This document shows positions 1-64,000 of a stretch of DNA of 64,000 nucleotides, one piece after another. The stretch covers positions 1 through 64,000 of the forward strand of contig NZ_NFIH01000002.1 of NCBI RefSeq assembly GCF_002161675.1, written 5' to 3'. Under the pieces are notes generated by a model. That model did no database searches. It had not been told where the DNA came from and saw only the letters and a program-made list of their open reading frames with translations. Numbering within the stretch: the stretch's first letter is position 1; each line of letters starts with the position of its first letter. The position numbers and the translations under genes are program-made. The stretch is from Pseudoflavonifractor sp. An44 (GTDB lineage Bacteria > Bacillota > Clostridia > Oscillospirales > Oscillospiraceae).

Positions 1-116
1 TAGTGTGCCTGCTTCCTCAAGCCTATTCTAACAAATTACGACTGGCTGCGTTAGAGGTACCGGGTTTCATATTCCTTTGGTGCCTTGGAGCGCAGCGGAA
101 AGGAATGGTCATAAAT

Positions 117-422
117 ATGGATTTGACAAGCAAGCAACGGGCCCAGCTGCGTGGGCTGGCCAACAACATCGACACCATCCTGCACATCGGCAAGGACGGC
201 ATTGGAGACAACCTCATCCGCCAGGCCGACGACGCCTTGGAGGCCCGGGAGCTCATCAAGGGCAAGGTGCTGGAAAACTCCATGCTCTCCGCCCGGGAGG
301 GCGCCGAGGAGCTGGCTCGTGCCACCCGCAGCCAAGTGGTGCAGGTCATCGGCACCAAGTTTGTGCTGTACCGGGAAACCCACAGCAAGGAGAAGGACAA
401 GCGCATCAAATTGGTCAAGTAA
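117..422 (+). CDS. yhbY: YhbY-family ribosome-associated RNA-binding protein
   Basis: A 101-residue protein of CRM (CRS1/YhbY) domain type. It begins MDLTSKQRAQLRGLANN, and the family GxxG-like loop is visible as HIGKDGIGDN. Such proteins bind pre-50S ribosomal particles in the cytoplasm. The ATG at 117 is chosen because homologues start with this M-x-L-T-x-K-Q-R pattern; AAAGGA at 99-104 is 12 nt upstream, and the ATG at 105 would lie right against it. It is followed by nadD and rsfS, the usual Firmicute yqeI-nadD-yqeK-rsfS order. The 116 bases to its left hold no gene I can support. Confidence 0.9.
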   Translation: MDLTSKQRAQLRGLANNIDTILHIGKDGIGDNLIRQADDALEARELIKGKVLENSMLSAREGAEELARATRSQVVQVIGTKFVLYRETHSKEKDKRIKLVK

Positions 423-473
423 ACTCCGGTTGACATAGAGATCATTCAAATGGGAAAGGAATGTGATGGGAAG

Positions 474-1655
474 ATGAGAATCGGCATTTACGGCGGAAGC
501 TTCAATCCCCCGCATCTGGGCCACATGGCCGCAGCCCGGGCTGCCATAGACAGCCTGAACCTGGACCGGCTGGTGTTGGTGCCCAACAGTCAACCTCCCC
601 ATAAGCAGCTGCCCCCCGGCAGCCCTACCCCGCAGCAGCGCATGGCCATGACCGCAATGACAGCGGACCAGCTGGGTCCCAAGGCAGAGGTATGGGACGT
701 GGAGCTCAGACGGGAGGGAAAGAGCTATACCGTGGACACCCTGGAGCAGGCAGTGGAGCGGTGGCCAGAGGATGAGCTGTGGCTGCTTATGGGCTCGGAC
801 ATGTTCCTCTCCCTGGAGGACTGGCATCTTCCCCAGCGTATCATGGAACTGGCGGGCATCTGTGCCTTTGCCCGCACCCGGGAGGATATGGACCGCTGCC
901 ATACCCATTGTGCAACCCTGACCCAGCGCTATAACGCCCGAGTTCAGGTGATTGAGATTCCCGATTTGCGGGAGGTCTCCTCCACCCAGATTCGCAGCCA
1001 GCTGCCCCAGGGTGAGGGGATGCAACACCTCTCCCAGCAGGTATACGGCTATATCCTGCGGGAGCACCTCTATCACACCCATGCCAATCTGGCCCAACTG
1101 TCGGTGGAGGAACTGCGGTGCGTGTCCAACTCCATGGTCAAGGCCAAGCGCCTGGCCCACATCAAGGGGACCGAGGAGGAGGCGGTGCAGCTGGCACGCC
1201 GCTGGGGCGCTGATGTGGACCAGATGCGCCGGGCGGGGATTCTCCACGACTGCACCAAGTATTTCCCCCTGGAGCAGCACCTGGCCATCTGTGACCGGTA
1301 TGGGTTCCCCTTGGACGAGATGGAGCGCAGATCGGAAAAGCTGCTTCACTCCAAGAGCGGGGCTGCTCTGGCGGAGCATGTCTTTGGGCAGGAGCAGGCT
1401 GTGGTCCAGGCCATCTCGTATCACACCACCGGGCGGGCCAACATGACCCTGGAAGAGATGATTCTCTACATGGCCGACTATATTGAGCCCAACCGGGCCT
1501 TTGAGGGCGTGGAGGAGATGCGAGAGCTGGCATACCGGGACTTGAAGGCGGCTATGCTCATGGGCGTGGAGATGTCCATGGAGGACATGCGGGAGCGCAA
1601 CCAGCCCATTCACTGCAATACCCTGGAGGCCTACAACTGGCTGAAAGAAACTTGA
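474..1655 (+). CDS. nadD: NadD-YqeK fusion: nicotinate-nucleotide adenylyltransferase plus HD-domain hydrolase
   Basis: A 393-residue protein carrying two normally separate enzymes. Residues 1-200 are NadD, which makes deamido-NAD from nicotinate mononucleotide and ATP: nucleotidyltransferase motif GGSFNPPHLGH at the start and the late SSTQIR motif. Residues 205-393 are a YqeK-type HD domain, with a His in LAHIKG, LHDCTK, later His residues and a final MADYIEP. YqeK proteins of Bacillus are Ap4A hydrolases (family knowledge). In Bacillus these are adjacent genes. I chose ATG 474 because NadD proteins begin at MRIGIYGG; ATG 450 would add eight residues. The joining stretch has no internal stop. 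Confidence 0.92.
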   Translation: MRIGIYGGSFNPPHLGHMAAARAAIDSLNLDRLVLVPNSQPPHKQLPPGSPTPQQRMAMTAMTADQLGPKAEVWDVELRREGKSYTVDTLEQAVERWPEDELWLLMGSDMFLSLEDWHLPQRIMELAGICAFARTREDMDRCHTHCATLTQRYNARVQVIEIPDLREVSSTQIRSQLPQGEGMQHLSQQVYGYILREHLYHTHANLAQLSVEELRCVSNSMVKAKRLAHIKGTEEEAVQLARRWGADVDQMRRAGILHDCTKYFPLEQHLAICDRYGFPLDEMERRSEKLLHSKSGAALAEHVFGQEQAVVQAISYHTTGRANMTLEEMILYMADYIEPNRAFEGVEEMRELAYRDLKAAMLMGVEMSMEDMRERNQPIHCNTLEAYNWLKET

Positions 1656-1661
1656 GAACCG

Positions 1662-1680
1662 GACACCCCTGAGGGGTGTC
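1662..1680 (+). other. Short perfect hairpin between nadD-yqeK and rsfS
   Basis: GACACCCC (1662-1669) and GGGGTGTC (1673-1680) form an 8-bp stem with a 3-nt TGA loop. No T-run follows, so it is more likely an mRNA stability or processing hairpin than a terminator. It ends just before the rsfS ribosome binding site. Confidence 0.5.
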
Positions 1681-1699
1681 TGTGAAAGGAGAAATATCA

Positions 1700-2068
1700 T
1701 TGTTAACTTCAAAGGAAATGATCGCACTGGCCGTTCGGGCCCTGGACGCCAAGAAGGGCAAGGACATTAAGGTGCTCTACACCGCCGACCAGACCACCCT
1801 GGCCGATTACTTTGTCATCTGCACCGGCACCTCCAACACCCAGGTCAAGGCTCTGTCCGACGCTGTGGAGGACGCCATGACCAAGGCAGGGGAGGAACCC
1901 CACCACGTGGAGGGGCACCGGGGCGGCCAGTGGACTCTGCTGGACTACTCCGCCATTGTGGTGCACGTGTTCACCGAGGAGGCCCGGGAGTTCTACGCGC
2001 TGGAGCGCCTGTGGTCCGACGCCACCCCCGTGGACCTGGACGAGTATCTCATCAAGCCGGAAGCTTGA
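1700..2068 (+). CDS. rsfS: Ribosome silencing factor RsfS (TTG start)
   Basis: A 122-residue RsfS/YbeB/Iojap protein, which binds L14 of the 50S subunit and blocks subunit joining when nutrients are low. The family core is clear: ADYFVICTGTS in the first half and HVEGHRGGQWTLLDY in the second, ending LWSDATPVDLDEYL. The likely start is TTG at 1700 (LLTSKEMIALAV), 8 nt after AAAGGAG at 1685-1691. An upstream in-frame GTG at 1676 lies inside the preceding hairpin. Last gene of the nadD-yqeK-rsfS set, closed by a strong terminator. Confidence 0.92.
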   Translation: MLTSKEMIALAVRALDAKKGKDIKVLYTADQTTLADYFVICTGTSNTQVKALSDAVEDAMTKAGEEPHHVEGHRGGQWTLLDYSAIVVHVFTEEAREFYALERLWSDATPVDLDEYLIKPEA

Positions 2069-2079
2069 TGTTACGGACA

Positions 2080-2116
2080 AAAAATTCCCCTGTGCTGCAA
2101 AGCACAGGGGAATTTT
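2080..2116. terminator. Bidirectional terminator between rsfS and rbr
   Basis: AAAAATTCCCCTGTGCT and AGCACAGGGGAATTTTT pair perfectly around a GCAA loop. A-tract and T-tract flank the stem, so it serves both rsfS (plus) and the convergent rubrerythrin gene (minus). Confidence 0.93.
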
Positions 2117-2133
2117 TGTAATTGACGGATCAA

Positions 2134-2667
2134 TTAGTAGTTCATGCAGCGGCGCTCAAAGTAGGCCTGGGGATGAGCGCACACGGGGCAGACCTGGGGA
2201 GCATCGTTGCCCACGTGGACGTGGCCGCAGTTGCGGCAGATCCACACGGTCTGCTCACCGGCGGAGAAGACCATGTCGTTCTCCAGGTTGGCCAGCAGCT
2301 TCAGGTAGCGCTCCTCGTGCTCCTTCTCGATGACGGCGACCCCTTCGAACAGAGCGGCGATGCGGTCGAAGCCCTCCTCACGGGCGGTCTCGGCCATCTC
2401 CTTATACATGGTCACCCACTCGTAGTTCTCACCCTCGGCGGCAGCCTTCAGGTTTTCACGGGTGTTACCAATGCCGCCCAGCTCCTTGAACCAGATCTTG
2501 GCGTGCTCCTTCTCGTTGTTGGCAGTCTCGGTAAACAGAGCGGAGATCTGCTCATAACCCTCCTTCTTAGCCTTGCTGGCGAAGTAGGTGTATTTGTTGC
2601 GTGCCTGGCTCTCACCGGCAAATGCTGCCCACAGATTGGCCTCAGTCTTGCTTCCCTTGAGTTCCAT
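2134..2667 (-). CDS. rbr: Rubrerythrin
   Basis: A 177-residue classical rubrerythrin. Residues 1-140 form the ferritin-like diiron domain, with Glu ligands in FAGESQARN, NNEKEHAKI and EKEHEERY. The C-terminus is a rubredoxin-like iron site with two Cys pairs, CRNCGH and CPVCAH, ending AYFE. It reduces hydrogen peroxide in the cytoplasm of anaerobes. ATG 2667 follows a good ribosome binding site (AAAGGAGGTAAC). It is monocistronic, with its own promoter at 2713-2741 and a shared terminator at 2080-2116. Confidence 0.97.
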   Translation of the reverse strand: MELKGSKTEANLWAAFAGESQARNKYTYFASKAKKEGYEQISALFTETANNEKEHAKIWFKELGGIGNTRENLKAAAEGENYEWVTMYKEMAETAREEGFDRIAALFEGVAVIEKEHEERYLKLLANLENDMVFSAGEQTVWICRNCGHVHVGNDAPQVCPVCAHPQAYFERRCMNY

Positions 2668-2712
2668 ATTGTTACCTCCTTTAAGTGACGCTCATAGGAT
2701 GAGCTTTTCCTC

Positions 2713-2741
2713 ATGATACTACACAGATAGCTGGGAAGCAA
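2713..2741 (-). promoter_or_regulatory. Predicted promoter of rbr (TTGCTT-17-TATCAT)
   Basis: On the minus strand TTGCTT (2736-2741) lies 17 bp from TATCAT (2713-2718), and the -10 box is about 46 nt upstream of the rubrerythrin start. One of eight promoters in the window with a TTGC-type -35 box. Confidence 0.6.
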
Positions 2742-2761
2742 GAAAAAATTTCTTAATTATT

Positions 2762-2790
2762 TTTCAATTTTTATCCCATACTTCTAGTAT
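2762..2790 (+). promoter_or_regulatory. Weak predicted promoter of the lipoprotein gene
   Basis: TTTCAA (2762-2767), 17 bp, TAGTAT (2785-2790), then AAAAGGAG before the ATG at 2812. It fits position and spacing but both boxes are imperfect. Confidence 0.4.
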
Positions 2791-2811
2791 CACGAAAAGG
2801 AGTGTGAGGAT

Positions 2812-3195
2812 ATGAAACGCAGACTTTCTGTTTTCTTGTTGGTGGTAATGGCCACGTTTGTATTTGCCGGATGTTCGTCCAACGATCCGGTGAAAACCAC
2901 GCCTGAGGCGGTGCCTGCCACCCAGGTGCCCAACGACGCCGATCAGGGGGGCGGAGCCGGGGGAACCAACGATGAAAACAACGACGGCACACCGGATTCC
3001 ACCCCGGACCCGGATGAGCGGGTGGAAGACGGCCTGGACGACATCAAGCAGGACGTGGAGAACGGGGTAGACGACGTGAAAGACGACGTGGAGCAGGGCG
3101 TGGATGACGTGAAACGGGGCATTGACGATGCCGCCGACAAGGCCCAAGATGAGATGAACCGCATGAAAGACGAGGCCAGCGAGTCCATGAAATAA
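2812..3195 (+). CDS. Small acidic predicted lipoprotein
   Basis: A 127-residue protein of unknown function. It has a lipoprotein signal peptide (MKRRLSVFLLVVMATFVFAGC) with lipobox FAGC, so Cys21 is the probable lipidation site. A Pro/Thr/Asp-rich low-complexity linker follows. Residues 68-127 are a strongly acidic stretch with three degenerate copies of a D-D-V-K/E-x-G-V-D-D-V-K pattern, probably helical. It is likely tethered to the outer face of the membrane. It is monocistronic. I recognise no family beyond lipoprotein. Confidence 0.8.
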   Translation: MKRRLSVFLLVVMATFVFAGCSSNDPVKTTPEAVPATQVPNDADQGGGAGGTNDENNDGTPDSTPDPDERVEDGLDDIKQDVENGVDDVKDDVEQGVDDVKRGIDDAADKAQDEMNRMKDEASESMK

Positions 3196-3199
3196 AACA

Positions 3200-3235
3200 A
3201 GCAGCTGCCAGGGGGTTGCCTTGGCAGCTGCTTTC
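3200..3235 (+). terminator. Terminator after the lipoprotein gene
   Basis: GCAGCTGCCA (3201-3210) pairs with TGGCAGCTGC (3222-3231) around an 11-nt loop. TTTCTGTCTT follows. It may also act on the convergent gene ending at 3240. Confidence 0.8.
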
Positions 3236-3239
3236 TGTC

Positions 3240-4394
3240 TTATTGATAGCTGATGTACTTTTCCATGGTGTCCAGCACGCCGGTGCCTCCGGGCTCTTCG
3301 CCAATCTTATGGAAGTCATGGCGGAGGTAGAAGGACTTGGCCCGCTGGTTCTCCGGGGCGCAGCGGAGTAGAAGACGCTTGCGGCCCAACTTTCGGTAGC
3401 AGGAGATGGCCTGGCCCAACATCTGTACCCCCAGGCCCTTGGAACGGTAGGGGGGGAGCATACAGAAGAAGGGAATGCGGCCTACGCCTTCTTCCGCCTG
3501 CTGCTGCCAGTCCATTTGCAAAATCCCGGCGGGCTCGTCGCCCAGCAGAGCCACCAGAACACTCTCCGGGGCGTACTCGGAATTTTTCTTCATCACGTCC
3601 AGGAAGGCGGCGCCGTCAAAGTGGTCCATGGTGCCGTGGCTGGTCATCCAGGCCTCTTCCCGAGCCTGCTGATACAGGGTCTCCTCTTTGGGCAGCTGCA
3701 AGGGGCGGAACCGTAGACTGTTGTGCCGCATGGCATCCAGCATGTCGGACCCAGAGTTGTCCTTGGGGTGGATGCGGTTGGCCAGATCACCCAGGTGGCT
3801 GTTGTCGTTGTAGTAGCAGATGTTCACCTGGTCGTTCTGGAACTGGAGCTTGGCCACACAGGTGTTGTCACCCAGAGGCATATAGCCCATCTCCTCCACA
3901 GGGACGCCCAGCCAGCCGGAGATTCCGGCCCGGATGGCGCTGCCGTGGGAGAATACCGCCACCGTCTGATCGGGGTGGGAGGCGGCAATGCTGGTGATGG
4001 CGCACATCATGCGCTCCTGGACGCCGGGGAAGGTCTCGCTGCCATCCACGTGCCACTGGGGATCGCAGAGGAGGAACTGGCGGAGGCTCTCCGGCTCGGC
4101 GTGGAGAATCTCGCCCCAGCTGTGGTCTTCCCAGCAGCCGGCCCCCACTTCCCGCAGGTCCGCGTCCACACACAGCGGCAAGCCCCGGGACAGACAGATG
4201 GCCTTGGAGGTCTCCATGGTGCGGGTCAGGTCGCTGGAGTAGACGGCGTCCACGTGGACGTTTTCAAAACGCTTGGCGAGGGCCTGAACCTGACGGTAGC
4301 CCAGGGGAGTGAGCAGGCCATCGTACCAGCCGTGACAACGGCGGTACAGATTGCCCTCCGCCTGGGCATGACGGATGAGATAAATTGTGGTCAT
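3240..4394 (-). CDS. Histidine phosphatase / GNAT acetyltransferase fusion
   Basis: A 384-residue two-domain protein. Residues 1-195 are a histidine phosphatase (phosphoglycerate mutase superfamily): the RHAQAEGN motif carries the phospho-accepting His, and FSHGSAIRA carries the second His. Residues 230-384 are a GNAT N-acetyltransferase with the acetyl-CoA loop RSKGLGVQML and the C-terminal NQRAKSFYLRHDF. The substrate is unknown. It sits 31 nt downstream of pyrD on the same strand with no terminator between, so it probably reads through from the pyr promoter. The fusion could join phosphate-ester hydrolysis to acetylation, but nothing in the sequence names a substrate. Confidence 0.85.
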   Translation of the reverse strand: MTTIYLIRHAQAEGNLYRRCHGWYDGLLTPLGYRQVQALAKRFENVHVDAVYSSDLTRTMETSKAICLSRGLPLCVDADLREVGAGCWEDHSWGEILHAEPESLRQFLLCDPQWHVDGSETFPGVQERMMCAITSIAASHPDQTVAVFSHGSAIRAGISGWLGVPVEEMGYMPLGDNTCVAKLQFQNDQVNICYYNDNSHLGDLANRIHPKDNSGSDMLDAMRHNSLRFRPLQLPKEETLYQQAREEAWMTSHGTMDHFDGAAFLDVMKKNSEYAPESVLVALLGDEPAGILQMDWQQQAEEGVGRIPFFCMLPPYRSKGLGVQMLGQAISCYRKLGRKRLLLRCAPENQRAKSFYLRHDFHKIGEEPGGTGVLDTMEKYISYQ

Positions 4395-4425
4395 GTTGGT
4401 TGTTCTCTCTTCTCTCGTCAGGAAA

Positions 4426-5343
4426 TTACCAGGGGCGCACGCCGCCAGTGAGTTGGGTAATGGACTCCAGACCCTGAGCCTGGGCCAGCTCCTTCAGACC
4501 GTCCCGTACCTTCACAGGGGTGTAGGGGTCAGCAAAACAGGCGGTGCCCACCGCCACAGCGGAGGCGCCGGCCAGCATCAGCTGGGCGGCATCGTCGGCC
4601 TTGGACACGCCGCCCATACCCAGAATGGGCAGGTTCACAGCCTGGGCCACTTCCCAGACCATGCGCACGGCCACGGGGAGCACGGCGGGGCCGGACAGAC
4701 CACCGGTGTTCATTTTCAGAATGGGACGGCGGGTGTTGATGTCAATGCGCATGCCACGCAGGGTGTTGATGAGGGAGAGGGCGTCGGCCCCAGCGTCTGC
4801 CACAGCCCGAGCGATCTCAGTGATGTCGGTGACATTGGGGGAGAGCTTCACCATCACGGGGACGGTGGAGTGGGACTTGGCCATGTGGGTGACCTCGGCG
4901 GCCAGCTCGGGCTTGGTGCCGTAAGCCAACCCGCCGGCCTTGACGTTGGGGCAGGAGATGTTCACCTCGATCATATCTACGCCAGCGGCAGACAGCTTCT
5001 CGCACATCTCGCCGTACTCCTCGGGGGTGTTGCCCGAGATGTTGGCGATGACCTTCACGTCATACTGACGCAGGAAAGGCAGCTCTTCGGCGATAAAGGC
5101 GTCTACGCCGGGGTTTTGCAGGCCCACGGAGTTGAGGATACCCATGGGAGTCTCTGCAATGCGGGGGGCGGGATTGCCCTCCCGGCGCTGGGCAGTAAGG
5201 CCCTTGACACAGATGCCACCCAGCTCGGACAGATCGTAGAACTGGCCGTACTCCCGGCCGAAGCCGAAGGTACCGGAGGCCACAACCACGGGGTTTTTCA
5301 GTTCCACACCGGCCAAATTGACCTTCATGCAGGGTTCAGTCAT
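4426..5343 (-). CDS. pyrD: Dihydroorotate dehydrogenase B, catalytic subunit
   Basis: A 305-residue class 1B (PyrDB-type) enzyme that oxidises dihydroorotate to orotate in pyrimidine synthesis, passing electrons via PyrK to NAD. Visible family motifs are NSVGLQNPG, NISCPNVKAGG with the catalytic Cys, and the flavin-binding GMGGV region near the C-terminus. ATG 5343 is chosen because AAGGAGGTG lies 7-8 nt upstream. This overlaps the end of pyrK by 8 nt, as expected for two subunits of one heterotetramer. An upstream reading-frame extension is not needed. Confidence 0.95.
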   Translation of the reverse strand: MTEPCMKVNLAGVELKNPVVVASGTFGFGREYGQFYDLSELGGICVKGLTAQRREGNPAPRIAETPMGILNSVGLQNPGVDAFIAEELPFLRQYDVKVIANISGNTPEEYGEMCEKLSAAGVDMIEVNISCPNVKAGGLAYGTKPELAAEVTHMAKSHSTVPVMVKLSPNVTDITEIARAVADAGADALSLINTLRGMRIDINTRRPILKMNTGGLSGPAVLPVAVRMVWEVAQAVNLPILGMGGVSKADDAAQLMLAGASAVAVGTACFADPYTPVKVRDGLKELAQAQGLESITQLTGGVRPW

Positions 5344-6106
5344 CCCAGGACACCTCCTTGGAGTCAAATACAGGTCCGTCTTTACACACGTGCTTCTGGT
5401 GTCCGTCCGCGCTCTTACAGGCGCAGACCAGGCAGGCACCCACGCCGCAGCCCATACGCTCCTCCATGGAGACCTGGCAGGGTACGCCCATGGCCTCAGC
5501 CACCTTGGCTACCGAGCGGAGCATGGGCTTGGGGCCGCAGGCCAGTACGGCGGTGTAGTCGGAATTGCGCTCCAGCTCCTCTCGCACCAGGGCGTCCACA
5601 AAACCGTGGTGGCCCATGGAGCCGTCGTCGGTGGCCACGCGCACCTGGCCGCAGCAGGTGGCAAACTCCTCCACCAGCATGGCGTTGGCCTGGGAGCGGA
5701 AGCCCAGAATGGCGGTATTGTTTGCCCCGGCGTGCTTGGCACAACCCAGCATGGGGGGTACACCGATGCCGCCGCCCACCAGCAGGTAGCGGCCCTGGGG
5801 CTCCATCTGGAAGCCGTGGCCCAGGGGGCCCAGCACATCCAGCTCTTCTCCCACCTGGCGCTGAGCCAGCCAGCGGGTGCCCTCACCCCGGGCCTCAAAG
5901 ACCATGCGGATAAGGTCTCCTTCCACAGACCAGCTGCAAATGGAGATGGGGCGGCGCAGCAGCAGGCCTTCCCCACAGCGCACGTGGACAAACTGTCCGG
6001 GACGGGTGATCTGGGCGGCCATGCCGTGGCTCTGGAAGGTCATGGACACACCACCGGAGGGGAGGTGTACGGCCTCCACGATGGTGCAGCGTTGTTCTAC
6101 AGTCAT
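5336..6106 (-). CDS. pyrK: Dihydroorotate dehydrogenase B, electron-transfer subunit
   Basis: A 256-residue ferredoxin-reductase-like protein that binds FAD and a 2Fe-2S cluster and couples PyrD to NAD. The N-terminal half has the FAD motif RRPISICS. The middle has the nucleotide-binding GGGIGVPPML. The C-terminus has the iron-sulfur ligand set CGVGACLVC followed by VCKDGPVF. Start ATG 6106 follows a purine-rich GGGAGAGAAGAG site. It lies between pyrF and pyrD in the pyr operon. Confidence 0.95.
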   Translation of the reverse strand: MTVEQRCTIVEAVHLPSGGVSMTFQSHGMAAQITRPGQFVHVRCGEGLLLRRPISICSWSVEGDLIRMVFEARGEGTRWLAQRQVGEELDVLGPLGHGFQMEPQGRYLLVGGGIGVPPMLGCAKHAGANNTAILGFRSQANAMLVEEFATCCGQVRVATDDGSMGHHGFVDALVREELERNSDYTAVLACGPKPMLRSVAKVAEAMGVPCQVSMEERMGCGVGACLVCACKSADGHQKHVCKDGPVFDSKEVSWDD

Positions 6107-6129
6107 ATCTCTTCTCTCCCTCTCTTGGC

Positions 6130-7053
6130 TTAGCGCACGGTGATGTATTCCTTCAGCTCGTCCCGCATCTTCTCAGCGGCGGCACGGGCGGCCTCCTGGT
6201 AGTCCAGACCGTTGTTGTCGGTCTTTTTCCAGGCGCACATGATGGAGCGGGAGGCGTTGATGATGGCGCCGCGGCCCAGCTCGTCAAAGGCGTTGCGCAC
6301 GTCCTCGGCAGTGCCGCCCTGAGCGCCGTAGCCGGGGACCAGGAAGAAAGTTTTGGGCAGACGGCGGCGCAGTTCCTTGAGCACGGAGGGGTGGGTGGCG
6401 CCCACCACAGCGCCCAGAGCCTGATAGCCGCAGGTACCCTCGGTGTCCTTGCCCCAGCGCTCGATGAGGTCACCCATGACGGTGTACACCACACGGTCAC
6501 CGGCCACCATGTCCTGGAGCTCCACAGAGGAGGGATTGGAGGTCTTGGCCAGCACGAAGGCGGACTTGTTGCGGGCCACGCACTCCTTGAGGAAGGGCTT
6601 GATGGCGTCAGAGCCCATGTAGCCGTTGAGGGTTACACAGTCGGCGTCGAAGGCGGAGAGGTTGGCGCTGCCCACCTGGGTGGTGCCCAGCCAGCCCTCG
6701 GCGTAGGCGGTGGCGGTGGTGCCGATGTCGCCCCGCTTGATGTCGGCGATGACGTACAGACCCTTGCTCTTGGCGTAGGCCATCACGTCCTCCATCACCT
6801 TCATGCCACGCCAGCCCAGCATCTCGAAATAGGCGGCCTGGGGCTTGACGGCGGGGACCACGTCACAGAGGGCGTCAATGAGACCGCAGTCGAACTCGGC
6901 CACTGCCTCGGCGGCGGCTTCCAGGGTCTCGCCCAGACGGTCGGTGTGCTTTTTCAGAATGTGAGGGGGAATGTACTCCACGCGGGCATCCAGACCGGCC
7001 ACGGTGGGATTGGCTTTCTCACGGATCTTTTCCTGCAAAACATCAAATGACAT
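6130..7053 (-). CDS. pyrF: Orotidine 5'-phosphate decarboxylase (long, type 2)
   Basis: A 307-residue enzyme that decarboxylates OMP to UMP, the last step of the pathway. The catalytic Asp/Lys block is visible as VIADIKRGDIGTTA, and SNPSS and the phosphate-binding VPGYGAQGG are present. The length is typical of the long PyrF subfamily. ATG 7053 is preferred because AGGAGG at 7063-7068 is 9 nt upstream; ATG 7062 would abut that site. It overlaps the end of pyrC by 11 nt. Confidence 0.95.
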   Translation of the reverse strand: MSFDVLQEKIREKANPTVAGLDARVEYIPPHILKKHTDRLGETLEAAAEAVAEFDCGLIDALCDVVPAVKPQAAYFEMLGWRGMKVMEDVMAYAKSKGLYVIADIKRGDIGTTATAYAEGWLGTTQVGSANLSAFDADCVTLNGYMGSDAIKPFLKECVARNKSAFVLAKTSNPSSVELQDMVAGDRVVYTVMGDLIERWGKDTEGTCGYQALGAVVGATHPSVLKELRRRLPKTFFLVPGYGAQGGTAEDVRNAFDELGRGAIINASRSIMCAWKKTDNNGLDYQEAARAAAEKMRDELKEYITVR

Positions 7054-8338
7054 CTCTTTCATCCTCCTGATAAATGATCTGACCCATCGAAATGGTATAT
7101 TTCACTTTGCCTTTCAGCTGGAAACCGTGGAAGGGGGTGTTGCGGCCCTTGGATGCGAAGGTGTCCCGGTTCACCGTCCAGACCTGGTCGGGGTCGAAGA
7201 GCACCAAATCCGCAGGACGGCCCTCCTGGAGGGTGCCGCCGGGCAGCCGGAGCAGGGAGGCGGGGGTGGTGCTCATGCGGTCAATCACCTTCATCAGGGA
7301 CATGTGGCCGGCGTGATAGAGGTAGGTGAGGGCGAGGCCCAGAGAGGTCTCCAGACCCACCATGCCGCTGGGGGCTTTCTCCAGGGGCTGGGCCTTTTCC
7401 CAGGCGCAGTGGGGGGCGTGGTCGGTGACAATGGCGTCAATGGTGCCGTCCTTCAAACCCTCCAGAATGGCGGCCCGATCGGCTGCCGTTCTCAGCGGGG
7501 GATTGACTCGGGCCATGGTGCCCTGGCGCAGCACCTCTTCCTCGGTGAGAATGAAGTACTGGGGGCAGGTCTCACAGGTGACGGCCACACCCTCCGCCTT
7601 GGCCCGGCGGATGATGTTCACAGTGCCAGCGGTGGAGATGTGGCAGATGTGCACCCGGGCTCCCGTTTCCTTGGCCAGCATCACATCCCGCATCACCTGC
7701 AATTCCTCGGCGATGGCGGGGCGGCCGGGGAGGCCCAACTGGCGGGAGACTACACCCTCGTTGACGGCGTAGTTGCGTACCATGTCCTTATCTTCGCAGT
7801 GGTCCAGAATGGGCAGACCCAAGGTGCGGGCCTGCTGCATGGCCTGGCGCAGCAGAGCCAGGTTCTGGACGGGTACGCCGTCGTCGGTGAAGGCGGGTAC
7901 GCCCGCTTTCCAAAGGGCCTGGAAGTCGGTGAGAGCTTCGCCCTTCTGGCCCTGGGTGACAGCGCCAGCGGGATAGACGTGGATACCCGTGTGGGCGGCC
8001 TTCTCCTTCACCAGGGCGACCACTTCGGGGCAGTCGGTAGCAGGGCGGGTGTTGGGCATGGCCACCAGGGTGGTCACGCCGCCACGGGCGGCGGCAGCGC
8101 ACCCGGTGGCAATGGTCTCTTTATCTTCCTGGCCGGGCTCTCGCAGGTGGACGTGGAGGTCCACCAGACCGGGGGCAACCACCAGACCGCTGGCGTCCAG
8201 CGTGGAGCAGTGCTCCTCGGGGGTGGTCAGGGATTCGCCCACAGCGGAAATCCGTCCGTTGTCAATCAATATATCACAGATTTGATTCAGGCCGGTGGAG
8301 GGGTCAACCACATGTCCACCTTTCACCAGTAATTTCAA
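7043..8338 (-). CDS. pyrC: Dihydroorotase (TTG start)
   Basis: A 431-residue class I dihydroorotase, which closes carbamoyl-aspartate to dihydroorotate. The metal-binding motif is DLHVHLREPGQEDKET near residue 58. The late HCEDKD and TDHAPH motifs supply further ligands. I place the start at TTG 8338 (MKLLVKGG), 8 nt after GAGGAG (8347-8352); the GTG at 8347 lies inside that site. It is the first gene of pyrC-pyrF-pyrK-pyrD, about 36 nt after the predicted transcription start. No aspartate carbamoyltransferase gene is in the window. Confidence 0.93.
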   Translation of the reverse strand: MKLLVKGGHVVDPSTGLNQICDILIDNGRISAVGESLTTPEEHCSTLDASGLVVAPGLVDLHVHLREPGQEDKETIATGCAAAARGGVTTLVAMPNTRPATDCPEVVALVKEKAAHTGIHVYPAGAVTQGQKGEALTDFQALWKAGVPAFTDDGVPVQNLALLRQAMQQARTLGLPILDHCEDKDMVRNYAVNEGVVSRQLGLPGRPAIAEELQVMRDVMLAKETGARVHICHISTAGTVNIIRRAKAEGVAVTCETCPQYFILTEEEVLRQGTMARVNPPLRTAADRAAILEGLKDGTIDAIVTDHAPHCAWEKAQPLEKAPSGMVGLETSLGLALTYLYHAGHMSLMKVIDRMSTTPASLLRLPGGTLQEGRPADLVLFDPDQVWTVNRDTFASKGRNTPFHGFQLKGKVKYTISMGQIIYQEDERDVI

Positions 8339-8380
8339 ATTTCTCACTCCTCGTGTTACTTCTACTTATATATTCGGCCT

Positions 8381-8409
8381 ATTATACACGAAATAGCAGC
8401 AAGATGCAA
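8381..8409 (-). promoter_or_regulatory. Promoter of the pyr operon (TTGCAT-17-TATAAT)
   Basis: On the minus strand TTGCAT (8404-8409), a 17-bp spacer and a perfect TATAAT (8381-8386). The leader to the TTG start of pyrC is only about 36 nt, too short for a PyrR attenuator, so control would have to be at initiation or elsewhere. Confidence 0.8.
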
Positions 8410-8507
8410 TTCGTAATTGCAAAAAAGTATGCCATCAATCCCAAAAAAGTGAAGTGAAACACAGGGTGAAACAGGGCGGGACTGCCAAGATGAGGTACGA
8501 AAACGAC

Positions 8508-8538
8508 AAAAAAGGCATCTGAAAAAACAGATGCCTTT
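8508..8538 (-). terminator. Terminator of the split ASCH gene
   Basis: On the minus strand AAAGGCATCTG and CAGATGCCTTT form an 11-bp stem with a T6 loop, followed by a T-run. It sits about 30 nt beyond the ASCH stop codon. The 130 bases between it and the pyr promoter hold nothing I can call. Confidence 0.85.
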
Positions 8539-8568
8539 GCAAAGAGCTTGCCATTGAGCTTCGAGAAC

Positions 8569-8676
8569 TTACAGTGGCTTGAACTTGATTACCACACAGC
8601 CGTATGTTTCTTCCTTCTCCTTGGACCACCAGCCCCGATAGGTGTCTTGAACCAGTTGTTCCACCGTAATTCCTTG
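8569..8676 (-). pseudogene. 3' fragment of ASCH-domain gene interrupted by IS110
   Basis: Thirty-five codons plus stop: QGITVEQLVQDTYRGWW, then SKEKEETYGCVVIKFKPL. The pattern of Tyr-Gly followed by a hydrophobic strand and Lys-Phe is how ASCH-fold proteins of this type end. Joined in frame to the fragment at 10105-10344, with the IS removed and one TTG core kept, it gives a 115-residue protein (80 + 35 codons). This in-frame rejoining is the main evidence for the insertion boundaries. The fragment has no start of its own. Confidence 0.85.
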
Positions 8677-8688
8677 TATAATTAAGTG

Positions 8689-8880
8689 GTAGAGAAAAAG
8701 GTGAATAAGTGATGTATACTCAAAGCAAGCGTTGTGGAGTGGTTCTAATCCCTTACAGCTGCTTGCAGACTGGTTGACTGAGGCTACAACCACAACGTCT
8801 TGCTTAAGAGTTAATGAGTTGGATAACGCATGGACGTTTTATATCGAGCAAGGTTACTCGGCAAGACGCATGTGGATCAC
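8689..8880 (+). ncRNA. Predicted IS110 bridge RNA (limits approximate)
   Basis: The non-coding left end folds into two guide-loop modules. Target loop: stem 8723-8737 with 8790-8805 (15 bp, one bulge). Inside it TAATCCCTT (8746-8754) matches the real left target TAATTCCTT (8667-8675) at 8 of 9 positions. AGACTGG (8767-8773) can pair, with wobbles, to the right target TTGGTCT (10102-10108). Donor loop: AGTTG (8817-8821) equals the right-end donor AGTTG (10100-10104), hairpin AACG-CATGGA-CGTT (8825-8838), then TTATAT (8839-8844) pairs with left-end GTATAA (8676-8681). The order follows the published IS621 bridge RNA. The RNA ends are estimates. Confidence 0.65.
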
Positions 8881-8909
8881 AGCGCAAATCACGAAACGAG
8901 GTATACATC

Positions 8910-10091
8910 ATGATTTATGTTGGAATTGACGTTGCATCAGAAAAACATGACTGCTGTATTCTAAGTGAACAGAACAAGAAATTGGAGAGTTTTTCATTTC
9001 CAAACACCAAAGCCGGATTTGCTTTGTTGCTCCGTGTGTGTAAAAAGTACGCTGACCAGGGACAAACAAAGATCGGGTTGGAAAGCACCGGCATTTATGG
9101 TGACAATCTGTGTGCATTTCTCAGGCGTAATGGATATGAAATTCGCACCTTCAATCCTCTGCTCATTAAAAAGAGCATTCAAGCAACCACTCTAAGAAAA
9201 ACAAAAACAGATCAGTCCGATGCCTGTTTCCTGGCATCTTACCTTGCACGGGAGCTTCCAGAACCCGATCCGCAGGTATCATACCACATTTCGGAGTTGA
9301 AGTCACTAACCAGAGCAAGATTTTCTGCTGTAAGAGAACGTTCTAAGGCAAAAGCGAAATTGAAAGCGCTTCTTATCTGTGTATTTCCAGAATTCCACAC
9401 AGCATTCAGCAATGTATTTGGAACAGCGGCCATTGCAATCCTACGCAAATATCCTTCTGCCCAAAAACTTGCCACCGCCAGGAAGAGCACAGTTTCCAAA
9501 ATCCTCTACGAAGCATCCAGACATCGTTTAGGCGATGAAAAGGCGGCTATGTTAATGGAATTGGCCAAGCACTCTGTTGGTTGCCACTCAGAGACAAAGA
9601 CGTTGGAGATTCAATACTATCTCGATCAGATAGAATTGAACACCGCTTATATTCGTCGCTATGAAGCATCTATTCAGAACATCATGAATCAAATCAATTC
9701 TCCAATTACGACCATTCCAGGGATTGGATTTGTACTTGGTGCCATGATTCTGGCAGAACTAGGGGACATTGGACGGTTTGCAGCCCCTGAGAAAGTCCTT
9801 GCTTTTGCAGGGCTGGAGCCCAGCGTGTACCAGTCTGGTAAGTATACACCAGCATCCGGCACGATGGTAAAGAGGGGCTCTCCTTATTTGCGCTGGGCAC
9901 TCCTCATGGCTGCGAGAAGCACAATCGTAAACAATCCAAATTTCGCTACCTATTATCAAAAGAAAGTCTCTGAAGGCAAGCACTACAATGTCATTTGTTC
10001 TCATGTTGCAAAAAAATTGGTGAGAACGATCTTCGCTCTTTTGAAAAAGAACACTGCTTATTCACTTCATTATTCACTTAATGCTGCTTGA
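8910..10091 (+). CDS. IS110-family transposase (DEDD recombinase)
   Basis: A 393-residue transposase. The N-terminal RuvC-like DEDD domain begins MIYVGIDVASEKHD with the first Asp; LESTGIYGD and KTDQSDACFLA follow. The C-terminal Transposase_20 domain contains IPGIGFVLGAMILAELGD and the serine-bearing PASGTMVKRGSPYLRWAL. Full length with no stops or frameshifts, so potentially active. ATG 8910 is chosen because the family starts at YVGIDV-type sequence. A longer upstream frame would run into the bridge RNA region. Confidence 0.95.
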   Translation: MIYVGIDVASEKHDCCILSEQNKKLESFSFPNTKAGFALLLRVCKKYADQGQTKIGLESTGIYGDNLCAFLRRNGYEIRTFNPLLIKKSIQATTLRKTKTDQSDACFLASYLARELPEPDPQVSYHISELKSLTRARFSAVRERSKAKAKLKALLICVFPEFHTAFSNVFGTAAIAILRKYPSAQKLATARKSTVSKILYEASRHRLGDEKAAMLMELAKHSVGCHSETKTLEIQYYLDQIELNTAYIRRYEASIQNIMNQINSPITTIPGIGFVLGAMILAELGDIGRFAAPEKVLAFAGLEPSVYQSGKYTPASGTMVKRGSPYLRWALLMAARSTIVNNPNFATYYQKKVSEGKHYNVICSHVAKKLVRTIFALLKKNTAYSLHYSLNAA

Positions 10092-10104
10092 CTTGTTATA
10101 GTTG

Positions 10105-10344
10105 GTCTCGGTCTGCAAAATCCTCTTCCCAGAAATCCTGATAGCAGGTTTTGAAGTCTCCATAAATGTGCAGGCTTTCCACCAGTACGGTGACCCGTTT
10201 GTTGGACTCCGTGTTATAAAATGTGATGGTGTCTCCGGGGCGGATGTTTTGCCGTTTCTCATCATATAAACGGTACTCCCGACGCTTTTGCCCGGATTTG
10301 ACGGTTTCAAAATTTTCGGGGTACAGCCCCATTTCGTGATTCAT
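10105..10344 (-). pseudogene. 5' fragment of ASCH-domain gene interrupted by IS110
   Basis: Eighty codons starting at ATG 10344: MNHEMGLYPENFETVKSGQK, then RLYDEKRQ, then RPGDTITFYNT. This is the N-terminal half of an ASCH domain (a PUA-like RNA-binding beta barrel): the substrate-loop ExxRLYDEKR and the GDxIxF strand are typical. Reading continues two codons into the IS and stops. The residues lost from this half lie at 8569-8676. The protein's cellular role is unknown. Confidence 0.88.
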
Positions 10345-10374
10345 ATGATCCACCTTCACCTTCTGAATGGGATG

Positions 10375-10415
10375 AAAAAACAAGAATCTCGAATGCAAAC
10401 GCATTCGAGATTCTT
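10375..10415 (-). terminator. Terminator of the tRNA transcript
   Basis: On the minus strand AAGAATCTCGAATGC pairs with GCATTCGAGATTCTT (15 bp) around a GTTT loop, followed by a T-run at 10375-10380. The stem starts at the last base of the tRNA-Arg CCA. Confidence 0.92.
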
Positions 10416-10491
10416 GGTACGGCTGGAGGGATTCGAACCCCCGACCTTTTGGTTCGTAGCCAAACACTCTATCCAGCTGAGCTACAGCCGC
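10415..10491 (-). tRNA. tRNA-Arg (anticodon ACG)
   Basis: A complete 77-nt tRNA with encoded CCA. Acceptor GCGGCTG pairs with CAGCCGT. The anticodon stem TTTGG/CCAAA holds loop CTACGAA, and the T loop is TTCGAAT. Adenine at the wobble position is expected to be converted to inosine. Confidence 0.97.
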
Positions 10492-10505
10492 GTATGAAAA
10501 GCTTT

Positions 10506-10581
10506 TGGAGCTGGTGACGTGACTTGAACACGCGACCTGCTGATTACGAATCAGCTGCTCTACCAACTGAGCTACACCAGC
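10506..10581 (-). tRNA. tRNA-Thr (anticodon CGT)
   Basis: A complete 76-nt tRNA with encoded CCA. Acceptor GCTGGTG pairs with CACCAGC. The anticodon stem GCTGA/TCAGC holds loop TTCGTAA, and the T loop is TTCAAGT. It is transcribed first, 14 nt upstream of tRNA-Arg. Confidence 0.97.
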
Positions 10582-10628
10582 ATTCCTGTCGTGCCTTCGT
10601 GGCAGAGGCGAGGCTCAAAAGCTTGATT

Positions 10629-10657
10629 ATCTTACCACGGGGATGGGCATTTGTCAA
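10629..10657 (-). promoter_or_regulatory. Promoter of the tRNA-Thr/tRNA-Arg operon
   Basis: On the minus strand a consensus TTGACA (10652-10657), 17 bp, TAAGAT (10629-10634), about 48 nt upstream of tRNA-Thr. Confidence 0.85.
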
Positions 10658-10705
10658 CCCTATTTTTCAAAATTCCCAGAGATGATTTTCCGGTGTCGTG
10701 AAAAA

Positions 10706-10748
10706 CAAAAAAGTTGCCTCCTCCATCGTGGGCGAGATGGAGGAGGCA
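10706..10748 (-). terminator. Terminator downstream of the amidase gene
   Basis: On the minus strand TGCCTCCTCCATC pairs with GATGGAGGAGGCA (13 bp, 8-nt loop), then ACTTTTTTGTTTTT. It insulates the tRNA promoter from upstream transcription. The stretch 10749-11016 between it and the amidase stop shows no gene or other signal. Confidence 0.88.
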
Positions 10749-11016
10749 TGGTTTTCAAAAGAGAGAGGGAGGAGTTGTCATTTCTGACACTGTTAGGATA
10801 CCACATCCCAGATTGTGTGAGTGGATATTCTTTGAAGTTTTTTTGAAGAAATTGTGAATAAGCCCTCACACCCGATCCTGGGGTAATTTGGGTATGGAAT
10901 TATGGGGCTGGGATGCCAGGGTTTGCAGGAGAAACCAGGCGGGCATGGCGTGGTCAGAGTGGTCCAGCTGTATCCAGACGTGTTCGGGCGGGATGCAAAC
11001 CTCAGGGGCGAGGGGC

Positions 11017-11757
11017 TCAAACCAAGGTGATGAAATCTGCGCTTGCATATCCTTCTGTCCCGTCAAAGGAGACCAGGTACCAGTCCTGCCACTGGTTGAG
11101 GATGGTCAAGATGGCCCCGTCATAGGCCTTGGCAATGACGGGGGCGGACAGGGAGGGGCGGGAACGGATGTTCAGGTGCCCCCAACTCACGTCCACCACC
11201 CCCTGACGAGGGGCGTTAGGTGCCAGGAAGGGAATTTGGAAGTATTCCGCCAGGGCCTGGACGATGGTCCGGGCGATGAGGTCCAGATTGGTCTGTACCC
11301 ACACGGCGTCATCCAGGTTGTCATGGTAGCCCAGCTCCAAAAAGACGGAGGGGGCCCGGGTGAGCCGCACCTCTCCGATGGTTCGAGTGGGCTCCACCCG
11401 CACTTTGTCCGGTAAGGGGTAGATCTCCCGCAGATGGTCGGCCATAATGGTGGCGGCTTTGGTACCCTGGACGCTGCCCGGGTAGTGGAACACCAGGACA
11501 CCTCGGTTCTGGCCATATTCTCCCTCTGGAGAGGCGTTGGAGTGCAGCGCCAGGTGCAGGTCGTAGTTTCCTGCGTTGGAGGCCCGGATGGAGGACGCAG
11601 CCGTCATATCCGGGGTGTTTCGGCTGTATCGAATCCCGGTGGCCTCCAGGTATGGAATCATGGCATCGGCAAGGCGGTTCATCCACTCCTCTTCGCTGCC
11701 GCCGTTGACGTATAAGTTATTCTCCTGGGTGGAGGGAGATAGATAAATGATAGGCAT
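11017..11757 (-). CDS. N-acetylmuramoyl-L-alanine amidase with C-terminal SH3-like domain
   Basis: A 246-residue protein. Residues 1-175 are Amidase_3-like: zinc-ligand His and Glu candidates lie in LHLALHSNAS and APSVFLELGYHDN. Residues 185-246 resemble a bacterial SH3 domain (LNIRSRPSLSAPVI to GYASADFI) that would bind the wall. It cleaves the bond between muramic acid and L-alanine. There is no signal peptide, so its route out of the cell is unclear; spore-related or lysis-dependent release is possible. ATG 11757 follows AAGGAGGTAAC. Confidence 0.85.
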   Translation of the reverse strand: MPIIYLSPSTQENNLYVNGGSEEEWMNRLADAMIPYLEATGIRYSRNTPDMTAASSIRASNAGNYDLHLALHSNASPEGEYGQNRGVLVFHYPGSVQGTKAATIMADHLREIYPLPDKVRVEPTRTIGEVRLTRAPSVFLELGYHDNLDDAVWVQTNLDLIARTIVQALAEYFQIPFLAPNAPRQGVVDVSWGHLNIRSRPSLSAPVIAKAYDGAILTILNQWQDWYLVSFDGTEGYASADFITLV

Positions 11758-11804
11758 GATGTTACCTCCTTCATCCCAGTGTATGCCCCAAAGGGCAAAG
11801 TGAC

Positions 11805-11836
11805 AGCCCTTCCCAGGGAAAAGGCCGGGAAGGGCT
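11805..11836 (-). terminator. Terminator-like hairpin downstream of rsmA
   Basis: AGCCCTTCCC and GGGAAGGGCT form a 10-bp stem with a 12-nt loop. Neither strand has a good T-run after it, so it may only stabilise the mRNA end. Confidence 0.45.
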
Positions 11837-11864
11837 GAATATTACAGAAGGGCTGAATATTACA
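11829..11864. repeat. 18-bp perfect tandem duplication over the rsmA stop codon
   Basis: GAAGGGCTGAATATTACA occurs twice in direct succession (11829-11846, 11847-11864). The second copy contains the rsmA stop codon, and the first overlaps the downstream hairpin. Confidence 0.9.
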
Positions 11865-12717
11865 TATGAGCGTATAGGGTGTGGGCCAGACGGGAGAACT
11901 CCTCCAGGTCCAGCTGCTCGCCACGGACCGTCTCTGTAAATCCGCACTCGGTCAGCACGTTTCGCAGCTGCTCTTTGGACAGCTGGCTGCCGTAGGCCGA
12001 GGACAGAGCGTTAAGAAGGGTCTTTCTCCGCTGGGCGAAGGCAGCCCGGATGACGGAGAACAACTGCTTGGGGGGACAGTCCACCGGGGGAGTGTCCCGC
12101 AGGGTCATGCCGATCACCGCAGAAGTCACCTTGGGGGCGGGGAGGAAGCACTGGGCGGGAACTTCAAAGAGGTACTCGCACACGGCGTGGTACTGACAGA
12201 ACAGGGAGAAGGCCCCGAAGTCGGAGGTGCCGGGCTGGGCACAGATGCGCTTGGCTACCTCTCGCTGAATCATCACCGTGACCCGGCGGAAACAGCCGCT
12301 CTCCAGCAGCAGGGTGATGACGGGGGTGGTGATGTTGTAGGGCAGATTGGCGCAGGCCATGGGGGTGAGCCCCTGAAACTTCTCCTCTACCAGTTGGGGG
12401 ATGTTCAGCTTCATCACGTCGCCGGGGACGATCTCCACATTGTCATAGCCGCCCACGGTCTCCTCCAAAATGGGGAGCAGGGAGCGGTCCAGCTCCACTG
12501 ACACCACTTTGCCCGCCTGTTGGGCCAGCTGGACGGTGAGGGGGCCGATGCCGGGACCAATCTCCAGCACGCCGCAGCTCTCATCCAGCTGGGCGCTGTG
12601 GGCGATGTCCCGGGGCACCCAGTCCTCAATGAGAAAGTTCTGGCCCATGGACTTGGAAAAGTGAAATCCATGGCGGGCCAGCAGGGCCTTAATATCAGAA
12701 AGATTGGTCAAATCCAT
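11860..12717 (-). CDS. rsmA: 16S rRNA dimethyladenosine transferase
   Basis: A 285-residue KsgA/RsmA enzyme that dimethylates two adenosines near the 3' end of 16S rRNA. SAM-binding motifs GQNFLIE and VLEIGPGIGPLT lie at the N-terminus. The catalytic NLPYNITTP is in the middle. The C-terminal helical RNA-binding domain includes FAQRRKTLLNAL. ATG 12717 is chosen for AAAGGAG 6-8 nt upstream. The gene overlaps the end of coaW by 10 nt. It is the last gene of the ylxM-to-rsmA operon. Confidence 0.95.
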   Translation of the reverse strand: MDLTNLSDIKALLARHGFHFSKSMGQNFLIEDWVPRDIAHSAQLDESCGVLEIGPGIGPLTVQLAQQAGKVVSVELDRSLLPILEETVGGYDNVEIVPGDVMKLNIPQLVEEKFQGLTPMACANLPYNITTPVITLLLESGCFRRVTVMIQREVAKRICAQPGTSDFGAFSLFCQYHAVCEYLFEVPAQCFLPAPKVTSAVIGMTLRDTPPVDCPPKQLFSVIRAAFAQRRKTLLNALSSAYGSQLSKEQLRNVLTECGFTETVRGEQLDLEEFSRLAHTLYAHM

Positions 12718-13523
12718 GATGTGTTCTCCTTTGCCAGCAGGGCTGTGCCGATGGCGGTGGCGCAATCGGCATGGGGCGCGATGACATAGTTGGGGGCGTA
12801 GAATTGGGTGAAGACTTGGAAGCGGGCCTTGGCCTGGGGGAGCTTGGTCAGAGCCCCCAGCAGCACCACGTCAGACACCTGGTGGGCCCCGCAGGCCAGC
12901 ATGGCCATGGTGCCGGTGCACTCCAAAACCAAGTTTAACAGCCCGGCAGACCAGTCTGCCCGGGTGGAGTCGGGGGAGGCCTTGGCCAGATTGGAGGAGG
13001 TGAGGCTGGGGTCTAGAGTCTCCGAGCCCTCAAATAGGTCTCCAATACGCAGATCCACCTGCCCCAAATCGCCCTCATTGGCCAGCTGAAACAGCTCATC
13101 CGGGGTGTGGACCCCTAGAAGGCCTCGCCCCAGGCCCATGAGGGTGCCGCCCCCAATGCCTGTGCCGCCCAGGTGGGTGTAAGCGCCGTTGCGGGCCAGA
13201 ACAAAGGTGGTGCCCGTGCCCATGTTCACCACCAGGGCATCGTCCTTCCCGGACAGAAAGCAGCCGCCGCAGCCGATGGCGTCCAGCTCGGACACGGTGC
13301 ACAGGGGCAGGCCCAGGGCATCCGCTCCGCAGCGGGAGCCGTTGAGCCCGGTGACGGCCACATGGGTGATGGGAAGGGAGCGGATGCCGGAGCGCTCCAG
13401 GGCCTGCTGGAGGGTGTGAGCGCTGGTGCCGCAGTTGGATTGATAGTAGGTGGTACAGATGCGGTCTCCGTCCAGCACCGCCAGCTTCACGGCGCTGGTT
13501 CCGGCATCAATGCCCAAAATCAT
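12708..13523 (-). CDS. coaW: Type II pantothenate kinase-like protein
   Basis: A 271-residue ASKHA-fold kinase of the CoaW family. It has the phosphate-1 motif MILGIDAGTSAVK, the phosphate-2 motif VVNMGTGTTFV and the GGTGIGGGTLMGL loop. Type II enzymes phosphorylate pantothenate at the start of coenzyme A synthesis; here that is inferred from family. All motifs look intact, unlike the CoaX-like protein at 50579-51361, so this is the better candidate for the functional kinase. ATG 13523 is used because the GTG at 13532 forms part of the GGGAGGTG ribosome binding site. Confidence 0.82.
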   Translation of the reverse strand: MILGIDAGTSAVKLAVLDGDRICTTYYQSNCGTSAHTLQQALERSGIRSLPITHVAVTGLNGSRCGADALGLPLCTVSELDAIGCGGCFLSGKDDALVVNMGTGTTFVLARNGAYTHLGGTGIGGGTLMGLGRGLLGVHTPDELFQLANEGDLGQVDLRIGDLFEGSETLDPSLTSSNLAKASPDSTRADWSAGLLNLVLECTGTMAMLACGAHQVSDVVLLGALTKLPQAKARFQVFTQFYAPNYVIAPHADCATAIGTALLAKENTSWI

Positions 13524-13541
13524 GGCAGGCACCTCCCTTTG

Positions 13542-14732
13542 TTATTTCAAACGCAGTTCGTAGGCCACCCGGCGTTCGCCTTGGTACTCCAGGTTTCCAC
13601 GATACTGAAAACTCACGGCCTTCATGTGGGCCAGCAGTTCCTTGTCCTTCTTGCTCACGGCCATGCGTAGCCAGGGGCTGCCTGCCTGTCTGGCCAGATC
13701 CTCCGCCCGGTCCAGCAGCTTGTCCACCAGGTCGGTGTGGAGGAGGGCAGGGTCCTGGCCGTGGAGGGTGAGGAGCATGCTGCGCTCCGGAGCAGACCAC
13801 TTGCCGTCCTGAATGCCCAAATCCTCCTTTGCCTCCAGGGGTTCCAGGGAGAAGCAGGCCGCGGGTTCTGGTCCGTGACACAGCAGGTAGCTGTGAGGGG
13901 GCATAGCGTCGGTGTGGGGCCAGGGAATGGAGGCCCACAGCTCCGGCGTGGCCGGGACGGAGTAGACGGGATGGGGGAGGGGGCGGAGCAGCTCCTCCGC
14001 CCGGATTTCTGCCAGCAGCTTCTGGTCCTCCTTGGAGGACAGGTCCAACTGGGCGTACAGGTCGGGGCGGCGGTCCCGGGTGCGGAGGATGGACTGCTTA
14101 CGCCGCCAACGCTCCACCTTCTTGTGGTCTCCGCAGGTGAGCACCTTGGGTACCTCCATGCCGTGCCACTGGGCGGGGCGGGAGTACTGGGGGTATTCCA
14201 GCATGCCGTTCCAGTGGCTCTCGTCCTCAAAACAGGCGTCATGGGAGAGAACCCCAGGGATGAGGCGGCACACAGCGTCTGCCACCGCCATGGCGGCGAT
14301 CTCTCCGCCGGTGAGGACAAAGTCCCCCAGGGAGATCTCCTCGTCCACATACCCGTCAATGAACCGCTGATCAATGCCCTCGTAGTGGCCGCACACCAGA
14401 ATCAGGTGATCGTACTCCCGGGCCAGACGGCGGGCGTCCTCCTGGGTGAAGGTCTTGCCGCAAGGGGAGAGGTAGATGGTGTGGGGGCGGCACTGGCGCT
14501 CCTGGCAGATGTGGTCCCAGCACTGGTAGAGGGGGTCTGCCTGGAGAATGGCCCCCTGGCCGCCGCCATAGGGGTAATCATCCACCTGCTTTTGCTTGTT
14601 TTTGGTGTAGTCCCGAATTTGATGGGTGAGGATGCGGATGTAGTCCCGTTCCTGGGCACGGCCCAAAATGGACTCGCTGAGCACGTCCCCCACGGTGTCA
14701 GGGAACAGGGTCATAATATCAATGTGATACAT
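13542..14732 (-). CDS. trmD: tRNA (guanine37-N1)-methyltransferase with extra C-terminal GNAT-like domain
   Basis: A 396-residue protein. Residues 1-240 are TrmD, which methylates G37 next to the anticodon. The trefoil-knot SAM site is visible as HYEGIDQRFID and EISLGDFVLTGGE, with DYPYGGGQGAI earlier. TrmD is normally about 240-250 residues. The extra 150 residues (from about 247) have the look of a GNAT acetyltransferase C-terminal half: LLTLHGQDPALLHTDLV, then AVSKKDKELLAHMKAVSF, then YELRLK. The exact acetyl-CoA loop is not obvious, so activity is uncertain. The start lies 5 nt after the rimM stop. Confidence 0.9.
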   Translation of the reverse strand: MYHIDIMTLFPDTVGDVLSESILGRAQERDYIRILTHQIRDYTKNKQKQVDDYPYGGGQGAILQADPLYQCWDHICQERQCRPHTIYLSPCGKTFTQEDARRLAREYDHLILVCGHYEGIDQRFIDGYVDEEISLGDFVLTGGEIAAMAVADAVCRLIPGVLSHDACFEDESHWNGMLEYPQYSRPAQWHGMEVPKVLTCGDHKKVERWRRKQSILRTRDRRPDLYAQLDLSSKEDQKLLAEIRAEELLRPLPHPVYSVPATPELWASIPWPHTDAMPPHSYLLCHGPEPAACFSLEPLEAKEDLGIQDGKWSAPERSMLLTLHGQDPALLHTDLVDKLLDRAEDLARQAGSPWLRMAVSKKDKELLAHMKAVSFQYRGNLEYQGERRVAYELRLK

Positions 14733-14737
14733 GCCTC

Positions 14738-15223
14738 TCACATCCCCTCAATGAGGCGAACCTTGATATAACCCCCGTCCACATTGGTCTCCAGAATAAA
14801 CTCCGGCACGGCGGGGATGAGAATTTGACGCTCCCCTTCCACCACATACACCTGCTGGCGGGAGGGAGAGAGAATGTCTTTTAGAGTGCCCAGCTTCACA
14901 CCGTTCTCGTCCACCACGTCCAGGCCGATGATGTCAGCCAGGAAGAAGGTGCCCTCGGGCAGGTTGGCGTCCTCCCGGCGGATGTGCACCACCTTGTTTT
15001 TCAGCAGCATGGCGGTGTTTACGTCGGACACACCCTCTAGCTGAGCGATGACGCTGTTTTTGTGGACCCGGGCATTCAAAACCTTCACCGGCTTGCCGTC
15101 GATATACAGGGTGGAGAACTGGCAGAGAAAATCGGCGCTGTCCGCCCAGGGGACGATTTTCACCTCACCGCGAATGCCGTGGGTGTTGACGATTTGGCCG
15201 CACTCCAGATAGGGATGGATCAT
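14738..15223 (-). CDS. rimM: 16S rRNA maturation factor RimM
   Basis: A 161-residue RimM. The N-terminal domain has GQIVNTHGIRGEVKI and the C-terminal PRC-barrel has FFLADIIGLDVVDENG and LIPAVPEFI. It binds S19 in the immature 30S head. ATG 15223 follows AGAGGTGAA at about 9 nt; upstream codons in the frame lack a ribosome site. It is separated from khpA by a hairpin that could trim rimM-trmD expression relative to rpsP. Confidence 0.93.
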   Translation of the reverse strand: MIHPYLECGQIVNTHGIRGEVKIVPWADSADFLCQFSTLYIDGKPVKVLNARVHKNSVIAQLEGVSDVNTAMLLKNKVVHIRREDANLPEGTFFLADIIGLDVVDENGVKLGTLKDILSPSRQQVYVVEGERQILIPAVPEFILETNVDGGYIKVRLIEGM

Positions 15224-15251
15224 AATCGGTTCACCTCTTTGTGTCAAAATC

Positions 15252-15278
15252 AAAAAGGCGGGGGCTTGCCCCCGCCTT
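15252..15278 (-). terminator. Hairpin with T-run between khpA and rimM
   Basis: On the minus strand AAGGCGGGGGC pairs with GCCCCCGCCTT, followed by TTTGATTTT. It sits inside an otherwise continuous operon, so it is probably a partial terminator that lowers expression of rimM, trmD, coaW and rsmA. Confidence 0.7.
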
Positions 15279-15289
15279 AAGCGGCTGTA

Positions 15290-15520
15290 TCAGTCGATGA
15301 TGTCAACGGATACCTTTTTGCCCTGACGCTGGGCAACCGAGCGCATCAGCGCCCGAATCTCCTTGGCGATGCGGCCCTGACGGCCGATCACCTTGCCCAT
15401 GTCCTCAGCGGCTACACGCAGTTCCAAAACGGTCTCTGCGGGAGTCTCGTGCTCGGTCACAGAAACCTGGTCCGGATGCTCCACCAGGTTTTGGGCAATA
15501 TAAGTGAGCAATTCCTTCAT
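15290..15520 (-). CDS. khpA: KH-domain RNA-binding protein KhpA
   Basis: A 76-residue single KH-domain protein (YlqC family). The GxxG RNA-contact loop is GKVIGRQGRIAKEIR. KhpA forms complexes with KhpB in Firmicutes and affects cell size and RNA fate. It sits between rpsP and rimM, its usual place. ATG 15520 follows GGAGG at 5 nt; the upstream TTG at 15532 would overlap that site. Confidence 0.93.
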   Translation of the reverse strand: MKELLTYIAQNLVEHPDQVSVTEHETPAETVLELRVAAEDMGKVIGRQGRIAKEIRALMRSVAQRQGKKVSVDIID

Positions 15521-15540
15521 GAGGACCTCCAATCGCGCGC

Positions 15541-15777
15541 TTACAGGCCAGCCTTCTTCAGCAGGTCACGCACGGTGTCGGTGGGCTGAGCGCCGGTCTT
15601 GATCCAAGCCTGAGCACGCTCCACGTCGATGTTGACGGCAGCGGGATTCTGGCGGGGATCATAGGTGCCCAGCTCCTCGATGAAACGACCATCCCGGGGA
15701 TAGCGGGAATCGGCAACCACAACGCGGTAGAAGGGAGCCTTCTTAGCACCCATACGACGCAGTCTGATCTTAACCAT
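15541..15777 (-). CDS. rpsP: 30S ribosomal protein S16
   Basis: A 78-residue S16 beginning [20 protein letters not shown], the family signature, with [19 protein letters not shown] in the middle. ATG 15777 follows GGAGGTGAAG. It lies between ffh and khpA. Confidence 0.97.
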
Positions 15778-15842
15778 TGTATCTTCACCTCCATAGATTC
15801 TAGCATGTATATGGCAATGTCCGTGGGGGACAGAAACCAACC

Positions 15843-17183
15843 TTAAAAGGGCAATCCCATGCCTTTGATGCGGCTGAGCAGGCCTTTGGCCTTCTTGGGA
15901 TTGGAGAACTGGCGGGTGAGCATCTGAATCGCCTCAAACTGCTTGAGCAGGCGATTGACATCCACCACCTGGGTGCCGGACCCGGCGGCAATGCGCTTTT
16001 TCCGGCTGGAGTTGAGCACGGAGGGATTCTCCCGCTCATAGGGGGTCATGGACTGGATGATGGCTTCGATCTTGCTCAGACCGGCCTCGTCCACATTGAA
16101 GTCCAGCTTCTTGCCGTTCATGCCCGGGAGCATGGCGGCAATGTCCTGCATGGAGCCCATCTTTTTCACCTGTACCAGCTGGTCATAGAAGTCAGCCAAG
16201 GTGAACTTGTTTTTGCGCAGGCGCTCCATCTGTTCGGCGGCCTTTTTGGCGTCCAGGCTCTGCTCGGCCTTCTCAATGAGGGAGAGCACGTCGCCCATGC
16301 CCAAAATACGGCTGGCCATGCGGTCGGGGTGGAACACCTCGATGTTGTCCAGCTTCTCACCGGTGCCGGCAAACTTGATGGGCTTGCCAGTGACGGCTCG
16401 GATGGACAGAGCAGCGCCGCCTCGGGCGTCGCCGTCCAGCTTGGTGAGCATCACGCCGTCAATGTCCAGAGCGTCGTCGAAGGCCTTAGCGGCGTTCACG
16501 GCGTCCTGGCCGATCATGGCGTCCACCACCAGCAGGATCTCGGTGGGGTTGACGGCAGCCTTCACAGCCTTCAGCTCATCCATGAGCTCCTGGTCAATGT
16601 GCAGGCGGCCGGCGGTATCCAAGAACACCATGTCGTTGCCATGTTTTTTGGCATGCTCCACGGCGGCTTTGGCAATGTCAACGGGGTTGGTCTGCCCCAT
16701 CTGGAAGACCGGGATGTCCAGCTGCTCACCCACCACTTCCAACTGCCGGATGGCGGCGGGGCGGTAGATGTCACAGGCGGCCAGCAGGGGGCGCTTGCCC
16801 TGCTTTTTCATCAATCCGGCCAGTTTGGCGCCGTTGGTGGTTTTACCTGCACCCTGCAAGCCCACCAGCATGATCACGGTGGGAGGGGCAGAGGCGATGG
16901 CCAGCTTGCTGTCCCCGCCGCCCATGAGAGAGGTGAGCTCCTCATTGACGATCTTGATGATCATCTGGGCAGGGGTGAGGGACTCCAGCACGTCGGTGCC
17001 TACGGCACGCTCGGTGACAGAAGCCACAAAGTTCTTGACCACCTTAAAGTTGACGTCCGCCTCCAAAAGAGCCATTTTGATCTCTTTCATGGCGACCTTC
17101 ACGTCCGCCTCGCTAATGCGGCCCTTGCCACGCAGGCGTCGGAAGGTGGCGGAGAGTTTTTCCGTTAAGCTTTCAAATGCCAT
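15843..17183 (-). CDS. ffh: Signal recognition particle protein Ffh
   Basis: A 446-residue SRP54 GTPase that binds signal sequences and targets ribosomes to the membrane. The N domain comes first. The G domain has the P-loop [35 protein letters not shown] and [12 protein letters not shown]. The methionine-rich M domain begins near residue 330 and holds the RNA-binding [11 protein letters not shown]. It starts 3 nt after the ylxM stop. The partner 4.5S RNA is not in the window. Confidence 0.97.
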
Positions 17184-17186
17184 AGC

Positions 17187-17558
17187 TTACTCCTGTTTGA
17201 GTTTGGCGGTGTGTTCCTTAATACTCAGGGCGATCTCCTCCAGGGTAGAGGCGGTACAGGACCCGGCTCGCACAGCCTGGAGTAGTCGGTCAGCCGCTTC
17301 GTCAATGGCCAGCAGTTCTTTCTGGCTCTGGTGGAAGCGGCGGATGAGGTGAGTTTTCTCCTCAATCTCGTCCATGGCGGCCTCTGCCCGGACAATCACG
17401 TCCCGGACACCCTGGCGGGAGATGCCGTAGTTTTCGGCGATCTCGGACAGGGACAGGTCGTCGTTGTAGTAGAGATCGAAGAACTCTTTCTGACGATCGG
17501 TGAGCAGATCCCCATAAAAATCATAGAGCATCGACATGCGGTACGCCTGATTCTTCAT
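17187..17558 (-). CDS. ylxM: YlxM-family SRP-associated HTH protein
   Basis: A 123-residue UPF0122 protein resembling sigma region 4. The helix-turn-helix is LSLSEIAENYGISRQGVRDVI at residues 36-57, preceded by LTDRQKEFFDLYYNDD. YlxM stimulates SRP GTPase activity in some Gram-positives. ATG 17558 is taken because the GTG at 17567 is part of the AAGGAGGTG ribosome site. First gene of the operon, with a strong promoter upstream. Confidence 0.93.
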   Translation of the reverse strand: MKNQAYRMSMLYDFYGDLLTDRQKEFFDLYYNDDLSLSEIAENYGISRQGVRDVIVRAEAAMDEIEEKTHLIRRFHQSQKELLAIDEAADRLLQAVRAGSCTASTLEEIALSIKEHTAKLKQE

Positions 17559-17582
17559 GGTGAGCACCTCCTTGACCGCGGG

Positions 17583-17606
17583 TTGTAAAGCAGACGAACT
17601 TTACAA
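17583..17606 (-). promoter_or_regulatory. Inverted repeat in the ylxM-ffh leader
   Basis: TTGTAAAG (17583-17590) and CTTTACAA (17599-17606) form an 8-bp inverted repeat with an 8-nt loop, right after the predicted transcription start. It could be an RNA hairpin or an operator. Confidence 0.4.
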
Positions 17607-17611
17607 TGGAT

Positions 17612-17640
17612 ACTATACCATAGCCATCTCGGGCTGTCAA
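17612..17640 (-). promoter_or_regulatory. Promoter of the ylxM-ffh-rpsP operon
   Basis: On the minus strand a consensus TTGACA (17635-17640), 17 bp, TATAGT (17612-17617), about 54 nt upstream of ylxM. Confidence 0.85.
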
Positions 17641-17757
17641 GGGAAAACACTTTCCATATACCTGGACAAATACAACAAAAATAACCTCCCCTCAAAAGTG
17701 TAGTTGTGGATTTTGCTGCAATGAAACGTGTGGAAAGGGGTGTGGCTGTTTTTATAG

Positions 17758-17785
17758 TGGAAAGATGGAGAAAATGATGTATAAT
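17758..17785 (+). promoter_or_regulatory. Predicted promoter of the M16 peptidase-lgt-folD operon
   Basis: TGGAAA (17758-17763), 16 bp, perfect TATAAT (17780-17785), 33 nt before the first ATG. The -35 box is imperfect. Confidence 0.55.
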
Positions 17786-17818
17786 ATGCGTACTGAAATT
17801 CCCTGAAGGAGGAACGGT

Positions 17819-19102
17819 ATGGAGCGATTCCACAAAACCCTGGCTGACGGGGTAGAGTTGGTCATGACACGAACCAACCAATTCAAAACCGGTGTATTCA
17901 GCGTGACGTTGACGGTGCCCCTGCGGGCGGACACCGCCACGGCCTACGCTTTAATTCCCGATGTCCTGTATCGGGGCAGTCGGAACCATCCCAACATGGA
18001 GAGCCTGTCCGCTGCCACGGACGAGCTCTACGGCGCATCCCTGGGCCCTGCGGTCCGTCAGCGGGGAGAGAGCCAGTGTGTGGGATTCCAATGCAGCTTT
18101 ATTGACGATCACTACGCCCTGGACGGTATGGCAGTGTTGGAGCCCGCCTTTGCTCTGGTGGGGGAGATTCTGCTGGACCCCTACACGGAGAACGGGGTGT
18201 TTTCCCAGGACTTTGTGGCCAGTGAAGGGTCCAATCTGGCCGACCGCATCGCTGCCCGGGTCAACGATAAGCGGGGCTGGTCCATCTTCCGGCTGGTACA
18301 GGAGATGTGCGCCCAGGAGGCCTATGCCGTGGACAAGCTGGGGGATGCCCAGACCGCCCGCAGCATGACGGCCCAGGAGCTGTGGGACCATTATCGGACT
18401 CTGCTCCGGACCAGCCGTGTTACTTTTTATTATGGTGGTTCTGCCGATGTGGAGCGGGTGGAGCAGGCCATTGCTAACTCCTTTGCTCCGCTGCTCTCTG
18501 CCAGACAGGCTCCGGTGGTGTGCCAGGTGGTGGGCCGTCCCCAGAGCGGCGAGGTGCGGGAGGTCACCGATGCCATGGATGTCACCCAGGGTAAGTTGGC
18601 CTTGGGCTTCCGCACCGGTGGGGTGGTGGTGAACCATCCCCAGTTTGCGGCGCTGCTGGTGTGCAACGCCCTGTACGGCGGCACCGCCCACTCCAAGCTG
18701 TTTACCAATGTGCGGGAGAAGATGAGCCTTTGCTATTTCGCCTCCTCCATGCTGGATAAGGTGAAGGGGCTGATGGTGGTGTCCTCGGGGGTGGAGTTTG
18801 CCAAGTTCGGCATGGCCAAGGAGGCCATCCTGGCCCAGCTGGAAGCCATCCGTCAAGGGAACTTCACCCAGGAGGAGCTGGAAGCTGCCATCCGCTCGGT
18901 GGTCAACGCCCTGGTCAGCCGCAAGGACAGCCAGGGTCTGATGGAGGACGACGGGGTGTCCACGGCGCTGTCTGGGGGAGACCCTACCCGCCCGGACGAT
19001 CTGGCCCAGCAGGTGGAGCAGGTCACCCATGCCGATGTGGTGGCGGTGGCTCAAATGCTGGCGCTGGATACCATTTATTATCTCACTGGGGAGGAGGGCT
19101 GA
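17819..19102 (+). CDS. yfmF: M16-family peptidase-like protein YfmF (no catalytic motif)
   Basis: A 427-residue M16 homologue. The HxxEH zinc motif is absent from the first domain, as in other YfmF/YmfF proteins, so it is most likely the non-catalytic half of a heterodimer with the next gene. Strand-rich regions such as VTQGKLALGFRTGGV and the C-terminal LTGEEG are typical. Homologues are annotated as EF-P 5-aminopentanol modification-associated. ATG 17819 follows AAGGAGGAAC. It is one base from yfmH. Confidence 0.88.
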   Translation: MERFHKTLADGVELVMTRTNQFKTGVFSVTLTVPLRADTATAYALIPDVLYRGSRNHPNMESLSAATDELYGASLGPAVRQRGESQCVGFQCSFIDDHYALDGMAVLEPAFALVGEILLDPYTENGVFSQDFVASEGSNLADRIAARVNDKRGWSIFRLVQEMCAQEAYAVDKLGDAQTARSMTAQELWDHYRTLLRTSRVTFYYGGSADVERVEQAIANSFAPLLSARQAPVVCQVVGRPQSGEVREVTDAMDVTQGKLALGFRTGGVVVNHPQFAALLVCNALYGGTAHSKLFTNVREKMSLCYFASSMLDKVKGLMVVSSGVEFAKFGMAKEAILAQLEAIRQGNFTQEELEAAIRSVVNALVSRKDSQGLMEDDGVSTALSGGDPTRPDDLAQQVEQVTHADVVAVAQMLALDTIYYLTGEEG

Positions 19103-19103
19103 T

Positions 19104-20399
19104 ATGGAACTGCGGGAATATCAACTGCTGGGCGAGAATATCCATCGCCACCGCCTGGAAAACGGGCTGGAGATTCTGGTGGATGTGCGGCCGGAATACG
19201 CCAAACAATTCGCCTTTTTTGCCACCCGTTACGGTGGCATGCACCTGCGCTTTCACAACGAGGACGGGCACTGGGTGGACACCCCGGCGGGAGTGGCCCA
19301 CTTCCTGGAGCACAAGATGTTTGATTCCGAGGAGGGCAATGTGCTGCAAATCATGGCTGCCAATGGGGCTGTGGACAATGCCTTTACCGCTGCGGCCATC
19401 ACGGGGTACTATTTTGAATGTACCCGGGGCTTTGAGGATAACCTGCGCACCCTGCTGAGTTTTGTCACCACTCCTTATTTTACTCAGGAGAGCGTGGCCA
19501 AGGAGCAGGGCATTATTGCCCAGGAAATCCGGATGTGCCTGGACGACCCGGATGTGGAAGTGTACTACCAGCTCATGGAGGCCATGTATCAAAACCACCC
19601 GGTGCGGGTGCGGGTGGCAGGCAGCGAGGCATCCATTGCCCAGATCACCCCGGAGGTGCTGTACCGCTGTCATGAGGCCTTTTACCGCCCGGATAACATG
19701 GTGCTGTGCGTGGCGGGCTCTGTGGACCCCCAGCGGGTGGTGGAGCTGGCCCGGGAGATTGTGACCCACACCGGAGGTGGCGTGGGTCAGGCGGACCTGG
19801 GGCAAAAGGAGCCGGTCCAGGTGGCCCAGTCCTACGTGCAGCGGGAGATGCCAGTGTCTGTGCCGGTGTTCGAGCTGGGCGTGAAGGGAACCCCTGCCCC
19901 GGAGGGGCAGGAGCTTCGCCAGCAGCTGGTGGGAGAACTGGTGTGCGACGTGCTCTTTGGCGCCTCTGCGCCCCTGTACACCAAGCTGTATGAGGAGGGA
20001 CTCATCAACAGCAGCTTCGGCGGAGACTACGAGTCGGTGCCGGGATGTGCCTACCTCATGGCAGGCGGCGAGAGCCGGGACCCCAAGGCGGTACGGGATG
20101 CCGTGCTGGCCGAGGCCCAGCGGCTGTGCCGGGAGGGTCTGGACCCGGAGCTGTGGGAGCGCCTGAAAAAGGCCGCCTACGGCAGCATGGTGCGGCGGCT
20201 CAACTCCCTGGAGGACACCTGCATTGAGCTGGCCCAGAACTATTTCCGGGGTGAGGAGTATCTGAACTTCCCCCAGTGTTTCCAGAGCATTGAGTGGGAG
20301 GATGCCAGAGCGATGCTGGAGCAGTGGTGTGTGCCGGAGCGGGTAGCCCTGTCGGTGGTGTGCCCGGTGGGTACAGGCGATCAGGAAAGGTGGGATTGA
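19104..20399 (+). CDS. yfmH: M16-family zinc metallopeptidase YfmH
   Basis: A 431-residue peptidase with the intact inverted zinc motif HFLEH (in GVAHFLEHKMF) and the downstream Glu in FECTRGFEDNLR. It probably pairs with YfmF; M16 heterodimers enclose small peptide substrates. ATG 19104 follows GGAGGAGGG, 1 nt after the yfmF stop. The substrate is unknown from sequence. Confidence 0.92.
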   Translation: MELREYQLLGENIHRHRLENGLEILVDVRPEYAKQFAFFATRYGGMHLRFHNEDGHWVDTPAGVAHFLEHKMFDSEEGNVLQIMAANGAVDNAFTAAAITGYYFECTRGFEDNLRTLLSFVTTPYFTQESVAKEQGIIAQEIRMCLDDPDVEVYYQLMEAMYQNHPVRVRVAGSEASIAQITPEVLYRCHEAFYRPDNMVLCVAGSVDPQRVVELAREIVTHTGGGVGQADLGQKEPVQVAQSYVQREMPVSVPVFELGVKGTPAPEGQELRQQLVGELVCDVLFGASAPLYTKLYEEGLINSSFGGDYESVPGCAYLMAGGESRDPKAVRDAVLAEAQRLCREGLDPELWERLKKAAYGSMVRRLNSLEDTCIELAQNYFRGEEYLNFPQCFQSIEWEDARAMLEQWCVPERVALSVVCPVGTGDQERWD

Positions 20400-20401
20400 T
20401 C

Positions 20402-21325
20402 GTGGTCAATACGGTGTCGTTTCCCGGCCTGGGCCTGGAATTTACCCTCAACCGGGTGGCGCTGAACCTGTTTGGTAAGGACATCTATTGGTATGGCGTC
20501 ATTATCGCCTTTGGATTTCTGCTGGCGGTGTTTTACTGTACGAAAAAGGCTGCCAGCTTGGGCGTGAACAGTGAAAAACTCATTGATATGTTGTTTTTCG
20601 CGGTGCCCCTGGCCATCATCGGGGCCAGAGCTTACTATGTGATTTTCTATCTGTCTCAGTTTCGCGCCGCAGACGGCTCCTTTGACTGGGGGCGGGCCAT
20701 TGCCATCTGGGACGGCGGCCTGGCCATCTACGGCGGTGTGATCGCGGCGGTGATCACCGTAGCGGTATACTGCAAGGTGCGCCACCAGTCCTTTTGGAAC
20801 TATGCGGATGTGGGCTGTTACGGGCTGCTCATTGGTCAGGCCATTGGCCGCTGGGGCAACTTTGTCAATGTGGAGGCCTACGGCGGCCTGACTACGCTGC
20901 CTTGGCGCATGTGCTCCACCTCCATTGCCAATGAGCTGATGGACAAGGGCCTGCTGGAGTCCCAGGAGGCATATCAGAGCATTTTGGACGGCACCCTGGG
21001 CGTACACCCCACCTTCCTCTATGAATCTCTGTGGAATGTGCTGGGCTTTGTGCTCTTGGTGCTGCTGGCTCGGAAGGGGCGGAAATTTGATGGACAGATT
21101 TTCCTGTCCTATGTGGCATGGTACGGCGTTGGCCGTGCCATCATCGAAGGGATGCGCACCGACAGCCTGTATTTCTTTGGCACCGGGCTGCGCACGTCTC
21201 AAATGGTGGGAATTATTTCTGCGGTGGCCGCCATTGTCATCATGGTGATTCAATGGAAGCGGGGGAAGGGTGTTACGCCGCCCCTGACTGCGGCCGGGAA
21301 GGAGCAAGAAGAACATGGCAATTAA
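20402..21325 (+). CDS. lgt: Prolipoprotein diacylglyceryl transferase
   Basis: A 307-residue polytopic membrane enzyme that adds diacylglycerol to the lipobox Cys of prolipoproteins, such as the one at 2812. Signatures are GGLAIYGGVIAA and GRWGNFVNVEAYGG. About seven hydrophobic segments are visible. The start is GTG 20402 or TTG 20396, both just after GGAAAGGTGG. The TTG would overlap the yfmH stop. It overlaps folD by 11 nt. Confidence 0.94.
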   Translation: MVNTVSFPGLGLEFTLNRVALNLFGKDIYWYGVIIAFGFLLAVFYCTKKAASLGVNSEKLIDMLFFAVPLAIIGARAYYVIFYLSQFRAADGSFDWGRAIAIWDGGLAIYGGVIAAVITVAVYCKVRHQSFWNYADVGCYGLLIGQAIGRWGNFVNVEAYGGLTTLPWRMCSTSIANELMDKGLLESQEAYQSILDGTLGVHPTFLYESLWNVLGFVLLVLLARKGRKFDGQIFLSYVAWYGVGRAIIEGMRTDSLYFFGTGLRTSQMVGIISAVAAIVIMVIQWKRGKGVTPPLTAAGKEQEEHGN

Positions 21326-22154
21326 GATGGATGGCCTGGCTCTGGCCAAAAAGTTAAAGGAACAGGCCAGGGAGGAAGCGGCACAGCTGCGGCGCAGACC
21401 GGGCCTTGCGGTCATTATCGTGGGGGACAATCCTGCCTCCCGGGTATACGTCAACAGCAAGCGCAAGGACTGCGAGGAGTGCGATTATTACAGTGAGGAG
21501 TACGCCCTGCCGGAGACCAGCAGCCAGCAGGAACTGCTGGAGCTCATTGGCGAGCTGAACCGCCGGGAGGACATCGACGGTATTCTGGTGCAGCTGCCTC
21601 TGCCCCGGGGCTTCTGTGAGGAAGAGGTACTGTTGGCCATTGATCCCGGCAAGGATGTGGACTGTTTCCACCCCTATAACGTGGGAAAGCTTACCATTGG
21701 CCAGCCGGTGTTCCAGCCCTGTACCCCCGGCGGCGTCATGGAGCTGCTGAAGGAGTACCACATTGACCCCACTGGGAAGCGGTGTGTGGTGCTGGGGCGC
21801 TCCAACATTGTGGGCAAGCCAATGGCCATGCTGCTGCTCCACGCCCATGGCACCGTCACCGTCTGCCATTCCCGGACCCCGGATATGAAAGAGATCGCCG
21901 CCACGGCGGACATTCTGGTCTCTGCTGTAGGCCAGGTGGGCCTGGTCACCGGGGATATAGTGAAGGAGGGAGCGGTGGTCATCGACGTGGCCATGAACCG
22001 CAACGCCGAGGGCAAGCTGTGCGGCGATGTGGTGGTGGAGGAAGTGGAGCCCAAAGCCTCCTATCTCACCCCCGTGCCCGGCGGCGTGGGCCCCATGACT
22101 CGGGCTATGCTCATGCTAAATACCTTGACCGCGGCCAAAAACCATTTGAAATAA
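21315..22154 (+). CDS. folD: Methylenetetrahydrofolate dehydrogenase/cyclohydrolase
   Basis: A 279-residue bifunctional FolD interconverting methylene-, methenyl- and formyl-tetrahydrofolate. Motifs are YVNSKRKDCEECD with the catalytic Lys, the GILVQLPLP block, VLGRSNIVGKPMA at the NADP site and PVPGGVGPMTRAML at the C-terminus. It supplies one-carbon units together with glyA nearby. It ends at a strong hairpin. Confidence 0.97.
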   Translation: MAIKMDGLALAKKLKEQAREEAAQLRRRPGLAVIIVGDNPASRVYVNSKRKDCEECDYYSEEYALPETSSQQELLELIGELNRREDIDGILVQLPLPRGFCEEEVLLAIDPGKDVDCFHPYNVGKLTIGQPVFQPCTPGGVMELLKEYHIDPTGKRCVVLGRSNIVGKPMAMLLLHAHGTVTVCHSRTPDMKEIAATADILVSAVGQVGLVTGDIVKEGAVVIDVAMNRNAEGKLCGDVVVEEVEPKASYLTPVPGGVGPMTRAMLMLNTLTAAKNHLK

Positions 22155-22186
22155 AGCAAGCCCCGCCGAGATCGGCGGGGCTTGCT
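22155..22186. terminator. Bidirectional hairpin between folD and nth
   Basis: AGCAAGCCCCGCCGA and TCGGCGGGGCTTGCT form a 15-bp stem directly after the folD stop. The convergent nth gene ends 3 nt away. The T-run is short. Confidence 0.8.
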
Positions 22187-22188
22187 GC

Positions 22189-22827
22189 TTACAATTTAGC
22201 CGCGTAGTCACACACGGGAGCCAAGGGGCACATGCCGCACTTGGCCTGGCGGGCGGTGCAGATGGCCCGGCCGTGGAGCACCAGGCGGTGGCAGAAGTCG
22301 TTGGACTCCTCCGGGGGGAGAATTTCCCGCAGTTGCTTTTCCACTTTGCCGGGGTCCTTGGTGCCATCGGTGAGGCCCAGACGTCCGGAGATACGGATGC
22401 AGTGGGTGTCTGCCACCACCACACCTGGGGTGTGGAACACATCGCCCAAAATCAGATTGGCGGTCTTGCGCCCTACGCCGGGCAGCGCCACCAACTCCTC
22501 CATGGTGCCGGGGACCTTTCCGCCGTGTTGGGATAGGAGCATCTGGGCGCACAGCACCAGGTCCCGGCTCTTGGCCCGGAAGAATCCGCAGGAGTGGATG
22601 TATTCCCCCACTTCCTCCACGTCTGCCTGGGCGAAGGCCTCCAGAGTGGGGAAGCGGGCGAAGAGGGCGGGGGTGACTTGGTTGACCCGCTCATCGGTGC
22701 ACTGGGCGGAGAGCCGCACCGCAAAGAGTAATTCATAGTCTTTCTTATATTGCAGCGAGCAGATGCCGTCGGGATAGAGCTGCTTGAGTCCATCCACCAT
22801 GGCACGGACTTGCTGGGGAGTTTTCAT
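22189..22827 (-). CDS. nth: Endonuclease III
   Basis: A 212-residue DNA glycosylase/AP lyase for oxidised pyrimidines. The helix-hairpin-helix is LPGVGRKTANLIL with the catalytic Lys, followed by VVADTHCIRISGRLGL with the catalytic Asp. The 4Fe-4S cluster ligands are C-x6-C-x2-C-x5-C near the C-terminus (CTARQAKCGMCPLAPVC). ATG 22827 follows AGAGGTGAT. Confidence 0.95.
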   Translation of the reverse strand: MKTPQQVRAMVDGLKQLYPDGICSLQYKKDYELLFAVRLSAQCTDERVNQVTPALFARFPTLEAFAQADVEEVGEYIHSCGFFRAKSRDLVLCAQMLLSQHGGKVPGTMEELVALPGVGRKTANLILGDVFHTPGVVVADTHCIRISGRLGLTDGTKDPGKVEKQLREILPPEESNDFCHRLVLHGRAICTARQAKCGMCPLAPVCDYAAKL

Positions 22828-22897
22828 ATGTATCACCTCTGGCGATATCATACCATAGACCCAGGGGGAATGTCACGAAACTTTCACGGTTTATCTA

Positions 22898-22926
22898 TTG
22901 CTTTATTAGAATAAAGCGGATATAAT
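22898..22926 (+). promoter_or_regulatory. Promoter of glyA (TTGCTT-17-TATAAT)
   Basis: TTGCTT (22898-22903), 17 bp, TATAAT (22921-22926), 38 nt before the ATG. Confidence 0.75.
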
Positions 22927-22964
22927 AGGGCACAACTAGCTCATAAGAGAAAGGTGGAACAACC

Positions 22965-24215
22965 ATGGTTTTGGAGTATATGGATTTTGTATCCAAAATG
23001 GACCCTGAGGTGGGCGCTGCCATCCAGGCCGAATATCAAAGACAGTGTGACAACATCGAGCTGATTGCCTCGGAAAACATCGTCTCTGAGACGGTGCTGG
23101 CCGCAGCGGGCAGCGTGCTCACCAACAAGTACGCAGAAGGGTACTCCGGCAAGCGCTATTATGGCGGCTGCCAGTGCGTGGACGTGGTGGAGACCCTGGC
23201 CATCCAGCGGGCCTGCCAGCTCTACGGGGCCAAGTTTGCCAATGTGCAGCCCCACTCCGGAGCTCAGGCCAACTACGCCGTGTATATGGCCCTGTGCCAG
23301 CCCGGGGACACCGTGCTGGGCATGAACCTGGACCACGGCGGGCATTTGACCCACGGCAGTCCGGTGAATTTCTCCGGCAAATATTACAACGTGGTGGCCT
23401 ACGGTGTGGACGAGGAGACCGGTTACATCGACTACGACCAGCTGGAGCGGGTGGCCAAGGAGTGCAAGCCCAAGATGATCGTGGCTGGTGCCTCCGCCTA
23501 TCCCAGAACCATCGACTTTGCCCGCTTCCGTGCCATTGCTGATGAGGTGGGCGCCTATCTGTGGGTGGATATGGCCCACATTGCTGGCCTGGTGGCCGCT
23601 GGGCTCCACCCCTCTCCCGTGCCCTACGCCCATGTGGTGACCACCACCACTCACAAGACTCTGCGTGGTCCCCGTGGCGGTATGATTCTCACCAACGACG
23701 AGGACCTGGCCAAGAAGATCAACTCCGCCATCTTCCCCGGAGCTCAGGGCGGACCTCTGATGCACATCATCGCTGCCAAGGCGGTGGCACTGGGCGAGGC
23801 CCTGAAGCCGGAGTTCAAGGTGTACCAGCAGCAGGTGGTGGACAACGCCCGGGCTCTGGCCCAGGGGCTTATGAGCCGGGGCATGAACCTAGTGTCCGGC
23901 GGCACCGATAACCACCTGGCTCTGGTGGACCTGCGCAATCTGGGCGACCTCACCGGCAAGGAGCTGGAGCGCCGCCTGGACGAGGTGCGCATTACCGTCA
24001 ACAAAAACAAGGTGCCCGGAGATCCCCGCTCTCCCTTCCAGACCAGCGGCATCCGGGTGGGCAGCCCTGCGGTGACCAGCCGTGGCTTTACCACCGCCGA
24101 CATGGACCAGGTGGCCCAGTATATCGCATGGGCGGCCACAGATTTCGAAAACAAGGCGGAGGAGATTCGCCAGGGCGTGGCCCAACTCACCCAGGCCCAC
24201 CCCATCTACCGATAA
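22965..24215 (+). CDS. glyA: Serine hydroxymethyltransferase
   Basis: A 416-residue PLP enzyme converting serine and tetrahydrofolate to glycine and methylene-tetrahydrofolate. The PLP lysine lies in [26 protein letters not shown] and [13 protein letters not shown] are N-terminal signatures. ATG 22965 follows GAAAGGTGG. It is monocistronic with its own promoter and terminator. Confidence 0.97.
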
Positions 24216-24229
24216 CGATAAGATAAAAC

Positions 24230-24261
24230 ATGTGCCTGACGGCTTCGGCCGCCAGGCACAT
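24230..24261 (+). terminator. glyA terminator with UUCG tetraloop
   Basis: ATGTGCCTG pairs with CAGGCACAT. After one mismatch, CGGC-TTCG-GCCG extends the stem with a very stable tetraloop. TTTC follows. Confidence 0.75.
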
Positions 24262-24546
24262 TTCAGACTGTCAAAAAAATTCATGTTCGTGCAAGAGGGA
24301 CCAATTGACTTACCATTACGCCAAAGCCCTCGGCAGAGTTTTCCCATCCGCAGATGGGAAAATAAATTAAAATCTGTTTTTTTCGAGGACATGTGCATCG
24401 GAAAAAACTCTTCTCAGCCCGCCAGTGTGGAATTGGGTCGCCCTTTGACCCAATTATGCATGCAGCGGGCTGTAGCCCATCTCAAAAATGCTGGCATTTT
24501 TGAGAAGCGTGTGCCTGGCAGCTCCGGCTGCCAGGCACATTTTTGG
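24262..24546. other. Hairpin-rich spacer, no protein gene
   Basis: This 285-base spacer holds five further stems. They are TTTTCCCATC/GATGGGAAAA (24339-24362); an outer CAGCCCGC/GCGGGCTG (24415-24472) enclosing AATTGGGTC/GACCCAATT (24431-24455); CTCAAAAATGC/GCATTTTTGAG (24481-24504); and TGTGCCTGGCAGC/GCTGCCAGGCACA (24510-24539), a terminator-like hairpin followed by T5. The last resembles the glyA terminator in sequence, so the spacer is bounded by two related hairpins. It may be a structured RNA, a non-autonomous repeat element or stacked terminators. I see no reading frame worth calling. Confidence 0.55.
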
Positions 24547-25690
24547 TTAACCAACTACTTTTTCTCCGTTGATCCACACACACCGGATGTGGCTGTCACT
24601 GACCATGGGGTCTCCGTCCACCAGCACCAAGTCGGCATCTTTGCCTGGCTCCAGGGAGCCCACCCGATCCTCCACGCCCAGATGCTTGGCGGGGTTGATG
24701 GTAATGGCCTTCAACGCCTCGAAGGGGGTCCATGCCCGCCTTCACGGCCAGCCCGGCACACAGGGGCAGATAGGACTGGGGAATGACGGGGTTATCGGTG
24801 ATGATGCTCACCTGGCCCCCGGCCCGGGCCAGCACGCCGGGGGTCTCAAAGGTCTTGTTCACCAGCTCGATTTTGCTGGCATTGGTGAGGGTGGGACCAA
24901 CGGCGGCGGGGAACCCGGAGCGGGCCACCACTTCCGGGATGAGGTGCCCCTCGGTGCAGTGCTCCAGAGTCATCTGTACCCCGAACTCTTTGGCAATGCG
25001 GATGGCAGTGCAGATGTCGTCGGCCCGGTGGGCGTGGGCCTTGAGGGGAATTTCTCCCTTGAGTACGGGAATCAGGGCCTCCAGCTTCATATCGTACTTG
25101 GGACGCTTGAGGGGGTCGTCTCCGGCGGCCTCCTTACGGGCTAGGTAGTCCTGGGCGGCAAAGAGCATCTCCCGCAGCTTGGCGGCGGTGCTCATGCGGG
25201 CGGAGTTGCCTTTGCTCTGGTAGCAACGTTTGGGGTTCTCGCCAAAGGCGCACTTCATGGCCACCGGGTCCCGGAGTACCATGTCGTCCACGCAGTTGCC
25301 GTGGGTTTTCACGGCGAAGAAGGTGCCGCCCAGCACGTTAGCGCTGCCCGGACCAGTGCCCACGGTGGTGACGCCGCCTTCCAGGGCGCGGCGTACCCCC
25401 AGCTCCAGGGGGTTGAAGCTGTCAATGCCCCGGAGGTGGGCGGCCACAATGTCCCCCATCTCGTTGTAGTCGTGGCCTTCAAAGCCCATGCCGTAGTTGT
25501 CCAGGCCCAAATGGCTGTGGGCATCGATAAAGCCGGGGTAGAGGCGCAGACCCTGGGCGTCCAGCTCCTCTTCGCCGGGGGCGGAGAGCTGGGGGCCAAT
25601 GGCCTGGATGACGGTGCCGTGGATCAGGACATCCCCCACATAGGGCTGGGGGTGAACGGCGTCGTAGATTTGTGCATGTTTGATTAACAT
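24547..25690 (-). pseudogene. Amidohydrolase with a single-base frameshift
   Basis: It would be a 380-residue metal-dependent amidohydrolase related to imidazolonepropionase and isoaspartyl-dipeptidase types. Metal motifs are IDAHSHLGLD near residue 56, KAHAHRADD and TLEHCTEGHL. After KAGMDP the frame shifts at a run of five C on the coding strand (24724-24728). With four C it continues FEALKAITINPAKHLG, then DRVGSLEPGKDADLVLVDGD, and stops at 24547. As given, it ends early with 24 unrelated residues. The C-terminal strand region lost is needed for the fold. ATG 25690 follows AGGAGG. Real mutation or sequencing error cannot be told apart here. Confidence 0.88.
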
Positions 25691-25817
25691 AGGGACATAC
25701 CTCCTGGGTCCTTTGTGTATCTTTCGGAATTATACAATAGGAGCCCGAAAAAAGGAAGAGGAGACAGGCTGATTTGTTCATATCTGCTTCATATTTGAAG
25801 TTTTAGCTGTCATTGTC

Positions 25818-25846
25818 TTGCCAATTCGGCGTTTATGAGCTATAAT
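25818..25846 (+). promoter_or_regulatory. Promoter of cdaA-cdaR (TTGCCA-17-TATAAT)
   Basis: TTGCCA (25818-25823), 17 bp, TATAAT (25841-25846), about 45 nt before the cdaA start. Confidence 0.75.
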
Positions 25847-25897
25847 ACGTAGGATAGCCATACTGTGGCATTTTGCCATGTGGTTGGAGGCGATGAA

Positions 25898-26791
25898 ATG
25901 GAATATATTGAGCAGTTCCTGCGCACCGTTCAGGAGTACGTGAAGCTGATCGGCTTTTTTGACGTGTTGGATATGGCCATTGTGGCATTCGTGGTGTACC
26001 ATATTTTTCGCTTTGTCCGCCGCAGTCGGTCCGGCCAGGTCGTCAAGGCCATTCTGTTGATCGTAGTGGCTCTGGGCGTTGCCAATCTGCTGCAATTGCA
26101 AGTAGTGAGCTTTGTGCTGAACAATGCGGTGGAACTGGGATTTATCGCCCTGGTCATCATCTTTCAGCCGGAGATTCGCCGCTTCCTGGAGCAGATGGGC
26201 AGCGGTAAAATCAAAGAGATCTTTGTCCAAGAGACCATTGACGATGAACTGGAGTACGCCATCCGGGAGACGGTGGAGGCTTACACCTCCTTGTCCAAGG
26301 ATAAGGTAGGCGCTCTGATGGTGTTTGAGCGCAAGACCATGCTGGACGATGTGCTCAAGACCGGCACGCCGCTGGATGCCCGGGTGTCTGCGGAACTTCT
26401 GAAAAACTTGTTTTGGAATAAGGCGCCCCTTCACGACGGCGCTGTCATCGTCCGCAACGGGCGAATTGTGGGAGCTGGATGTATGCTGCCCATGTCTGGG
26501 AATGTGAACATCAGCCGGGACTTGGGAATGCGCCACCGGGCTGGCATTGGTATCAGTGAAAACTCTGATGCGGTGGTGGCTCTGGTCTCTGAGGAGACGG
26601 GTTCTATTTCTGTGGCCATCAACGGGATGCTCAAGCGGCACCTGGCTCCTGCTACCTTGGAACAGATGCTGCGCAATGAGCTGATGCCCAAGCAGGAGGA
26701 GAGCAAGCCCTCCGGCACGGCATGGCTGACCAATATGCTCAAACCAATAAAGGGGGATAAGCCAGATGGGGAAGAAGATTCTCGACAGTAA
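25898..26791 (+). CDS. cdaA: Diadenylate cyclase CdaA
   Basis: A 297-residue membrane enzyme making c-di-AMP from two ATP. Three hydrophobic segments lie in residues 15-100. The DAC domain (about 105-260) has the catalytic APLHDGAVIV (DGA motif) and GMRHRAGIG (RHR motif). ATG 25898 follows TGGAGG at 7 nt. It overlaps cdaR by 26 nt. In other Firmicutes cdaA-cdaR is followed by glmM; here glmM is not next. Confidence 0.96.
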   Translation: MEYIEQFLRTVQEYVKLIGFFDVLDMAIVAFVVYHIFRFVRRSRSGQVVKAILLIVVALGVANLLQLQVVSFVLNNAVELGFIALVIIFQPEIRRFLEQMGSGKIKEIFVQETIDDELEYAIRETVEAYTSLSKDKVGALMVFERKTMLDDVLKTGTPLDARVSAELLKNLFWNKAPLHDGAVIVRNGRIVGAGCMLPMSGNVNISRDLGMRHRAGIGISENSDAVVALVSEETGSISVAINGMLKRHLAPATLEQMLRNELMPKQEESKPSGTAWLTNMLKPIKGDKPDGEEDSRQ

Positions 26792-28031
26792 GGCGCTCTA
26801 TGTGGTTTTATCCATCGCCATTGCTGTGGTCATGTGGTTTTATGTGACCTCCATGGATGGAAATCAGGCGAGCAAACCCATTCGAAATATTACCATTACA
26901 TTTTCCGGCGAAGAGCAGCTGGAGAGTAACGGCCTGATGATCGCCGGGGATGCACCCTCCGCCAATATTACGGTGAAGGCCAAGCCTGCGGTGTTGGCCC
27001 AGCTCACCGATAAGACGGTGGAGCTGGTGGTGGATGTGGCCGCCATCGAGCGAGCCGGGGACTATACCTTGGCTTATACCGTGAAGCTGCCCAGCAACAT
27101 CAGCGCCAGTCAGGTGCAGATCATCAATGAGGGGACGGGAAATGTCTCCTTCACGGTGGCGGAATACCGCCAGCGGGAGATCGAGTTGCGAGGTAAGTTT
27201 GAAGGTACCACTGCAGAGGGATATCTGGCTGGAGACCAGGAGGACTTTGTTTTCTCCCCCAATAAGATCACCATCAGCGGCCAGGCGGAGCTGGTCAACC
27301 AGGTGTCCTATGCCGAAGTGGTGGTCACGGGTGAAAACCTCTCCGAAAACGTGCGTGGGGACTTCCCCTACCGCTTCATCGGCGCCAGTGGCGACGTCAT
27401 TGACAATCTGGACGTGGAGTGCTCGGTGGCTACGGTGCACACCACCTTCCCCATCTTGGCCACGGCAGACATCCCCTTGAAGGTGGAGCTGGTGGCAGGC
27501 GGCGGCGTCTCCCTGGACCAGGTGACCTGCACCTTGAGCCAGGAGTCTCTCACGGTAGCCGGCAGCAAGACGGCCGTGGAGGCCATCCAGTCTGAGGGCT
27601 CCATCGTTCTGGGCACCATTGATTTGGGTACCGTCCACGATGGGGATGTGATCACCTTTGATATCGCGATCACGGATGAGCTGACCAACATCAGCGGCGT
27701 CACCCAGGTGACAGCCACCCTGGACCTGGACGACTCTCTGAAGAGCAAGACCGTGGAGGTTACCAACATCGACTGCATTTCTCCTCCCGACGGCTGGGCG
27801 GCCAAAGCGCTGACCCAGATGGTGGAGGTGGAGGTCCGGGGCAGCCAGGAGCTGCTGGATGCCGTCACGCCGGATAAAATCCGGGTGGTGGCAGACTTGA
27901 AGGACATCAACCAGGCCGCCGGGCAATATACGGTGACCGCCAACGTCTATTTGGACAGTGTCGGCACCCGTGATCAAATCGACGTGGTGGGGCGAGACTA
28001 TAAAATTGTGGTCTCCCTCTATAGAGCCTGA
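26766..28031 (+). CDS. cdaR: CdaR: YbbR-domain regulator of CdaA
   Basis: A 421-residue protein with one N-terminal membrane anchor (ALYVVLSIAIAVVMWFYV) and about four extracellular YbbR repeats. It is known to bind and modulate CdaA. Repeat boundaries show as recurring V-x-V-x-G-x-x-x-L stretches such as VVVTGENLSENV and VEVEVRGSQELL. It starts inside the cdaA end, which suggests translational coupling. Confidence 0.93.
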   Translation: MGKKILDSKALYVVLSIAIAVVMWFYVTSMDGNQASKPIRNITITFSGEEQLESNGLMIAGDAPSANITVKAKPAVLAQLTDKTVELVVDVAAIERAGDYTLAYTVKLPSNISASQVQIINEGTGNVSFTVAEYRQREIELRGKFEGTTAEGYLAGDQEDFVFSPNKITISGQAELVNQVSYAEVVVTGENLSENVRGDFPYRFIGASGDVIDNLDVECSVATVHTTFPILATADIPLKVELVAGGGVSLDQVTCTLSQESLTVAGSKTAVEAIQSEGSIVLGTIDLGTVHDGDVITFDIAITDELTNISGVTQVTATLDLDDSLKSKTVEVTNIDCISPPDGWAAKALTQMVEVEVRGSQELLDAVTPDKIRVVADLKDINQAAGQYTVTANVYLDSVGTRDQIDVVGRDYKIVVSLYRA

Positions 28032-28033
28032 TT

Positions 28034-28924
28034 ATGTTTGGATATGTCAGACCGGCCCTGACCCAGCTCTCCCAGGAGGAGAAGGACCTGTACCAATCCG
28101 CCTACTGTGGCCTGTGCCACGAGATGGGGAAGAGACATGGGTTTTGGACCCGATTTACCTTAAACTATGACTTGACCCTCCTGGCCATCCTCCTGCAAAT
28201 CTGCCAGGGAGGTGACCGGACTGTGTGCCAGCGCTGTCCCGCCCACCCCATCCGCAAGCCCAAGGCGTGCCTGAGGGGACCAGGAATGGAGCGGGCGGCC
28301 GATGTGAGTCTGATTCTCACTTGGCACAAGTTGGACGACGATGTGAAGGACCACGGCTTTTGGAGCGGACTTCCGTACCGGTTCTTGCGCCGCTGGTTTC
28401 ACAGGCCATACCGGAGAGCGGCCCAGGCCTGTCCGGGCTTTGTGGACCAGGTGCAGGGCTGTCTGGAGCGCCTGGACCAATTGGAAGCCCAGCGCTCTCC
28501 TCGGCTGGATGCTGTGGCCCATGAGTTTGCTGCCATGTTAGCTTCTGCGGCCTCAGAGCAGGCCCAAGGGGACCAGGCCCGTATTCTGGAACAGTTATTG
28601 TACCATTTGGGGCGCTGGATTTACCTGATGGATGCATGGGATGATCTGGACGAGGATCGAGCTTGTGGGCGATACAACCCTCTGGACGCCCGCTTTGAGG
28701 GCAGGGCCAAAGAGGAGCAGGAGTATGTGGCCACCACCTGTACCCATTCGGTACGGCTGGCATATAGTGCTGCCAGTTTGCTGGAACTGGGAGAGTGGGA
28801 CCACGTCATAGAAAATATTTTGTGCATTGGCCTTCCCGCCGTGCAGAGCGCTGTGATGGACGGGCGATGGAAGGAAGTCAAAAAGCTACACAAAGGGAGA
28901 TACATGCATGAGAGATCCGTATGA
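28034..28924 (+). CDS. DUF5685-type protein of unknown function
   Basis: A 296-residue soluble protein that I match to the DUF5685 family from memory. It opens [20 protein letters not shown] and has a Cys pair AYCGLC and a Cys cluster CQRCPAHP. Two acidic motifs, [10 protein letters not shown] and DAWDDLDED, stand about 100 residues apart. The two Asp-rich motifs on an all-helical protein recall isoprenoid synthase folds, but this is only resemblance. It starts 3 nt after cdaR and overlaps the J-protein gene by 17 nt, so the two are probably made together. Confidence 0.75.
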
Positions 28925-29519
28925 GGTGCTGGGGGTCAGCCCCAACGCCAGTGATGATGAAGTCAAGCGTGCGTATCGGGAACTGGCCCGGAAATACCAC
29001 CCGGACAACTACCAGAATAACCCTCTGGCCGATCTGGCAGAGGAGAAGATGAAAGAGGTCAACGAGGCCTACGACGCCATCACCAAGGCGCGCAGCGGGG
29101 GCGGAAGCACCGGCGGCGGGTATCAGGGGGACTATTCCCAGTCCTACGGATACCAGGGTCAGTACAGTGGAGGCGACTCTTCCTCTTCCACTTCCTTTGC
29201 TCAGGTGCGCCAGTATATCAATATGGGAAACCTGGACGGGGCGGAACAGCTGCTCCGGGGCATCTCCAGCAAAAACGGCGAGTGGTACTTCCTCATGGGT
29301 AGTATCGCCTACCGCCGAGGCTGGCTGGACGAGGCCAGACAGAACTATCAGATCGCCTGCCAGATGGAGCCGGGGAACATGGAGTACCGCCAGGCTCTGT
29401 CCATGATGCAGCAGGGCGGCTATGGGTATAATACCAATATGACCGGAGGGCAGTGCGACAGCCTGGACTGCTGTACCACCATGCTCTGCCTGAACTGTCT
29501 GTGTGGGGGATGTAATTGA
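28908..29519 (+). CDS. J-domain protein with Cys-rich tail
   Basis: A 203-residue protein. Residues 1-65 are a J domain ([21 protein letters not shown] with HPD in ARKYHPDNY), which would stimulate a DnaK-type ATPase. A Gly/Tyr/Ser linker follows, then a TPR-like helical segment ([15 protein letters not shown] to [15 protein letters not shown]). The last 25 residues hold seven Cys, including CDSLDCC and CLNCLCGGC, possibly a metal site. It is not canonical DnaJ, since the zinc-finger CxxCxGxG repeats are missing. It is tightly linked to the DUF5685 gene. Confidence 0.85.
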
Positions 29520-29520
29520 T

Positions 29521-30051
29521 ATGAAACCAGGCAAATCTGCCAGCAGCATCACCTATCCGGCCCTGTTGGGGGCGGTGTCCATCATTTTGCTGTACGGCTC
29601 GGCCATCTCACCCACCGGAGCCATCGGCCTGGTGGCCTTGGCAGGGGTACCCTGCGCAGGTGTGGTGATTGCCGGTGGAACTTCCGCCGGACTGCTGTGT
29701 TGGGGTGCGGTGTCGGTGCTGGGGCTGCTTCTGGTACCGGATAAGTTCTGTGTGCTCCTGTATGCTGCCCTATTTGGCCTGTACCCGGTGGTAAAGTCCA
29801 AGGTGGAGGCCTTGCGACGCAAACCATTGGAGATCCTCTGTAAGCTGGTGTTTTTCAACCTGGCCTACACAGTTGTGGTCTTGGTCACCAAGGCGGTAGC
29901 ACTGGACGGCCTGCCTCTGGAGCAGTTGCACTTGGGGCTGATGTATGTGCTGGGTAACGTGGTGTTTTTACTATATGACTTTGGCTTTAGCGGGCTGATT
30001 GCAGCCTATCTCTCCCGCATGGGGAAGGGAAGAAACTGGAGAAAGGGCTGA
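29521..30051 (+). CDS. Predicted five-helix membrane protein
   Basis: A 176-residue hydrophobic protein with about five membrane helices. They include PALLGAVSIILLYGSAI, IGLVALAGVPCAGVVIAGG, LLCWGAVSVLGLLLV and LVFFNLAYTVVVLVT. I recognise no family with confidence. It starts just after the J-protein stop (ATG 29521) and is followed 7 nt later by yicC. Neighbours suggest it acts with the DUF5685 and J-protein pair. Confidence 0.75.
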   Translation: MKPGKSASSITYPALLGAVSIILLYGSAISPTGAIGLVALAGVPCAGVVIAGGTSAGLLCWGAVSVLGLLLVPDKFCVLLYAALFGLYPVVKSKVEALRRKPLEILCKLVFFNLAYTVVVLVTKAVALDGLPLEQLHLGLMYVLGNVVFLLYDFGFSGLIAAYLSRMGKGRNWRKG

Positions 30052-30058
30052 TGAAACC

Positions 30059-30946
30059 ATGGTTAAGAGTATGACCGGATACGGACGAGGGGAGTGCAGC
30101 TACGAGGGCGGCACTTTCACCGTGGAAGTGCGGTCGGTGAACAACCGCTATCTGGACTGCGGCATCAAGATGCCCAGAGCGTACATTTTTGCGGAGGACG
30201 CCATGAAAAGCCGGGTGCAGGGTTCCATTTCCCGGGGCAAGGTGGATGTGTTTGTCACCTTGACCGCCCAGGCGGAAGATGACTCCACGGTGACCGTCAA
30301 CGAGGGCCTGGCCAAATCCTATATCCAGGCTCTGGCCAAACTCTATGATCTGGGCAAGGGCGAGTGGGTGAAGGGCAGCTATTACGCCACCGATTTGGCC
30401 CGCTTTCCCGACGTGCTCACGGTTGAGAAAAAGGAGCAGGACCAGGAGCAGGTGAAGGCCGGGCTTCTGGGGGCTCTGGATGCCGCGCTGGCGGACTTTG
30501 ACTCCATGCGGGTGCGGGAAGGGCAGCGCTTGGCAGAGGACATTCTCGGCCGGGCTGTGACCATCGAGGGACTGGTGTCCAAGGTAGAGGAGCGCTCCCC
30601 CCAGACGGTGGCGGAGTACCGAGCCCGCTTGGAGGCCAAGATGGCGGAAATTCTCCAGAACACCCAGATTGAGGAGAGCCGGATTCTCACCGAGGCGGCT
30701 ATTTTTGCCGACAAGGTGGCAGTGGACGAGGAGACGGTGCGCCTGCGCAGTCACATCGCCCAGCTGCGGGAGCTGCTGGACCAGGGCGGCGCTGTGGGCC
30801 GCAAGCTGGACTTCCTCATTCAGGAGTTCAACCGGGAGGCCAACACCATTGGCTCCAAGTGCAATGACATCGACATTGCCCGGGTGGTGGTGGACATCAA
30901 GGCGGAGATCGAGAAGATTCGCGAGCAGGTCCAAAATCTGGAGTGA
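30059..30946 (+). CDS. yicC: YicC-family endoribonuclease
   Basis: A 295-residue YicC/YloC protein, beginning MVKSMTGYGRGE, with NRYLDCGIKMPR and the C-terminal EFNREANTIGSKCND, all family signatures. YicC proteins are recently described endoribonucleases. ATG 30059 is chosen to give the family start. The yicC-remA-gmk-rpoZ-priA order is standard for Firmicutes. Confidence 0.93.
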   Translation: MVKSMTGYGRGECSYEGGTFTVEVRSVNNRYLDCGIKMPRAYIFAEDAMKSRVQGSISRGKVDVFVTLTAQAEDDSTVTVNEGLAKSYIQALAKLYDLGKGEWVKGSYYATDLARFPDVLTVEKKEQDQEQVKAGLLGALDAALADFDSMRVREGQRLAEDILGRAVTIEGLVSKVEERSPQTVAEYRARLEAKMAEILQNTQIEESRILTEAAIFADKVAVDEETVRLRSHIAQLRELLDQGGAVGRKLDFLIQEFNREANTIGSKCNDIDIARVVVDIKAEIEKIREQVQNLE

Positions 30947-30961
30947 TACCGAGGTGACGGC

Positions 30962-31234
30962 ATGGAACTGATCAACATTGGGTTTGGCAATGTGGTGTCA
31001 GCCCGGAAGGTGGTGGCAGTGGTGAGCCCGGAATCTGCCCCCATCAAACGCTTGGGCCAGGAGGCCCGAGATCGGGGTATGCTCATCGACGCCAGCTTTG
31101 GCCGCAAGACCAAATCGGTGCTGATTATGGACAGTGGACATGTGGTGTGGTCATCCCTGACCCCGGAGGTGCTGGGGCAGCGGTTTGACCCCTCGTCACC
31201 GGAAGAAGAGCAGATGGGAGAGAAAGAGATATGA
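30962..31234 (+). CDS. remA: RemA-like DUF370 protein
   Basis: A 90-residue DUF370 protein ([20 protein letters not shown]). RemA of Bacillus is a ring-forming DNA-binding regulator of matrix genes. Here only family membership is seen. It overlaps gmk by 4 nt (ATGA). Confidence 0.9.
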
Positions 31235-31851
31235 AGAAGAAAAAACGTGGCGAGTTGATCGTTCTGTCCGGTCCCTCCGGGGTGGGCAAGAGCACGGTGA
31301 TCTCCGAGTTGCTCAGCAGCCGACGGGACATCCATTTCTCGGTGTCCTTTACCACCCGGCAGCCCCGGGTGGGTGAGGAGCACGGCGTAAATTACAACTT
31401 TGTCGCCCGAGAAGAGTTTGAGCGCATGATCCGGGACAATGAGTTTTTGGAGTATGCCCAGTATGTGGACAATTACTACGGAACCTCGCTCAAAATCATT
31501 GAGGAGAAGCTGCAAGCCGGTGTGGATGTGCTGCTGGATATTGAGGTCCAGGGTGCAGCCAAGGTGCGGGAAAAGTGCCCGGAGGCTGTGTGTATCTTCA
31601 TCATCCCTCCCTCTCTGGAGGAACTCTCCCGCAGACTGCGCAAGCGCAACACCGACAGCGAGGATGTGATTGCCCAGCGGCTGGCCAAAGCCCGGGAAGA
31701 GTGCCGGGAGTGCACCAAGTACGACTACTTGGTGGTCAATGACAACGTGATGTCCGCCGCCCAGGAGATTTTGTCCATCCTGGAGGCGGAGAGTTGCCGA
31801 GTCAACAAGCGAATTCAGCTGGCCGAGAGCATCATCGGCACCAACGACTAA
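31231..31851 (+). CDS. gmk: Guanylate kinase
   Basis: A 206-residue kinase converting GMP to GDP. The P-loop is [11 protein letters not shown], the GMP-binding [18 protein letters not shown] follows, and [11 protein letters not shown] lies in the middle. Full length. Confidence 0.96.
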
Positions 31852-31880
31852 TTGGAAGAAAACGAAAGGATTGAAGAATT

Positions 31881-32093
31881 ATGTTGCTCTATCCCCCTAT
31901 GAAGGACCTGTTGGAGAAAGTGCCCAGCCGTTACATGCTGGTGAATGTGGTGGCCCACCGTGCCCGTGAGATTTCCAGCGAGTCGGAGCAGACCGGTATC
32001 CCCCTGGAGGAGAAGGCGGTGACTCTGGCCGTGCGCGAGGTGGCCGACGGCCAGCTGCAGGTGGAGGAACCGGTTGAGGAGACCGAAGAGTAA
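31881..32093 (+). CDS. rpoZ: RNA polymerase omega subunit
   Basis: A 70-residue omega subunit: PSRYMLVNVVAHRAREIS is the conserved block, followed by EEKAVTLAVREVADG. Its acidic tail is short. It lies between gmk and priA, as usual in Firmicutes. Confidence 0.93.
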   Translation: MLLYPPMKDLLEKVPSRYMLVNVVAHRAREISSESEQTGIPLEEKAVTLAVREVADGQLQVEEPVEETEE

Positions 32094-32181
32094 GAAGTCA
32101 AAAGGCACGGCCTGTGAAGCCAGGGCAAGCGGCGAGGCGCTGCTTGCCCTTTCGCGGTCAAAAGGAGGAGGTTGACGGGAG

Positions 32182-34659
32182 GTGCCACAGACAGCAAAAA
32201 TCGCAGTGGCAGCCGCCGTCTACGCCATTGACCGCCCCTTTGACTATAAAATTCCCCCGCACATGGCGTCCCGTGTGCAGGTGGGAATGCGGGTGGCCGT
32301 CCCCTTTGGCCGGGGAAACCGGCTCAGTGACGGCATTGTGCTGGCCTTGGGCCAGCAGGAGAATGTGGATGCCTTAAAACCCATTCAGACGGTGCTGGAC
32401 CAGGAGCCGGTGCTGACTGGGGAGAACATCCAGCTGGCGTTGTGGATGCGGGAGCACTACTTTTGCACCGTGTACGAGGCCATTCGGGTGATGCTCCCCG
32501 CCGGGCTCTGGTACGCTCTGAAAGAGAGCTGGAGCATAGCTCCAGGACTGGACCGGGAGGCCCTGTACCAGTTGGCCGGAGAGGACCGGCCGTCCGTGCG
32601 TCTGGCGGACGTCCTGTGCGCCTATGGAGGCAACGCGGAACTCAGCGAGATTCAGCGGGCCTTTGACGGGGCGGACCCTTGGCCTGCCCTGCGCCGCTTG
32701 TCTGAGGCGGGGGGCATCGTCCGCCGGGCGGACGGAATCCCCGGGGTGAAGGACAAGCTGGAACAGCGGGTGGCCCTGGCGGTGGAGCCGGAGGAGGCCT
32801 TAGCCCAGGTGTCCGGCCGACGGCGGAGAGCACCTCTCCAGTACCAGGCAATCAAGGTTCTGGGCGAGATGGGAGAGGTGTCCGCCAAGGAGCTGTGTTA
32901 TTTCACTGGGGCCTCCATGAGTACGCTGCGGTCCCTGGAAAAACAGGGGCTTCTCACCCTGCGCAAGCAAGAGGTGTTCCGCCGCCCGCCTCAGGTGGGC
33001 GTGCAGAATGCCCAGGCTCCCACCCCTGTGGCCCTCAATGAGCAACAGCAGCGGGCCATGGAAGGGCTGTGGGCGCTGATAGAGACCCGGCAGGCCGCTG
33101 CCGCCCTGCTATACGGAGTCACGGGCAGCGGTAAGACCCAGGTCTATATCCAGCTCATCCACAAGGGCCTGAAGGAGGGCAGGGGTGCCATGGTGTTGGT
33201 GCCCGAGATCTCCCTCACCCCCCAGCTCATGGACCAATTTACCTGCCAGTTTGGCCAGCAGGTGGCCATTCTCCACAGTGGCCTATCCACGGGAGAGCGG
33301 TACGACGAGTGGAAACGGGTCCGCTCTGGTCAGGCCATGGTGGTGGTGGGTACCCGCTCGGCGGTGTTTGCCCCGGTGCGCAACCTGGGACTTCTGGTGC
33401 TGGATGAGGAGCAGGAACCCACCTACCAGTCTGAGCAGAACCCCAGGTATCACGCCCGAGATGTGGCCAAGTTCCGGTGTTCGAAAGAGAATGCTCTGCT
33501 TCTTTTGGGCTCGGCGACCCCATCAGTGGAGACCATGTACCACGCCAAGGCAGGCACCTACCACCTGTTTACTTTGGAGCACCGCTTCAACCAGCGGGAA
33601 CTGCCCCAGGTGACGGTGGTGGATATGCGGGAGCAGCTGCGTGAGGGGAACGGAGTTGCCCTCAGCCAGCCTCTGGTAGAGGCTTTAAGAGAGACCATAG
33701 ACCGGGGAGAACAGGCCATTCTCTTTGTCAACCGGAGAGGCAGTAGTCAGATGGTGGTGTGCGGAGAGTGCGGGGAGTCCCCCAGCTGCCCCCGGTGCTC
33801 GGTACACCTGACCTACCACAAGGCCAACGGCCGACTCATGTGCCACTACTGCGGCTATTCTCAGCCTCTACCCCAGCACTGTCCCCAGTGCGGTGGTATT
33901 TACAGCTTTGTGGGGCTGGGCACCCAGAAGGTGGAGGAGGAACTGCAACGCCTCTTTCCCGGCGTGTCGGTGATGCGCATGGATACCGATACCGTGTCTG
34001 GCGTCCAGGGCCATGCCAAGCTGCTGGCCCAGTTCCGGGAGGAGAAAATCCCGGTGCTGGTGGGCACCCAGATGGTGGCCAAGGGGCTGGACTTTGAAAA
34101 TGTGACTTTGGTGGGGGCGGTGGCCGCTGACCAGACCCTGTATGTGGAGGACTACCGGGGCGGAGAGCGCACCTTCTCTCTGCTCACCCAGGTGGTGGGC
34201 CGGGCAGGACGGGGCGGCAAGACCGGACGGGCCTTCATCCAGACCTTTACTCCTGGCAATGAGGTCATTCAGTGTGCCTCCCGTCAGGACTATGACGGGT
34301 TTTACGAGCAGGAAATCCGTATGCGCCAGCTCCGGGACTGTCCCCCCTTTGGGGACTTCTTCGTGTTGCACATCACCGGAGACCAGGAGCACGAGGTGCT
34401 GCGGGTGTGCATGCGGCTGCGCCAGGCCTTTGAGCAGATTCTCTCCCAGCCCGGCTATCGCTCCATGGCGTGTCGCCTGCTGGGCCCCGCTCCGGCGGCG
34501 GTGGTGAAGGTGAATAACCGCTACCGCTATCATTTGACGTTACAGACCAAAAATACCAGACAAGCCCGGGAGCTGGTGGCCCACATGGTGCGCCAGGCCC
34601 AGACAGACAAGGCCAACCGGGGCGTGTCGGTGTATGCAGATATCAACCCTCAGGATTAA
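32182..34659 (+). CDS. priA: Primosomal protein N' (replication restart helicase PriA)
   Basis: An 825-residue helicase that reloads the replisome at stalled forks. The N-terminal DNA-binding domain is followed by Walker A LYGVTGSGKTQVY (near residue 310) and the DEEQ box VLDEEQEPTYQSEQ. A zinc-binding region has eight Cys (CGECG, CPRC, CHYCG, CPQCGG). The helicase C-terminal lobe includes GTQMVAKGLDFENV and VGRAGRGGKTGR. The start is GTG 32182 with GGAGGAGG 12 nt upstream. Confidence 0.95.
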   Translation: MPQTAKIAVAAAVYAIDRPFDYKIPPHMASRVQVGMRVAVPFGRGNRLSDGIVLALGQQENVDALKPIQTVLDQEPVLTGENIQLALWMREHYFCTVYEAIRVMLPAGLWYALKESWSIAPGLDREALYQLAGEDRPSVRLADVLCAYGGNAELSEIQRAFDGADPWPALRRLSEAGGIVRRADGIPGVKDKLEQRVALAVEPEEALAQVSGRRRRAPLQYQAIKVLGEMGEVSAKELCYFTGASMSTLRSLEKQGLLTLRKQEVFRRPPQVGVQNAQAPTPVALNEQQQRAMEGLWALIETRQAAAALLYGVTGSGKTQVYIQLIHKGLKEGRGAMVLVPEISLTPQLMDQFTCQFGQQVAILHSGLSTGERYDEWKRVRSGQAMVVVGTRSAVFAPVRNLGLLVLDEEQEPTYQSEQNPRYHARDVAKFRCSKENALLLLGSATPSVETMYHAKAGTYHLFTLEHRFNQRELPQVTVVDMREQLREGNGVALSQPLVEALRETIDRGEQAILFVNRRGSSQMVVCGECGESPSCPRCSVHLTYHKANGRLMCHYCGYSQPLPQHCPQCGGIYSFVGLGTQKVEEELQRLFPGVSVMRMDTDTVSGVQGHAKLLAQFREEKIPVLVGTQMVAKGLDFENVTLVGAVAADQTLYVEDYRGGERTFSLLTQVVGRAGRGGKTGRAFIQTFTPGNEVIQCASRQDYDGFYEQEIRMRQLRDCPPFGDFFVLHITGDQEHEVLRVCMRLRQAFEQILSQPGYRSMACRLLGPAPAAVVKVNNRYRYHLTLQTKNTRQARELVAHMVRQAQTDKANRGVSVYADINPQD

Positions 34660-34681
34660 TCCAACAAAGGAGGACCTAACA

Positions 34682-35170
34682 ATGTCTTTGAGAACCATTT
34701 TGACCCAAGGAGATCCGGCGCTGGCTAAGACTTGCCACCCGGTGGAGAAATTTGACGAGAAGCTGCACGATCTGCTGGACGATATGAAGGAGACTCTGGC
34801 CCAGGCCAACGGTGTGGGCCTGGCTGCCCCCCAGATCGGCATTCTGCGCCGAGTGGTCATCGTCATGGACGACCAGGAGAACATGGTGGAGCTGGTCAAC
34901 CCCCAGATCATTGCCTCGGATGGAGAGCAGACTGGTCTGGAGGGCTGTCTGTCTGTGCCCGGAAAGTACGGCGTGGTCACCCGTCCCGCCACCGCCACCG
35001 TGCGGGCCCAGGACCGCAACGGCAACTTCTTCGAGATGAGTGGTGAGGGCATTGTGGCCCGCTGCTTCTGCCACGAGCTGGAGCACCTGGACGGGCACCT
35101 GTTTGTGGAGCACACCGACCGGCTCTACACGGTGGACGAGTTGGATGCCATGGAGGACGAGGACGCATGA
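34682..35170 (+). CDS. def: Peptide deformylase
   Basis: A 162-residue metalloenzyme removing the formyl group from new proteins. All three motifs are present: GVGLAAPQI, EGCLSVP (Cys ligand) and FCHELEHLDG (HExxH). ATG 34682 follows AAAGGAGGACC. It overlaps fmt by 4 nt. Confidence 0.97.
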   Translation: MSLRTILTQGDPALAKTCHPVEKFDEKLHDLLDDMKETLAQANGVGLAAPQIGILRRVVIVMDDQENMVELVNPQIIASDGEQTGLEGCLSVPGKYGVVTRPATATVRAQDRNGNFFEMSGEGIVARCFCHELEHLDGHLFVEHTDRLYTVDELDAMEDEDA

Positions 35171-36096
35171 GAATCGTCTTTATGGGCACCCCGGACTTTG
35201 CCGTCCCCTCTCTGCGCCGCCTGGTGGAGGATGGCCATGAGGTGTGTGGAGTCTTCACTCAGCCGGACAAGCCCAAAAACCGCGGCATGAAGCTGCTGCC
35301 GCCTCCTGTGAAGGAGTATGCCTTGTCGGTTGGAATTCCTGTATTCCAGCCCACCACCCTGCGGGATGGAAGCGCCCTGGAGCAGCTGCGGGAGCTGGCT
35401 CCCCAGCTCATTGTGGTGGCGGCCTACGGCAAAATCCTCCCCGTGGATATTTTACAGCTGCCCCCTCTGGGGTGTATCAACGTCCACTCCTCTCTCCTCC
35501 CCAAGTACCGGGGTGCAGCCCCCATCAACTGGGCCATCCTCAACGGGGAGAGCGAGACCGGAGTGACCATCATGTATATGGCAGAGGGGCTGGACACCGG
35601 CGACATGCTGGCCAGCGCCGCCACGCCCATTGATCTCAATGAGTCCGCCCAGCAGCTCCACGACCGTCTGGCTCAGATGGGGGCAGACCTGTTGCCCCAG
35701 GTGCTGGAGCAGTTGGAGCAGGGAACGGCGGTGGCAGTACCCCAGGACGATGCCCAGTCCTGCTACGCCCCCATGCTCTCCCGGGCCCTGTCCCCCATTG
35801 ACTGGACCCATACTGCCACCCAAATCCACAACCAGGTGCGGGGCCTGACTCCCTGGCCCGCCGCCACGTCAGTGGTGGACGGCGTGCGGTGCAAGATCAT
35901 CCGCACGGCGGTGGGAACCGAGCAGACAGCCCAGGCCCCTGGCACCTGCGTCAAGGCAGACAAGCGTGGCCTGTGGGTGGCCTGTGGAGAGGGCACCGTA
36001 TTGGAAATTTTGGAGCTTCAACCCGACGGGAAGAAGGCTATGGCGGCCCATGCTTTTTTGCTGGGCCACCCCCTGAAGGAGAAGAAAGCCATCTGA
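35167..36096 (+). CDS. fmt: Methionyl-tRNA formyltransferase
   Basis: A 309-residue enzyme formylating initiator Met-tRNA. It has MRIVFMGTPDFAVPSL at the start, the catalytic INVHSSLLPKYRGAAPIN, and the C-terminal OB-like domain from about residue 205. It is co-transcribed with def, which undoes this modification after translation. Confidence 0.97.
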   Translation: MRIVFMGTPDFAVPSLRRLVEDGHEVCGVFTQPDKPKNRGMKLLPPPVKEYALSVGIPVFQPTTLRDGSALEQLRELAPQLIVVAAYGKILPVDILQLPPLGCINVHSSLLPKYRGAAPINWAILNGESETGVTIMYMAEGLDTGDMLASAATPIDLNESAQQLHDRLAQMGADLLPQVLEQLEQGTAVAVPQDDAQSCYAPMLSRALSPIDWTHTATQIHNQVRGLTPWPAATSVVDGVRCKIIRTAVGTEQTAQAPGTCVKADKRGLWVACGEGTVLEILELQPDGKKAMAAHAFLLGHPLKEKKAI

Positions 36097-36109
36097 GAGG
36101 AGTTTACCT

Positions 36110-37435
36110 ATGGGTTCTGCCAGAGAAGCGGCCATGTTGACCCTGACAGCCTGTGACAAGCAGGGGGCCTGGTCTGAGGGACATTTGAAGCGAATACTGA
36201 AAGAGAGCGCCCTGGACCGTCGGGATGCCGCCTTGGCCACCCGGCTGTGCTTTGGCGTGCTCCAAACCCGGATGACTTTGGACTGGTATCTGGAACGCCG
36301 ATGCACTGGTGGCCTGAAAAAACTGGAACCCAAGGTGCTGTCCATTCTGCGCCTCTCCCTCTATCAAATCCTGTATATGGACAAGATTCCACCCAGTGCG
36401 GCGGTAAATGAAGGGGTCCAGCTGACCAAAAAGCACTGCCGCAATCCCCGAGCGGCTGGGATGGTCAATGGTGTGCTCCGGGGTATCCTCCGGGACATGC
36501 CCTTGCCTCTTCCCAAGGGGAAGGACGAGCTGGAGACCATCGCCCTCCAGACCAGCCACCCCCGGTGGCTGGTGGAGGAGTTTGCCCAGGTGCTGGGCGT
36601 GGACGGCGTGAAGGCCTGGGCCCAGGCAGACAACTGCCAGCCCCCCACCACGGCCCAGGTGAACACGGTGGTATGCACCGTGGACCAGGCGGTGGAGGAG
36701 CTGGAGCGGGACGGGGTGGAGGTACAGCGCCACCTCTGGTTGGAAGGTTGCCTGCTCCTGAGCAGCACCGGAGATATGGAGCGGCTGAACGCCTACCAGA
36801 AGGGCTATTTCTACATCCAGGATGCGGCGGCACGCCTGGCCGTGACGGCAGCACATGTCCAGCCGGGCCAGCGGGTTTTGGACTGCTGTGCCGCTCCCGG
36901 CGGCAAGTCCTTTGCCGCTGGCGTGGACATGAACAATCAGGGGGAAATCATCTCCTGTGACATTCATCCCCACAAAATCAAGCTGCTGGAGGCGGGGGCT
37001 AGCCGTCTGGGCCTGTCCATTCTGACCGCCCAGCTGCAAAGCGCCGTCCAGCGCCGGGAGGATTGGGTGGAGCGGTTTGATACGGTGCTGGTGGATGTGC
37101 CCTGCTCGGGTCTGGGCATCATCCGCAAGAAGCCGGACATCCGCTATAAGGACCCCAAGCCTCTGGATGGGCTGCCCCAGGTGCAAAAGGGCATCGTGGA
37201 CAACTGCGCGGCCTACGTGCGCCCCGGCGGGGTGATGATCTATGCCACCTGCACCCTGCGGGAGCGGGAAAATCAGGACGTGGTGGCGTGGTTTTTGCAG
37301 CAACACCCAGAATTTACGTTGGAGGCATTTGATTTGCCCCATTTTGGGCGCCAGGAAGGCATGATGACGTTCTGGCCCCATATACATCACACAGACGGCT
37401 TTTTCGTGGCCCGTCTGCGAAAGAAGGAGGCCTGA
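36110..37435 (+). CDS. rsmB: 16S rRNA (cytosine967-C5)-methyltransferase RsmB
   Basis: A 441-residue RsmB. Residues 1-140 are a NusB-like RNA-binding domain (RDAALATRLCFGVLQTR). The methyltransferase domain has the SAM motif DCCAAPGGKSFAAG, the catalytic VPCSGLGIIRKKPDIR and the second Cys in YATCTLRERENQDV. ATG 36110. Confidence 0.95.
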   Translation: MGSAREAAMLTLTACDKQGAWSEGHLKRILKESALDRRDAALATRLCFGVLQTRMTLDWYLERRCTGGLKKLEPKVLSILRLSLYQILYMDKIPPSAAVNEGVQLTKKHCRNPRAAGMVNGVLRGILRDMPLPLPKGKDELETIALQTSHPRWLVEEFAQVLGVDGVKAWAQADNCQPPTTAQVNTVVCTVDQAVEELERDGVEVQRHLWLEGCLLLSSTGDMERLNAYQKGYFYIQDAAARLAVTAAHVQPGQRVLDCCAAPGGKSFAAGVDMNNQGEIISCDIHPHKIKLLEAGASRLGLSILTAQLQSAVQRREDWVERFDTVLVDVPCSGLGIIRKKPDIRYKDPKPLDGLPQVQKGIVDNCAAYVRPGGVMIYATCTLRERENQDVVAWFLQQHPEFTLEAFDLPHFGRQEGMMTFWPHIHHTDGFFVARLRKKEA

Positions 37436-37438
37436 GCC

Positions 37439-38491
37439 GTGATCGACATCAAATCCATGCTGCCTGACCAGCTGGGGGCGTATCTCAAGGAGTTGGGACA
37501 GCCCGCCTTTCGCTCCAAACAGATTTTCCAGTGGCTGCACCGTGGCGTGACCTCCTTTGACCAGATGACCGATCTGCCCAAGGCTCTGCGGGAGACCTTG
37601 AAGGAGCAGTGCTACATCACCGCCCCCATTGTGGAGCGCAAGCAGCAGTCCGCCTTAGACGGCACCATCAAATACCTGTGGCGGCTGCGGGACGGCAACT
37701 GCGTGGAGACGGTGCTCATGCGCTATCAGCACGGGAATACCGTGTGCGTGTCCTGTCAGGTGGGGTGCAACATGGGGTGTAAGTTCTGCGCCTCCACCCT
37801 GGGTGGAAAGGTCCGGGATTTGCAGCCCAGCGAAATTTTAGACCAGATCATTTTTACCCAGCTGGACAGCGGAGCGGAGATTTCCAACATCGTGATGATG
37901 GGAATTGGGGAGCCTCTGGACAATTTTGACAATGTAATCCAATTTTTGCACCTGGTCAACCACCCCCAGGGTGTGAACATCGGCATGCGCCACATCTCCC
38001 TGTCCACCTGTGGCCTGGTGAAGAAAATTGACAAATTGGCACAGTTGGGGTTACAATTAACTCTAAGCGTATCCCTTCACGCCCCCGATGACGAGACCCG
38101 CTCCAAGCTGATGCCGGTGAACCGGGCCGTGGGGGTGGACCTGCTGATGGACACCTGTCGGCGGTATTTCCAGCAGACGGGACGGCGTATCTCCTACGAG
38201 TACGCCATGATCGACGGCGTCAATGACGGCGACCAGCAGGCGGACCTGCTGGTGAAGCTGCTGCGGGGTCAGCCTGGACATGTGAATTTGATTCCCCTGA
38301 ACCACGTGGAGGAGTCTCCCCTCAAGCCCAGCCGCCGGGTGCGGCAATTCCAGAAACGGTTGGAATCCCAGGGCATCACAGCCACCGTACGGCGTAAGCT
38401 GGGGGGCGACATCGACGCCTCCTGTGGTCAGCTGCGCCGGAAGCACATGCAGCAAGATCAGCTCCAGCCCGGAAAGGACGAAGCCCTATGA
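37439..38491 (+). CDS. rlmN: Radical SAM rRNA/tRNA adenine-C2 methyltransferase RlmN
   Basis: A 350-residue enzyme methylating A2503 of 23S rRNA and A37 of some tRNAs. The CxxxCxxC cluster is CNMGCKFC, the GIGEPLDN motif binds SAM, and the methyl-accepting Cys is in DIDASCGQLR near the C-terminus. The start is GTG 37439, 3 nt after rsmB. It overlaps prpC by 4 nt. Confidence 0.96.
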   Translation: MIDIKSMLPDQLGAYLKELGQPAFRSKQIFQWLHRGVTSFDQMTDLPKALRETLKEQCYITAPIVERKQQSALDGTIKYLWRLRDGNCVETVLMRYQHGNTVCVSCQVGCNMGCKFCASTLGGKVRDLQPSEILDQIIFTQLDSGAEISNIVMMGIGEPLDNFDNVIQFLHLVNHPQGVNIGMRHISLSTCGLVKKIDKLAQLGLQLTLSVSLHAPDDETRSKLMPVNRAVGVDLLMDTCRRYFQQTGRRISYEYAMIDGVNDGDQQADLLVKLLRGQPGHVNLIPLNHVEESPLKPSRRVRQFQKRLESQGITATVRRKLGGDIDASCGQLRRKHMQQDQLQPGKDEAL

Positions 38492-39225
38492 ACATATTTG
38501 GAATGACGGATATCGGCTCGGTACGCAGTGAGAACCAGGACAGCTATGCCGTGCGCCAGCTCAGCGAGCAGGTGGCCATTGCGGTGGTCTGCGACGGTAT
38601 GGGCGGCGCGCGAGCGGGCAATGTGGCCAGCGCCATTGCAGTGGAGAGTTTTGCTGCGAAACTGGAGGAGCTGTGCCAGGATGGGGTCCCGGAGGGGGAG
38701 CAGGACTGTACCCAGCTGCTCCGCCAGGCCTGTGACCAGGCCAACACCCACGTCTACCAGCTCTCCCGCACCGATGAGCAGTATCGTGGGATGGGGACCA
38801 CCTTGGTGGCGGCATTGCTGCTGGACCAGGAGGCCTATGTCATCAACGTAGGGGATAGCCGCTGCTATCACATCCACGATGGAGAGATTCAGCAGGTCAG
38901 CTGTGACCACTCCCTGGTACAGATGCTGGTCTCTCGGGGGGATATCACCCCGGAGCAGGCCCGTACCCACCCCAAGAAGAACCTGATTACCCGGGCGCTG
39001 GGTGTGGACCGGGATGTGACGGCAGATTGTTACCATGTGACCTGGCGGGAGGGAGACAGCTTGCTGCTGTGCAGCGACGGCCTGTCCAACGTCCTCACCG
39101 ACCAGGTTTTGCTGGAGCAGGCTGTGGAGCAGCGCCCCCTGGAGGAGCGGTGCCGCAGTATGATGCGTATGACGTTGGAGCACGGTGCGCCGGACAATGT
39201 GACCATTGTCATGGCGCAGCGGTGA
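38488..39225 (+). CDS. prpC: PP2C-family Ser/Thr protein phosphatase
   Basis: A 245-residue phosphatase. Metal-binding motifs are SVRSENQDSYAV, VCDGMGGARAG and LCSDGLSNVLTD, with the final Asp in GAPDNVTIV. It reverses PrkC phosphorylation. It is encoded directly before prkC, the usual Firmicute pairing. Confidence 0.95.
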   Translation: MNIFGMTDIGSVRSENQDSYAVRQLSEQVAIAVVCDGMGGARAGNVASAIAVESFAAKLEELCQDGVPEGEQDCTQLLRQACDQANTHVYQLSRTDEQYRGMGTTLVAALLLDQEAYVINVGDSRCYHIHDGEIQQVSCDHSLVQMLVSRGDITPEQARTHPKKNLITRALGVDRDVTADCYHVTWREGDSLLLCSDGLSNVLTDQVLLEQAVEQRPLEERCRSMMRMTLEHGAPDNVTIVMAQR

Positions 39226-39250
39226 ACCACAACGAGGAGGAACATTTACC

Positions 39251-41269
39251 ATGGATCAATACATAGGTAAAATGCTCGACAATCGCTATGAGATTTTAGA
39301 GCGTATTGGCGTGGGTGGCATGGCCGTGGTGTATAAGGCCCGCTGCCATCGGCTCAATCGGCTGGTGGCCATCAAGATCCTAAAGCCAGAGCTGGCCAGC
39401 GACGCGGAGTTCCGCCGCCGTTTCCAGGCGGAGTCTCAGGCGGTTGCCATGCTGTCCCATGTCAATATTGTGGGTGTCTATGACGTGTGCCAGAGCGATG
39501 GGCTCAACTACATCGTCATGGAGCTCATTGACGGCATGACCTTGAAGCAATATATGCAAAAGCGCGGCACGCCCTTGAAGTGGCAGGAGGCCCTGCACTT
39601 TATCTCCCAGGTGCTGCGGGCACTGGACCATGCCCACAGCCGGGGCATCATCCACCGGGATATCAAGCCCCACAACATTCTGGTGCTGCGGGACGGGAGC
39701 ATTAAGGTGGCCGACTTTGGCATTGCCCGCCTGACGTCCTCTCAGGCCACCCTGACCCAGGAGGCCATTGGGTCGGTGCATTATATCTCCCCAGAGCAGG
39801 CCAAGGGCAGCCACATCGACGGGCGGTCGGACCTGTACTCTGTGGGTGTCATGCTCTATGAGATGCTCACCGGGCGGCTGCCCTTTGAGGGCGAGACCCC
39901 GGTGCTCATTGCCATTCAGCACATCAACTCCATTCCCATTCAGCCTCGGGAATTGAATCCTGATATCCCCGTGGGTCTGGAGGCCATCACCATGAAGGCC
40001 ATGGCCCCCAATCCCAACCAGCGCTATGCTTCCGCTCAGGATATGTTGGATGCGGTGACGGAGTTTCAGAAAAATCCCGATGCCGTTCGCTCGGACACCA
40101 TCCGTATCGACAACATCGAGGAGCCCACTCGGGTGATCCCCGTTCCCGGTGCCCGGGAGCCGGAGCAGCAGCAACCAGTCTCCGACGACACTGGAGCATT
40201 GTACGACGAGGATGACGAGTACTATGATGAGGAGGGAGAGCGGACCGAGCGCATCAAGCTGTTCGGAGGCCGAGTCAAGCTTCCGCCCATTGCGGTCGCC
40301 GTGGCGGCTATCCTTATCTTCGTAGTGGGTATTGTGATCTTCCTCTTTAATTTCATCCGAGGTGCCATCTTTGCTCCGGCCAAGGAGTACACCGTACCCA
40401 ATCTGTTGGGCTATACCCTGGAGGAGTTGGAAAAGGACCCCTCCATCCTGGGCGATTTCACCATCGAGGTGGGCGAGACGGTGTTCAACGAGGAGTATGA
40501 GAAGGACCAGATCTGTGAGCAGACCCCTGAGGCCGATGAAAAGGTCAAGGATGGCAAGTCCACCATCACCGTTACCATCAGTGGCGGAACAGAGGAACTG
40601 AAGATGATTGACGTCACGGGTTGGGAACTGGAACGGGCATTGAAGAAGCTGAAGGAGGATATGAAACTCAAAGTGGTCACAGAGGAGGAGTATTCCTCCA
40701 CCACGGAAGAGGGCTATATCATCTCCTATACCCCCAAGAAGGATACCGAGCTGGAAGAGGGGGACGAGGTGACCCTGGTGGTCAGCAAGGGCAAGGAGAA
40801 TCAAAAGGTAGCTGTGGGCGATTACGTGGGATTGAGCCTGGAGCAGGTGAAGGCCCAGCTGGAGCTGCAGGGGCTCAAGGCCAATGTGAAGGAGTATCAC
40901 AGCGACACCTATGCCGCCGGCAAGGTGATGTGGCAGAGCATTGAAAAGGAGACCATGGTGGACCCTGGCACCACCATTGACCTCCAAGTCAGCCTTGGCC
41001 CAGAGGCCACCCAGCCTCCTGTCACCAATCCCCCGGTGGTGACCACAGACGCCCCGGTGAAAAAGACCATCACTGTGGACCTCAGCGATTATACCGGTAC
41101 CATCAATTTGAAGGTAACCCTGGGCTCCACCACCGTCTTTGACGGCTCCTGGAATGCCGATGAGCAGGGCAACTTCTCCCGTGAAGTGACCCAGAGCCCT
41201 GGCACCACCAAGCGGGTGACCATTGAAATCGACGGGGTGCAAGTAGAGAGCTATAATTTGGAGTTTTAA
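39251..41269 (+). CDS. prkC: PASTA-domain Ser/Thr protein kinase PrkC
   Basis: A 672-residue membrane kinase. Kinase domain residues 8-270: GVGGMAVVYKA loop, AIKILK lysine, HRDIKPHNIL catalytic loop, ADFGIAR. An acidic juxtamembrane segment follows, then a membrane helix at about 343-370 (AVAVAAILIFVVGIVIFLF). Three PASTA repeats span about 378-590 and bind muropeptides outside the cell. After a Pro/Thr linker, a further 60-residue beta-rich tail (from KKTITVDLSDYTG) is not PASTA. In spores PrkC senses peptidoglycan to trigger germination. ATG 39251 follows GAGGAGGAAC. Confidence 0.96.
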   Translation: MDQYIGKMLDNRYEILERIGVGGMAVVYKARCHRLNRLVAIKILKPELASDAEFRRRFQAESQAVAMLSHVNIVGVYDVCQSDGLNYIVMELIDGMTLKQYMQKRGTPLKWQEALHFISQVLRALDHAHSRGIIHRDIKPHNILVLRDGSIKVADFGIARLTSSQATLTQEAIGSVHYISPEQAKGSHIDGRSDLYSVGVMLYEMLTGRLPFEGETPVLIAIQHINSIPIQPRELNPDIPVGLEAITMKAMAPNPNQRYASAQDMLDAVTEFQKNPDAVRSDTIRIDNIEEPTRVIPVPGAREPEQQQPVSDDTGALYDEDDEYYDEEGERTERIKLFGGRVKLPPIAVAVAAILIFVVGIVIFLFNFIRGAIFAPAKEYTVPNLLGYTLEELEKDPSILGDFTIEVGETVFNEEYEKDQICEQTPEADEKVKDGKSTITVTISGGTEELKMIDVTGWELERALKKLKEDMKLKVVTEEEYSSTTEEGYIISYTPKKDTELEEGDEVTLVVSKGKENQKVAVGDYVGLSLEQVKAQLELQGLKANVKEYHSDTYAAGKVMWQSIEKETMVDPGTTIDLQVSLGPEATQPPVTNPPVVTTDAPVKKTITVDLSDYTGTINLKVTLGSTTVFDGSWNADEQGNFSREVTQSPGTTKRVTIEIDGVQVESYNLEF

Positions 41270-41272
41270 CGT

Positions 41273-42151
41273 ATGACGGGTACCATCATTAAGGCCCTCA
41301 GCGGCTTCTATTATGTGGACGTGGGGGCAGAGCAAGAGCCCATCACCTGCCGGGGCCGTGGGAAACTGCGCCACCAGAAGATCACCCCGCTGGTGGGGGA
41401 CCACGTGGCCATTACGGTGACCGAGGACGGCACCGGGATGGTGGATGAGGTCCTGCCCCGCTCCAACCAGTTCCAGCGGCCTATGGTGGCCAATATGGAC
41501 CAGCTGGTGATTTTGGCCTCCGGGGCTATCCCGGTCACGGACCCATTCCTCATTGACCGGATGGTATCTCTGGCCGAGTACAAGGGGTGCCAGCCCATCA
41601 TCTGCTTTAACAAGTGCGATCTAGAGCCCGCCACTCAGCTGGTGGAGCTGTATCAGAGGGCTGGATTTCAGTCCTTTGCCATCAGCGCCCAGACGGGCGA
41701 AGGCCTGGAGCAGCTGCTGGGGGTTCTGGATGGGAAAATCTCCGCATTCACTGGAAATTCCGGTGTGGGCAAGTCCAGCGTGCTCAACGCCCTGTGCCCG
41801 CAATTCGGCTTGAAGGTGGGTCAGGTCAGCGAAAAGCTGGGCCGTGGCCGCCACACCACCCGCCACGTGGAGTTGTTTCGGGTGGGTGGAGGACTGGTGG
41901 CAGACACCCCCGGATTCTCCGCCTTCGATGTGGAACAGATGGAGCTCATCCCCAAGGAGGAGCTGGCCCACACGTTCCGGGAATTCCGCCCCTATTTGGA
42001 GCAGTGCCGCTTTGTGGGGTGTGCCCACGTCAAGGAGCGGGGCTGCGCGGTGCGGGAGGCGGTGGACAACGGTGCCATCGCTCCCAGCCGCTACCAGAGC
42101 TATGTGCGCCTGTACGATCAAGTGAAGTCCCGCCCCCAATGGGAAAAATAA
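41273..42151 (+). CDS. rsgA: Ribosome small-subunit GTPase RsgA
   Basis: A 292-residue circularly permuted GTPase aiding 30S maturation. It has an N-terminal OB domain (residues 1-70), G4-like NKCDLE before the P-loop GNSGVGKSSVLNAL, then DTPGFSAF. The C-terminal zinc knuckle has Cys in EQCRFVGCAHVKERGC. It is 3 nt after prkC. Confidence 0.95.
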   Translation: MTGTIIKALSGFYYVDVGAEQEPITCRGRGKLRHQKITPLVGDHVAITVTEDGTGMVDEVLPRSNQFQRPMVANMDQLVILASGAIPVTDPFLIDRMVSLAEYKGCQPIICFNKCDLEPATQLVELYQRAGFQSFAISAQTGEGLEQLLGVLDGKISAFTGNSGVGKSSVLNALCPQFGLKVGQVSEKLGRGRHTTRHVELFRVGGGLVADTPGFSAFDVEQMELIPKEELAHTFREFRPYLEQCRFVGCAHVKERGCAVREAVDNGAIAPSRYQSYVRLYDQVKSRPQWEK

Positions 42152-42228
42152 ATTGGATCAGGAACCAGACAGCCTCTTCTTACATATGCTGTAGTAGATT
42201 TCAGCATGGAAAGGAGAGGCTGTTGTTT

Positions 42229-42303
42229 ATGCGGATCGTAGTTGTAAAGTTTCCCAAAGCTCTGTGTGGGATTATGCGCCGGATTTTCGGCATCTCGGGT
42301 TGA
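42229..42303 (+). CDS. spoVM: SpoVM, spore coat anchoring peptide (24 residues)
   Basis: A 24-residue amphipathic peptide, MRIVVVKFPKALCGIMRRIF-GISG. It aligns with the 26-residue SpoVM of Bacillus: Lys7-x-Pro-Lys, then Gly-Ile-x-Arg, then a Gly near the end. SpoVM recognises the curved forespore membrane and holds SpoIVA there. AAGGAG lies at 42211-42216, 12 nt upstream. Context is decisive: prkC-rsgA precedes it, as in Bacillus, and sipL and spoIVA follow. A sigma-E-like CATATGCT at 42184-42191 may be its -10 box, without a clear -35. Confidence 0.88.
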   Translation: MRIVVVKFPKALCGIMRRIFGISG

Positions 42304-42366
42304 GGGAATATCCCGGCCTCCATGGTCATATAGATACCTCAGAATGTGGACAAAGGGAGGATGTCT

Positions 42367-43881
42367 ATGGATATGGAGTTACAGCCTGTGGTGCTGGAGG
42401 GATACCGCCAGGTTCTGGACACTGCGGTGACCCAGGAGGAGACGCTGGAGAGCATTGTGCCGGATACTTACCCGGACATTGCCCGCATCGTTACGGCGGT
42501 GGGGCGGGTGTATGTCCGGGACTGCGAGCCGGGAGAGGGAACGGTGCGGCTGACAGGCACCATCCAGACCACGGTGTTCTACATCCCTGAGGGGGAGCAG
42601 CTGCCCAAGACCTTGGAGGTGGCCATCCCCTTCCAGTGCTTGAAAGACCATCCATCGCTGCGCACCACCACCGTGGTGCAATCCAGCGCCACGGTCACCT
42701 TCGCGGATGCCCGGGCGATCAATCCCAGAAAAGTGGTGGCTCGGGCGGAAATTATGGTGGAGCTCACCGCCTATGAGCTGGCGGCCAAAGAGGTGAACAC
42801 CGACGTCCAGGGCGGCCCGGAGGGGAGCTTGGAGAAGCGACTTCTGCCCGCTCGGGACATTGTGATCACCGGGGTGGTGGAGAAACCTTTCCTCTTCTCC
42901 GATCTGGTGCGCATGCCCCCCTCCAAGGGAGAGGTGCAGCAGCTGCTGCTGTGCCGACCCCAGCTGGATGTGATGGAGGGAAAGCTCATCGGCCGTAAGC
43001 TGGTGGTGAAGGGCTCTGTGAAGCTGTACCTGGTATACCAGTGCGGGGACAGCGTCACTTCCACCTGTTTCGAGCTCCCCTTCTCCCAGGTGCTGGACGT
43101 GGAGCAGGAGGCGGGGGACCAGGGCTCTCAGGTGGACGTGCGCCTGAAAAGCGTGGACTGTCGCCTGCGAGAGGGAGAACTGGAGGTCACTGTGGAGGCC
43201 TGCGCCCAGGCGGTGGTGCGTATGGAGCGGGAGGTGACACTGCTCTCCGATGTGTACTCTGTGAGCTGTCGGCTGGATGCCCAACGTTCTCCCTGTCCTC
43301 TATGTACCCTGGCGGAGACAGGCGGCACCAGCCAAAGTGTCCGGCACTTCTATCAGACCTCGGTGGAGGCCAAGCAGGTGCTGGACAGCTTCGCCGTGGT
43401 CAAGGAAGTGACCCAGCGCAGCGGAGAGCACGGAAACGAGCTAGCCGCCCAGATTCAAGTACACATGCTGTATTTGGACGAGGAGGGAGAGCTGCGTGGG
43501 GCCACGGACAGTGTTCTGGTCACCTGCCCCTATCAAATCCCGGAGGGGTGCCAGCGCAAGGTCCATTGCAGAGCGGTGGGAGATTTGACTGCGGCGGCTG
43601 TCAGCGGCGGCATTGACCTGCGCTTTGAGCTGGAGTTCCGCTGGCTGACCACCAAGGAGGAGGAACTGCTGTGTGTCAGTTCTGTGGCTTCTACGGGTGC
43701 CTATGAGGGCCCGTGTAGCCGCCCCTCCCTGGTCATTCGCCGGGTGGATGCGGGAGAGCAGCTGTGGGATGTGGCCAAGGCCTGCGGTGCCACCATCCAG
43801 GATATCTGCACCGCCAATGAGCTGGCCTCTGAGACGGTGCCGGAGGGAATGATTCTGCTCATTCCCACCAAGCGAGTCTAA
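42367..43881 (+). CDS. sipL: SipL-like SpoIVA-interacting protein (DUF3794/SPOCS + LysM)
   Basis: A 504-residue protein with repeated DUF3794 (SPOCS) domains across residues 1-440 and a C-terminal LysM (VIRRVDAGEQLWDVAKACGA to GMILLIPT). In Clostridioides difficile SipL uses its LysM to bind SpoIVA and is needed for coat localisation and sporulation. ATG 42367 is 6 nt after GGGAGG. It lies between spoVM and spoIVA, and a terminator separates it from spoIVA. Confidence 0.9.
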   Translation: MDMELQPVVLEGYRQVLDTAVTQEETLESIVPDTYPDIARIVTAVGRVYVRDCEPGEGTVRLTGTIQTTVFYIPEGEQLPKTLEVAIPFQCLKDHPSLRTTTVVQSSATVTFADARAINPRKVVARAEIMVELTAYELAAKEVNTDVQGGPEGSLEKRLLPARDIVITGVVEKPFLFSDLVRMPPSKGEVQQLLLCRPQLDVMEGKLIGRKLVVKGSVKLYLVYQCGDSVTSTCFELPFSQVLDVEQEAGDQGSQVDVRLKSVDCRLREGELEVTVEACAQAVVRMEREVTLLSDVYSVSCRLDAQRSPCPLCTLAETGGTSQSVRHFYQTSVEAKQVLDSFAVVKEVTQRSGEHGNELAAQIQVHMLYLDEEGELRGATDSVLVTCPYQIPEGCQRKVHCRAVGDLTAAAVSGGIDLRFELEFRWLTTKEEELLCVSSVASTGAYEGPCSRPSLVIRRVDAGEQLWDVAKACGATIQDICTANELASETVPEGMILLIPTKRV

Positions 43882-43887
43882 CACGCC

Positions 43888-43922
43888 AAAATCGGCCGGA
43901 GGGTTTCTCCGGCCGATTTTTT
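43888..43922 (+). terminator. Terminator after sipL
   Basis: AAAATCGGCCGGAG pairs with CTCCGGCCGATTTT (14 bp, GGTTT loop), followed by more T. It makes spoIVA a separate transcription unit. Confidence 0.92.
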
Positions 43923-43928
43923 GATGTG

Positions 43929-43955
43929 GCATATTACACAGCTTATCCCCATACA
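43929..43955 (+). promoter_or_regulatory. Sigma-E-type promoter of spoIVA
   Basis: GCATATT (43929-43935), 14-bp spacer, CATACA (43950-43955). This closely fits the mother-cell sigma-E consensus (KMATATT, 14-15 bp, CATACA). It stands 34 nt before the GTG start. Confidence 0.75.
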
Positions 43956-43988
43956 CATGTAGAGAACTTGCGGTGAGGAGGAATTGCT

Positions 43989-45467
43989 GTGGATCACAAC
44001 AAATTGTATGAGGATATCGCCCAGCGCACCCAAGGCGATATTTACATTGGGGTGGTTGGTCCGGTACGCACGGGAAAATCCACCTTTATCAAACGCTTTA
44101 TGGAGACCATGGTGCTGCCGGAAATCCAGAACACCTATCTGCGGGACCGGGCCCGGGATGAGCTGCCCCAGAGCGGGTCCGGCCGCGTGGTGATGACCGC
44201 CGAGCCTAAATTCGTCCCGGAGGATGCGGTGAGCCTGTCCATGGATGACGGCAGCTCCTTCTCCGTGCGGCTCATTGACTGCGTGGGCTATATGGTGCCT
44301 GGAGCCATGGGGCAGATGGACGGAGACCAGCCCCGGATGGTGACCACCCCCTGGATGGACTACGAGGTCCCCATGACTCAGGCCGCGGAGCTGGGCACCC
44401 AGAAGGTCATCACTGACCACTCCACCATTGGCATTGTGGTGACCACCGATGGAACCATCGCCGACATCCCTCGGGAGGACTACCTGGAGGCGGAGGAGCG
44501 GGTCATTGAGGAACTCAAAGCCATGGGCAAGCCCTTTGTGGTGCTGCTCAACTCCGCCCAGCCCTACAGCGACCGGGCCCAAGCCATCCAGGCGGATATT
44601 GCCCAGCAGTACCAGGTCACCTGCCTGGCGGTGAACTGCCTGACCCTGGACGAGGAGACGGTGGAGGCCATCCTGAGCGGGGTGCTCCACGAGTTCCCCA
44701 TGAAGCAGCTGGAGCTGTTTCTCCCCTCCTGGGTGGATGTGCTCCCCTTTGACCACCCCATCAAAAGCCAGCTCTATGGGATGATTCGCCAAGAGGCCGG
44801 AGGGTTGGAGCGGCTGCGGGACACAGAAGCAGCGGTGGAGGCCTTGGACCAGCGGGAGGAAATTGCCTCTGCCCAGATCACCCGCATGGACATGGGTAAC
44901 GGCGTGGTAACGGCGGTGCTGGAGCTGCCACGAAGTCTGTTCTATGAGACGGTGTCCCAGCGCTGCGGCTTGGAGATTCACGACGACGGAGACCTCATTG
45001 GACAGCTGGTCCAGATGGCCTCCATGAAGCGGAAATATGAGAAGGTGGAGCAGGCGCTGGCCCAGGTGGAGGAGACGGGCTACGGCATCGTCATGCCCGA
45101 TCCCCAGGAGATGACCCTGGAGGAGCCGGAGATCGTCAAGCAGGGCGGCCGCTACGGGGTACGCCTCAAAGCCTCGGCTCCCTCCATCCACATGATGCGG
45201 GCGGACATTAAAACCGAGGTCTCTCCCATCATGGGCACGGAGAAACAGTCGGAGGAGATGGTGGACTTCCTCCTGCGTCAGTTCGAGGGGGATACGGGAA
45301 AGATCTGGGACTCCAACATGTTTGGCCGCTCCTTCCACGAGCTGGTGGGGGAGGATTTGCAGGCCAAACTCAAGCGTATGCCGGAGGATGCCCGGGAGAA
45401 GCTGCGGGACACCCTCCAGCGCATCATCAACGAGGGGTCCGGGGGCCTGATTTGCATCATTCTGTAA
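43989..45467 (+). CDS. spoIVA: SpoIVA, spore coat scaffold ATPase
   Basis: A 492-residue cytoskeletal ATPase that polymerises around the forespore as the coat basement layer. The Walker A motif is GVVGPVRTGKSTFIKRF at residues 22-38, LIDCVGYMVPGAMG holds the switch region, and NSAQPYS follows. The C-terminal region is conserved. The start is GTG 43989 after GAGGAGGAA. It is driven by its own sigma-E promoter and closed by a terminator. Confidence 0.97.
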   Translation: MDHNKLYEDIAQRTQGDIYIGVVGPVRTGKSTFIKRFMETMVLPEIQNTYLRDRARDELPQSGSGRVVMTAEPKFVPEDAVSLSMDDGSSFSVRLIDCVGYMVPGAMGQMDGDQPRMVTTPWMDYEVPMTQAAELGTQKVITDHSTIGIVVTTDGTIADIPREDYLEAEERVIEELKAMGKPFVVLLNSAQPYSDRAQAIQADIAQQYQVTCLAVNCLTLDEETVEAILSGVLHEFPMKQLELFLPSWVDVLPFDHPIKSQLYGMIRQEAGGLERLRDTEAAVEALDQREEIASAQITRMDMGNGVVTAVLELPRSLFYETVSQRCGLEIHDDGDLIGQLVQMASMKRKYEKVEQALAQVEETGYGIVMPDPQEMTLEEPEIVKQGGRYGVRLKASAPSIHMMRADIKTEVSPIMGTEKQSEEMVDFLLRQFEGDTGKIWDSNMFGRSFHELVGEDLQAKLKRMPEDAREKLRDTLQRIINEGSGGLICIIL

Positions 45468-45470
45468 GGA

Positions 45471-45514
45471 AAAGATGTGTCGCAGAACATGGGTTCTGTG
45501 GCACATCTTTTTTT
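45471..45514 (+). terminator. Terminator after spoIVA
   Basis: AAAGATGTG (45471-45479) pairs with CACATCTTT (45502-45510), with an inner CAGAAC/GTTCTG stem, followed by a T-run to 45514. Confidence 0.88.
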
Positions 45515-45609
45515 GTAACGTTTTGTATGTTTCGGGTTCTAATGGATGAATCAAGAAAAGAGATCTGATACAATGGGGAAACAAAGTGCCGGGAGAAGGG
45601 GGGAGAGAC

Positions 45610-46098
45610 ATGTCAGGATTTCAAGAGATTTATGAGACCTACAGTCGGCCTGTGTACCGGTTTCTCCTGGCCCTGACCCGGAACGAGACCATGGCCGAGG
45701 ATTTGTTACAAGACGTGTTCTATCAGGCTCTCTTACATATTGACCGATTCGAGGGGCGCAGCAGCCTGTACACCTGGCTGTGCCAGATCGGAAAAAACGC
45801 CTGGCTGAAGGAATGCCGCAGACAGAAACACCATGAGACATGTCCTGTGGAGAAGATGGTGGAGATAGCCGCTCAGGAACTGACTCCTGAGGAACAGGTC
45901 GTTCAGCGGGAAGAGCGTATGCGGGTACGTCAGGCGGTACAGCAGCTCAGTGAGCCCTACAAGGATGTGTTTATTCTCCATACCTATGCCGATGTAAAGC
46001 TTAAGGAGATTGCAGAGTTATATGAAAAATCCGAGACGTGGGCCAGAGTGACCTACTATCGGGCCAAGCAGAAGATTATTCAGGAGGTGTCAAAATGA
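45610..46098 (+). CDS. ECF-type RNA polymerase sigma factor
   Basis: A 162-residue sigma factor. Region 2 is DLLQDVFYQALLHIDRFEG, with TWLCQIGKNAWLKE. Region 4 is LSEPYKDVFILHTYADVKLK with the helix-turn-helix EIAELYEKSETWARVTYYRA. ATG 45610 follows GAAGGGGGGAGAG. It overlaps the next gene by 4 nt, the normal sigma/anti-sigma arrangement. I found no convincing autoregulated promoter. Confidence 0.9.
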   Translation: MSGFQEIYETYSRPVYRFLLALTRNETMAEDLLQDVFYQALLHIDRFEGRSSLYTWLCQIGKNAWLKECRRQKHHETCPVEKMVEIAAQELTPEEQVVQREERMRVRQAVQQLSEPYKDVFILHTYADVKLKEIAELYEKSETWARVTYYRAKQKIIQEVSK

Positions 46099-46871
46099 AG
46101 TTGTCATGTGACATTGTGCAGGACTTGCTGCCGCTGTACGAGGATAATCTGTGCAGCCAGGCCACCCGAGAGGCGGTGGAGGAGCATTTGCGGGAGTGCG
46201 AGGCCTGCGGGAAGCAGCACGCAGCCGTCCAGGAGCTCACAGAGCCAGAGATGGAGGTGAAACCCAAACAGGAGAAAAAGGCCGCAGCTAAGAGTTTCAA
46301 AAAGATTCGCAACCGCTGGATTGCATCCATTGTGGTTATAGTTCTGTTGATTCCTGTACTCTACCTGGGTGTAGGACAAGTGAGAGGTGTAGGCCCCAGC
46401 TTTTCTAACCTGCGGCAAATTTACCTCGGCAATCGGTTTATGCACTATATGGAAGCTGGAGATTATGAGAAAGCCTTTGAATATCTGGATTTGAGGAATA
46501 CGAAGCAGCGATGGTTGGAAGAGGGCCATATCCCAGCGGAAGAACTGGACCATTTTGAGGAGGACACCAAGGCACGTTTTCTGGCGTTGGGGGAAGAACT
46601 GGAACAGGCTGGAGGAATTCAAAATGTTCGGTACATCGGTGTAAACGGTTATGCAGATCATTTCGTTGGGGATTACGAGTATGAGATATGGTTTGCCGCA
46701 GAATACAAGGGAGTGGACCGACAGATTATTTTGTGGGTGACCAAGGACGGCGTAGATTCCGGCCATGCAGAGTTGAGCCTGGCTGACCCTCTGGAGGCTA
46801 TGGTGTCGTGGAACTATACCATGTACAATCAATATACTGGAGTGGATATCTCTGACGATCATGGAACATGA
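46095..46871 (+). CDS. Anti-sigma factor with zinc-finger and extracellular domain
   Basis: A 258-residue membrane protein. Residues 1-45 are an anti-sigma zinc finger of zf-HC2 type (MKLSCDIVQDLLPLYEDNL, then HLRECEACG). One membrane helix follows (WIASIVVIVLLIPVLYLGV, about 76-95). The outer 160 residues are a DUF-like domain (FMHYMEAGDYEKAFEYLD) with no family I recognise. It should hold the preceding sigma factor at the membrane until a signal arrives. Confidence 0.87.
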   Translation: MKLSCDIVQDLLPLYEDNLCSQATREAVEEHLRECEACGKQHAAVQELTEPEMEVKPKQEKKAAAKSFKKIRNRWIASIVVIVLLIPVLYLGVGQVRGVGPSFSNLRQIYLGNRFMHYMEAGDYEKAFEYLDLRNTKQRWLEEGHIPAEELDHFEEDTKARFLALGEELEQAGGIQNVRYIGVNGYADHFVGDYEYEIWFAAEYKGVDRQIILWVTKDGVDSGHAELSLADPLEAMVSWNYTMYNQYTGVDISDDHGT

Positions 46872-46875
46872 GAGA

Positions 46876-46907
46876 AGGCCGGGAAGCTCGATGGGGCTTC
46901 CCGGCCT
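46876..46907. terminator. Convergent hairpin between anti-sigma and Crp/Fnr genes
   Basis: AGGCCGGGAAGC and GCTTCCCGGCCT form a 12-bp stem with an 8-nt loop. Both genes end within 10 nt of it. T-runs are weak. Confidence 0.7.
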
Positions 46908-46914
46908 CGCTGGT

Positions 46915-47520
46915 TTATCGGTTTTGCAACACTTGAAGCTGTCCTTCGTCCAAAATCTGTACTGTGCCGTACCCCGTCTCCACAGCTCCTTGCTGTACCA
47001 ATTGCTTCATGGCCCGGCTGACGGTGATGCGGCTCATGCCAATGGCCTGGCCGATGCTCTCGTGCGTACACGCCACGGTGTTGTTCTCGCCTCGGGGTAA
47101 GGTCAGCAGGTACCGAGCTACCCGGCCAATGGCTGGGAGAGAGGCAGTGTCCACGTGGTCGGAGAGAATCCGAATGGTGCGGGCCAGATAGCGCAGCATG
47201 GGCTGGGCCAGCTGTGGGTGCTCCATGAAGATCTGATCCAGTCGCTGCTGGTCAATGGACACCACCAGGCTGTCCTCCAAGGCCATGGCGGAGCTGACCC
47301 GGGGGTACTGGTCAAAAAAAGATGCCTCCCCCATCAGGTCCCCACTGCGGTGGATGGTCAAAATACGCTCGTCTCCCTCCGGGCTGCTGAGAAAGCTGCG
47401 GGCGGAGCCGGACACTAGGTAGTAAAAGTGGTGAGGCTGCTCTCCCTGGAGATAAATCATCTGCCCCTTGGTGTACAACTTGGGGGTCTGCCCCCGGGCG
47501 AAGATGTCCCACTGTGCCAT
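46915..47520 (-). CDS. Crp/Fnr-family transcriptional regulator
   Basis: A 201-residue regulator. Residues 15-110 are a cyclic-nucleotide-binding-like beta barrel ([20 protein letters not shown], then [11 protein letters not shown]). The C-terminal winged helix has [22 protein letters not shown]. It has no N-terminal Cys cluster, so it is not an iron-sulfur FNR; the effector is unknown. It is divergent from leuC, with a palindrome between them that may be its site. Confidence 0.9.
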
Positions 47521-47546
47521 GCCGTTCCCTCCAATCTCCCTAAGAT

Positions 47547-47562
47547 TGTATCACATGTTACA
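47547..47562. promoter_or_regulatory. Candidate Crp/Fnr operator
   Basis: TGTATCACATGTTACA is a near-perfect 16-bp palindrome, 26 nt upstream of the Crp/Fnr start and 67 nt upstream of leuC. The size and TGT/ACA arms suit this family. Confidence 0.5.
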
Positions 47563-47629
47563 TTCTTTTTCCAGAGGCTTTGGCATAATGAATGTACCGA
47601 ACAACCTGAGAAACAAGGAGGTGCGTCTC

Positions 47630-48889
47630 ATGGGTATGACCATGACGCAGAAAATTTTGGCCCGGGCAGCGGGTTTGGACCAGGTACAGGCCGGACAGCT
47701 CTTAGAGGGCAAGCTGGACCTGGTGCTGGGCAACGACATTACTACCCCTGTGGCCATCAAAGAGTTTGAGAAGGCGGGGTTGTCCACGGTGTTTGACCAG
47801 GACAAGATCGCCATTGTGCTGGACCACTCCACCCCCTGTAAGGACATCAAGTCCGCCCAGCTGTGCGCCAGGTGCCGGGACTTTGCCCACAAGCACCACA
47901 TCACCCACTTCTACGATGTGGGCCAGATGGGCATTGAGCACGCCCTGATTCCCGAGAAGGGCTTGGCTGCCCCCGGTGAGGTCATCATTGGCGCAGACTC
48001 CCACACCTGTACTTATGGCGCTCTGGGCGCTTTCTCCACTGGCGTGGGCTCCACCGATATGGCGGCGGGCATGGCCACCGGTCTTGCCTGGTTCAAGGTG
48101 CCCCAGGCCATTCAGGTCAAGCTCACCGGAACTCTCTCCCCCTATGTCAGTGGCAAGGACGTGGTGCTCCACCTCATCGGCATGATCGGGGTGGATGGAG
48201 CTCTGTATCAGTCCCTGGAGTTCTGCGGAGATGGCGTGGCCTCCCTGGAGATGGACGATCGGTTCACCATCTGTAATATGGCCATTGAGGCAGGTGCCAA
48301 AAACGGCATCTTCCCTGTGGACGAGAAGACCATCGCCTACTTGAACGGACGGGTGGAGCGGGCCTGGACCGCCTTTGAGGCGGACGAGGACGCCGTGTAT
48401 GCCCGCACTGTGGAGATCGACCTGTCCACGCTGCGTCCCACTGTGGCTTTGCCTCATTTGCCCTCTAATACCCAGCCGGTGGACGAAGTGGCGGGCAAGC
48501 CCATCCAGCAGGTGGTCATTGGCTCCTGCACCAACGGACGCTTGAAGGACCTGCGAGAGGCCGCTGCCATCCTCCGGGGAAAGAAGGTGGCTGACGGGGT
48601 ACGATGCATTGTCATTCCCGCCACCCAGCAGATCTATCTCCAGGCTATGGAGGAGGGCCTCATTGCTGACTTTATCCAGGCCGGGGCCGCGGTATCTACC
48701 CCCACCTGTGGGCCCTGTCTGGGCGGCCACATGGGCGTGCTCAGTGACAACGAGTGGGCCATTGCCACCACCAACCGCAACTTCGTGGGCCGCATGGGCC
48801 CCACCAGTTCCATGATCATTCTGGCAAGCCCTGCGGTGGCAGCGGCTTCTGCCATCACCGGCGTGGTCACCGACCCCGCCACCATCTGA
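47630..48889 (+). CDS. leuC: 3-isopropylmalate dehydratase, large subunit
   Basis: A 419-residue aconitase-superfamily subunit of the shorter two-subunit type, isomerising 2- to 3-isopropylmalate in leucine synthesis. 4Fe-4S ligands are Cys in VIGSCTNGR and [25 protein letters not shown] is the substrate motif. ATG 47630 follows AAGGAGG at 8 nt. Confidence 0.95.
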
Positions 48890-48904
48890 GGGAGGGATGA
48901 AAAG

Positions 48905-49390
48905 ATGAAGATTTACAAATACGGCGACAACGTGGATACCGACGTCATCATCCCCGCCCGCTACCTCAACGCCCCGGACGAGAAGTCCCTGGCCTCCCAC
49001 TGTATGGAGGACATCGATGTCGACTTTGCCACCACTGTGGAACCCGGCGATATTGTGGTGGGTGGCAGCAACTTCGGCTGTGGCTCCTCCCGGGAGCACG
49101 CCCCCCTGGCCATCAAGGCCTGTGGCGTGAAGTGCGTCATCGCCAAGAGCTTTGCCCGTATCTTCTACCGCAACGCCATCAACATCGGCTTCCCCATCAT
49201 GGAGTGCCCGGAGGCGGTGGACGGTATCTCTCCCGGTGACAGCGTCACGGTGGACTTTGCTACGGGTGTCATTGAGAATCAAACCACCGGGCAGACCTTC
49301 CAGGCAGCGCCGTTCCCCGCCTTTGTCAACGGCATTATTGAGCACGGTGGCCTGCTCCACTCTCTGAAAGCTAGGGGGATTGCCAAATGA
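48905..49390 (+). CDS. leuD: 3-isopropylmalate dehydratase, small subunit
   Basis: A 161-residue swivelling domain partner of LeuC. It has [15 protein letters not shown] at the start and [15 protein letters not shown] as the substrate loop. It overlaps leuB by 4 nt. Confidence 0.96.
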
Positions 49391-50463
49391 ATTACAAAAT
49401 TGCACTGATTCGGGGGGACGGAATCGGCCCTGAGATTGTCCATGAGGCGGTAGGCGTCCTGGACAAGGTGGGAGAGAAGTTCGGCCACACCTTCACTTAT
49501 GTGGATGTGCTGCTGGGAGGCTGTGCCACCGATGCGGTGGGAAAGAGCTATCCCGACGGCACCGCCGAAACCTGTAAAAACTGTGATGCCGTGCTGCTGG
49601 GTGCTGTGGGCGGCCCCAAGTGGGGCAGCGACAAGCCCGCCGAGCAGCGGCCGGAAACCGCTCTGCTGGCCATTCGTAAGGACTTGGGGCTATACGCCAA
49701 TCTGCGTCCTGCCGCTCTGCGACCCGCTTTGGCCGAGGCCTGCCCCCTGAAGAAGGAGACTGCCGAGAAGGGTATTGACCTGATGATGGTGCGGGAGCTC
49801 ACCGGAGGCGTGTACTTTGGTAAGCGGGACCGCTATGAGACCTCGGACCGAGGTGTGGAGTGCACCGACTTGATGGCTTACTCCGAGATGGAAATCGAGC
49901 GCATTGGCCGCCGAGCCTTTGAGATGGCTCGACTGAGACGGAAGAAAGTGTCCAGTGTGGACAAGGCCAACGTGCTGGAGACCAGCCGCTTGTGGCGGTC
50001 TGTGATGCACCGCCTGGCGGAGGAGTACCCCGACGTGGCCTATGAGGACGTACTGGTGGACAACTGCGCCATGCAGCTGGTGCGGGACCCGGGCCAGTTT
50101 GACGTGGTGGTCACCGAGAACATGTTCGGAGATATCCTCTCCGACGAGGCCTCCATGATCACCGGGTCTATTGGCCTGTTGCCTTCCGCCTCTATGGGAG
50201 ATACGGCCCCCGCCCTCTATGAGCCCATCCATGGCTCTGCCCCCGATATCGCCGGGCAGGACAAGGCCAACCCCATTGCCACCATTCTCTCCGTGGCCAT
50301 GATGCTCCGCTACTCCTTCCAGCTGTCTGCCGAGGCGGATGCTGTGGAGCGGGCGGTGGACCAGGCCCTGGCTGACGGCTGGCGCACGGCCGACATTGCC
50401 AAACCGGGAGAAGACGTCATTGGCACCCGCCGTATGGGTCAGATCATCCGGGATAATATTTAA
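49387..50463 (+). CDS. leuB: 3-isopropylmalate dehydrogenase
   Basis: A 358-residue NAD-dependent enzyme of the IDH/IMDH family. Visible motifs are [12 protein letters not shown], the family signature block beginning [19 protein letters not shown], and [15 protein letters not shown]. It follows leuD with a 4-nt overlap. leuA is not in the window. Confidence 0.97.
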
Positions 50464-50470
50464 CGACCTG

Positions 50471-50508
50471 GGGAACCTCCGCCGGACTGGATTCGGGCGG
50501 AGGTTCCC
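50471..50508 (+). terminator. Terminator after leuB
   Basis: GGGAACCTCCGCC pairs with GGCGGAGGTTCCC (13 bp, 12-nt loop). The T-tract is interrupted. It immediately precedes the next promoter. Confidence 0.75.
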
Positions 50509-50510
50509 TC

Positions 50511-50539
50511 TTGCATTGCTCTGGATTGCTGGCTATAAT
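50511..50539 (+). promoter_or_regulatory. Promoter of the CoaX-like gene (TTGCAT-17-TATAAT)
   Basis: TTGCAT (50511-50516), 17 bp, TATAAT (50534-50539). Confidence 0.8.
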
Positions 50540-50578
50540 AAAAATAATATGAATCTGATCATGAAGGGGTTGGGCGCT

Positions 50579-51361
50579 TTGATTTTGGCTGTGGCCATCA
50601 GCAATATCCATGTCACCATCGCACTGTTTGAAGAGAACGGTGACATCCGGTTCCGCTCTGAGCTGGAAAGTGAGCGCAGATACAGTGAAGATCGATGCGC
50701 CCTGGACCTCATGGGGGTGTTCCAGCTGTACGGCGGGAAGATCCAGGAAGTACAGGGGGCCATTGTGTCCAGCGTTGTACCCCAGGTGACGGATATTTTT
50801 GTCCGGGCCATTCAGCGTCTGACGGGGAAGCGCCCCATGGTGGTGGGCCCGGGAGTGAAAACTGGGCTGAACATCCGGGCGGACGTGCACAACCAGCTGG
50901 GCAGCAACATTGTGGCCTCGGCGATGGCAGCGGTGGCCCTGTATCCGTCCCCGTCCATTGTCATCAACTCGGGCACCGCCCTGTCCTTCTCCTACATGCG
51001 TCAGGCCTCTTATGAGGGATGTTCCATTATGCCGGGTATGGCCATTGCTCTGGAGGCCCTGTCCGACAACGGGGCCCAGCTACCCCACATTGCCATGGGG
51101 AAGGTGGATTCTCCCCTAGGCCGCAACACGGTGGACTCCATGCGAGCGGGTGTGGTGTACGGGTATGCCGGGTCCATTGATCGCCTCATTGACGAGATGG
51201 AGGAGTCTGCCGGGGAGAAGGCCGCCTCTGTGGTGGCTACGGGAGAGTACGCCCCGGAGATCTTCCGCCACTGCCGCCATGAGATTCAGTACGACCGGGA
51301 CCTGATGGTCAAGGGGCTGTATTTTCTCTACCGCAAGAACACCACCAAGCGCACCCGGTGA
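50579..51361 (+). CDS. CoaX-like protein, probably inactive as type III pantothenate kinase
   Basis: A 260-residue homologue of CoaX over its full length: GPGVKTGLNIR and the YPSPSIVINSGTA region are clear. The catalytic residues are not. Family members start M-L-L-A-I-D-V-G-N-T; this one reads MILAVAISNIH, with Ala at position 6 in place of the essential Asp. The GADR motif is GSNI, and the Asp before GTATT is Asn/Ser. It probably binds but does not phosphorylate pantothenate, or has another role. TTG 50579 is preferred (AAGGGG 9 nt upstream); ATG 50549 would lie about 10 nt from the -10 box. The downstream aminotransferase has its own promoter. Confidence 0.8.
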   Translation: MILAVAISNIHVTIALFEENGDIRFRSELESERRYSEDRCALDLMGVFQLYGGKIQEVQGAIVSSVVPQVTDIFVRAIQRLTGKRPMVVGPGVKTGLNIRADVHNQLGSNIVASAMAAVALYPSPSIVINSGTALSFSYMRQASYEGCSIMPGMAIALEALSDNGAQLPHIAMGKVDSPLGRNTVDSMRAGVVYGYAGSIDRLIDEMEESAGEKAASVVATGEYAPEIFRHCRHEIQYDRDLMVKGLYFLYRKNTTKRTR

Positions 51362-51418
51362 ATTTTGCAGCACAAGACGTTATAACATGCAAAATAACCC
51401 GTATCCATGGGATTGACT

Positions 51419-51448
51419 CTTGCATATGTGCAAGAAAGACGATATAAT
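51419..51448 (+). promoter_or_regulatory. Promoter of the aminotransferase gene with overlapping inverted repeat
   Basis: TTGCAT (51420-51425), 17 bp, TATAAT (51443-51448). The -35 box lies inside CTTGCATATGTGCAAG (51419-51434), a 6-bp inverted repeat with 4-nt centre, a possible repressor site. Confidence 0.75.
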
Positions 51449-51480
51449 ATGTCACAAATGAAGTGTACGGAGGGATTGAC

Positions 51481-52677
51481 TTGAAAGAACTGTCCAAGAT
51501 TGCCTCTCAGGTGCAGGCATCCAGCACCATGGCCATTGACTCTCTGGCCAAGCAGATGAAGGCCGACGGCATAGACGTGGTGGGATTTGGCGCTGGTGAG
51601 CCGGATTTTAACACCCCGGACGAGATCAAGGCCGCTGGTATCCGGGCCATTGAGGAGAACAACACCCGCTACACCCCCGCTTCCGGTTTGCCCGGCATTA
51701 AGAAGGCGGTGTGCGAGCGTGTGAAGGCGGACTTCCACGTGGAGTATGAGCCGTCCCAGGTGATGGTGGCCGCTGGTGCCAAGCACTGTGTGTATGTGGC
51801 CCTCCGGGCTCTGGTCAATCCCGGGGACGAGGTGATTGTCCCAGCCCCCTACTGGGTCAGCTACATTGAGCTGGTCCGCATGATGGGTGGCGTGCCTGTG
51901 GTGGTGACTGCGGAGGAATCTGCCGGGTTTAAAATTACCGCTCAGCAGCTACGGGATGCCATTACCCCCAAGACCAAGGCTATGATTCTCAACAATCCCT
52001 CCAACCCCACCGGCATGGTGTACAACGGGGAGGAGCTGAAGGCTCTGGTGGATGTGTGCGTGGAGAATGACCTGTACATCATCGCCGATGAGATCTACTC
52101 CTGCCTGCTCTATGATGGGCTGAAATTTACCTCTGTGGCCAGCCTGGGCGAAGAGGTAAAGAAGCGCACCATCCTCATCAACGGCGTCTCCAAGGCCTAT
52201 GCCATGACGGGCTGGCGCATTGGCTACGCTCTGGCTGAGCCCGAGATCATCAAAGTCATGAGCAACTACCTCAGCCACTGTGCGGGCTCCTGCTGCACCA
52301 TTTCCCAGAAGGCGGCAGAGGCGGCCCTCAGCGGCTCTCAGGAGAAGATTGAGACCATGCGGCAGGCCTTTGAGGAGCGGCGCAACTACCTGGTGGAGCG
52401 CATGAACCAGGTGGAGGGCGTCAGCTGCATCAAGCCCGAGGGCGCTTTCTACGTGATGATGAACATGGAGAAGCTGGTGGGTCGCACCGTCCACGGCCAG
52501 GTGATCCACACCTGTGACGACTTCTCTCAGGCCTTCTTGAAGTATGGTCTGGTGGCCACCGTGCCCGGTACCGCCTTCGGTGCCCCCAACTTTGTGCGCT
52601 GGTCCTATGCCACCTCCATGGAGAACATCAAGAAGGGCATGGACCGCCTGGAGGCGTTCTTGAAGGAATTCCAGTGA
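51481..52677 (+). CDS. Class I pyridoxal-phosphate aminotransferase (aspartate type)
   Basis: A 398-residue fold-type I aminotransferase resembling Firmicute aspartate aminotransferases. The PLP lysine is in INGVSKAYAMTGWRIGYA. GAGEPDFNTP, NNPSNPTG and ADEIYSCLLYDG are family motifs. The exact amino donor cannot be fixed by sequence. The start is TTG 51481, 6-7 nt after ACGGAGGG; GTG 51463 would lie before that site. Confidence 0.9.
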   Translation: MKELSKIASQVQASSTMAIDSLAKQMKADGIDVVGFGAGEPDFNTPDEIKAAGIRAIEENNTRYTPASGLPGIKKAVCERVKADFHVEYEPSQVMVAAGAKHCVYVALRALVNPGDEVIVPAPYWVSYIELVRMMGGVPVVVTAEESAGFKITAQQLRDAITPKTKAMILNNPSNPTGMVYNGEELKALVDVCVENDLYIIADEIYSCLLYDGLKFTSVASLGEEVKKRTILINGVSKAYAMTGWRIGYALAEPEIIKVMSNYLSHCAGSCCTISQKAAEAALSGSQEKIETMRQAFEERRNYLVERMNQVEGVSCIKPEGAFYVMMNMEKLVGRTVHGQVIHTCDDFSQAFLKYGLVATVPGTAFGAPNFVRWSYATSMENIKKGMDRLEAFLKEFQ

Positions 52678-52693
52678 GTTCCCCAACTGACCC

Positions 52694-52722
52694 TTGCAAA
52701 ACCTTGCAGGGTTGGATATACT
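52694..52722 (+). promoter_or_regulatory. Promoter of the DUF1858 gene (TTGCAA-17-TATACT)
   Basis: TTGCAA (52694-52699), 17 bp, TATACT (52717-52722), 38 nt before the ATG. Confidence 0.7.
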
Positions 52723-52760
52723 ATCACTGTTCGACAAACTAGATCAGGAGGTCATATCAC

Positions 52761-52961
52761 ATGGCTAAGATTACCAAGGATACTATCATCGGCGATATTC
52801 TGGACATCGCTCCTCAGACTGCCCCCATCTTCCTGTCCATCGGCATGCACTGCCTGGGCTGCCCCTCTTCCCGGGGTGAGACGGTGGAGCAGGCCTGCAT
52901 GGTCCACGGCGTGGACGTGAACGCTCTGCTGGAGCAGCTCAACGCCAACATCGGCGAATAA
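52761..52961 (+). CDS. DUF1858 small protein
   Basis: A 66-residue protein of the DUF1858 family. Its centre reads IFLSIGMHCLGCPSSRGETV, with a CxxC pair that could bind metal or act in redox. Homologues occur alone or fused to hybrid-cluster and nitrite-related proteins in anaerobes. It is monocistronic, with its own promoter and terminator. Function unknown. Confidence 0.9.
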   Translation: MAKITKDTIIGDILDIAPQTAPIFLSIGMHCLGCPSSRGETVEQACMVHGVDVNALLEQLNANIGE

Positions 52962-52973
52962 AAACCATTGCGG

Positions 52974-53001
52974 GAAAAGAGCGGGTAACCGCTCTTTTCT
53001 T
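52974..53001 (+). terminator. Terminator after the DUF1858 gene
   Basis: GAAAAGAGCGG pairs with CCGCTCTTTTC around GTAA, followed by TT. Confidence 0.85.
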
Positions 53002-53027
53002 GTATCTGATGAAAATGAGGGATTTTT

Positions 53028-53708
53028 ATGGAATTGACGCCGAGATTGCGTGCCATTGCCCAGCAGGTCCCCCAGGGCTCGGTGCTGGCAGATGTGGGCA
53101 CGGACCATGCACTGCTGCCGGTATGGCTGCTGTTAGAGGGGTGTATCCCCTCCGCCATCGCCTCGGATTTGCGGGAGGGCCCCTTGTCCCGGGCCAAGGA
53201 GACGGTGGAGCAGCACGGAGTGGCGGACCGAGTCTCTCTGCGCCTGTGTGACGGGCTGTCCGGAATTCAGGCAGGGGAGGCGGACGTAGTGGCCATCGCA
53301 GGCATGGGCGGGGAGACCATTGCCGCCATTTTGGAGCAGGCCCCCTGGACGAAGGAGAACACCTTGCTGCTCCTCCAGCCCATGACCTCCTTCCCGGACC
53401 TCCGCCAGTGGCTGGTGGAAAACGGCTACCGGGTGGAGCACGAGACCCTGTGCCAAGAAGGGAGCCGTATGTATACCGTGCTCACCGTGTGGGGCGGCCA
53501 GGATGCACCTATGACCCCGGCAGAGCTCTGGGTGGGGCGCAACACCCCACAGCCTCTGAGAGGGGCATACCTGTCCATGATGGAGGGCAAGGTGCGCCGG
53601 GCCCTGGAGGGACAGAAGGCCTCTGCCAACCCGGACCAGGCTGTGGTGGAGCAGCTGGAACAGGTACTGGCAGGCATGGATGAGATGAAAAAGGAGCTGG
53701 AAGCATGA
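53028..53708 (+). CDS. trmK: tRNA (adenine22-N1)-methyltransferase
   Basis: A 226-residue TrmK. The SAM site is GSVLADVGTDHALLPVWLL, followed by ASDLREGPLSRA. VAIAGMGGETIAAIL and LLQPMTSFPDLRQWL are conserved blocks. It methylates A22 in the D-loop of several tRNAs. It overlaps the Nif3-like gene by 4 nt, as in Bacillus (yqfN-yqfO). Confidence 0.94.
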   Translation: MELTPRLRAIAQQVPQGSVLADVGTDHALLPVWLLLEGCIPSAIASDLREGPLSRAKETVEQHGVADRVSLRLCDGLSGIQAGEADVVAIAGMGGETIAAILEQAPWTKENTLLLLQPMTSFPDLRQWLVENGYRVEHETLCQEGSRMYTVLTVWGGQDAPMTPAELWVGRNTPQPLRGAYLSMMEGKVRRALEGQKASANPDQAVVEQLEQVLAGMDEMKKELEA

Positions 53709-54496
53709 ACACCGTACAGCAAATCTATGAGGCCATCCAGAAGAAGGCCCCCTTTCAATATCAGCTGGGGTTTGACAACGCCGGTTTCCTGGTGGGGCGG
53801 CGCAACGCCCCGGTGGATCGGGTTCTCATCGCTCTGGACATCACCAGAGACGTAGTGGACGAGGCCGTGGAGCTGGGAGCACAGCTCATTGTGTCCCACC
53901 ATCCGGTGATCTGGGAAGGGGTCAAACAGCTCACCGACGTCACCCCCGGCGGAGACCTGCTGCTGACCATGGCAGAGCACGGCATTGCCGCCGTCTGCGC
54001 CCACACCAATCTGGACGCTGTAGCAGAGGGGGTCAACGACGCCCTGGCCTGCAAGCTGGGTTTGACCCAGGTGGAGCAGCTGAGCCAGGATGGGGTGGAC
54101 CAGCAGGGAAAACCCTATGGCATTGGACGGATTGGCCAGGTGGAACCTCAGAGTGTGGAGAGCTTTGCTGCCCTGGTGAAGGAGCGGCTGGATGCCGCCT
54201 GCGTGCGGGTGGTGGACAGCGGCAAGCCGGTGCACCGGGTGGCTGTTGGCGGCGGCTCCTGCGGCAGTATGCTGGGTGATGTGGTGGCCGCCGGGTGTGA
54301 CACCTTTGTCACCGCTGACGTGAAGTACGACGTGTTTCTGGCGGCCAAGGCCCAGGGGCTGAACCTGTTGGACGCCGGACACTACCCCACAGAGAACGTG
54401 GTGTGCCCCGTGTTGGAGGGGTGGCTGAAGGAGGCGTTCCCCGACCTGCGGGTGGAAATTTCCCAGCGCCACCGAGAGGTCTATCACTGCGTCTAA
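53705..54496 (+). CDS. Nif3/DUF34-family dinuclear-metal protein
   Basis: A 263-residue NIF3-like protein (YqfO family). Metal ligands are in LIVSHHPVIW, CAHTNLDA and ENVVCPVLEG. It lacks the PII-like insert found in the longer Bacillus protein. Homologues are linked to GTP cyclohydrolase-like or metal roles; the function is not settled. Confidence 0.9.
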   Translation: MNTVQQIYEAIQKKAPFQYQLGFDNAGFLVGRRNAPVDRVLIALDITRDVVDEAVELGAQLIVSHHPVIWEGVKQLTDVTPGGDLLLTMAEHGIAAVCAHTNLDAVAEGVNDALACKLGLTQVEQLSQDGVDQQGKPYGIGRIGQVEPQSVESFAALVKERLDAACVRVVDSGKPVHRVAVGGGSCGSMLGDVVAAGCDTFVTADVKYDVFLAAKAQGLNLLDAGHYPTENVVCPVLEGWLKEAFPDLRVEISQRHREVYHCV

Positions 54497-54555
54497 CCTA
54501 GGCTGGTATGAGTTGTCCCCCTGCTTCATATGGATGGAGGGAAGGGGGGATGGCT

Positions 54556-55269
54556 ATGAAGCCATGGATGGTGATTCTGCTCATTGCGGCATGTATCCTC
54601 TGTTTTTTCGCCCGATGGGGCAAGCTGGTGGTGCCCACAGTGGTTCAAGTGGATACCGGACATCCTGTCGTGGTGCTGGATGCCGGACACGGTGGAGAGG
54701 ACGGGGGAGCCGTCACCGCTTCGGGCCACCGGGAGAGTGAGATCAATCTCCAGATCGTGAAGAAGCTGGAATATTTCATGGCTCTGTGCGGAGTGGAGCC
54801 GGTGCTCACCCGGACGGAAGATGTCTCACTCCATACGCCGGGGGCAGAGGAGAGGGGAGAGCGGAAACGCTCCGATTTGGACTATCGGGTCCAGTTGGTC
54901 AACGACACCCCAGGGGCCATGCTCATCAGCATCCATCAAAACCAATATTCCGACCCCTCGGTACGAGGGGCACAGGTGTTTTACACCCTGGGCGATGTGG
55001 GGCGGCAGTGGGGAGAATATACCCAGCAGATGCTCCAGGAGACGGTGGACAGCTCCAACACAAAAAAGGCCAAGCAGGTGTCCGAGGACGTGTATCTCTT
55101 TTCCCATATTTCCTGTCCTGGCCTGTTGGTGGAGTGTGGCTTTCTCAGCAATGGGCTGGAGGCCTCGCTGCTTCTCACAGACGGGTATCAGACCCGGCTG
55201 TCCATGGCCATCACCGGAGCCTACCTCCACCAAATGCAAATGATAAACCGAGCCTCAGGAGGAATCTGA
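54556..55269 (+). CDS. cwlD: Germination-type N-acetylmuramoyl-L-alanine amidase CwlD
   Basis: A 237-residue Amidase_3 with an N-terminal membrane anchor (WMVILLIAACILCFFARWG). Zinc ligands are in VVLDAGHGGEDGG, the Glu of ESEINLQI and LISIHQNQYSD. The catalytic Glu is in LLVECGFLSNGLEA. CwlD helps make muramic-lactam in the spore cortex, needed for germination. ATG 54556 has AAGGGGGG 6 nt upstream. It is adjacent to radA. Confidence 0.9.
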   Translation: MKPWMVILLIAACILCFFARWGKLVVPTVVQVDTGHPVVVLDAGHGGEDGGAVTASGHRESEINLQIVKKLEYFMALCGVEPVLTRTEDVSLHTPGAEERGERKRSDLDYRVQLVNDTPGAMLISIHQNQYSDPSVRGAQVFYTLGDVGRQWGEYTQQMLQETVDSSNTKKAKQVSEDVYLFSHISCPGLLVECGFLSNGLEASLLLTDGYQTRLSMAITGAYLHQMQMINRASGGI

Positions 55270-56637
55270 ATGGCAAAAAATAAAACTGTGTACTACTGCA
55301 CTCAGTGCGGCAACGAGACTCCCAAATGGCAGGGCAGATGTCTGGCCTGCGGGGCCTGGAACACCATTGTGGAGCAGCCCGCCCCGGCGGCGGAGAGCAA
55401 GAAAAAAGCAGGGGGGAGCCTGTCCACCTCGCCCCTGCGAAAGCCCCGGCCCATGGATGACGTGGAGGCCACCGACGAACTGCGCTTTCCCACGGGAATG
55501 AGCGAGCTGGACCGCGTGCTGGGCGGGGGAGCCGTGAAGGGCTCTCTGGTGCTGGTGGGCGGCGCCCCGGGTATCGGCAAGTCCACTTTGATGCTGCAAA
55601 TCTGCAACAGCCTGTGCCAGTTTGCCTCGGTGCTGTACGTGTCCGGCGAGGAGTCGGAGCGGCAGATCAAGCTGCGGGCCCAGCGGCTGGGTATCTCCGG
55701 GCAGGGGCTGTATCTCTACTCAGAGACCAACCTGGACGATGTGGTGGCGGCGGTGGAGGAGCAAAAACCGGATATTTTGATCGTGGACTCCATTCAGACG
55801 GTGTACAACGGGGAGTCCAACTCCTCTCCAGGCAGCGTGGCCCAGGTCAAGGAGTGCACCATGACCCTGATGCACCTGGCCAAGGGGCTGGGTATCACCG
55901 TCTTTGTGGTGGGCCACATCAACAAAGAAGGCTCTTTGGCAGGCCCCAAGGTGTTGGAGCACATGGTGGACTGTGTGCTGCATTTTGAAGGGGAGGAGCA
56001 CAACTCCTACCGCATTCTCCGGGCAGCCAAAAACCGCTTCGGCGCCACCAACGAGATCGGTGTGTTTGAGATGGGAGACCAGGGCCTGTCCCAAGTGCCA
56101 AACCCCTCGGAGGCGCTGCTGTCCGGGCGGCCTCAGAACACCCCAGGCTCCTGCGTCACCTGTGTCATGGAGGGCGTGCGCCCGGTGCTGGCAGAGGTTC
56201 AGGCGTTGCTCACCCCGTCGGCCTACGGCACGTCCCGGCGCTCCTGCAATGGCTTTGACTACAACCGGGCCATGATGCTCTCAGCAGTGCTGGAAAAACG
56301 TGGAGGGCTCATGGTGTCCAACTGTGACGTGTACGTCAACGTCATTGGCGGCTTGAGCATTACAGAGCCGGCGGCGGACCTGGCGCTCATCGTGGCCTTG
56401 GCGTCCAGCTTCCGGGACAAGCCGGTGCCATATGATTTGGCGGCCATCGGCGAAGTGGGCCTGACCGGCGAGCTGCGGGCGGTGCACGCGTTGAATCAGC
56501 GCCTCAGCGAGGTGCAGCGGCTGGGCTTTACCAAATGCTTGATTCCAGCCCGGCACAGCGGAAAGTTGGTGGTGCCGGACGGCTTACAGCTCATTGAGGT
56601 GCACAACATCCGGCAAGCGATTGCGGTGCTTGTGTGA
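55270..56637 (+). CDS. radA: DNA repair protein RadA
   Basis: A 455-residue RecA-like branch-migration protein. The N-terminal zinc finger is CTQCGNETPKWQGRCLACGAW-type. The Walker A is GGAPGIGKSTLMLQ, and the RadA-specific KNRFG lies in AAKNRFGATNEIG. The C-terminal Lon-like domain runs from about residue 285. Its last 54 bases overlap a small minus-strand gene. Confidence 0.95.
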   Translation: MAKNKTVYYCTQCGNETPKWQGRCLACGAWNTIVEQPAPAAESKKKAGGSLSTSPLRKPRPMDDVEATDELRFPTGMSELDRVLGGGAVKGSLVLVGGAPGIGKSTLMLQICNSLCQFASVLYVSGEESERQIKLRAQRLGISGQGLYLYSETNLDDVVAAVEEQKPDILIVDSIQTVYNGESNSSPGSVAQVKECTMTLMHLAKGLGITVFVVGHINKEGSLAGPKVLEHMVDCVLHFEGEEHNSYRILRAAKNRFGATNEIGVFEMGDQGLSQVPNPSEALLSGRPQNTPGSCVTCVMEGVRPVLAEVQALLTPSAYGTSRRSCNGFDYNRAMMLSAVLEKRGGLMVSNCDVYVNVIGGLSITEPAADLALIVALASSFRDKPVPYDLAAIGEVGLTGELRAVHALNQRLSEVQRLGFTKCLIPARHSGKLVVPDGLQLIEVHNIRQAIAVLV

Positions 56638-56778
56638 GTCTTTGGGCTCATAATTCAGACAGGGGTGGTCGGTGCCGTCCTGGGCGGCGTTGCGCATAGG
56701 TTGTGCACCCGTTGTGTACAGGGTGCACCGGCCATCGGTCTGATGTCGACAGGAGAGGGTACACGGAATGAGACTCAT
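56584..56778 (-). CDS. Small Cys-rich protein, unknown function
   Basis: A 64-residue protein: MSLIPCTLSCRHQTDGRCTL, later TDHPCLNYE. The Cys spacing C-x3-C-x7-C-x-L and a later Cys match a family of very short proteins common in Clostridia (CxxxCxxxxxGxCxL), sometimes mis-annotated as hydroxymyristoyl-ACP dehydratase. It is probably metal-binding. ATG 56778 has GGAGG 8 nt upstream. Its 3' end overlaps the end of radA on the opposite strand by 54 nt, so the last 18 residues may be under little selection. Confidence 0.72.
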   Translation of the reverse strand: MSLIPCTLSCRHQTDGRCTLYTTGAQPMRNAAQDGTDHPCLNYEPKDSHKHRNRLPDVVHLNEL

Positions 56779-56830
56779 AACTTTGACCTCCAATTCTGAT
56801 GTGCCGGGAACTCCTGTTTAAACACACTAG

Positions 56831-56862
56831 CAACTCAACAAAATTAAAATTTTGTTGAGTTG
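56831..56862. repeat. 14-bp perfect inverted repeat between divergent genes
   Basis: CAACTCAACAAAAT and ATTTTGTTGAGTTG around TAAA. No T-run lies outside the stem. It sits between the Cys-rich gene (minus) and the recombinase gene (plus), so an operator or recombination-related site is possible. Confidence 0.7.
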
Positions 56863-56945
56863 AGGGTAGGGGGCTCCCGGAAATTTGATATCCGTAGTAT
56901 GATCCGGCCAGCCTGGCTTTATGTATGCAAATATGGTGATTTTAC

Positions 56946-57950
56946 ATGAAAATTGACTATCAAACTCAAGCGCCGCCGGTGCTGCGGGATTTTCTCGCGT
57001 ATCACGAGACCATTCAGGGACATTCGTCCAAAACGGTTGATGAATATTTTCTTGATCTGCGCAACTTTCTCAGATACATGAAACTTGAAAAAGGTTTGGT
57101 GCCCAGATCCACGCCGCTGGACGAAATCTCCATTGACGACGTGGATGTCTCGCTGGTGCGCTCTGTGACGCTGGCCGATGTGTACGCATATCTCAGTTTT
57201 CTCAGCCGCAGCCGTGCCAAGAATCACAATTCGCCCCAGGCTGGCTGTGGCCTTGAGGCATCCACCAGAGCTCGGAAAGTTGCATCAATCCGTTCCTTTT
57301 ATAAATATCTGGTGAACAAAGCCAAAGTTCTCACGGAAAATCCCATTCAGGAGCTGGATGCGCCCAGACAGCGCCAGACACTGCCGCGATTTTTAACCCT
57401 GGATGAGTGCATTCAACTGCTGGACAGCATCGACGGGCCAAATTCTGAGCGAGACTTTTGTATTATTACCTTATTTTTAAACTGTGGGCTTCGAATTTCT
57501 GAGCTGGTGGGCTTGAACCTCAGCGATGTGCGGGACGACCGCATGCGGGTGTTAGGCAAAGGTAACAAAGAGCGCTTTGTCTTCCTCAATACCGCCTGCC
57601 GCAGCGCGCTGGATGACTGGCTGGCGGTTCGGGCCCAGTCGGCGGCCGTGGACCCCTATGCGCTGTTTATCAGTCGGCGGCGCACCCGTGTGACCAAGGA
57701 CGGCGTGCATTACATGATCAAAAAGCGGCTGGCGGAGGCTGGACTGGACCGGGACAAGTACTCCGCCCATAAGCTCAGGCACACAGCTGCCACCTTGATG
57801 CTGAAAAATGGCGTGGATGTACGCACTCTGCAGGAGATCCTCGGCCATGAGCATTTGAACACCACCCAGATCTACACCCACGTGGATAGTGAGGCCATGC
57901 GTCAGGCCGCCCAACTCAACCCTTTGGGAGATCGGTGCAAGAAAAAGTGA
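56946..57950 (+). CDS. XerC/XerD-type tyrosine recombinase
   Basis: A 334-residue site-specific recombinase. The N-terminal SAM-like domain (residues 1-130) is followed by the catalytic domain. It has the first Arg in NCGLRISELVGL, HKLRHTAAT, LGHEHLNTTQ and the nucleophile Tyr in IYTHVDSE. The length is near that of chromosomal Xer proteins. No att repeats or phage genes lie beside it, so it looks like a housekeeping Xer rather than an element integrase. Codon use is slightly lower in GC at the 5' end. ATG 56946. Confidence 0.88.
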   Translation: MKIDYQTQAPPVLRDFLAYHETIQGHSSKTVDEYFLDLRNFLRYMKLEKGLVPRSTPLDEISIDDVDVSLVRSVTLADVYAYLSFLSRSRAKNHNSPQAGCGLEASTRARKVASIRSFYKYLVNKAKVLTENPIQELDAPRQRQTLPRFLTLDECIQLLDSIDGPNSERDFCIITLFLNCGLRISELVGLNLSDVRDDRMRVLGKGNKERFVFLNTACRSALDDWLAVRAQSAAVDPYALFISRRRTRVTKDGVHYMIKKRLAEAGLDRDKYSAHKLRHTAATLMLKNGVDVRTLQEILGHEHLNTTQIYTHVDSEAMRQAAQLNPLGDRCKKK

Positions 57951-58035
57951 GCCTCTCTCCTGCTGCTTTGGCACTTCGCACAAAGGGTATTGGGGTGGTG
58001 TATATAATTTGTCTTAAAAAAGATGGCTTGATACC

Positions 58036-58064
58036 TTGCAATTTGGGGCGAACGCTGTTAAAAT
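58036..58064 (+). promoter_or_regulatory. Promoter of fba (TTGCAA-17-TAAAAT)
   Basis: TTGCAA (58036-58041), 17 bp, TAAAAT (58059-58064), 45 nt before the ATG. Confidence 0.65.
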
Positions 58065-58108
58065 GATGAAGTGCAAGACCAATTAATTCTACTAAGGAGT
58101 TGATTCAA

Positions 58109-59074
58109 ATGCCACTGGTCACTACTACCGAGATGTTCAAAAAGGCATACGATGGTGGGTATGCAATTGGTGCTTTCAACGTCAACAACATGGAGATCGT
58201 TCAGGGCATCACCGAGGCCGCCAAGGAGGTTAACGCTCCCCTGATTCTTCAGGTTTCCAAGGGCGCTCGTGCTTACGCCAACCACACCTACTTGGTGAAG
58301 CTGGTTGAGGCTGCCATCATTGAGACTGGCCTGCCCATCGCTCTGCACCTGGATCACGGCGACAGCTTCGAGATCTGCAAGAGCTGCATCGACGGCGGCT
58401 TCACCTCCGTCATGATCGACGCCTCTTCCAAGCCCTTCGCTGAGAACATTGAGCTGACCAAGCGTGTTGTGGAATATGCTCATGATCACGGTGTTGTGGT
58501 CGAGGCCGAGCTGGGCGCTCTGGCTGGCGTGGAGGACGAGGTCCAGGTTTCCGCCGAGGACTCTCACTACACCCGTCCCGAGGAAGTTGAGGAGTTCGTC
58601 TCCAAGACCGGCTGCGACTCTCTGGCCATCGCCATCGGCACCAGCCACGGCGCTTACAAGTTCACCGCTGCTCAGTGCACCCGCAACGAGAAGGGCGAGC
58701 TGGTTCCCCCTCCCCTGCGCTTCGACATCCTGGACGAGGTCGTCCGTCGTCTGCCCGGCTTCCCCATCGTTCTCCACGGCTCTTCTTCCGTGCCTCAGGA
58801 GTATGTGAAGATGATCAACGAGAACGGCGGCAAGATGCCCGATGCCGTTGGTATCCCCGAGGAGCAGCTGCGTCAGGCCGCCCGCGGCGCTGTGTGTAAG
58901 ATCAACATTGACTCTGACCTGCGTCTGGCCATGACCGGCACCATCCGTAAGTTCTTCGCTGAGCACCCCGACAAGTTTGACCCCCGCGAGTACCTGAAGC
59001 CCGCCCGCGCCAACATCAAGGAGCTGGTCAAGCACAAGCTGATCAACGTCCTGGGCTGCGACGGCAAGGCCTAA
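58109..59074 (+). CDS. fba: Class II fructose-1,6-bisphosphate aldolase
   Basis: A 321-residue zinc aldolase of glycolysis. Zinc-binding motifs are LHLDHGDSFE and VVEAELGALAGVED, with IGTSHGAYKF and LHGSSSV. ATG 58109 follows AAGGAG at 9-10 nt. Codon choice (CGT/CGC, CTG, frequent GCT and TCC) differs from neighbours and marks high expression. It is next to pfp, the preceding glycolytic step. Confidence 0.96.
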   Translation: MPLVTTTEMFKKAYDGGYAIGAFNVNNMEIVQGITEAAKEVNAPLILQVSKGARAYANHTYLVKLVEAAIIETGLPIALHLDHGDSFEICKSCIDGGFTSVMIDASSKPFAENIELTKRVVEYAHDHGVVVEAELGALAGVEDEVQVSAEDSHYTRPEEVEEFVSKTGCDSLAIAIGTSHGAYKFTAAQCTRNEKGELVPPPLRFDILDEVVRRLPGFPIVLHGSSSVPQEYVKMINENGGKMPDAVGIPEEQLRQAARGAVCKINIDSDLRLAMTGTIRKFFAEHPDKFDPREYLKPARANIKELVKHKLINVLGCDGKA

Positions 59075-59117
59075 TCAGCGCGTTTCAAACGCATCACAAC
59101 ATTAGGAGGATTCAAAC

Positions 59118-60356
59118 ATGTCTCAACTGAAAGGCGCATGTATCATTGGTCAGTCCGGCGGTCCTACCTCCGTGATCAATGCCAGCGCATACGGTGTCAT
59201 TCGCACCGCTCTGGATAACCCCAACATCACCGCCGTGTACGGCGCTGCTCACGGCATCAAGGGCGTTCTCAACGATCGTCTGTATGACATGAGCCAGGAG
59301 GACGCTCACGAGCTGGAGCTGCTGCTGAACACTCCCTCTTCCGAGCTGGGTTCCTGCCGCTACAAGATCGCCGATCCCGATGTGGACGACACCGACTACA
59401 AGCGGATTCTGGAGATCTTCAAGAAGTACGACGTGCGTTACTTCTTCTACAACGGCGGTAACGACTCCATGGACACCTGCTCCAAGGTCAGCCGCTTCAT
59501 GGCCAAGTCCGGCTATGAGTGCCGCGTTATGGGCGTGCCCAAGACCATCGACAACGACCTGTTCGGCACCGACCACTGCCCCGGCTTCGCCTCCGCTGCC
59601 AAGTACATCGCTACTTCCTGCGCTGAGGTATACAAGGATGCCCGTGTGTACGACACCGGCATGGTCACCATCATCGAGATCATGGGCCGTCACGCTGGCT
59701 GGCTGACTGCCGCTGCCGCTCTGGCTGGCGTCGTGGGCTGCGCTCCCGACCTGATCTACGTTCCCGAGGTGGACTTCGACATGGACAAGTTCCTGGCCGA
59801 CGTCACCTCCATCTACGAGAAGAACGGCAACTGCATCGTGGCTGTCTCCGAGGGCATCCACTATGCTGACGGCTCCTTCGTCTCCGAGGCTAAGACCTCT
59901 GCCACCGACGGTTTCGGTCACGCTCAGCTGGGCGGTCTGGCTGCTATGCTGGCCAACATCGTCAAGGAGCGCACCGGCGCCAAGGTCCGTGGCATCGAGC
60001 TGTCCCTGCTGCAGCGCTGCGGCGCTCACCTGGCTTCTCAGACCGACATTCAGGAGTCCTTCCTGGCTGGTAAGACCGCCGTGGAGGCTGCTGTGGCCGG
60101 CGAGACCGATAAGATGGTGGGCTTCGAGTGCTCCCGTGAGAACGGCTATGAGTGCAAGACCAAGCTGTTCAACCTCTCTGAGGTGGCCAACTTCGAGAAG
60201 AAGGTGCCCCTGGAGTGGATCAACGAGGCTGGCAACGGCATCAACCAGGGCTTCATCGACTACGCCCTGCCCCTGATCCAGGGTGAGAACACCCGCGCCA
60301 CCGAGCACGGTCTGCCCCGCTTCGCCCGTCTGAAGAAGGTTCTGGCCAGCAAGTAA
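59118..60356 (+). CDS. pfp: 6-phosphofructokinase, probably pyrophosphate-dependent
   Basis: A 412-residue PFK. The phosphoryl-donor loop reads YNGGNDSMDT, with Asp where ATP enzymes carry Gly, and the catalytic loop is VPKTIDND, with Lys rather than Gly. Both are marks of PPi-type enzymes. MGRHAGW is conserved. It makes fructose-1,6-bisphosphate for the aldolase encoded just upstream. It shares the high-expression codon bias of fba. ATG 59118 follows TAGGAGG. Confidence 0.9.
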   Translation: MSQLKGACIIGQSGGPTSVINASAYGVIRTALDNPNITAVYGAAHGIKGVLNDRLYDMSQEDAHELELLLNTPSSELGSCRYKIADPDVDDTDYKRILEIFKKYDVRYFFYNGGNDSMDTCSKVSRFMAKSGYECRVMGVPKTIDNDLFGTDHCPGFASAAKYIATSCAEVYKDARVYDTGMVTIIEIMGRHAGWLTAAAALAGVVGCAPDLIYVPEVDFDMDKFLADVTSIYEKNGNCIVAVSEGIHYADGSFVSEAKTSATDGFGHAQLGGLAAMLANIVKERTGAKVRGIELSLLQRCGAHLASQTDIQESFLAGKTAVEAAVAGETDKMVGFECSRENGYECKTKLFNLSEVANFEKKVPLEWINEAGNGINQGFIDYALPLIQGENTRATEHGLPRFARLKKVLASK

Positions 60357-60389
60357 GAAGAGTAGACCTCTTCCCTGCTTTGTGCTATG

Positions 60390-60430
60390 ATGATGAGGAA
60401 TTACAGTGATGTAATTCCTCATCATTTTTT
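60390..60430 (+). terminator. Terminator after pfp
   Basis: ATGATGAGGAATTACA pairs with TGTAATTCCTCATCAT (16 bp, GTGA loop), then T6. Confidence 0.95.
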
Positions 60431-60453
60431 ATGTTCCGAAGGAGATGAAAAAG

Positions 60454-61437
60454 ATGCTTCATATGGCAATTTTGGGAGCTGGCCGCATTGCCGCAACCAT
60501 GGCGGAGACCATCAACCGCATGAATCAGGCGGGAAACCATGCCGTCTCCCTGTATGCTGTGGCAGCCCGGGATTTGGAACGGGCCCAGCGGTTTGCCAAG
60601 ACCCACGGCGTAGAGCGAGCCTACGGCAGCTATGAGGAGATGCTCCAGGACCAGCAAGTCCAGCTGGTGTATGTGGCCACCCCTCACTCTCATCATTATC
60701 AGCATGTCATGATGTGCCTGGAGCACGGAAAGCATGTCCTGTGCGAGAAGGCCTTTGCCGCCAATGCTCAGCAGACGCGAGAGATGCTCCAGCGGGCCAA
60801 AGACAAGGGCTTGCTGCTCACCGAGGCCATCTGGACCAGATACCAGCCTATGCGGGAGATCATCTCTCAGGTGGTGAACTCTGGCATCATTGGAGAGCTC
60901 CGAATGCTCACCGCCAACCTGGGCTATGAGATCATGGGAAAAGAGCGCATTGTGGAGCCTGCCTTGGCCGGAGGTGCCCTGCTGGATGTGGGGATTTATC
61001 CCTTGAACTTTGCCGAGATGGTGTTTGGTGCCCCGGACCAGGTCCATGCTGTGGGCGTCCTCTCGGACAAGGGAGTGGACCTCCAGGACAGCATAACCCT
61101 GACGTGGAAGGACGGAAAGATGGCAGTGTTGAACTCCGGGGCCAACTGTGTCTCTGACCGGATGGGAGTCATCTATGGTGCCCGGGGTTTTGCTGTGGTG
61201 GAGAATATCAACAATCCCCAGTCCATCACCGTCTATGACGCCCAGTATCGGCAAGTAGAGCATCACCCCTGCCCTGCTCAGCTCACCGGCTACGAGTATG
61301 AGGTGACAGAGGCAGCCCGCTGTATTGAGGCGGGAGCGCTGGAGTGCCCCTCTATGCCCCACCAGGACACGGTGCACATGATGGAGTTAATGGATGAGAT
61401 ACGCCACCAGATGGGTGTGCACTACCCCTTTGAATAA
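60454..61437 (+). CDS. Gfo/Idh/MocA-family oxidoreductase
   Basis: A 327-residue NAD(P)-dependent oxidoreductase. The N-terminal Rossmann fold has MAILGAGRIAATMAE and YVATPHSHHYQH. EKAFAANAQQTREML contains the conserved EK. The C-terminal domain has GGALLDVGIYPLNFAEMVFG. The substrate is probably a sugar or trans-dihydrodiol and is not determinable here. ATG 60454 is 9 nt after AAGGAG; ATG 60445 abuts that site. Confidence 0.9.
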   Translation: MLHMAILGAGRIAATMAETINRMNQAGNHAVSLYAVAARDLERAQRFAKTHGVERAYGSYEEMLQDQQVQLVYVATPHSHHYQHVMMCLEHGKHVLCEKAFAANAQQTREMLQRAKDKGLLLTEAIWTRYQPMREIISQVVNSGIIGELRMLTANLGYEIMGKERIVEPALAGGALLDVGIYPLNFAEMVFGAPDQVHAVGVLSDKGVDLQDSITLTWKDGKMAVLNSGANCVSDRMGVIYGARGFAVVENINNPQSITVYDAQYRQVEHHPCPAQLTGYEYEVTEAARCIEAGALECPSMPHQDTVHMMELMDEIRHQMGVHYPFE

Positions 61438-61446
61438 GACAGAAAG

Positions 61447-61484
61447 CCCCTCCGGTGTAGTCAGAGCTACATCGGAGGGGGTTT
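61447..61484 (+). terminator. Terminator after the oxidoreductase gene
   Basis: CCCCTCCG-G-TGTAG pairs with CTACA-T-CGGAGGGG around TCAGAG, followed by GTTT. Confidence 0.8.
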
Positions 61485-61495
61485 CATAGATCCGT

Positions 61496-61645
61496 TTATT
61501 TTTGAGGCTTCATGGACCAGAACGCCACATTCATCAAGATGACAATGAGAAACACCACGCCAATGGCGACCCAAAATCCCATGTCAATGCCCCAAAGAGA
61601 AGTGGTTCCAAATACGTCCATCCACAGGTTTGCCCAGTTCATCAT
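61496..61645 (-). CDS. 49-residue single-helix membrane protein downstream of mgtA
   Basis: A 49-residue protein: MMNWANLWMDVFGTTSLWGI, then DMGFWVAIGVVFLIVILMNV, then AFWSMKPQK. It has one membrane helix at about 24-41. ATG 61645 has GGAGGA 5 nt upstream. It lies 15 nt after the Mg-ATPase stop, so it is probably translated from the same mRNA and may be a small partner or regulator of the transporter. I know no named family. Confidence 0.75.
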   Translation of the reverse strand: MMNWANLWMDVFGTTSLWGIDMGFWVAIGVVFLIVILMNVAFWSMKPQK

Positions 61646-61660
61646 GATATTCCTCCGTTC

Positions 61661-64000
61661 TTATAACAATTCACCGTAGTGCCGCACATAGGCCTTTTTG
61701 AGACTGGTGGCCAGAATCATGTAGAGGAGAATGCACGGAATCAGATAGGCGAAGTAGGCCGCAGGCAGCGCCACAAATCCCAGAGCGGCTCCCAGAGGCG
61801 TAAAGGGGATGACGGTGAGCACGGTGATACCCGTCAGGGTCAGCAACGTCAAGGGAGCGGAAGCACGGCTCTGAAGAAAGGGCAGCTTGGGGGTGCGAAT
61901 CATGTGAATGACCAAGGTCTGGCTCCACATGGATTCCACAAACCAACCAGCCTGGAACAGTCCGATATACTTGGCCTGCATCAAGGCCAGCTCTGCTCCG
62001 CTGAAATGGGCAGGCAGATCGCTGAACAGCACACCACCGGAAATAAACATGGGACAGAAGACGAAGTACAGAAACAGATAGGTGGTAAAGTCGAAAATGG
62101 AGCTGGTGGGGCCAATCCAGAGCATAAAGTTGCCCACACTGGAGGCGTCCCATTTCCGGGGCTTGGCGATAAATTCCTCGTCCACATTGTCCCAAGGAAT
62201 GGCGGTGCAGGACAGGTCATAGATCAGATTCAAAAAGATCAGGTGCACGCTCATCATGGGCAGGAATGGCAGCAGCGCAGAAGCTGCCAGCACCGAAAAC
62301 ATATTGCCGAAGTTGGAAGAGGCGGTCATTTTGATGTACTTGATCATGTTGGCGTAGGTTTTGCGCCCCTCGATGATGCCCTGCTCCAAGACCATCAGGT
62401 CTTTTTCCAGCAGAATGATGTCAGCAGATTCCTTTGCCACATCCACGGCGGTGTCCACAGAGATTCCGATGTCGGCAGACTTCATGGCAGCAGCGTCGTT
62501 GATACCGTCCCCCATAAAGCCTACAGTGTGTCCATTTTCCCGGAGGATGGAGACCACACGGGCCTTCTGCTCGGGGGTCAGCTTGGCGAACACATCGGTC
62601 CTTTAGTGCTTGGATGGCGTCTGCGGTGGACTCCTTGGGTGGGTCTAAAAAGGCCAGATATCCCATCAGAACCATGTCGCACTCGTCTTTGACGCCGAAC
62701 GCACCCACAGGAGAGGGATTGCTCTTTTGAGCAATGGCCAGTACACGGAAGCCCTTGTCGTTGAGGCTGTCTACGGTTTGGAGAATGTGGCGACGCACCT
62801 CATCGGTCAGCGGCTGCACGCCGCCGTCATACTCTGCAAAGGTGCAGATGGAGAGCATTTCTTCCACCGCGCCCTTCGTCACCATCTGGGTCTTCCCTGT
62901 CTGGTCCTGCACCACGGTGGTCAACCGACGGCGTGTGAAGTCAAAGGGAATTTCATCCACCTTCACATAGTGTTCCGACAAATCCACCAGCCGTAGGTCC
63001 TCTGCCTCAGCTTCCTCCGTCTTATGGATGATAGCCAGGTCCATCAAGTTCTTATAGCCGGTCTGGAAATAGCTGTTGAGATAGGCGTGGCGCAAGACCC
63101 GAGTGTCATCCTCACCATTGATGTTCAGGTGATATTCCAGCACCACTTGGTCTTGGGTCAAGGTTCCGGTCTTATCGGTGCACAGAATATCCATGGCTCC
63201 GAAGTTTTGAATGGAGTTGAGATTTTTCACAATGGTCTGCTTCTTGCTCATGGACACCGCCCCCTTGGCCAGGCAGGTGGTGACGATCATGGGCAGCATC
63301 TCCGGGGTCAGACCAACGGCGATGGAGATGCCGAACAAAAAGGCGTCCAGCCAGTCTCCCTTGGTGATGCCGTTGATGAAGAATACCAGGGGGACCATAA
63401 TGAGCATAAAGCGGATGAGTACCCAGGAGACGGCGTTTACGCCCTTGGTGAAGCTGGTCTCTACCGTCTCGCCTGCTACGGCGGAGGCCATGGAGCCAAA
63501 CAGAGTGTGGTCACCTACGCAGACGGCCACAGCAGTGGCGCTGCCGGAGACCACATTGCTGCCCATGAAAGCGATGTTGGTATAATCCGTGATGCTCTCT
63601 GCGGCGTCACACACATGAGGGGTCTTTTCCACCGGCTCGCTCTCACCGGTGAGGCTGGCCTGACTGACAAACAGGTCTTTGGCCTCCAAAATGCGCACGT
63701 CTGCGGGAATCATATCTCCGGCGGACAGATGCACGATGTCCCCCACCACAAGATCATCCATGGGAATCTCCACCTTTTCCTGTCCCCTGCGGGTGACGGT
63801 GCAGGTGGTGGTGATCATGGCCAGAAGCTTCTCCGCTGCGTTGCCGCTCCTGGATTCCTGTACAAACCGAAGGGTACCGGAAATCAGCACCATGGTGAGA
63901 ATAATCACCACCGTCAGACAATTGAAATCCTCCGGTGTGCTGCCCAACAGGGAGAAATAGGGGAAGATCATATCGGTCAGGGTGGATACCAGGGCCAAGC
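61661..64000 (-). pseudogene. mgtA: Mg2+-translocating P-type ATPase (MgtA type) with internal deletion; runs off the right edge
   Basis: A P3B-type ATPase. Upstream part (62595-64000): actuator [16 protein letters not shown], the phosphorylated Asp in [15 protein letters not shown] and the nucleotide domain. Downstream part (to 61661): [27 protein letters not shown] and the last six membrane helices. Between DAIQALK and [11 protein letters not shown] about 52 residues are missing, including the TGDN hinge motif, and the frame changes at about 62600. The protein as encoded stops short after [14 protein letters not shown]. Roughly 100 N-terminal residues lie beyond the window. A cell cannot make an active pump from this copy. 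Confidence 0.85.

Follow-up and report, generated by a model that had tools for sequence, protein, structure and literature searches.

The IS110-group element at 8675–10108 of the window (the whole stretch of DNA analyzed, 64,000 nucleotides) carries a bridge RNA whose guides appear to read both the target and the element's own ends. On the reading that we favor, with a probability of about 0.94, the element is IS621-like, strands are exchanged at a CT core, and the present copy entered at a site that matches its guides in part. The original prediction was of an IS110 bridge RNA whose guides match the real insertion site, and homology, covariation and guides that vary in nature all speak for this central reading. 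The element ends, the CT core, the order of the loops, the left and right target guides (LTG and RTG), the left donor guide (LDG), the core side of the right donor guide (RDG) and the handshake guide are all assigned by comparison with relatives. Transcription from a circular form, the RNA–protein complex and the reaction itself are taken over by analogy with IS621. This provides an annotated natural bridge RNA within a subfamily that has 58 distinct guide loops, where guide, site, core and ends can each be checked against the others.

The element is 1,434 bp in length, with its ends reset by the relatives to the CT core. As had been proposed, a non-coding left end (LE; 8675–8909, plus strand, 235 nt), which holds a TATAAT –10 box (8677–8682) and the bridge RNA, precedes an intact recombinase gene of 393 amino acids on the same strand (8910–10091). 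The right end (RE; 10092–10108, plus strand) comprises just the 17 nt after the stop codon and finishes in the core CT. A long left end with a short right end is the arrangement of the IS110 group, the reverse of that in IS1111, a group also marked by long sub-terminal inverted repeats. The IS1111-group features of a long right end with the guide RNA within it are absent, the right end being 17 nt and a covariance model of the RNA matching the left end alone. The recombinase matches PF01548 and PF02371 in Pfam, and NF033542, the IS110 family RNA-guided transposase. It has the DEDD_Tnp_IS110 and Transposase_20 domains together with the D, E, D, D residues and conserved serine by which the IS110 group is defined. 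These residues (D7, E58, D101, D104 and S309) are invariant in 17 of 17 aligned sequences, i.e. the window and 16 relatives. Sequence matches in the PDB are IS621 (8wt6, E = 4.4e-20) and ISCro4 (9t56, E = 6.1e-20). In the 8wt6 alignment the five residues correspond to D11, E60, D102, D105 and S241 of IS621, which are named as catalytic in the available text of PMC11208158.

The element interrupts a gene for an ASCH-domain protein on the minus strand. The 3′ part lies at 8569–8674, assigned from the reading across the join and its match to the query, and the 5′ part at 10109–10344, assigned from Pfam (PF04266) and the same reading. In the plus-strand sense the flanks are the left target (LT) GTAATTC (8666–8672), followed by the core CT of the left junction (8673–8674), and the right target (RT) CGGTC (10109–10113), preceded by the core CT of the right junction (10107–10108); the cores at both junctions are fixed from the relatives. 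Joined at CT, the present insertion site reads GTAATTCCTCGGTC, of which the partial guide match is GTAATTCCT-CGGTC. The ASCH frame is preserved whether the join is made at CT or at TT, so that the frame cannot decide between the two cores. The search for an empty ASCH gene gave no close relative; the homologues, at 33–47% identity, are too far removed to stand in for the uninterrupted site. One homologue (in genome G245) aligns without gaps over 112 codons, query positions 1–112, and fits the CT join, and was given no weight. Beyond the start of the ASCH gene lie two tRNA genes on the minus strand (10418–10491 and 10509–10581), and between them and the gene start is an inverted repeat (10381–10416, 89% self-complementary) that is possibly a terminator.

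The element's own genome (2.75 Mb, in which the window belongs to contig C12) contains no second copy. The target motif cannot therefore be read from several sites of the same element. Protein searches of 300 genomes from the family, 394 from the order and 391 from the class (matches at order and class level being taken at E ≤ 1e-60) gave relatives of at most 45% identity. Scans of genome and viral collections with the single protein gave no confirmed relatives, unlike scans with an alignment. The alignment-based scan of contigs, from which 80 loci were kept of at least 551 confirmed, gave the nearest relative, L117, in Candidatus Faecousia excrementigallinarum (DVFK01000022.1), with a recombinase 82% identical. 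It also gave the full-length L118 and L119 at 53–54%, the partial L120 at 54% and many loci at 40–45%. Among viral contigs the corresponding scan yielded 27 loci. Searches of plasmids and phages gave relatives below 44% identity, which were left out of the analysis. At the DNA level the left end has matches in 7 of the 300 family genomes, its own included. Nine genomes have two to five copies, and alignment of these marks where the common sequence ends. More distant IS110-type recombinases occur in the same genome as the window, at C7:68239–69396 (34%), C15:40862–41959 (23%) and C28:9–242 (a 46% fragment). Three subfamily members (L175, L150 and L141) are on contigs titled Sunxiuqinia, Bacteroides and Bacteroidaceae, which may reflect transfer between phyla or misbinned contigs.

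Where does the element end and the target begin? In the original prediction the core was TT, flanked by an LTG of TAATCCCTT and an RTG of AGACTGG (8767–8773), giving a target of TAATTCCTT-GGTCT. The raw flanks permit this join, again in the ASCH frame, and AGACTGG can form four Watson–Crick and three wobble pairs with GGTCT. Yet the five letters to the right of the presumed TT core are always GGTCT, AGTCT or AATCT, with TCT in 70 of 70 distinct combinations of guide and site. The constancy of [AG][GA]TCT over these 70 combinations shows that GGTCT at 10104–10108 belongs to the element. Once the boundary is shifted to match, CT is the core at every one of the 76 right junctions and at 75 of the 76 left ones, and the RTG has AG as its core letters in 76 of 76; those of the LTG are CT by construction, since they are the anchor of the 76-row comparison. 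We also considered GACTGAGGCT as a 10-nt RTG under the TT core, and dropped it because the inner five target letters are constant and hence part of the element.

Independent proof of the CT core comes from L117. Joined at CT, its flanks read ...GTGAATCCCTCAGTCGCC..., which contains the 13-mer GAATCCCTCAGTC. This is present as 49 exact copies in the 2.0 Mb genome of L117, where the reversed control has none. Thus the CT join restores a dispersed repeat; read from the flanks, a TT join would leave letters of the element inside the repeat string. The contexts of GAATCCCTCAGTC (20 distinct ones were read of the 49) have in common a hairpin-forming sequence after the string, and in the 19 with a full left side a similar stretch precedes it; the flanks of L117 itself show the same. 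The dispersed hairpin-forming repeat that contains GAATCCCTCAGTC and is the target of L117 is cataloged as L257–L276 in genome G1059. The segment AGACTGG moreover lies in an apical hairpin, in a register that carries no signal (z = –0.7; see below). We therefore regard the TT version as very improbable, and with the core at CT and the RTG elsewhere, the proposal that all four guides converge on a TT core was mistaken.

For the structure of the RNA, a MAFFT alignment of 40 relatives gave a consensus of 25 base pairs, 12 of which have compensatory changes. The covariance model trained on these 40 (with L118 among them, and with the window and L117 excluded) has a single match in the 64 kb of the window, at 8726–8867 on the plus strand (97.4 bits, E = 1.7e-20). 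Among 16 further loci, 15 match at E < 1e-6, all but L064; L118 is in the training set. A model made without the window thus confirms a target-binding loop followed by a donor-binding loop, the order of IS621 that had been proposed. In the model alignment the window has CUAAUCCCU in the LTG columns and GACUGAG in the RTG columns, with AGACUGG placed in the apical hairpin of the target loop (8756–8773, plus strand). Covariation thus upholds the places first given to the LTG and LDG and moves that of the RTG. Three pairs of the RNAalifold consensus join letters of the LDG to those of the RDG, and we read them as a resting state or as artefactual. No Rfam family matches the bridge RNA at a meaningful score, and a donor-loop string had no exact match in the viral contigs scanned.

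Structure and the CT anchor set the places of the guides, which were not chosen for how well they match the site. The LTG is CTAATCC plus the core CT (8745–8753, plus strand), in the same sense as the LT and identical to GTAATTC-CT at 7 of 9 positions, with mismatches at –7 and –2. The original prediction placed this guide correctly; the matching stretch there is one base shorter than proposed (TAATCCCT, 8746–8753) and the full register begins at 8745. The RTG is GACTG plus the core AG (8776–8782, plus strand), which pairs with CT-CGGTC at 7 of 7 positions including one G•U. Guides read from one window may be partly wrong until relatives are compared, and the RTG is a case in point.

Across the relatives, guide and site change together. 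A motif parser read 104 of 197 loci (a number that includes the window and overlapping or repeated loci) and failed on 93, of which 63 were without the stem motif, 18 without the right-end motif and 12 without the left-end motif. Removal of rows with short flanks and of duplicates left 77, and L084 was then dropped as it has no CT anchor. The LTG is identical to its own site at 5.10 of 7 positions on average, compared with a mean of 3.32 and a maximum of 3.75 when the sites are swapped (72 distinct pairs of guide and site). For the RTG the pairing is 4.12 of 5 with its own site, against a mean of 2.63 and a maximum of 2.97 (75 distinct pairs). None of 5000 swaps was as high as the true assignment for either guide. 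By position, the signal extends from –7 to –1 and from +1 to +5, with none at +6 to +8, which is the footprint of the 14-position target of IS621. When the register is slid in the 58 distinct guide loops there is a single peak for each guide, with z = 14.6 at register 0 for the LTG and z = 13.2 at k = 8 for the RTG. These z values are too high in absolute terms, as the shuffles count related rows as independent, though kinship does not explain why a single register stands out. All other registers (of 20 and 29 in all) are within a z of 3, including that of AGACTGG at k = 17.

The agreement between guide and site might alternatively be a by-product of relatedness or composition, with no guidance by the RNA. 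The relatives do share guides and types of site, and the shuffles overstate the significance. Yet the agreement is confined to one register and spans the footprint of IS621, and elements with different guides are found at correspondingly different sites. We consider such a by-product most unlikely.

RNA guidance remains our reading for the window itself, where the site has 5 of 7 LT positions identical and 5 of 5 RT positions paired. The window has 7,754 CT dinucleotides over its two strands, none of which scores as well. In the whole of its own genome a wobble-tolerant pattern finds two sites with no mismatch and 43 with one, where the reversed pattern finds 33 in all. The actual site has one mismatch under this pattern, and the two genomic sites score better. 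For one site taken by itself, guide and site agree well beyond chance expectation, yet the genome has better ones. By comparison, the LTG of L117 is TGAATCC and agrees with its own site at 7 of 7 positions and its RTG at 5 of 5, while L119 has 6 of 7 and 5 of 5.

A variant that is compatible with guided insertion would have the guides drift after the window copy had been inserted; the match seen today would then be a remnant and no record of how the copy arrived. The two mismatches in the LTG point that way, as does the single copy of the element. The LTG differs from that of L117 at –7 and –6, and at –6 the base in the window agrees with its own site. Drift accords less well with the RTG, which has the same letters as that of L117 and pairs with the site 5 of 5, or with the lack of any equal among the 7,754 CT sites of the window. 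We hold this variant to be possible, though rather doubtful.

Read as a target, the guides of the window specify about TAATCCCT-CAGTC, one letter off the repeat string of L117; the guide-perfect target is TAATCCCTCAGTC. The host genome has no site for the window guide within one mismatch, where the control has one. L119 also sits in a recurring string, GGCTCCCTCCGGG, with 13 exact copies and 19 with one mismatch in its genome, and none in the control. The same string has no excess in the genome of L118 (four sites with one mismatch, three in the control). Two of the three clade-mates of the window, L117 and L119, thus sit in dispersed repeats. We infer that the element had been tuned to a repeat, that it arrived in a genome lacking this repeat, and that it went into a gene where the match was partial. 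Outside this clade, three loci of genome G798 (L076, L107 and L108) share CACACCCACCT in their left flanks and AGGTGGGGTCACA-like sequence in their right flanks, apparently another repeat that serves as target.

The donor side of the RNA corresponds in part to the element's own ends. The LDG, AGTTGG (8817–8822, plus strand), is identical to 10100–10105 of the right end, within the left donor AGTTGGT (10100–10106, plus strand). It therefore matches six of seven letters of the right end, with the core itself unmatched. The AGTTG first proposed is part of this guide. The core side of the RDG, CAAG (8849–8852, plus strand), which had been missed, pairs with CT-TG across the core and the start of the left end. 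A distal part of the RDG may lie in TATAT (8840–8844, plus strand), a candidate taken from the sequence alone and contained in the TTATAT first proposed; a discontinuous RDG is known for IS621 (available text of PMC11208158). The handshake guide GCT in the target loop (8783–8785, plus strand) complements the last bases GGT of the right end with two G•U pairs; handshake guides are likewise described for IS621 in that text.

The LDG, the core side of the RDG and the handshake guide were compared over 58 rows. The left end begins with T in 34 rows, all with CAAG, and with C in 24, all with CGAG; no other combination is found. The RNA has AGTT followed by GG, AA or AG, repeating the letters of the right end in 55 of 58 rows; three rows break the LDG identity. 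The handshake bases (8784–8785 in the window) pair with the right end at –2 and –3 in 55 of 58 rows, with exchange of G–C for A–U at –2, and here too three rows break the pairing. The donor-side pattern skipped four rows; on inspection, L118, L206 and L195 are consistent at this first position of the left end, and L084 would have a G•U pair there. L118 deviates in its LDG.

Joining the right end to the left end, as predicted for a circular form, gives the sequence ...AGTTGGTCTTGTATAAT... at the junction. The joined ends bring a –35 box TTGACT (10088–10093, plus strand), which overlaps the stop codon of the recombinase gene, to 17 bp from the TATAAT, and thus carry a putative promoter. On the mechanism that we propose, excision would join the two ends into a circle, creating this sigma-70-type promoter, from which the bridge RNA would be transcribed. 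Its first loop would read the target, the LTG being like the top strand to the left of the core and the RTG complementary to the top strand to its right, and its second loop would read the joined ends of the element. The recombinase, with its DEDD and serine residues, would then exchange strands at the CT core. The present copy would be off target because its host is without the repeat.

How general is the aim at repeats among the relatives? Many other members of the subfamily have guides of a different kind. Among 56 anchored loops the LTG ends in CTCCT in 33, CACCT in seven and CCCCT in six, and the bottom strand of the site is AGGAGG or similar. A strict test for a start codon, in which an ATG 7–17 nt beyond the core must open at least 60 codons, is passed by 32 of 57 distinct loops, a number that includes the window's clade of four, by 631 of 11,400 random positions (5.5%) and by none of 57 at the mirror position. 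A looser test is passed by 46 of 74 insertions and by 1,347 of 7,400 random positions (18%). The insertion in the window is inside the ASCH frame and fails the looser test, and none of the four members of its clade passes the strict test. Individual loci that lie in one orientation just upstream of start codons, with an anti-Shine–Dalgarno-like guide, include L020, L060, L067 and L114, L068, and L079 and L100–L102.

On the recombinase tree the window groups with L117, L119 and L118 with support of 100/96, subject to a warning of long branches for L084, L119, L192, L118 and L175, with L119 joining the window. The start-codon label is not clustered on this tree, requiring 17 changes where shuffled labels require 18.8 on average (115 of 500 shuffles are as low). 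We put this down to misses by the strict test in data with one site per guide. Clean switching clade by clade is thus unsupported outside the window's clade. It is nevertheless probable, if less secure than the reading of the window itself, that this mostly clostridial IS110 subfamily has bridge RNAs specialized on two kinds of site that recur genome-wide. In many members an anti-Shine–Dalgarno-like left guide (CTCCT, CACCT or CCCCT) would direct insertion in one orientation at the Shine–Dalgarno sequence before start codons, the choice being narrowed by a right guide that varies, and the window's clade would have been re-aimed to dispersed repeats. Natural retargeting would then consist of matched changes in the letters of guide and site. 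The subfamily can be regarded as a natural series of such retargeting events, in which the anti-Shine–Dalgarno-like guides are included.

Insertion of IS110 elements at Shine–Dalgarno-like sites is not new as such, given the published site motif of IS900, CATGNNNNNNTCTCCTT (PMC8141618). A search of the literature (preprints and most subscription journals excepted) found, among the papers listed, none that ties the guides of bridge RNAs to sites of this kind. Such guides would link the older observation of IS900 insertion at translation starts to a testable guide-RNA mechanism.

The closest comparison is with L117, which has a recombinase 82% identical, the same RTG and the same ends as the window. 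It differs in having an LTG, TGAATCC, that matches its own site in full, and a site string found 49 times in its genome. Among characterized systems, IS621 of E. coli, also of the IS110 group, has the most in common with the window, as described in the available text of PMC11208160 and PMC11208158. Both have an RNA encoded in the left end with a target loop and then a donor loop, a 14-position target with the CT core at positions 8–9, and a donor that reads CTTGTAT from the core on. They further share the promoter at the circle junction (putative in the window), an RDG that on its core side pairs with CTTG and is discontinuous in IS621 and perhaps in the window, handshake guides, and an active site of DEDD and serine residues; repeats (REP) are known to harbor IS621 as well. 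In contrast to IS621, the recombinase of the window can be aligned with it in two stretches only, the guides and the repeat are different, the right end is only 17 nt and the LDG lacks a match to the core. ISEc21 and the seekRNAs of IS110 and IS1111 elements (available text of PMC11187229) have in common with the window an upstream non-coding region that encodes a target-reading RNA, with the match to the bottom strand ahead of that to the top strand; the target sequence and host differ, and theirs is a seekRNA of 74 nt. Lastly, IS900 of Mycobacterium avium subsp. paratuberculosis is a member of the IS110 family that, according to the available text of PMC8141618, is found at CATGNNNNNNTCTCCTT sites, which are Shine–Dalgarno-like and upstream of a start codon, as are those of many of the relatives analyzed here. 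The site in the window differs from these in lying inside a gene, with a guide that points to a repeat.
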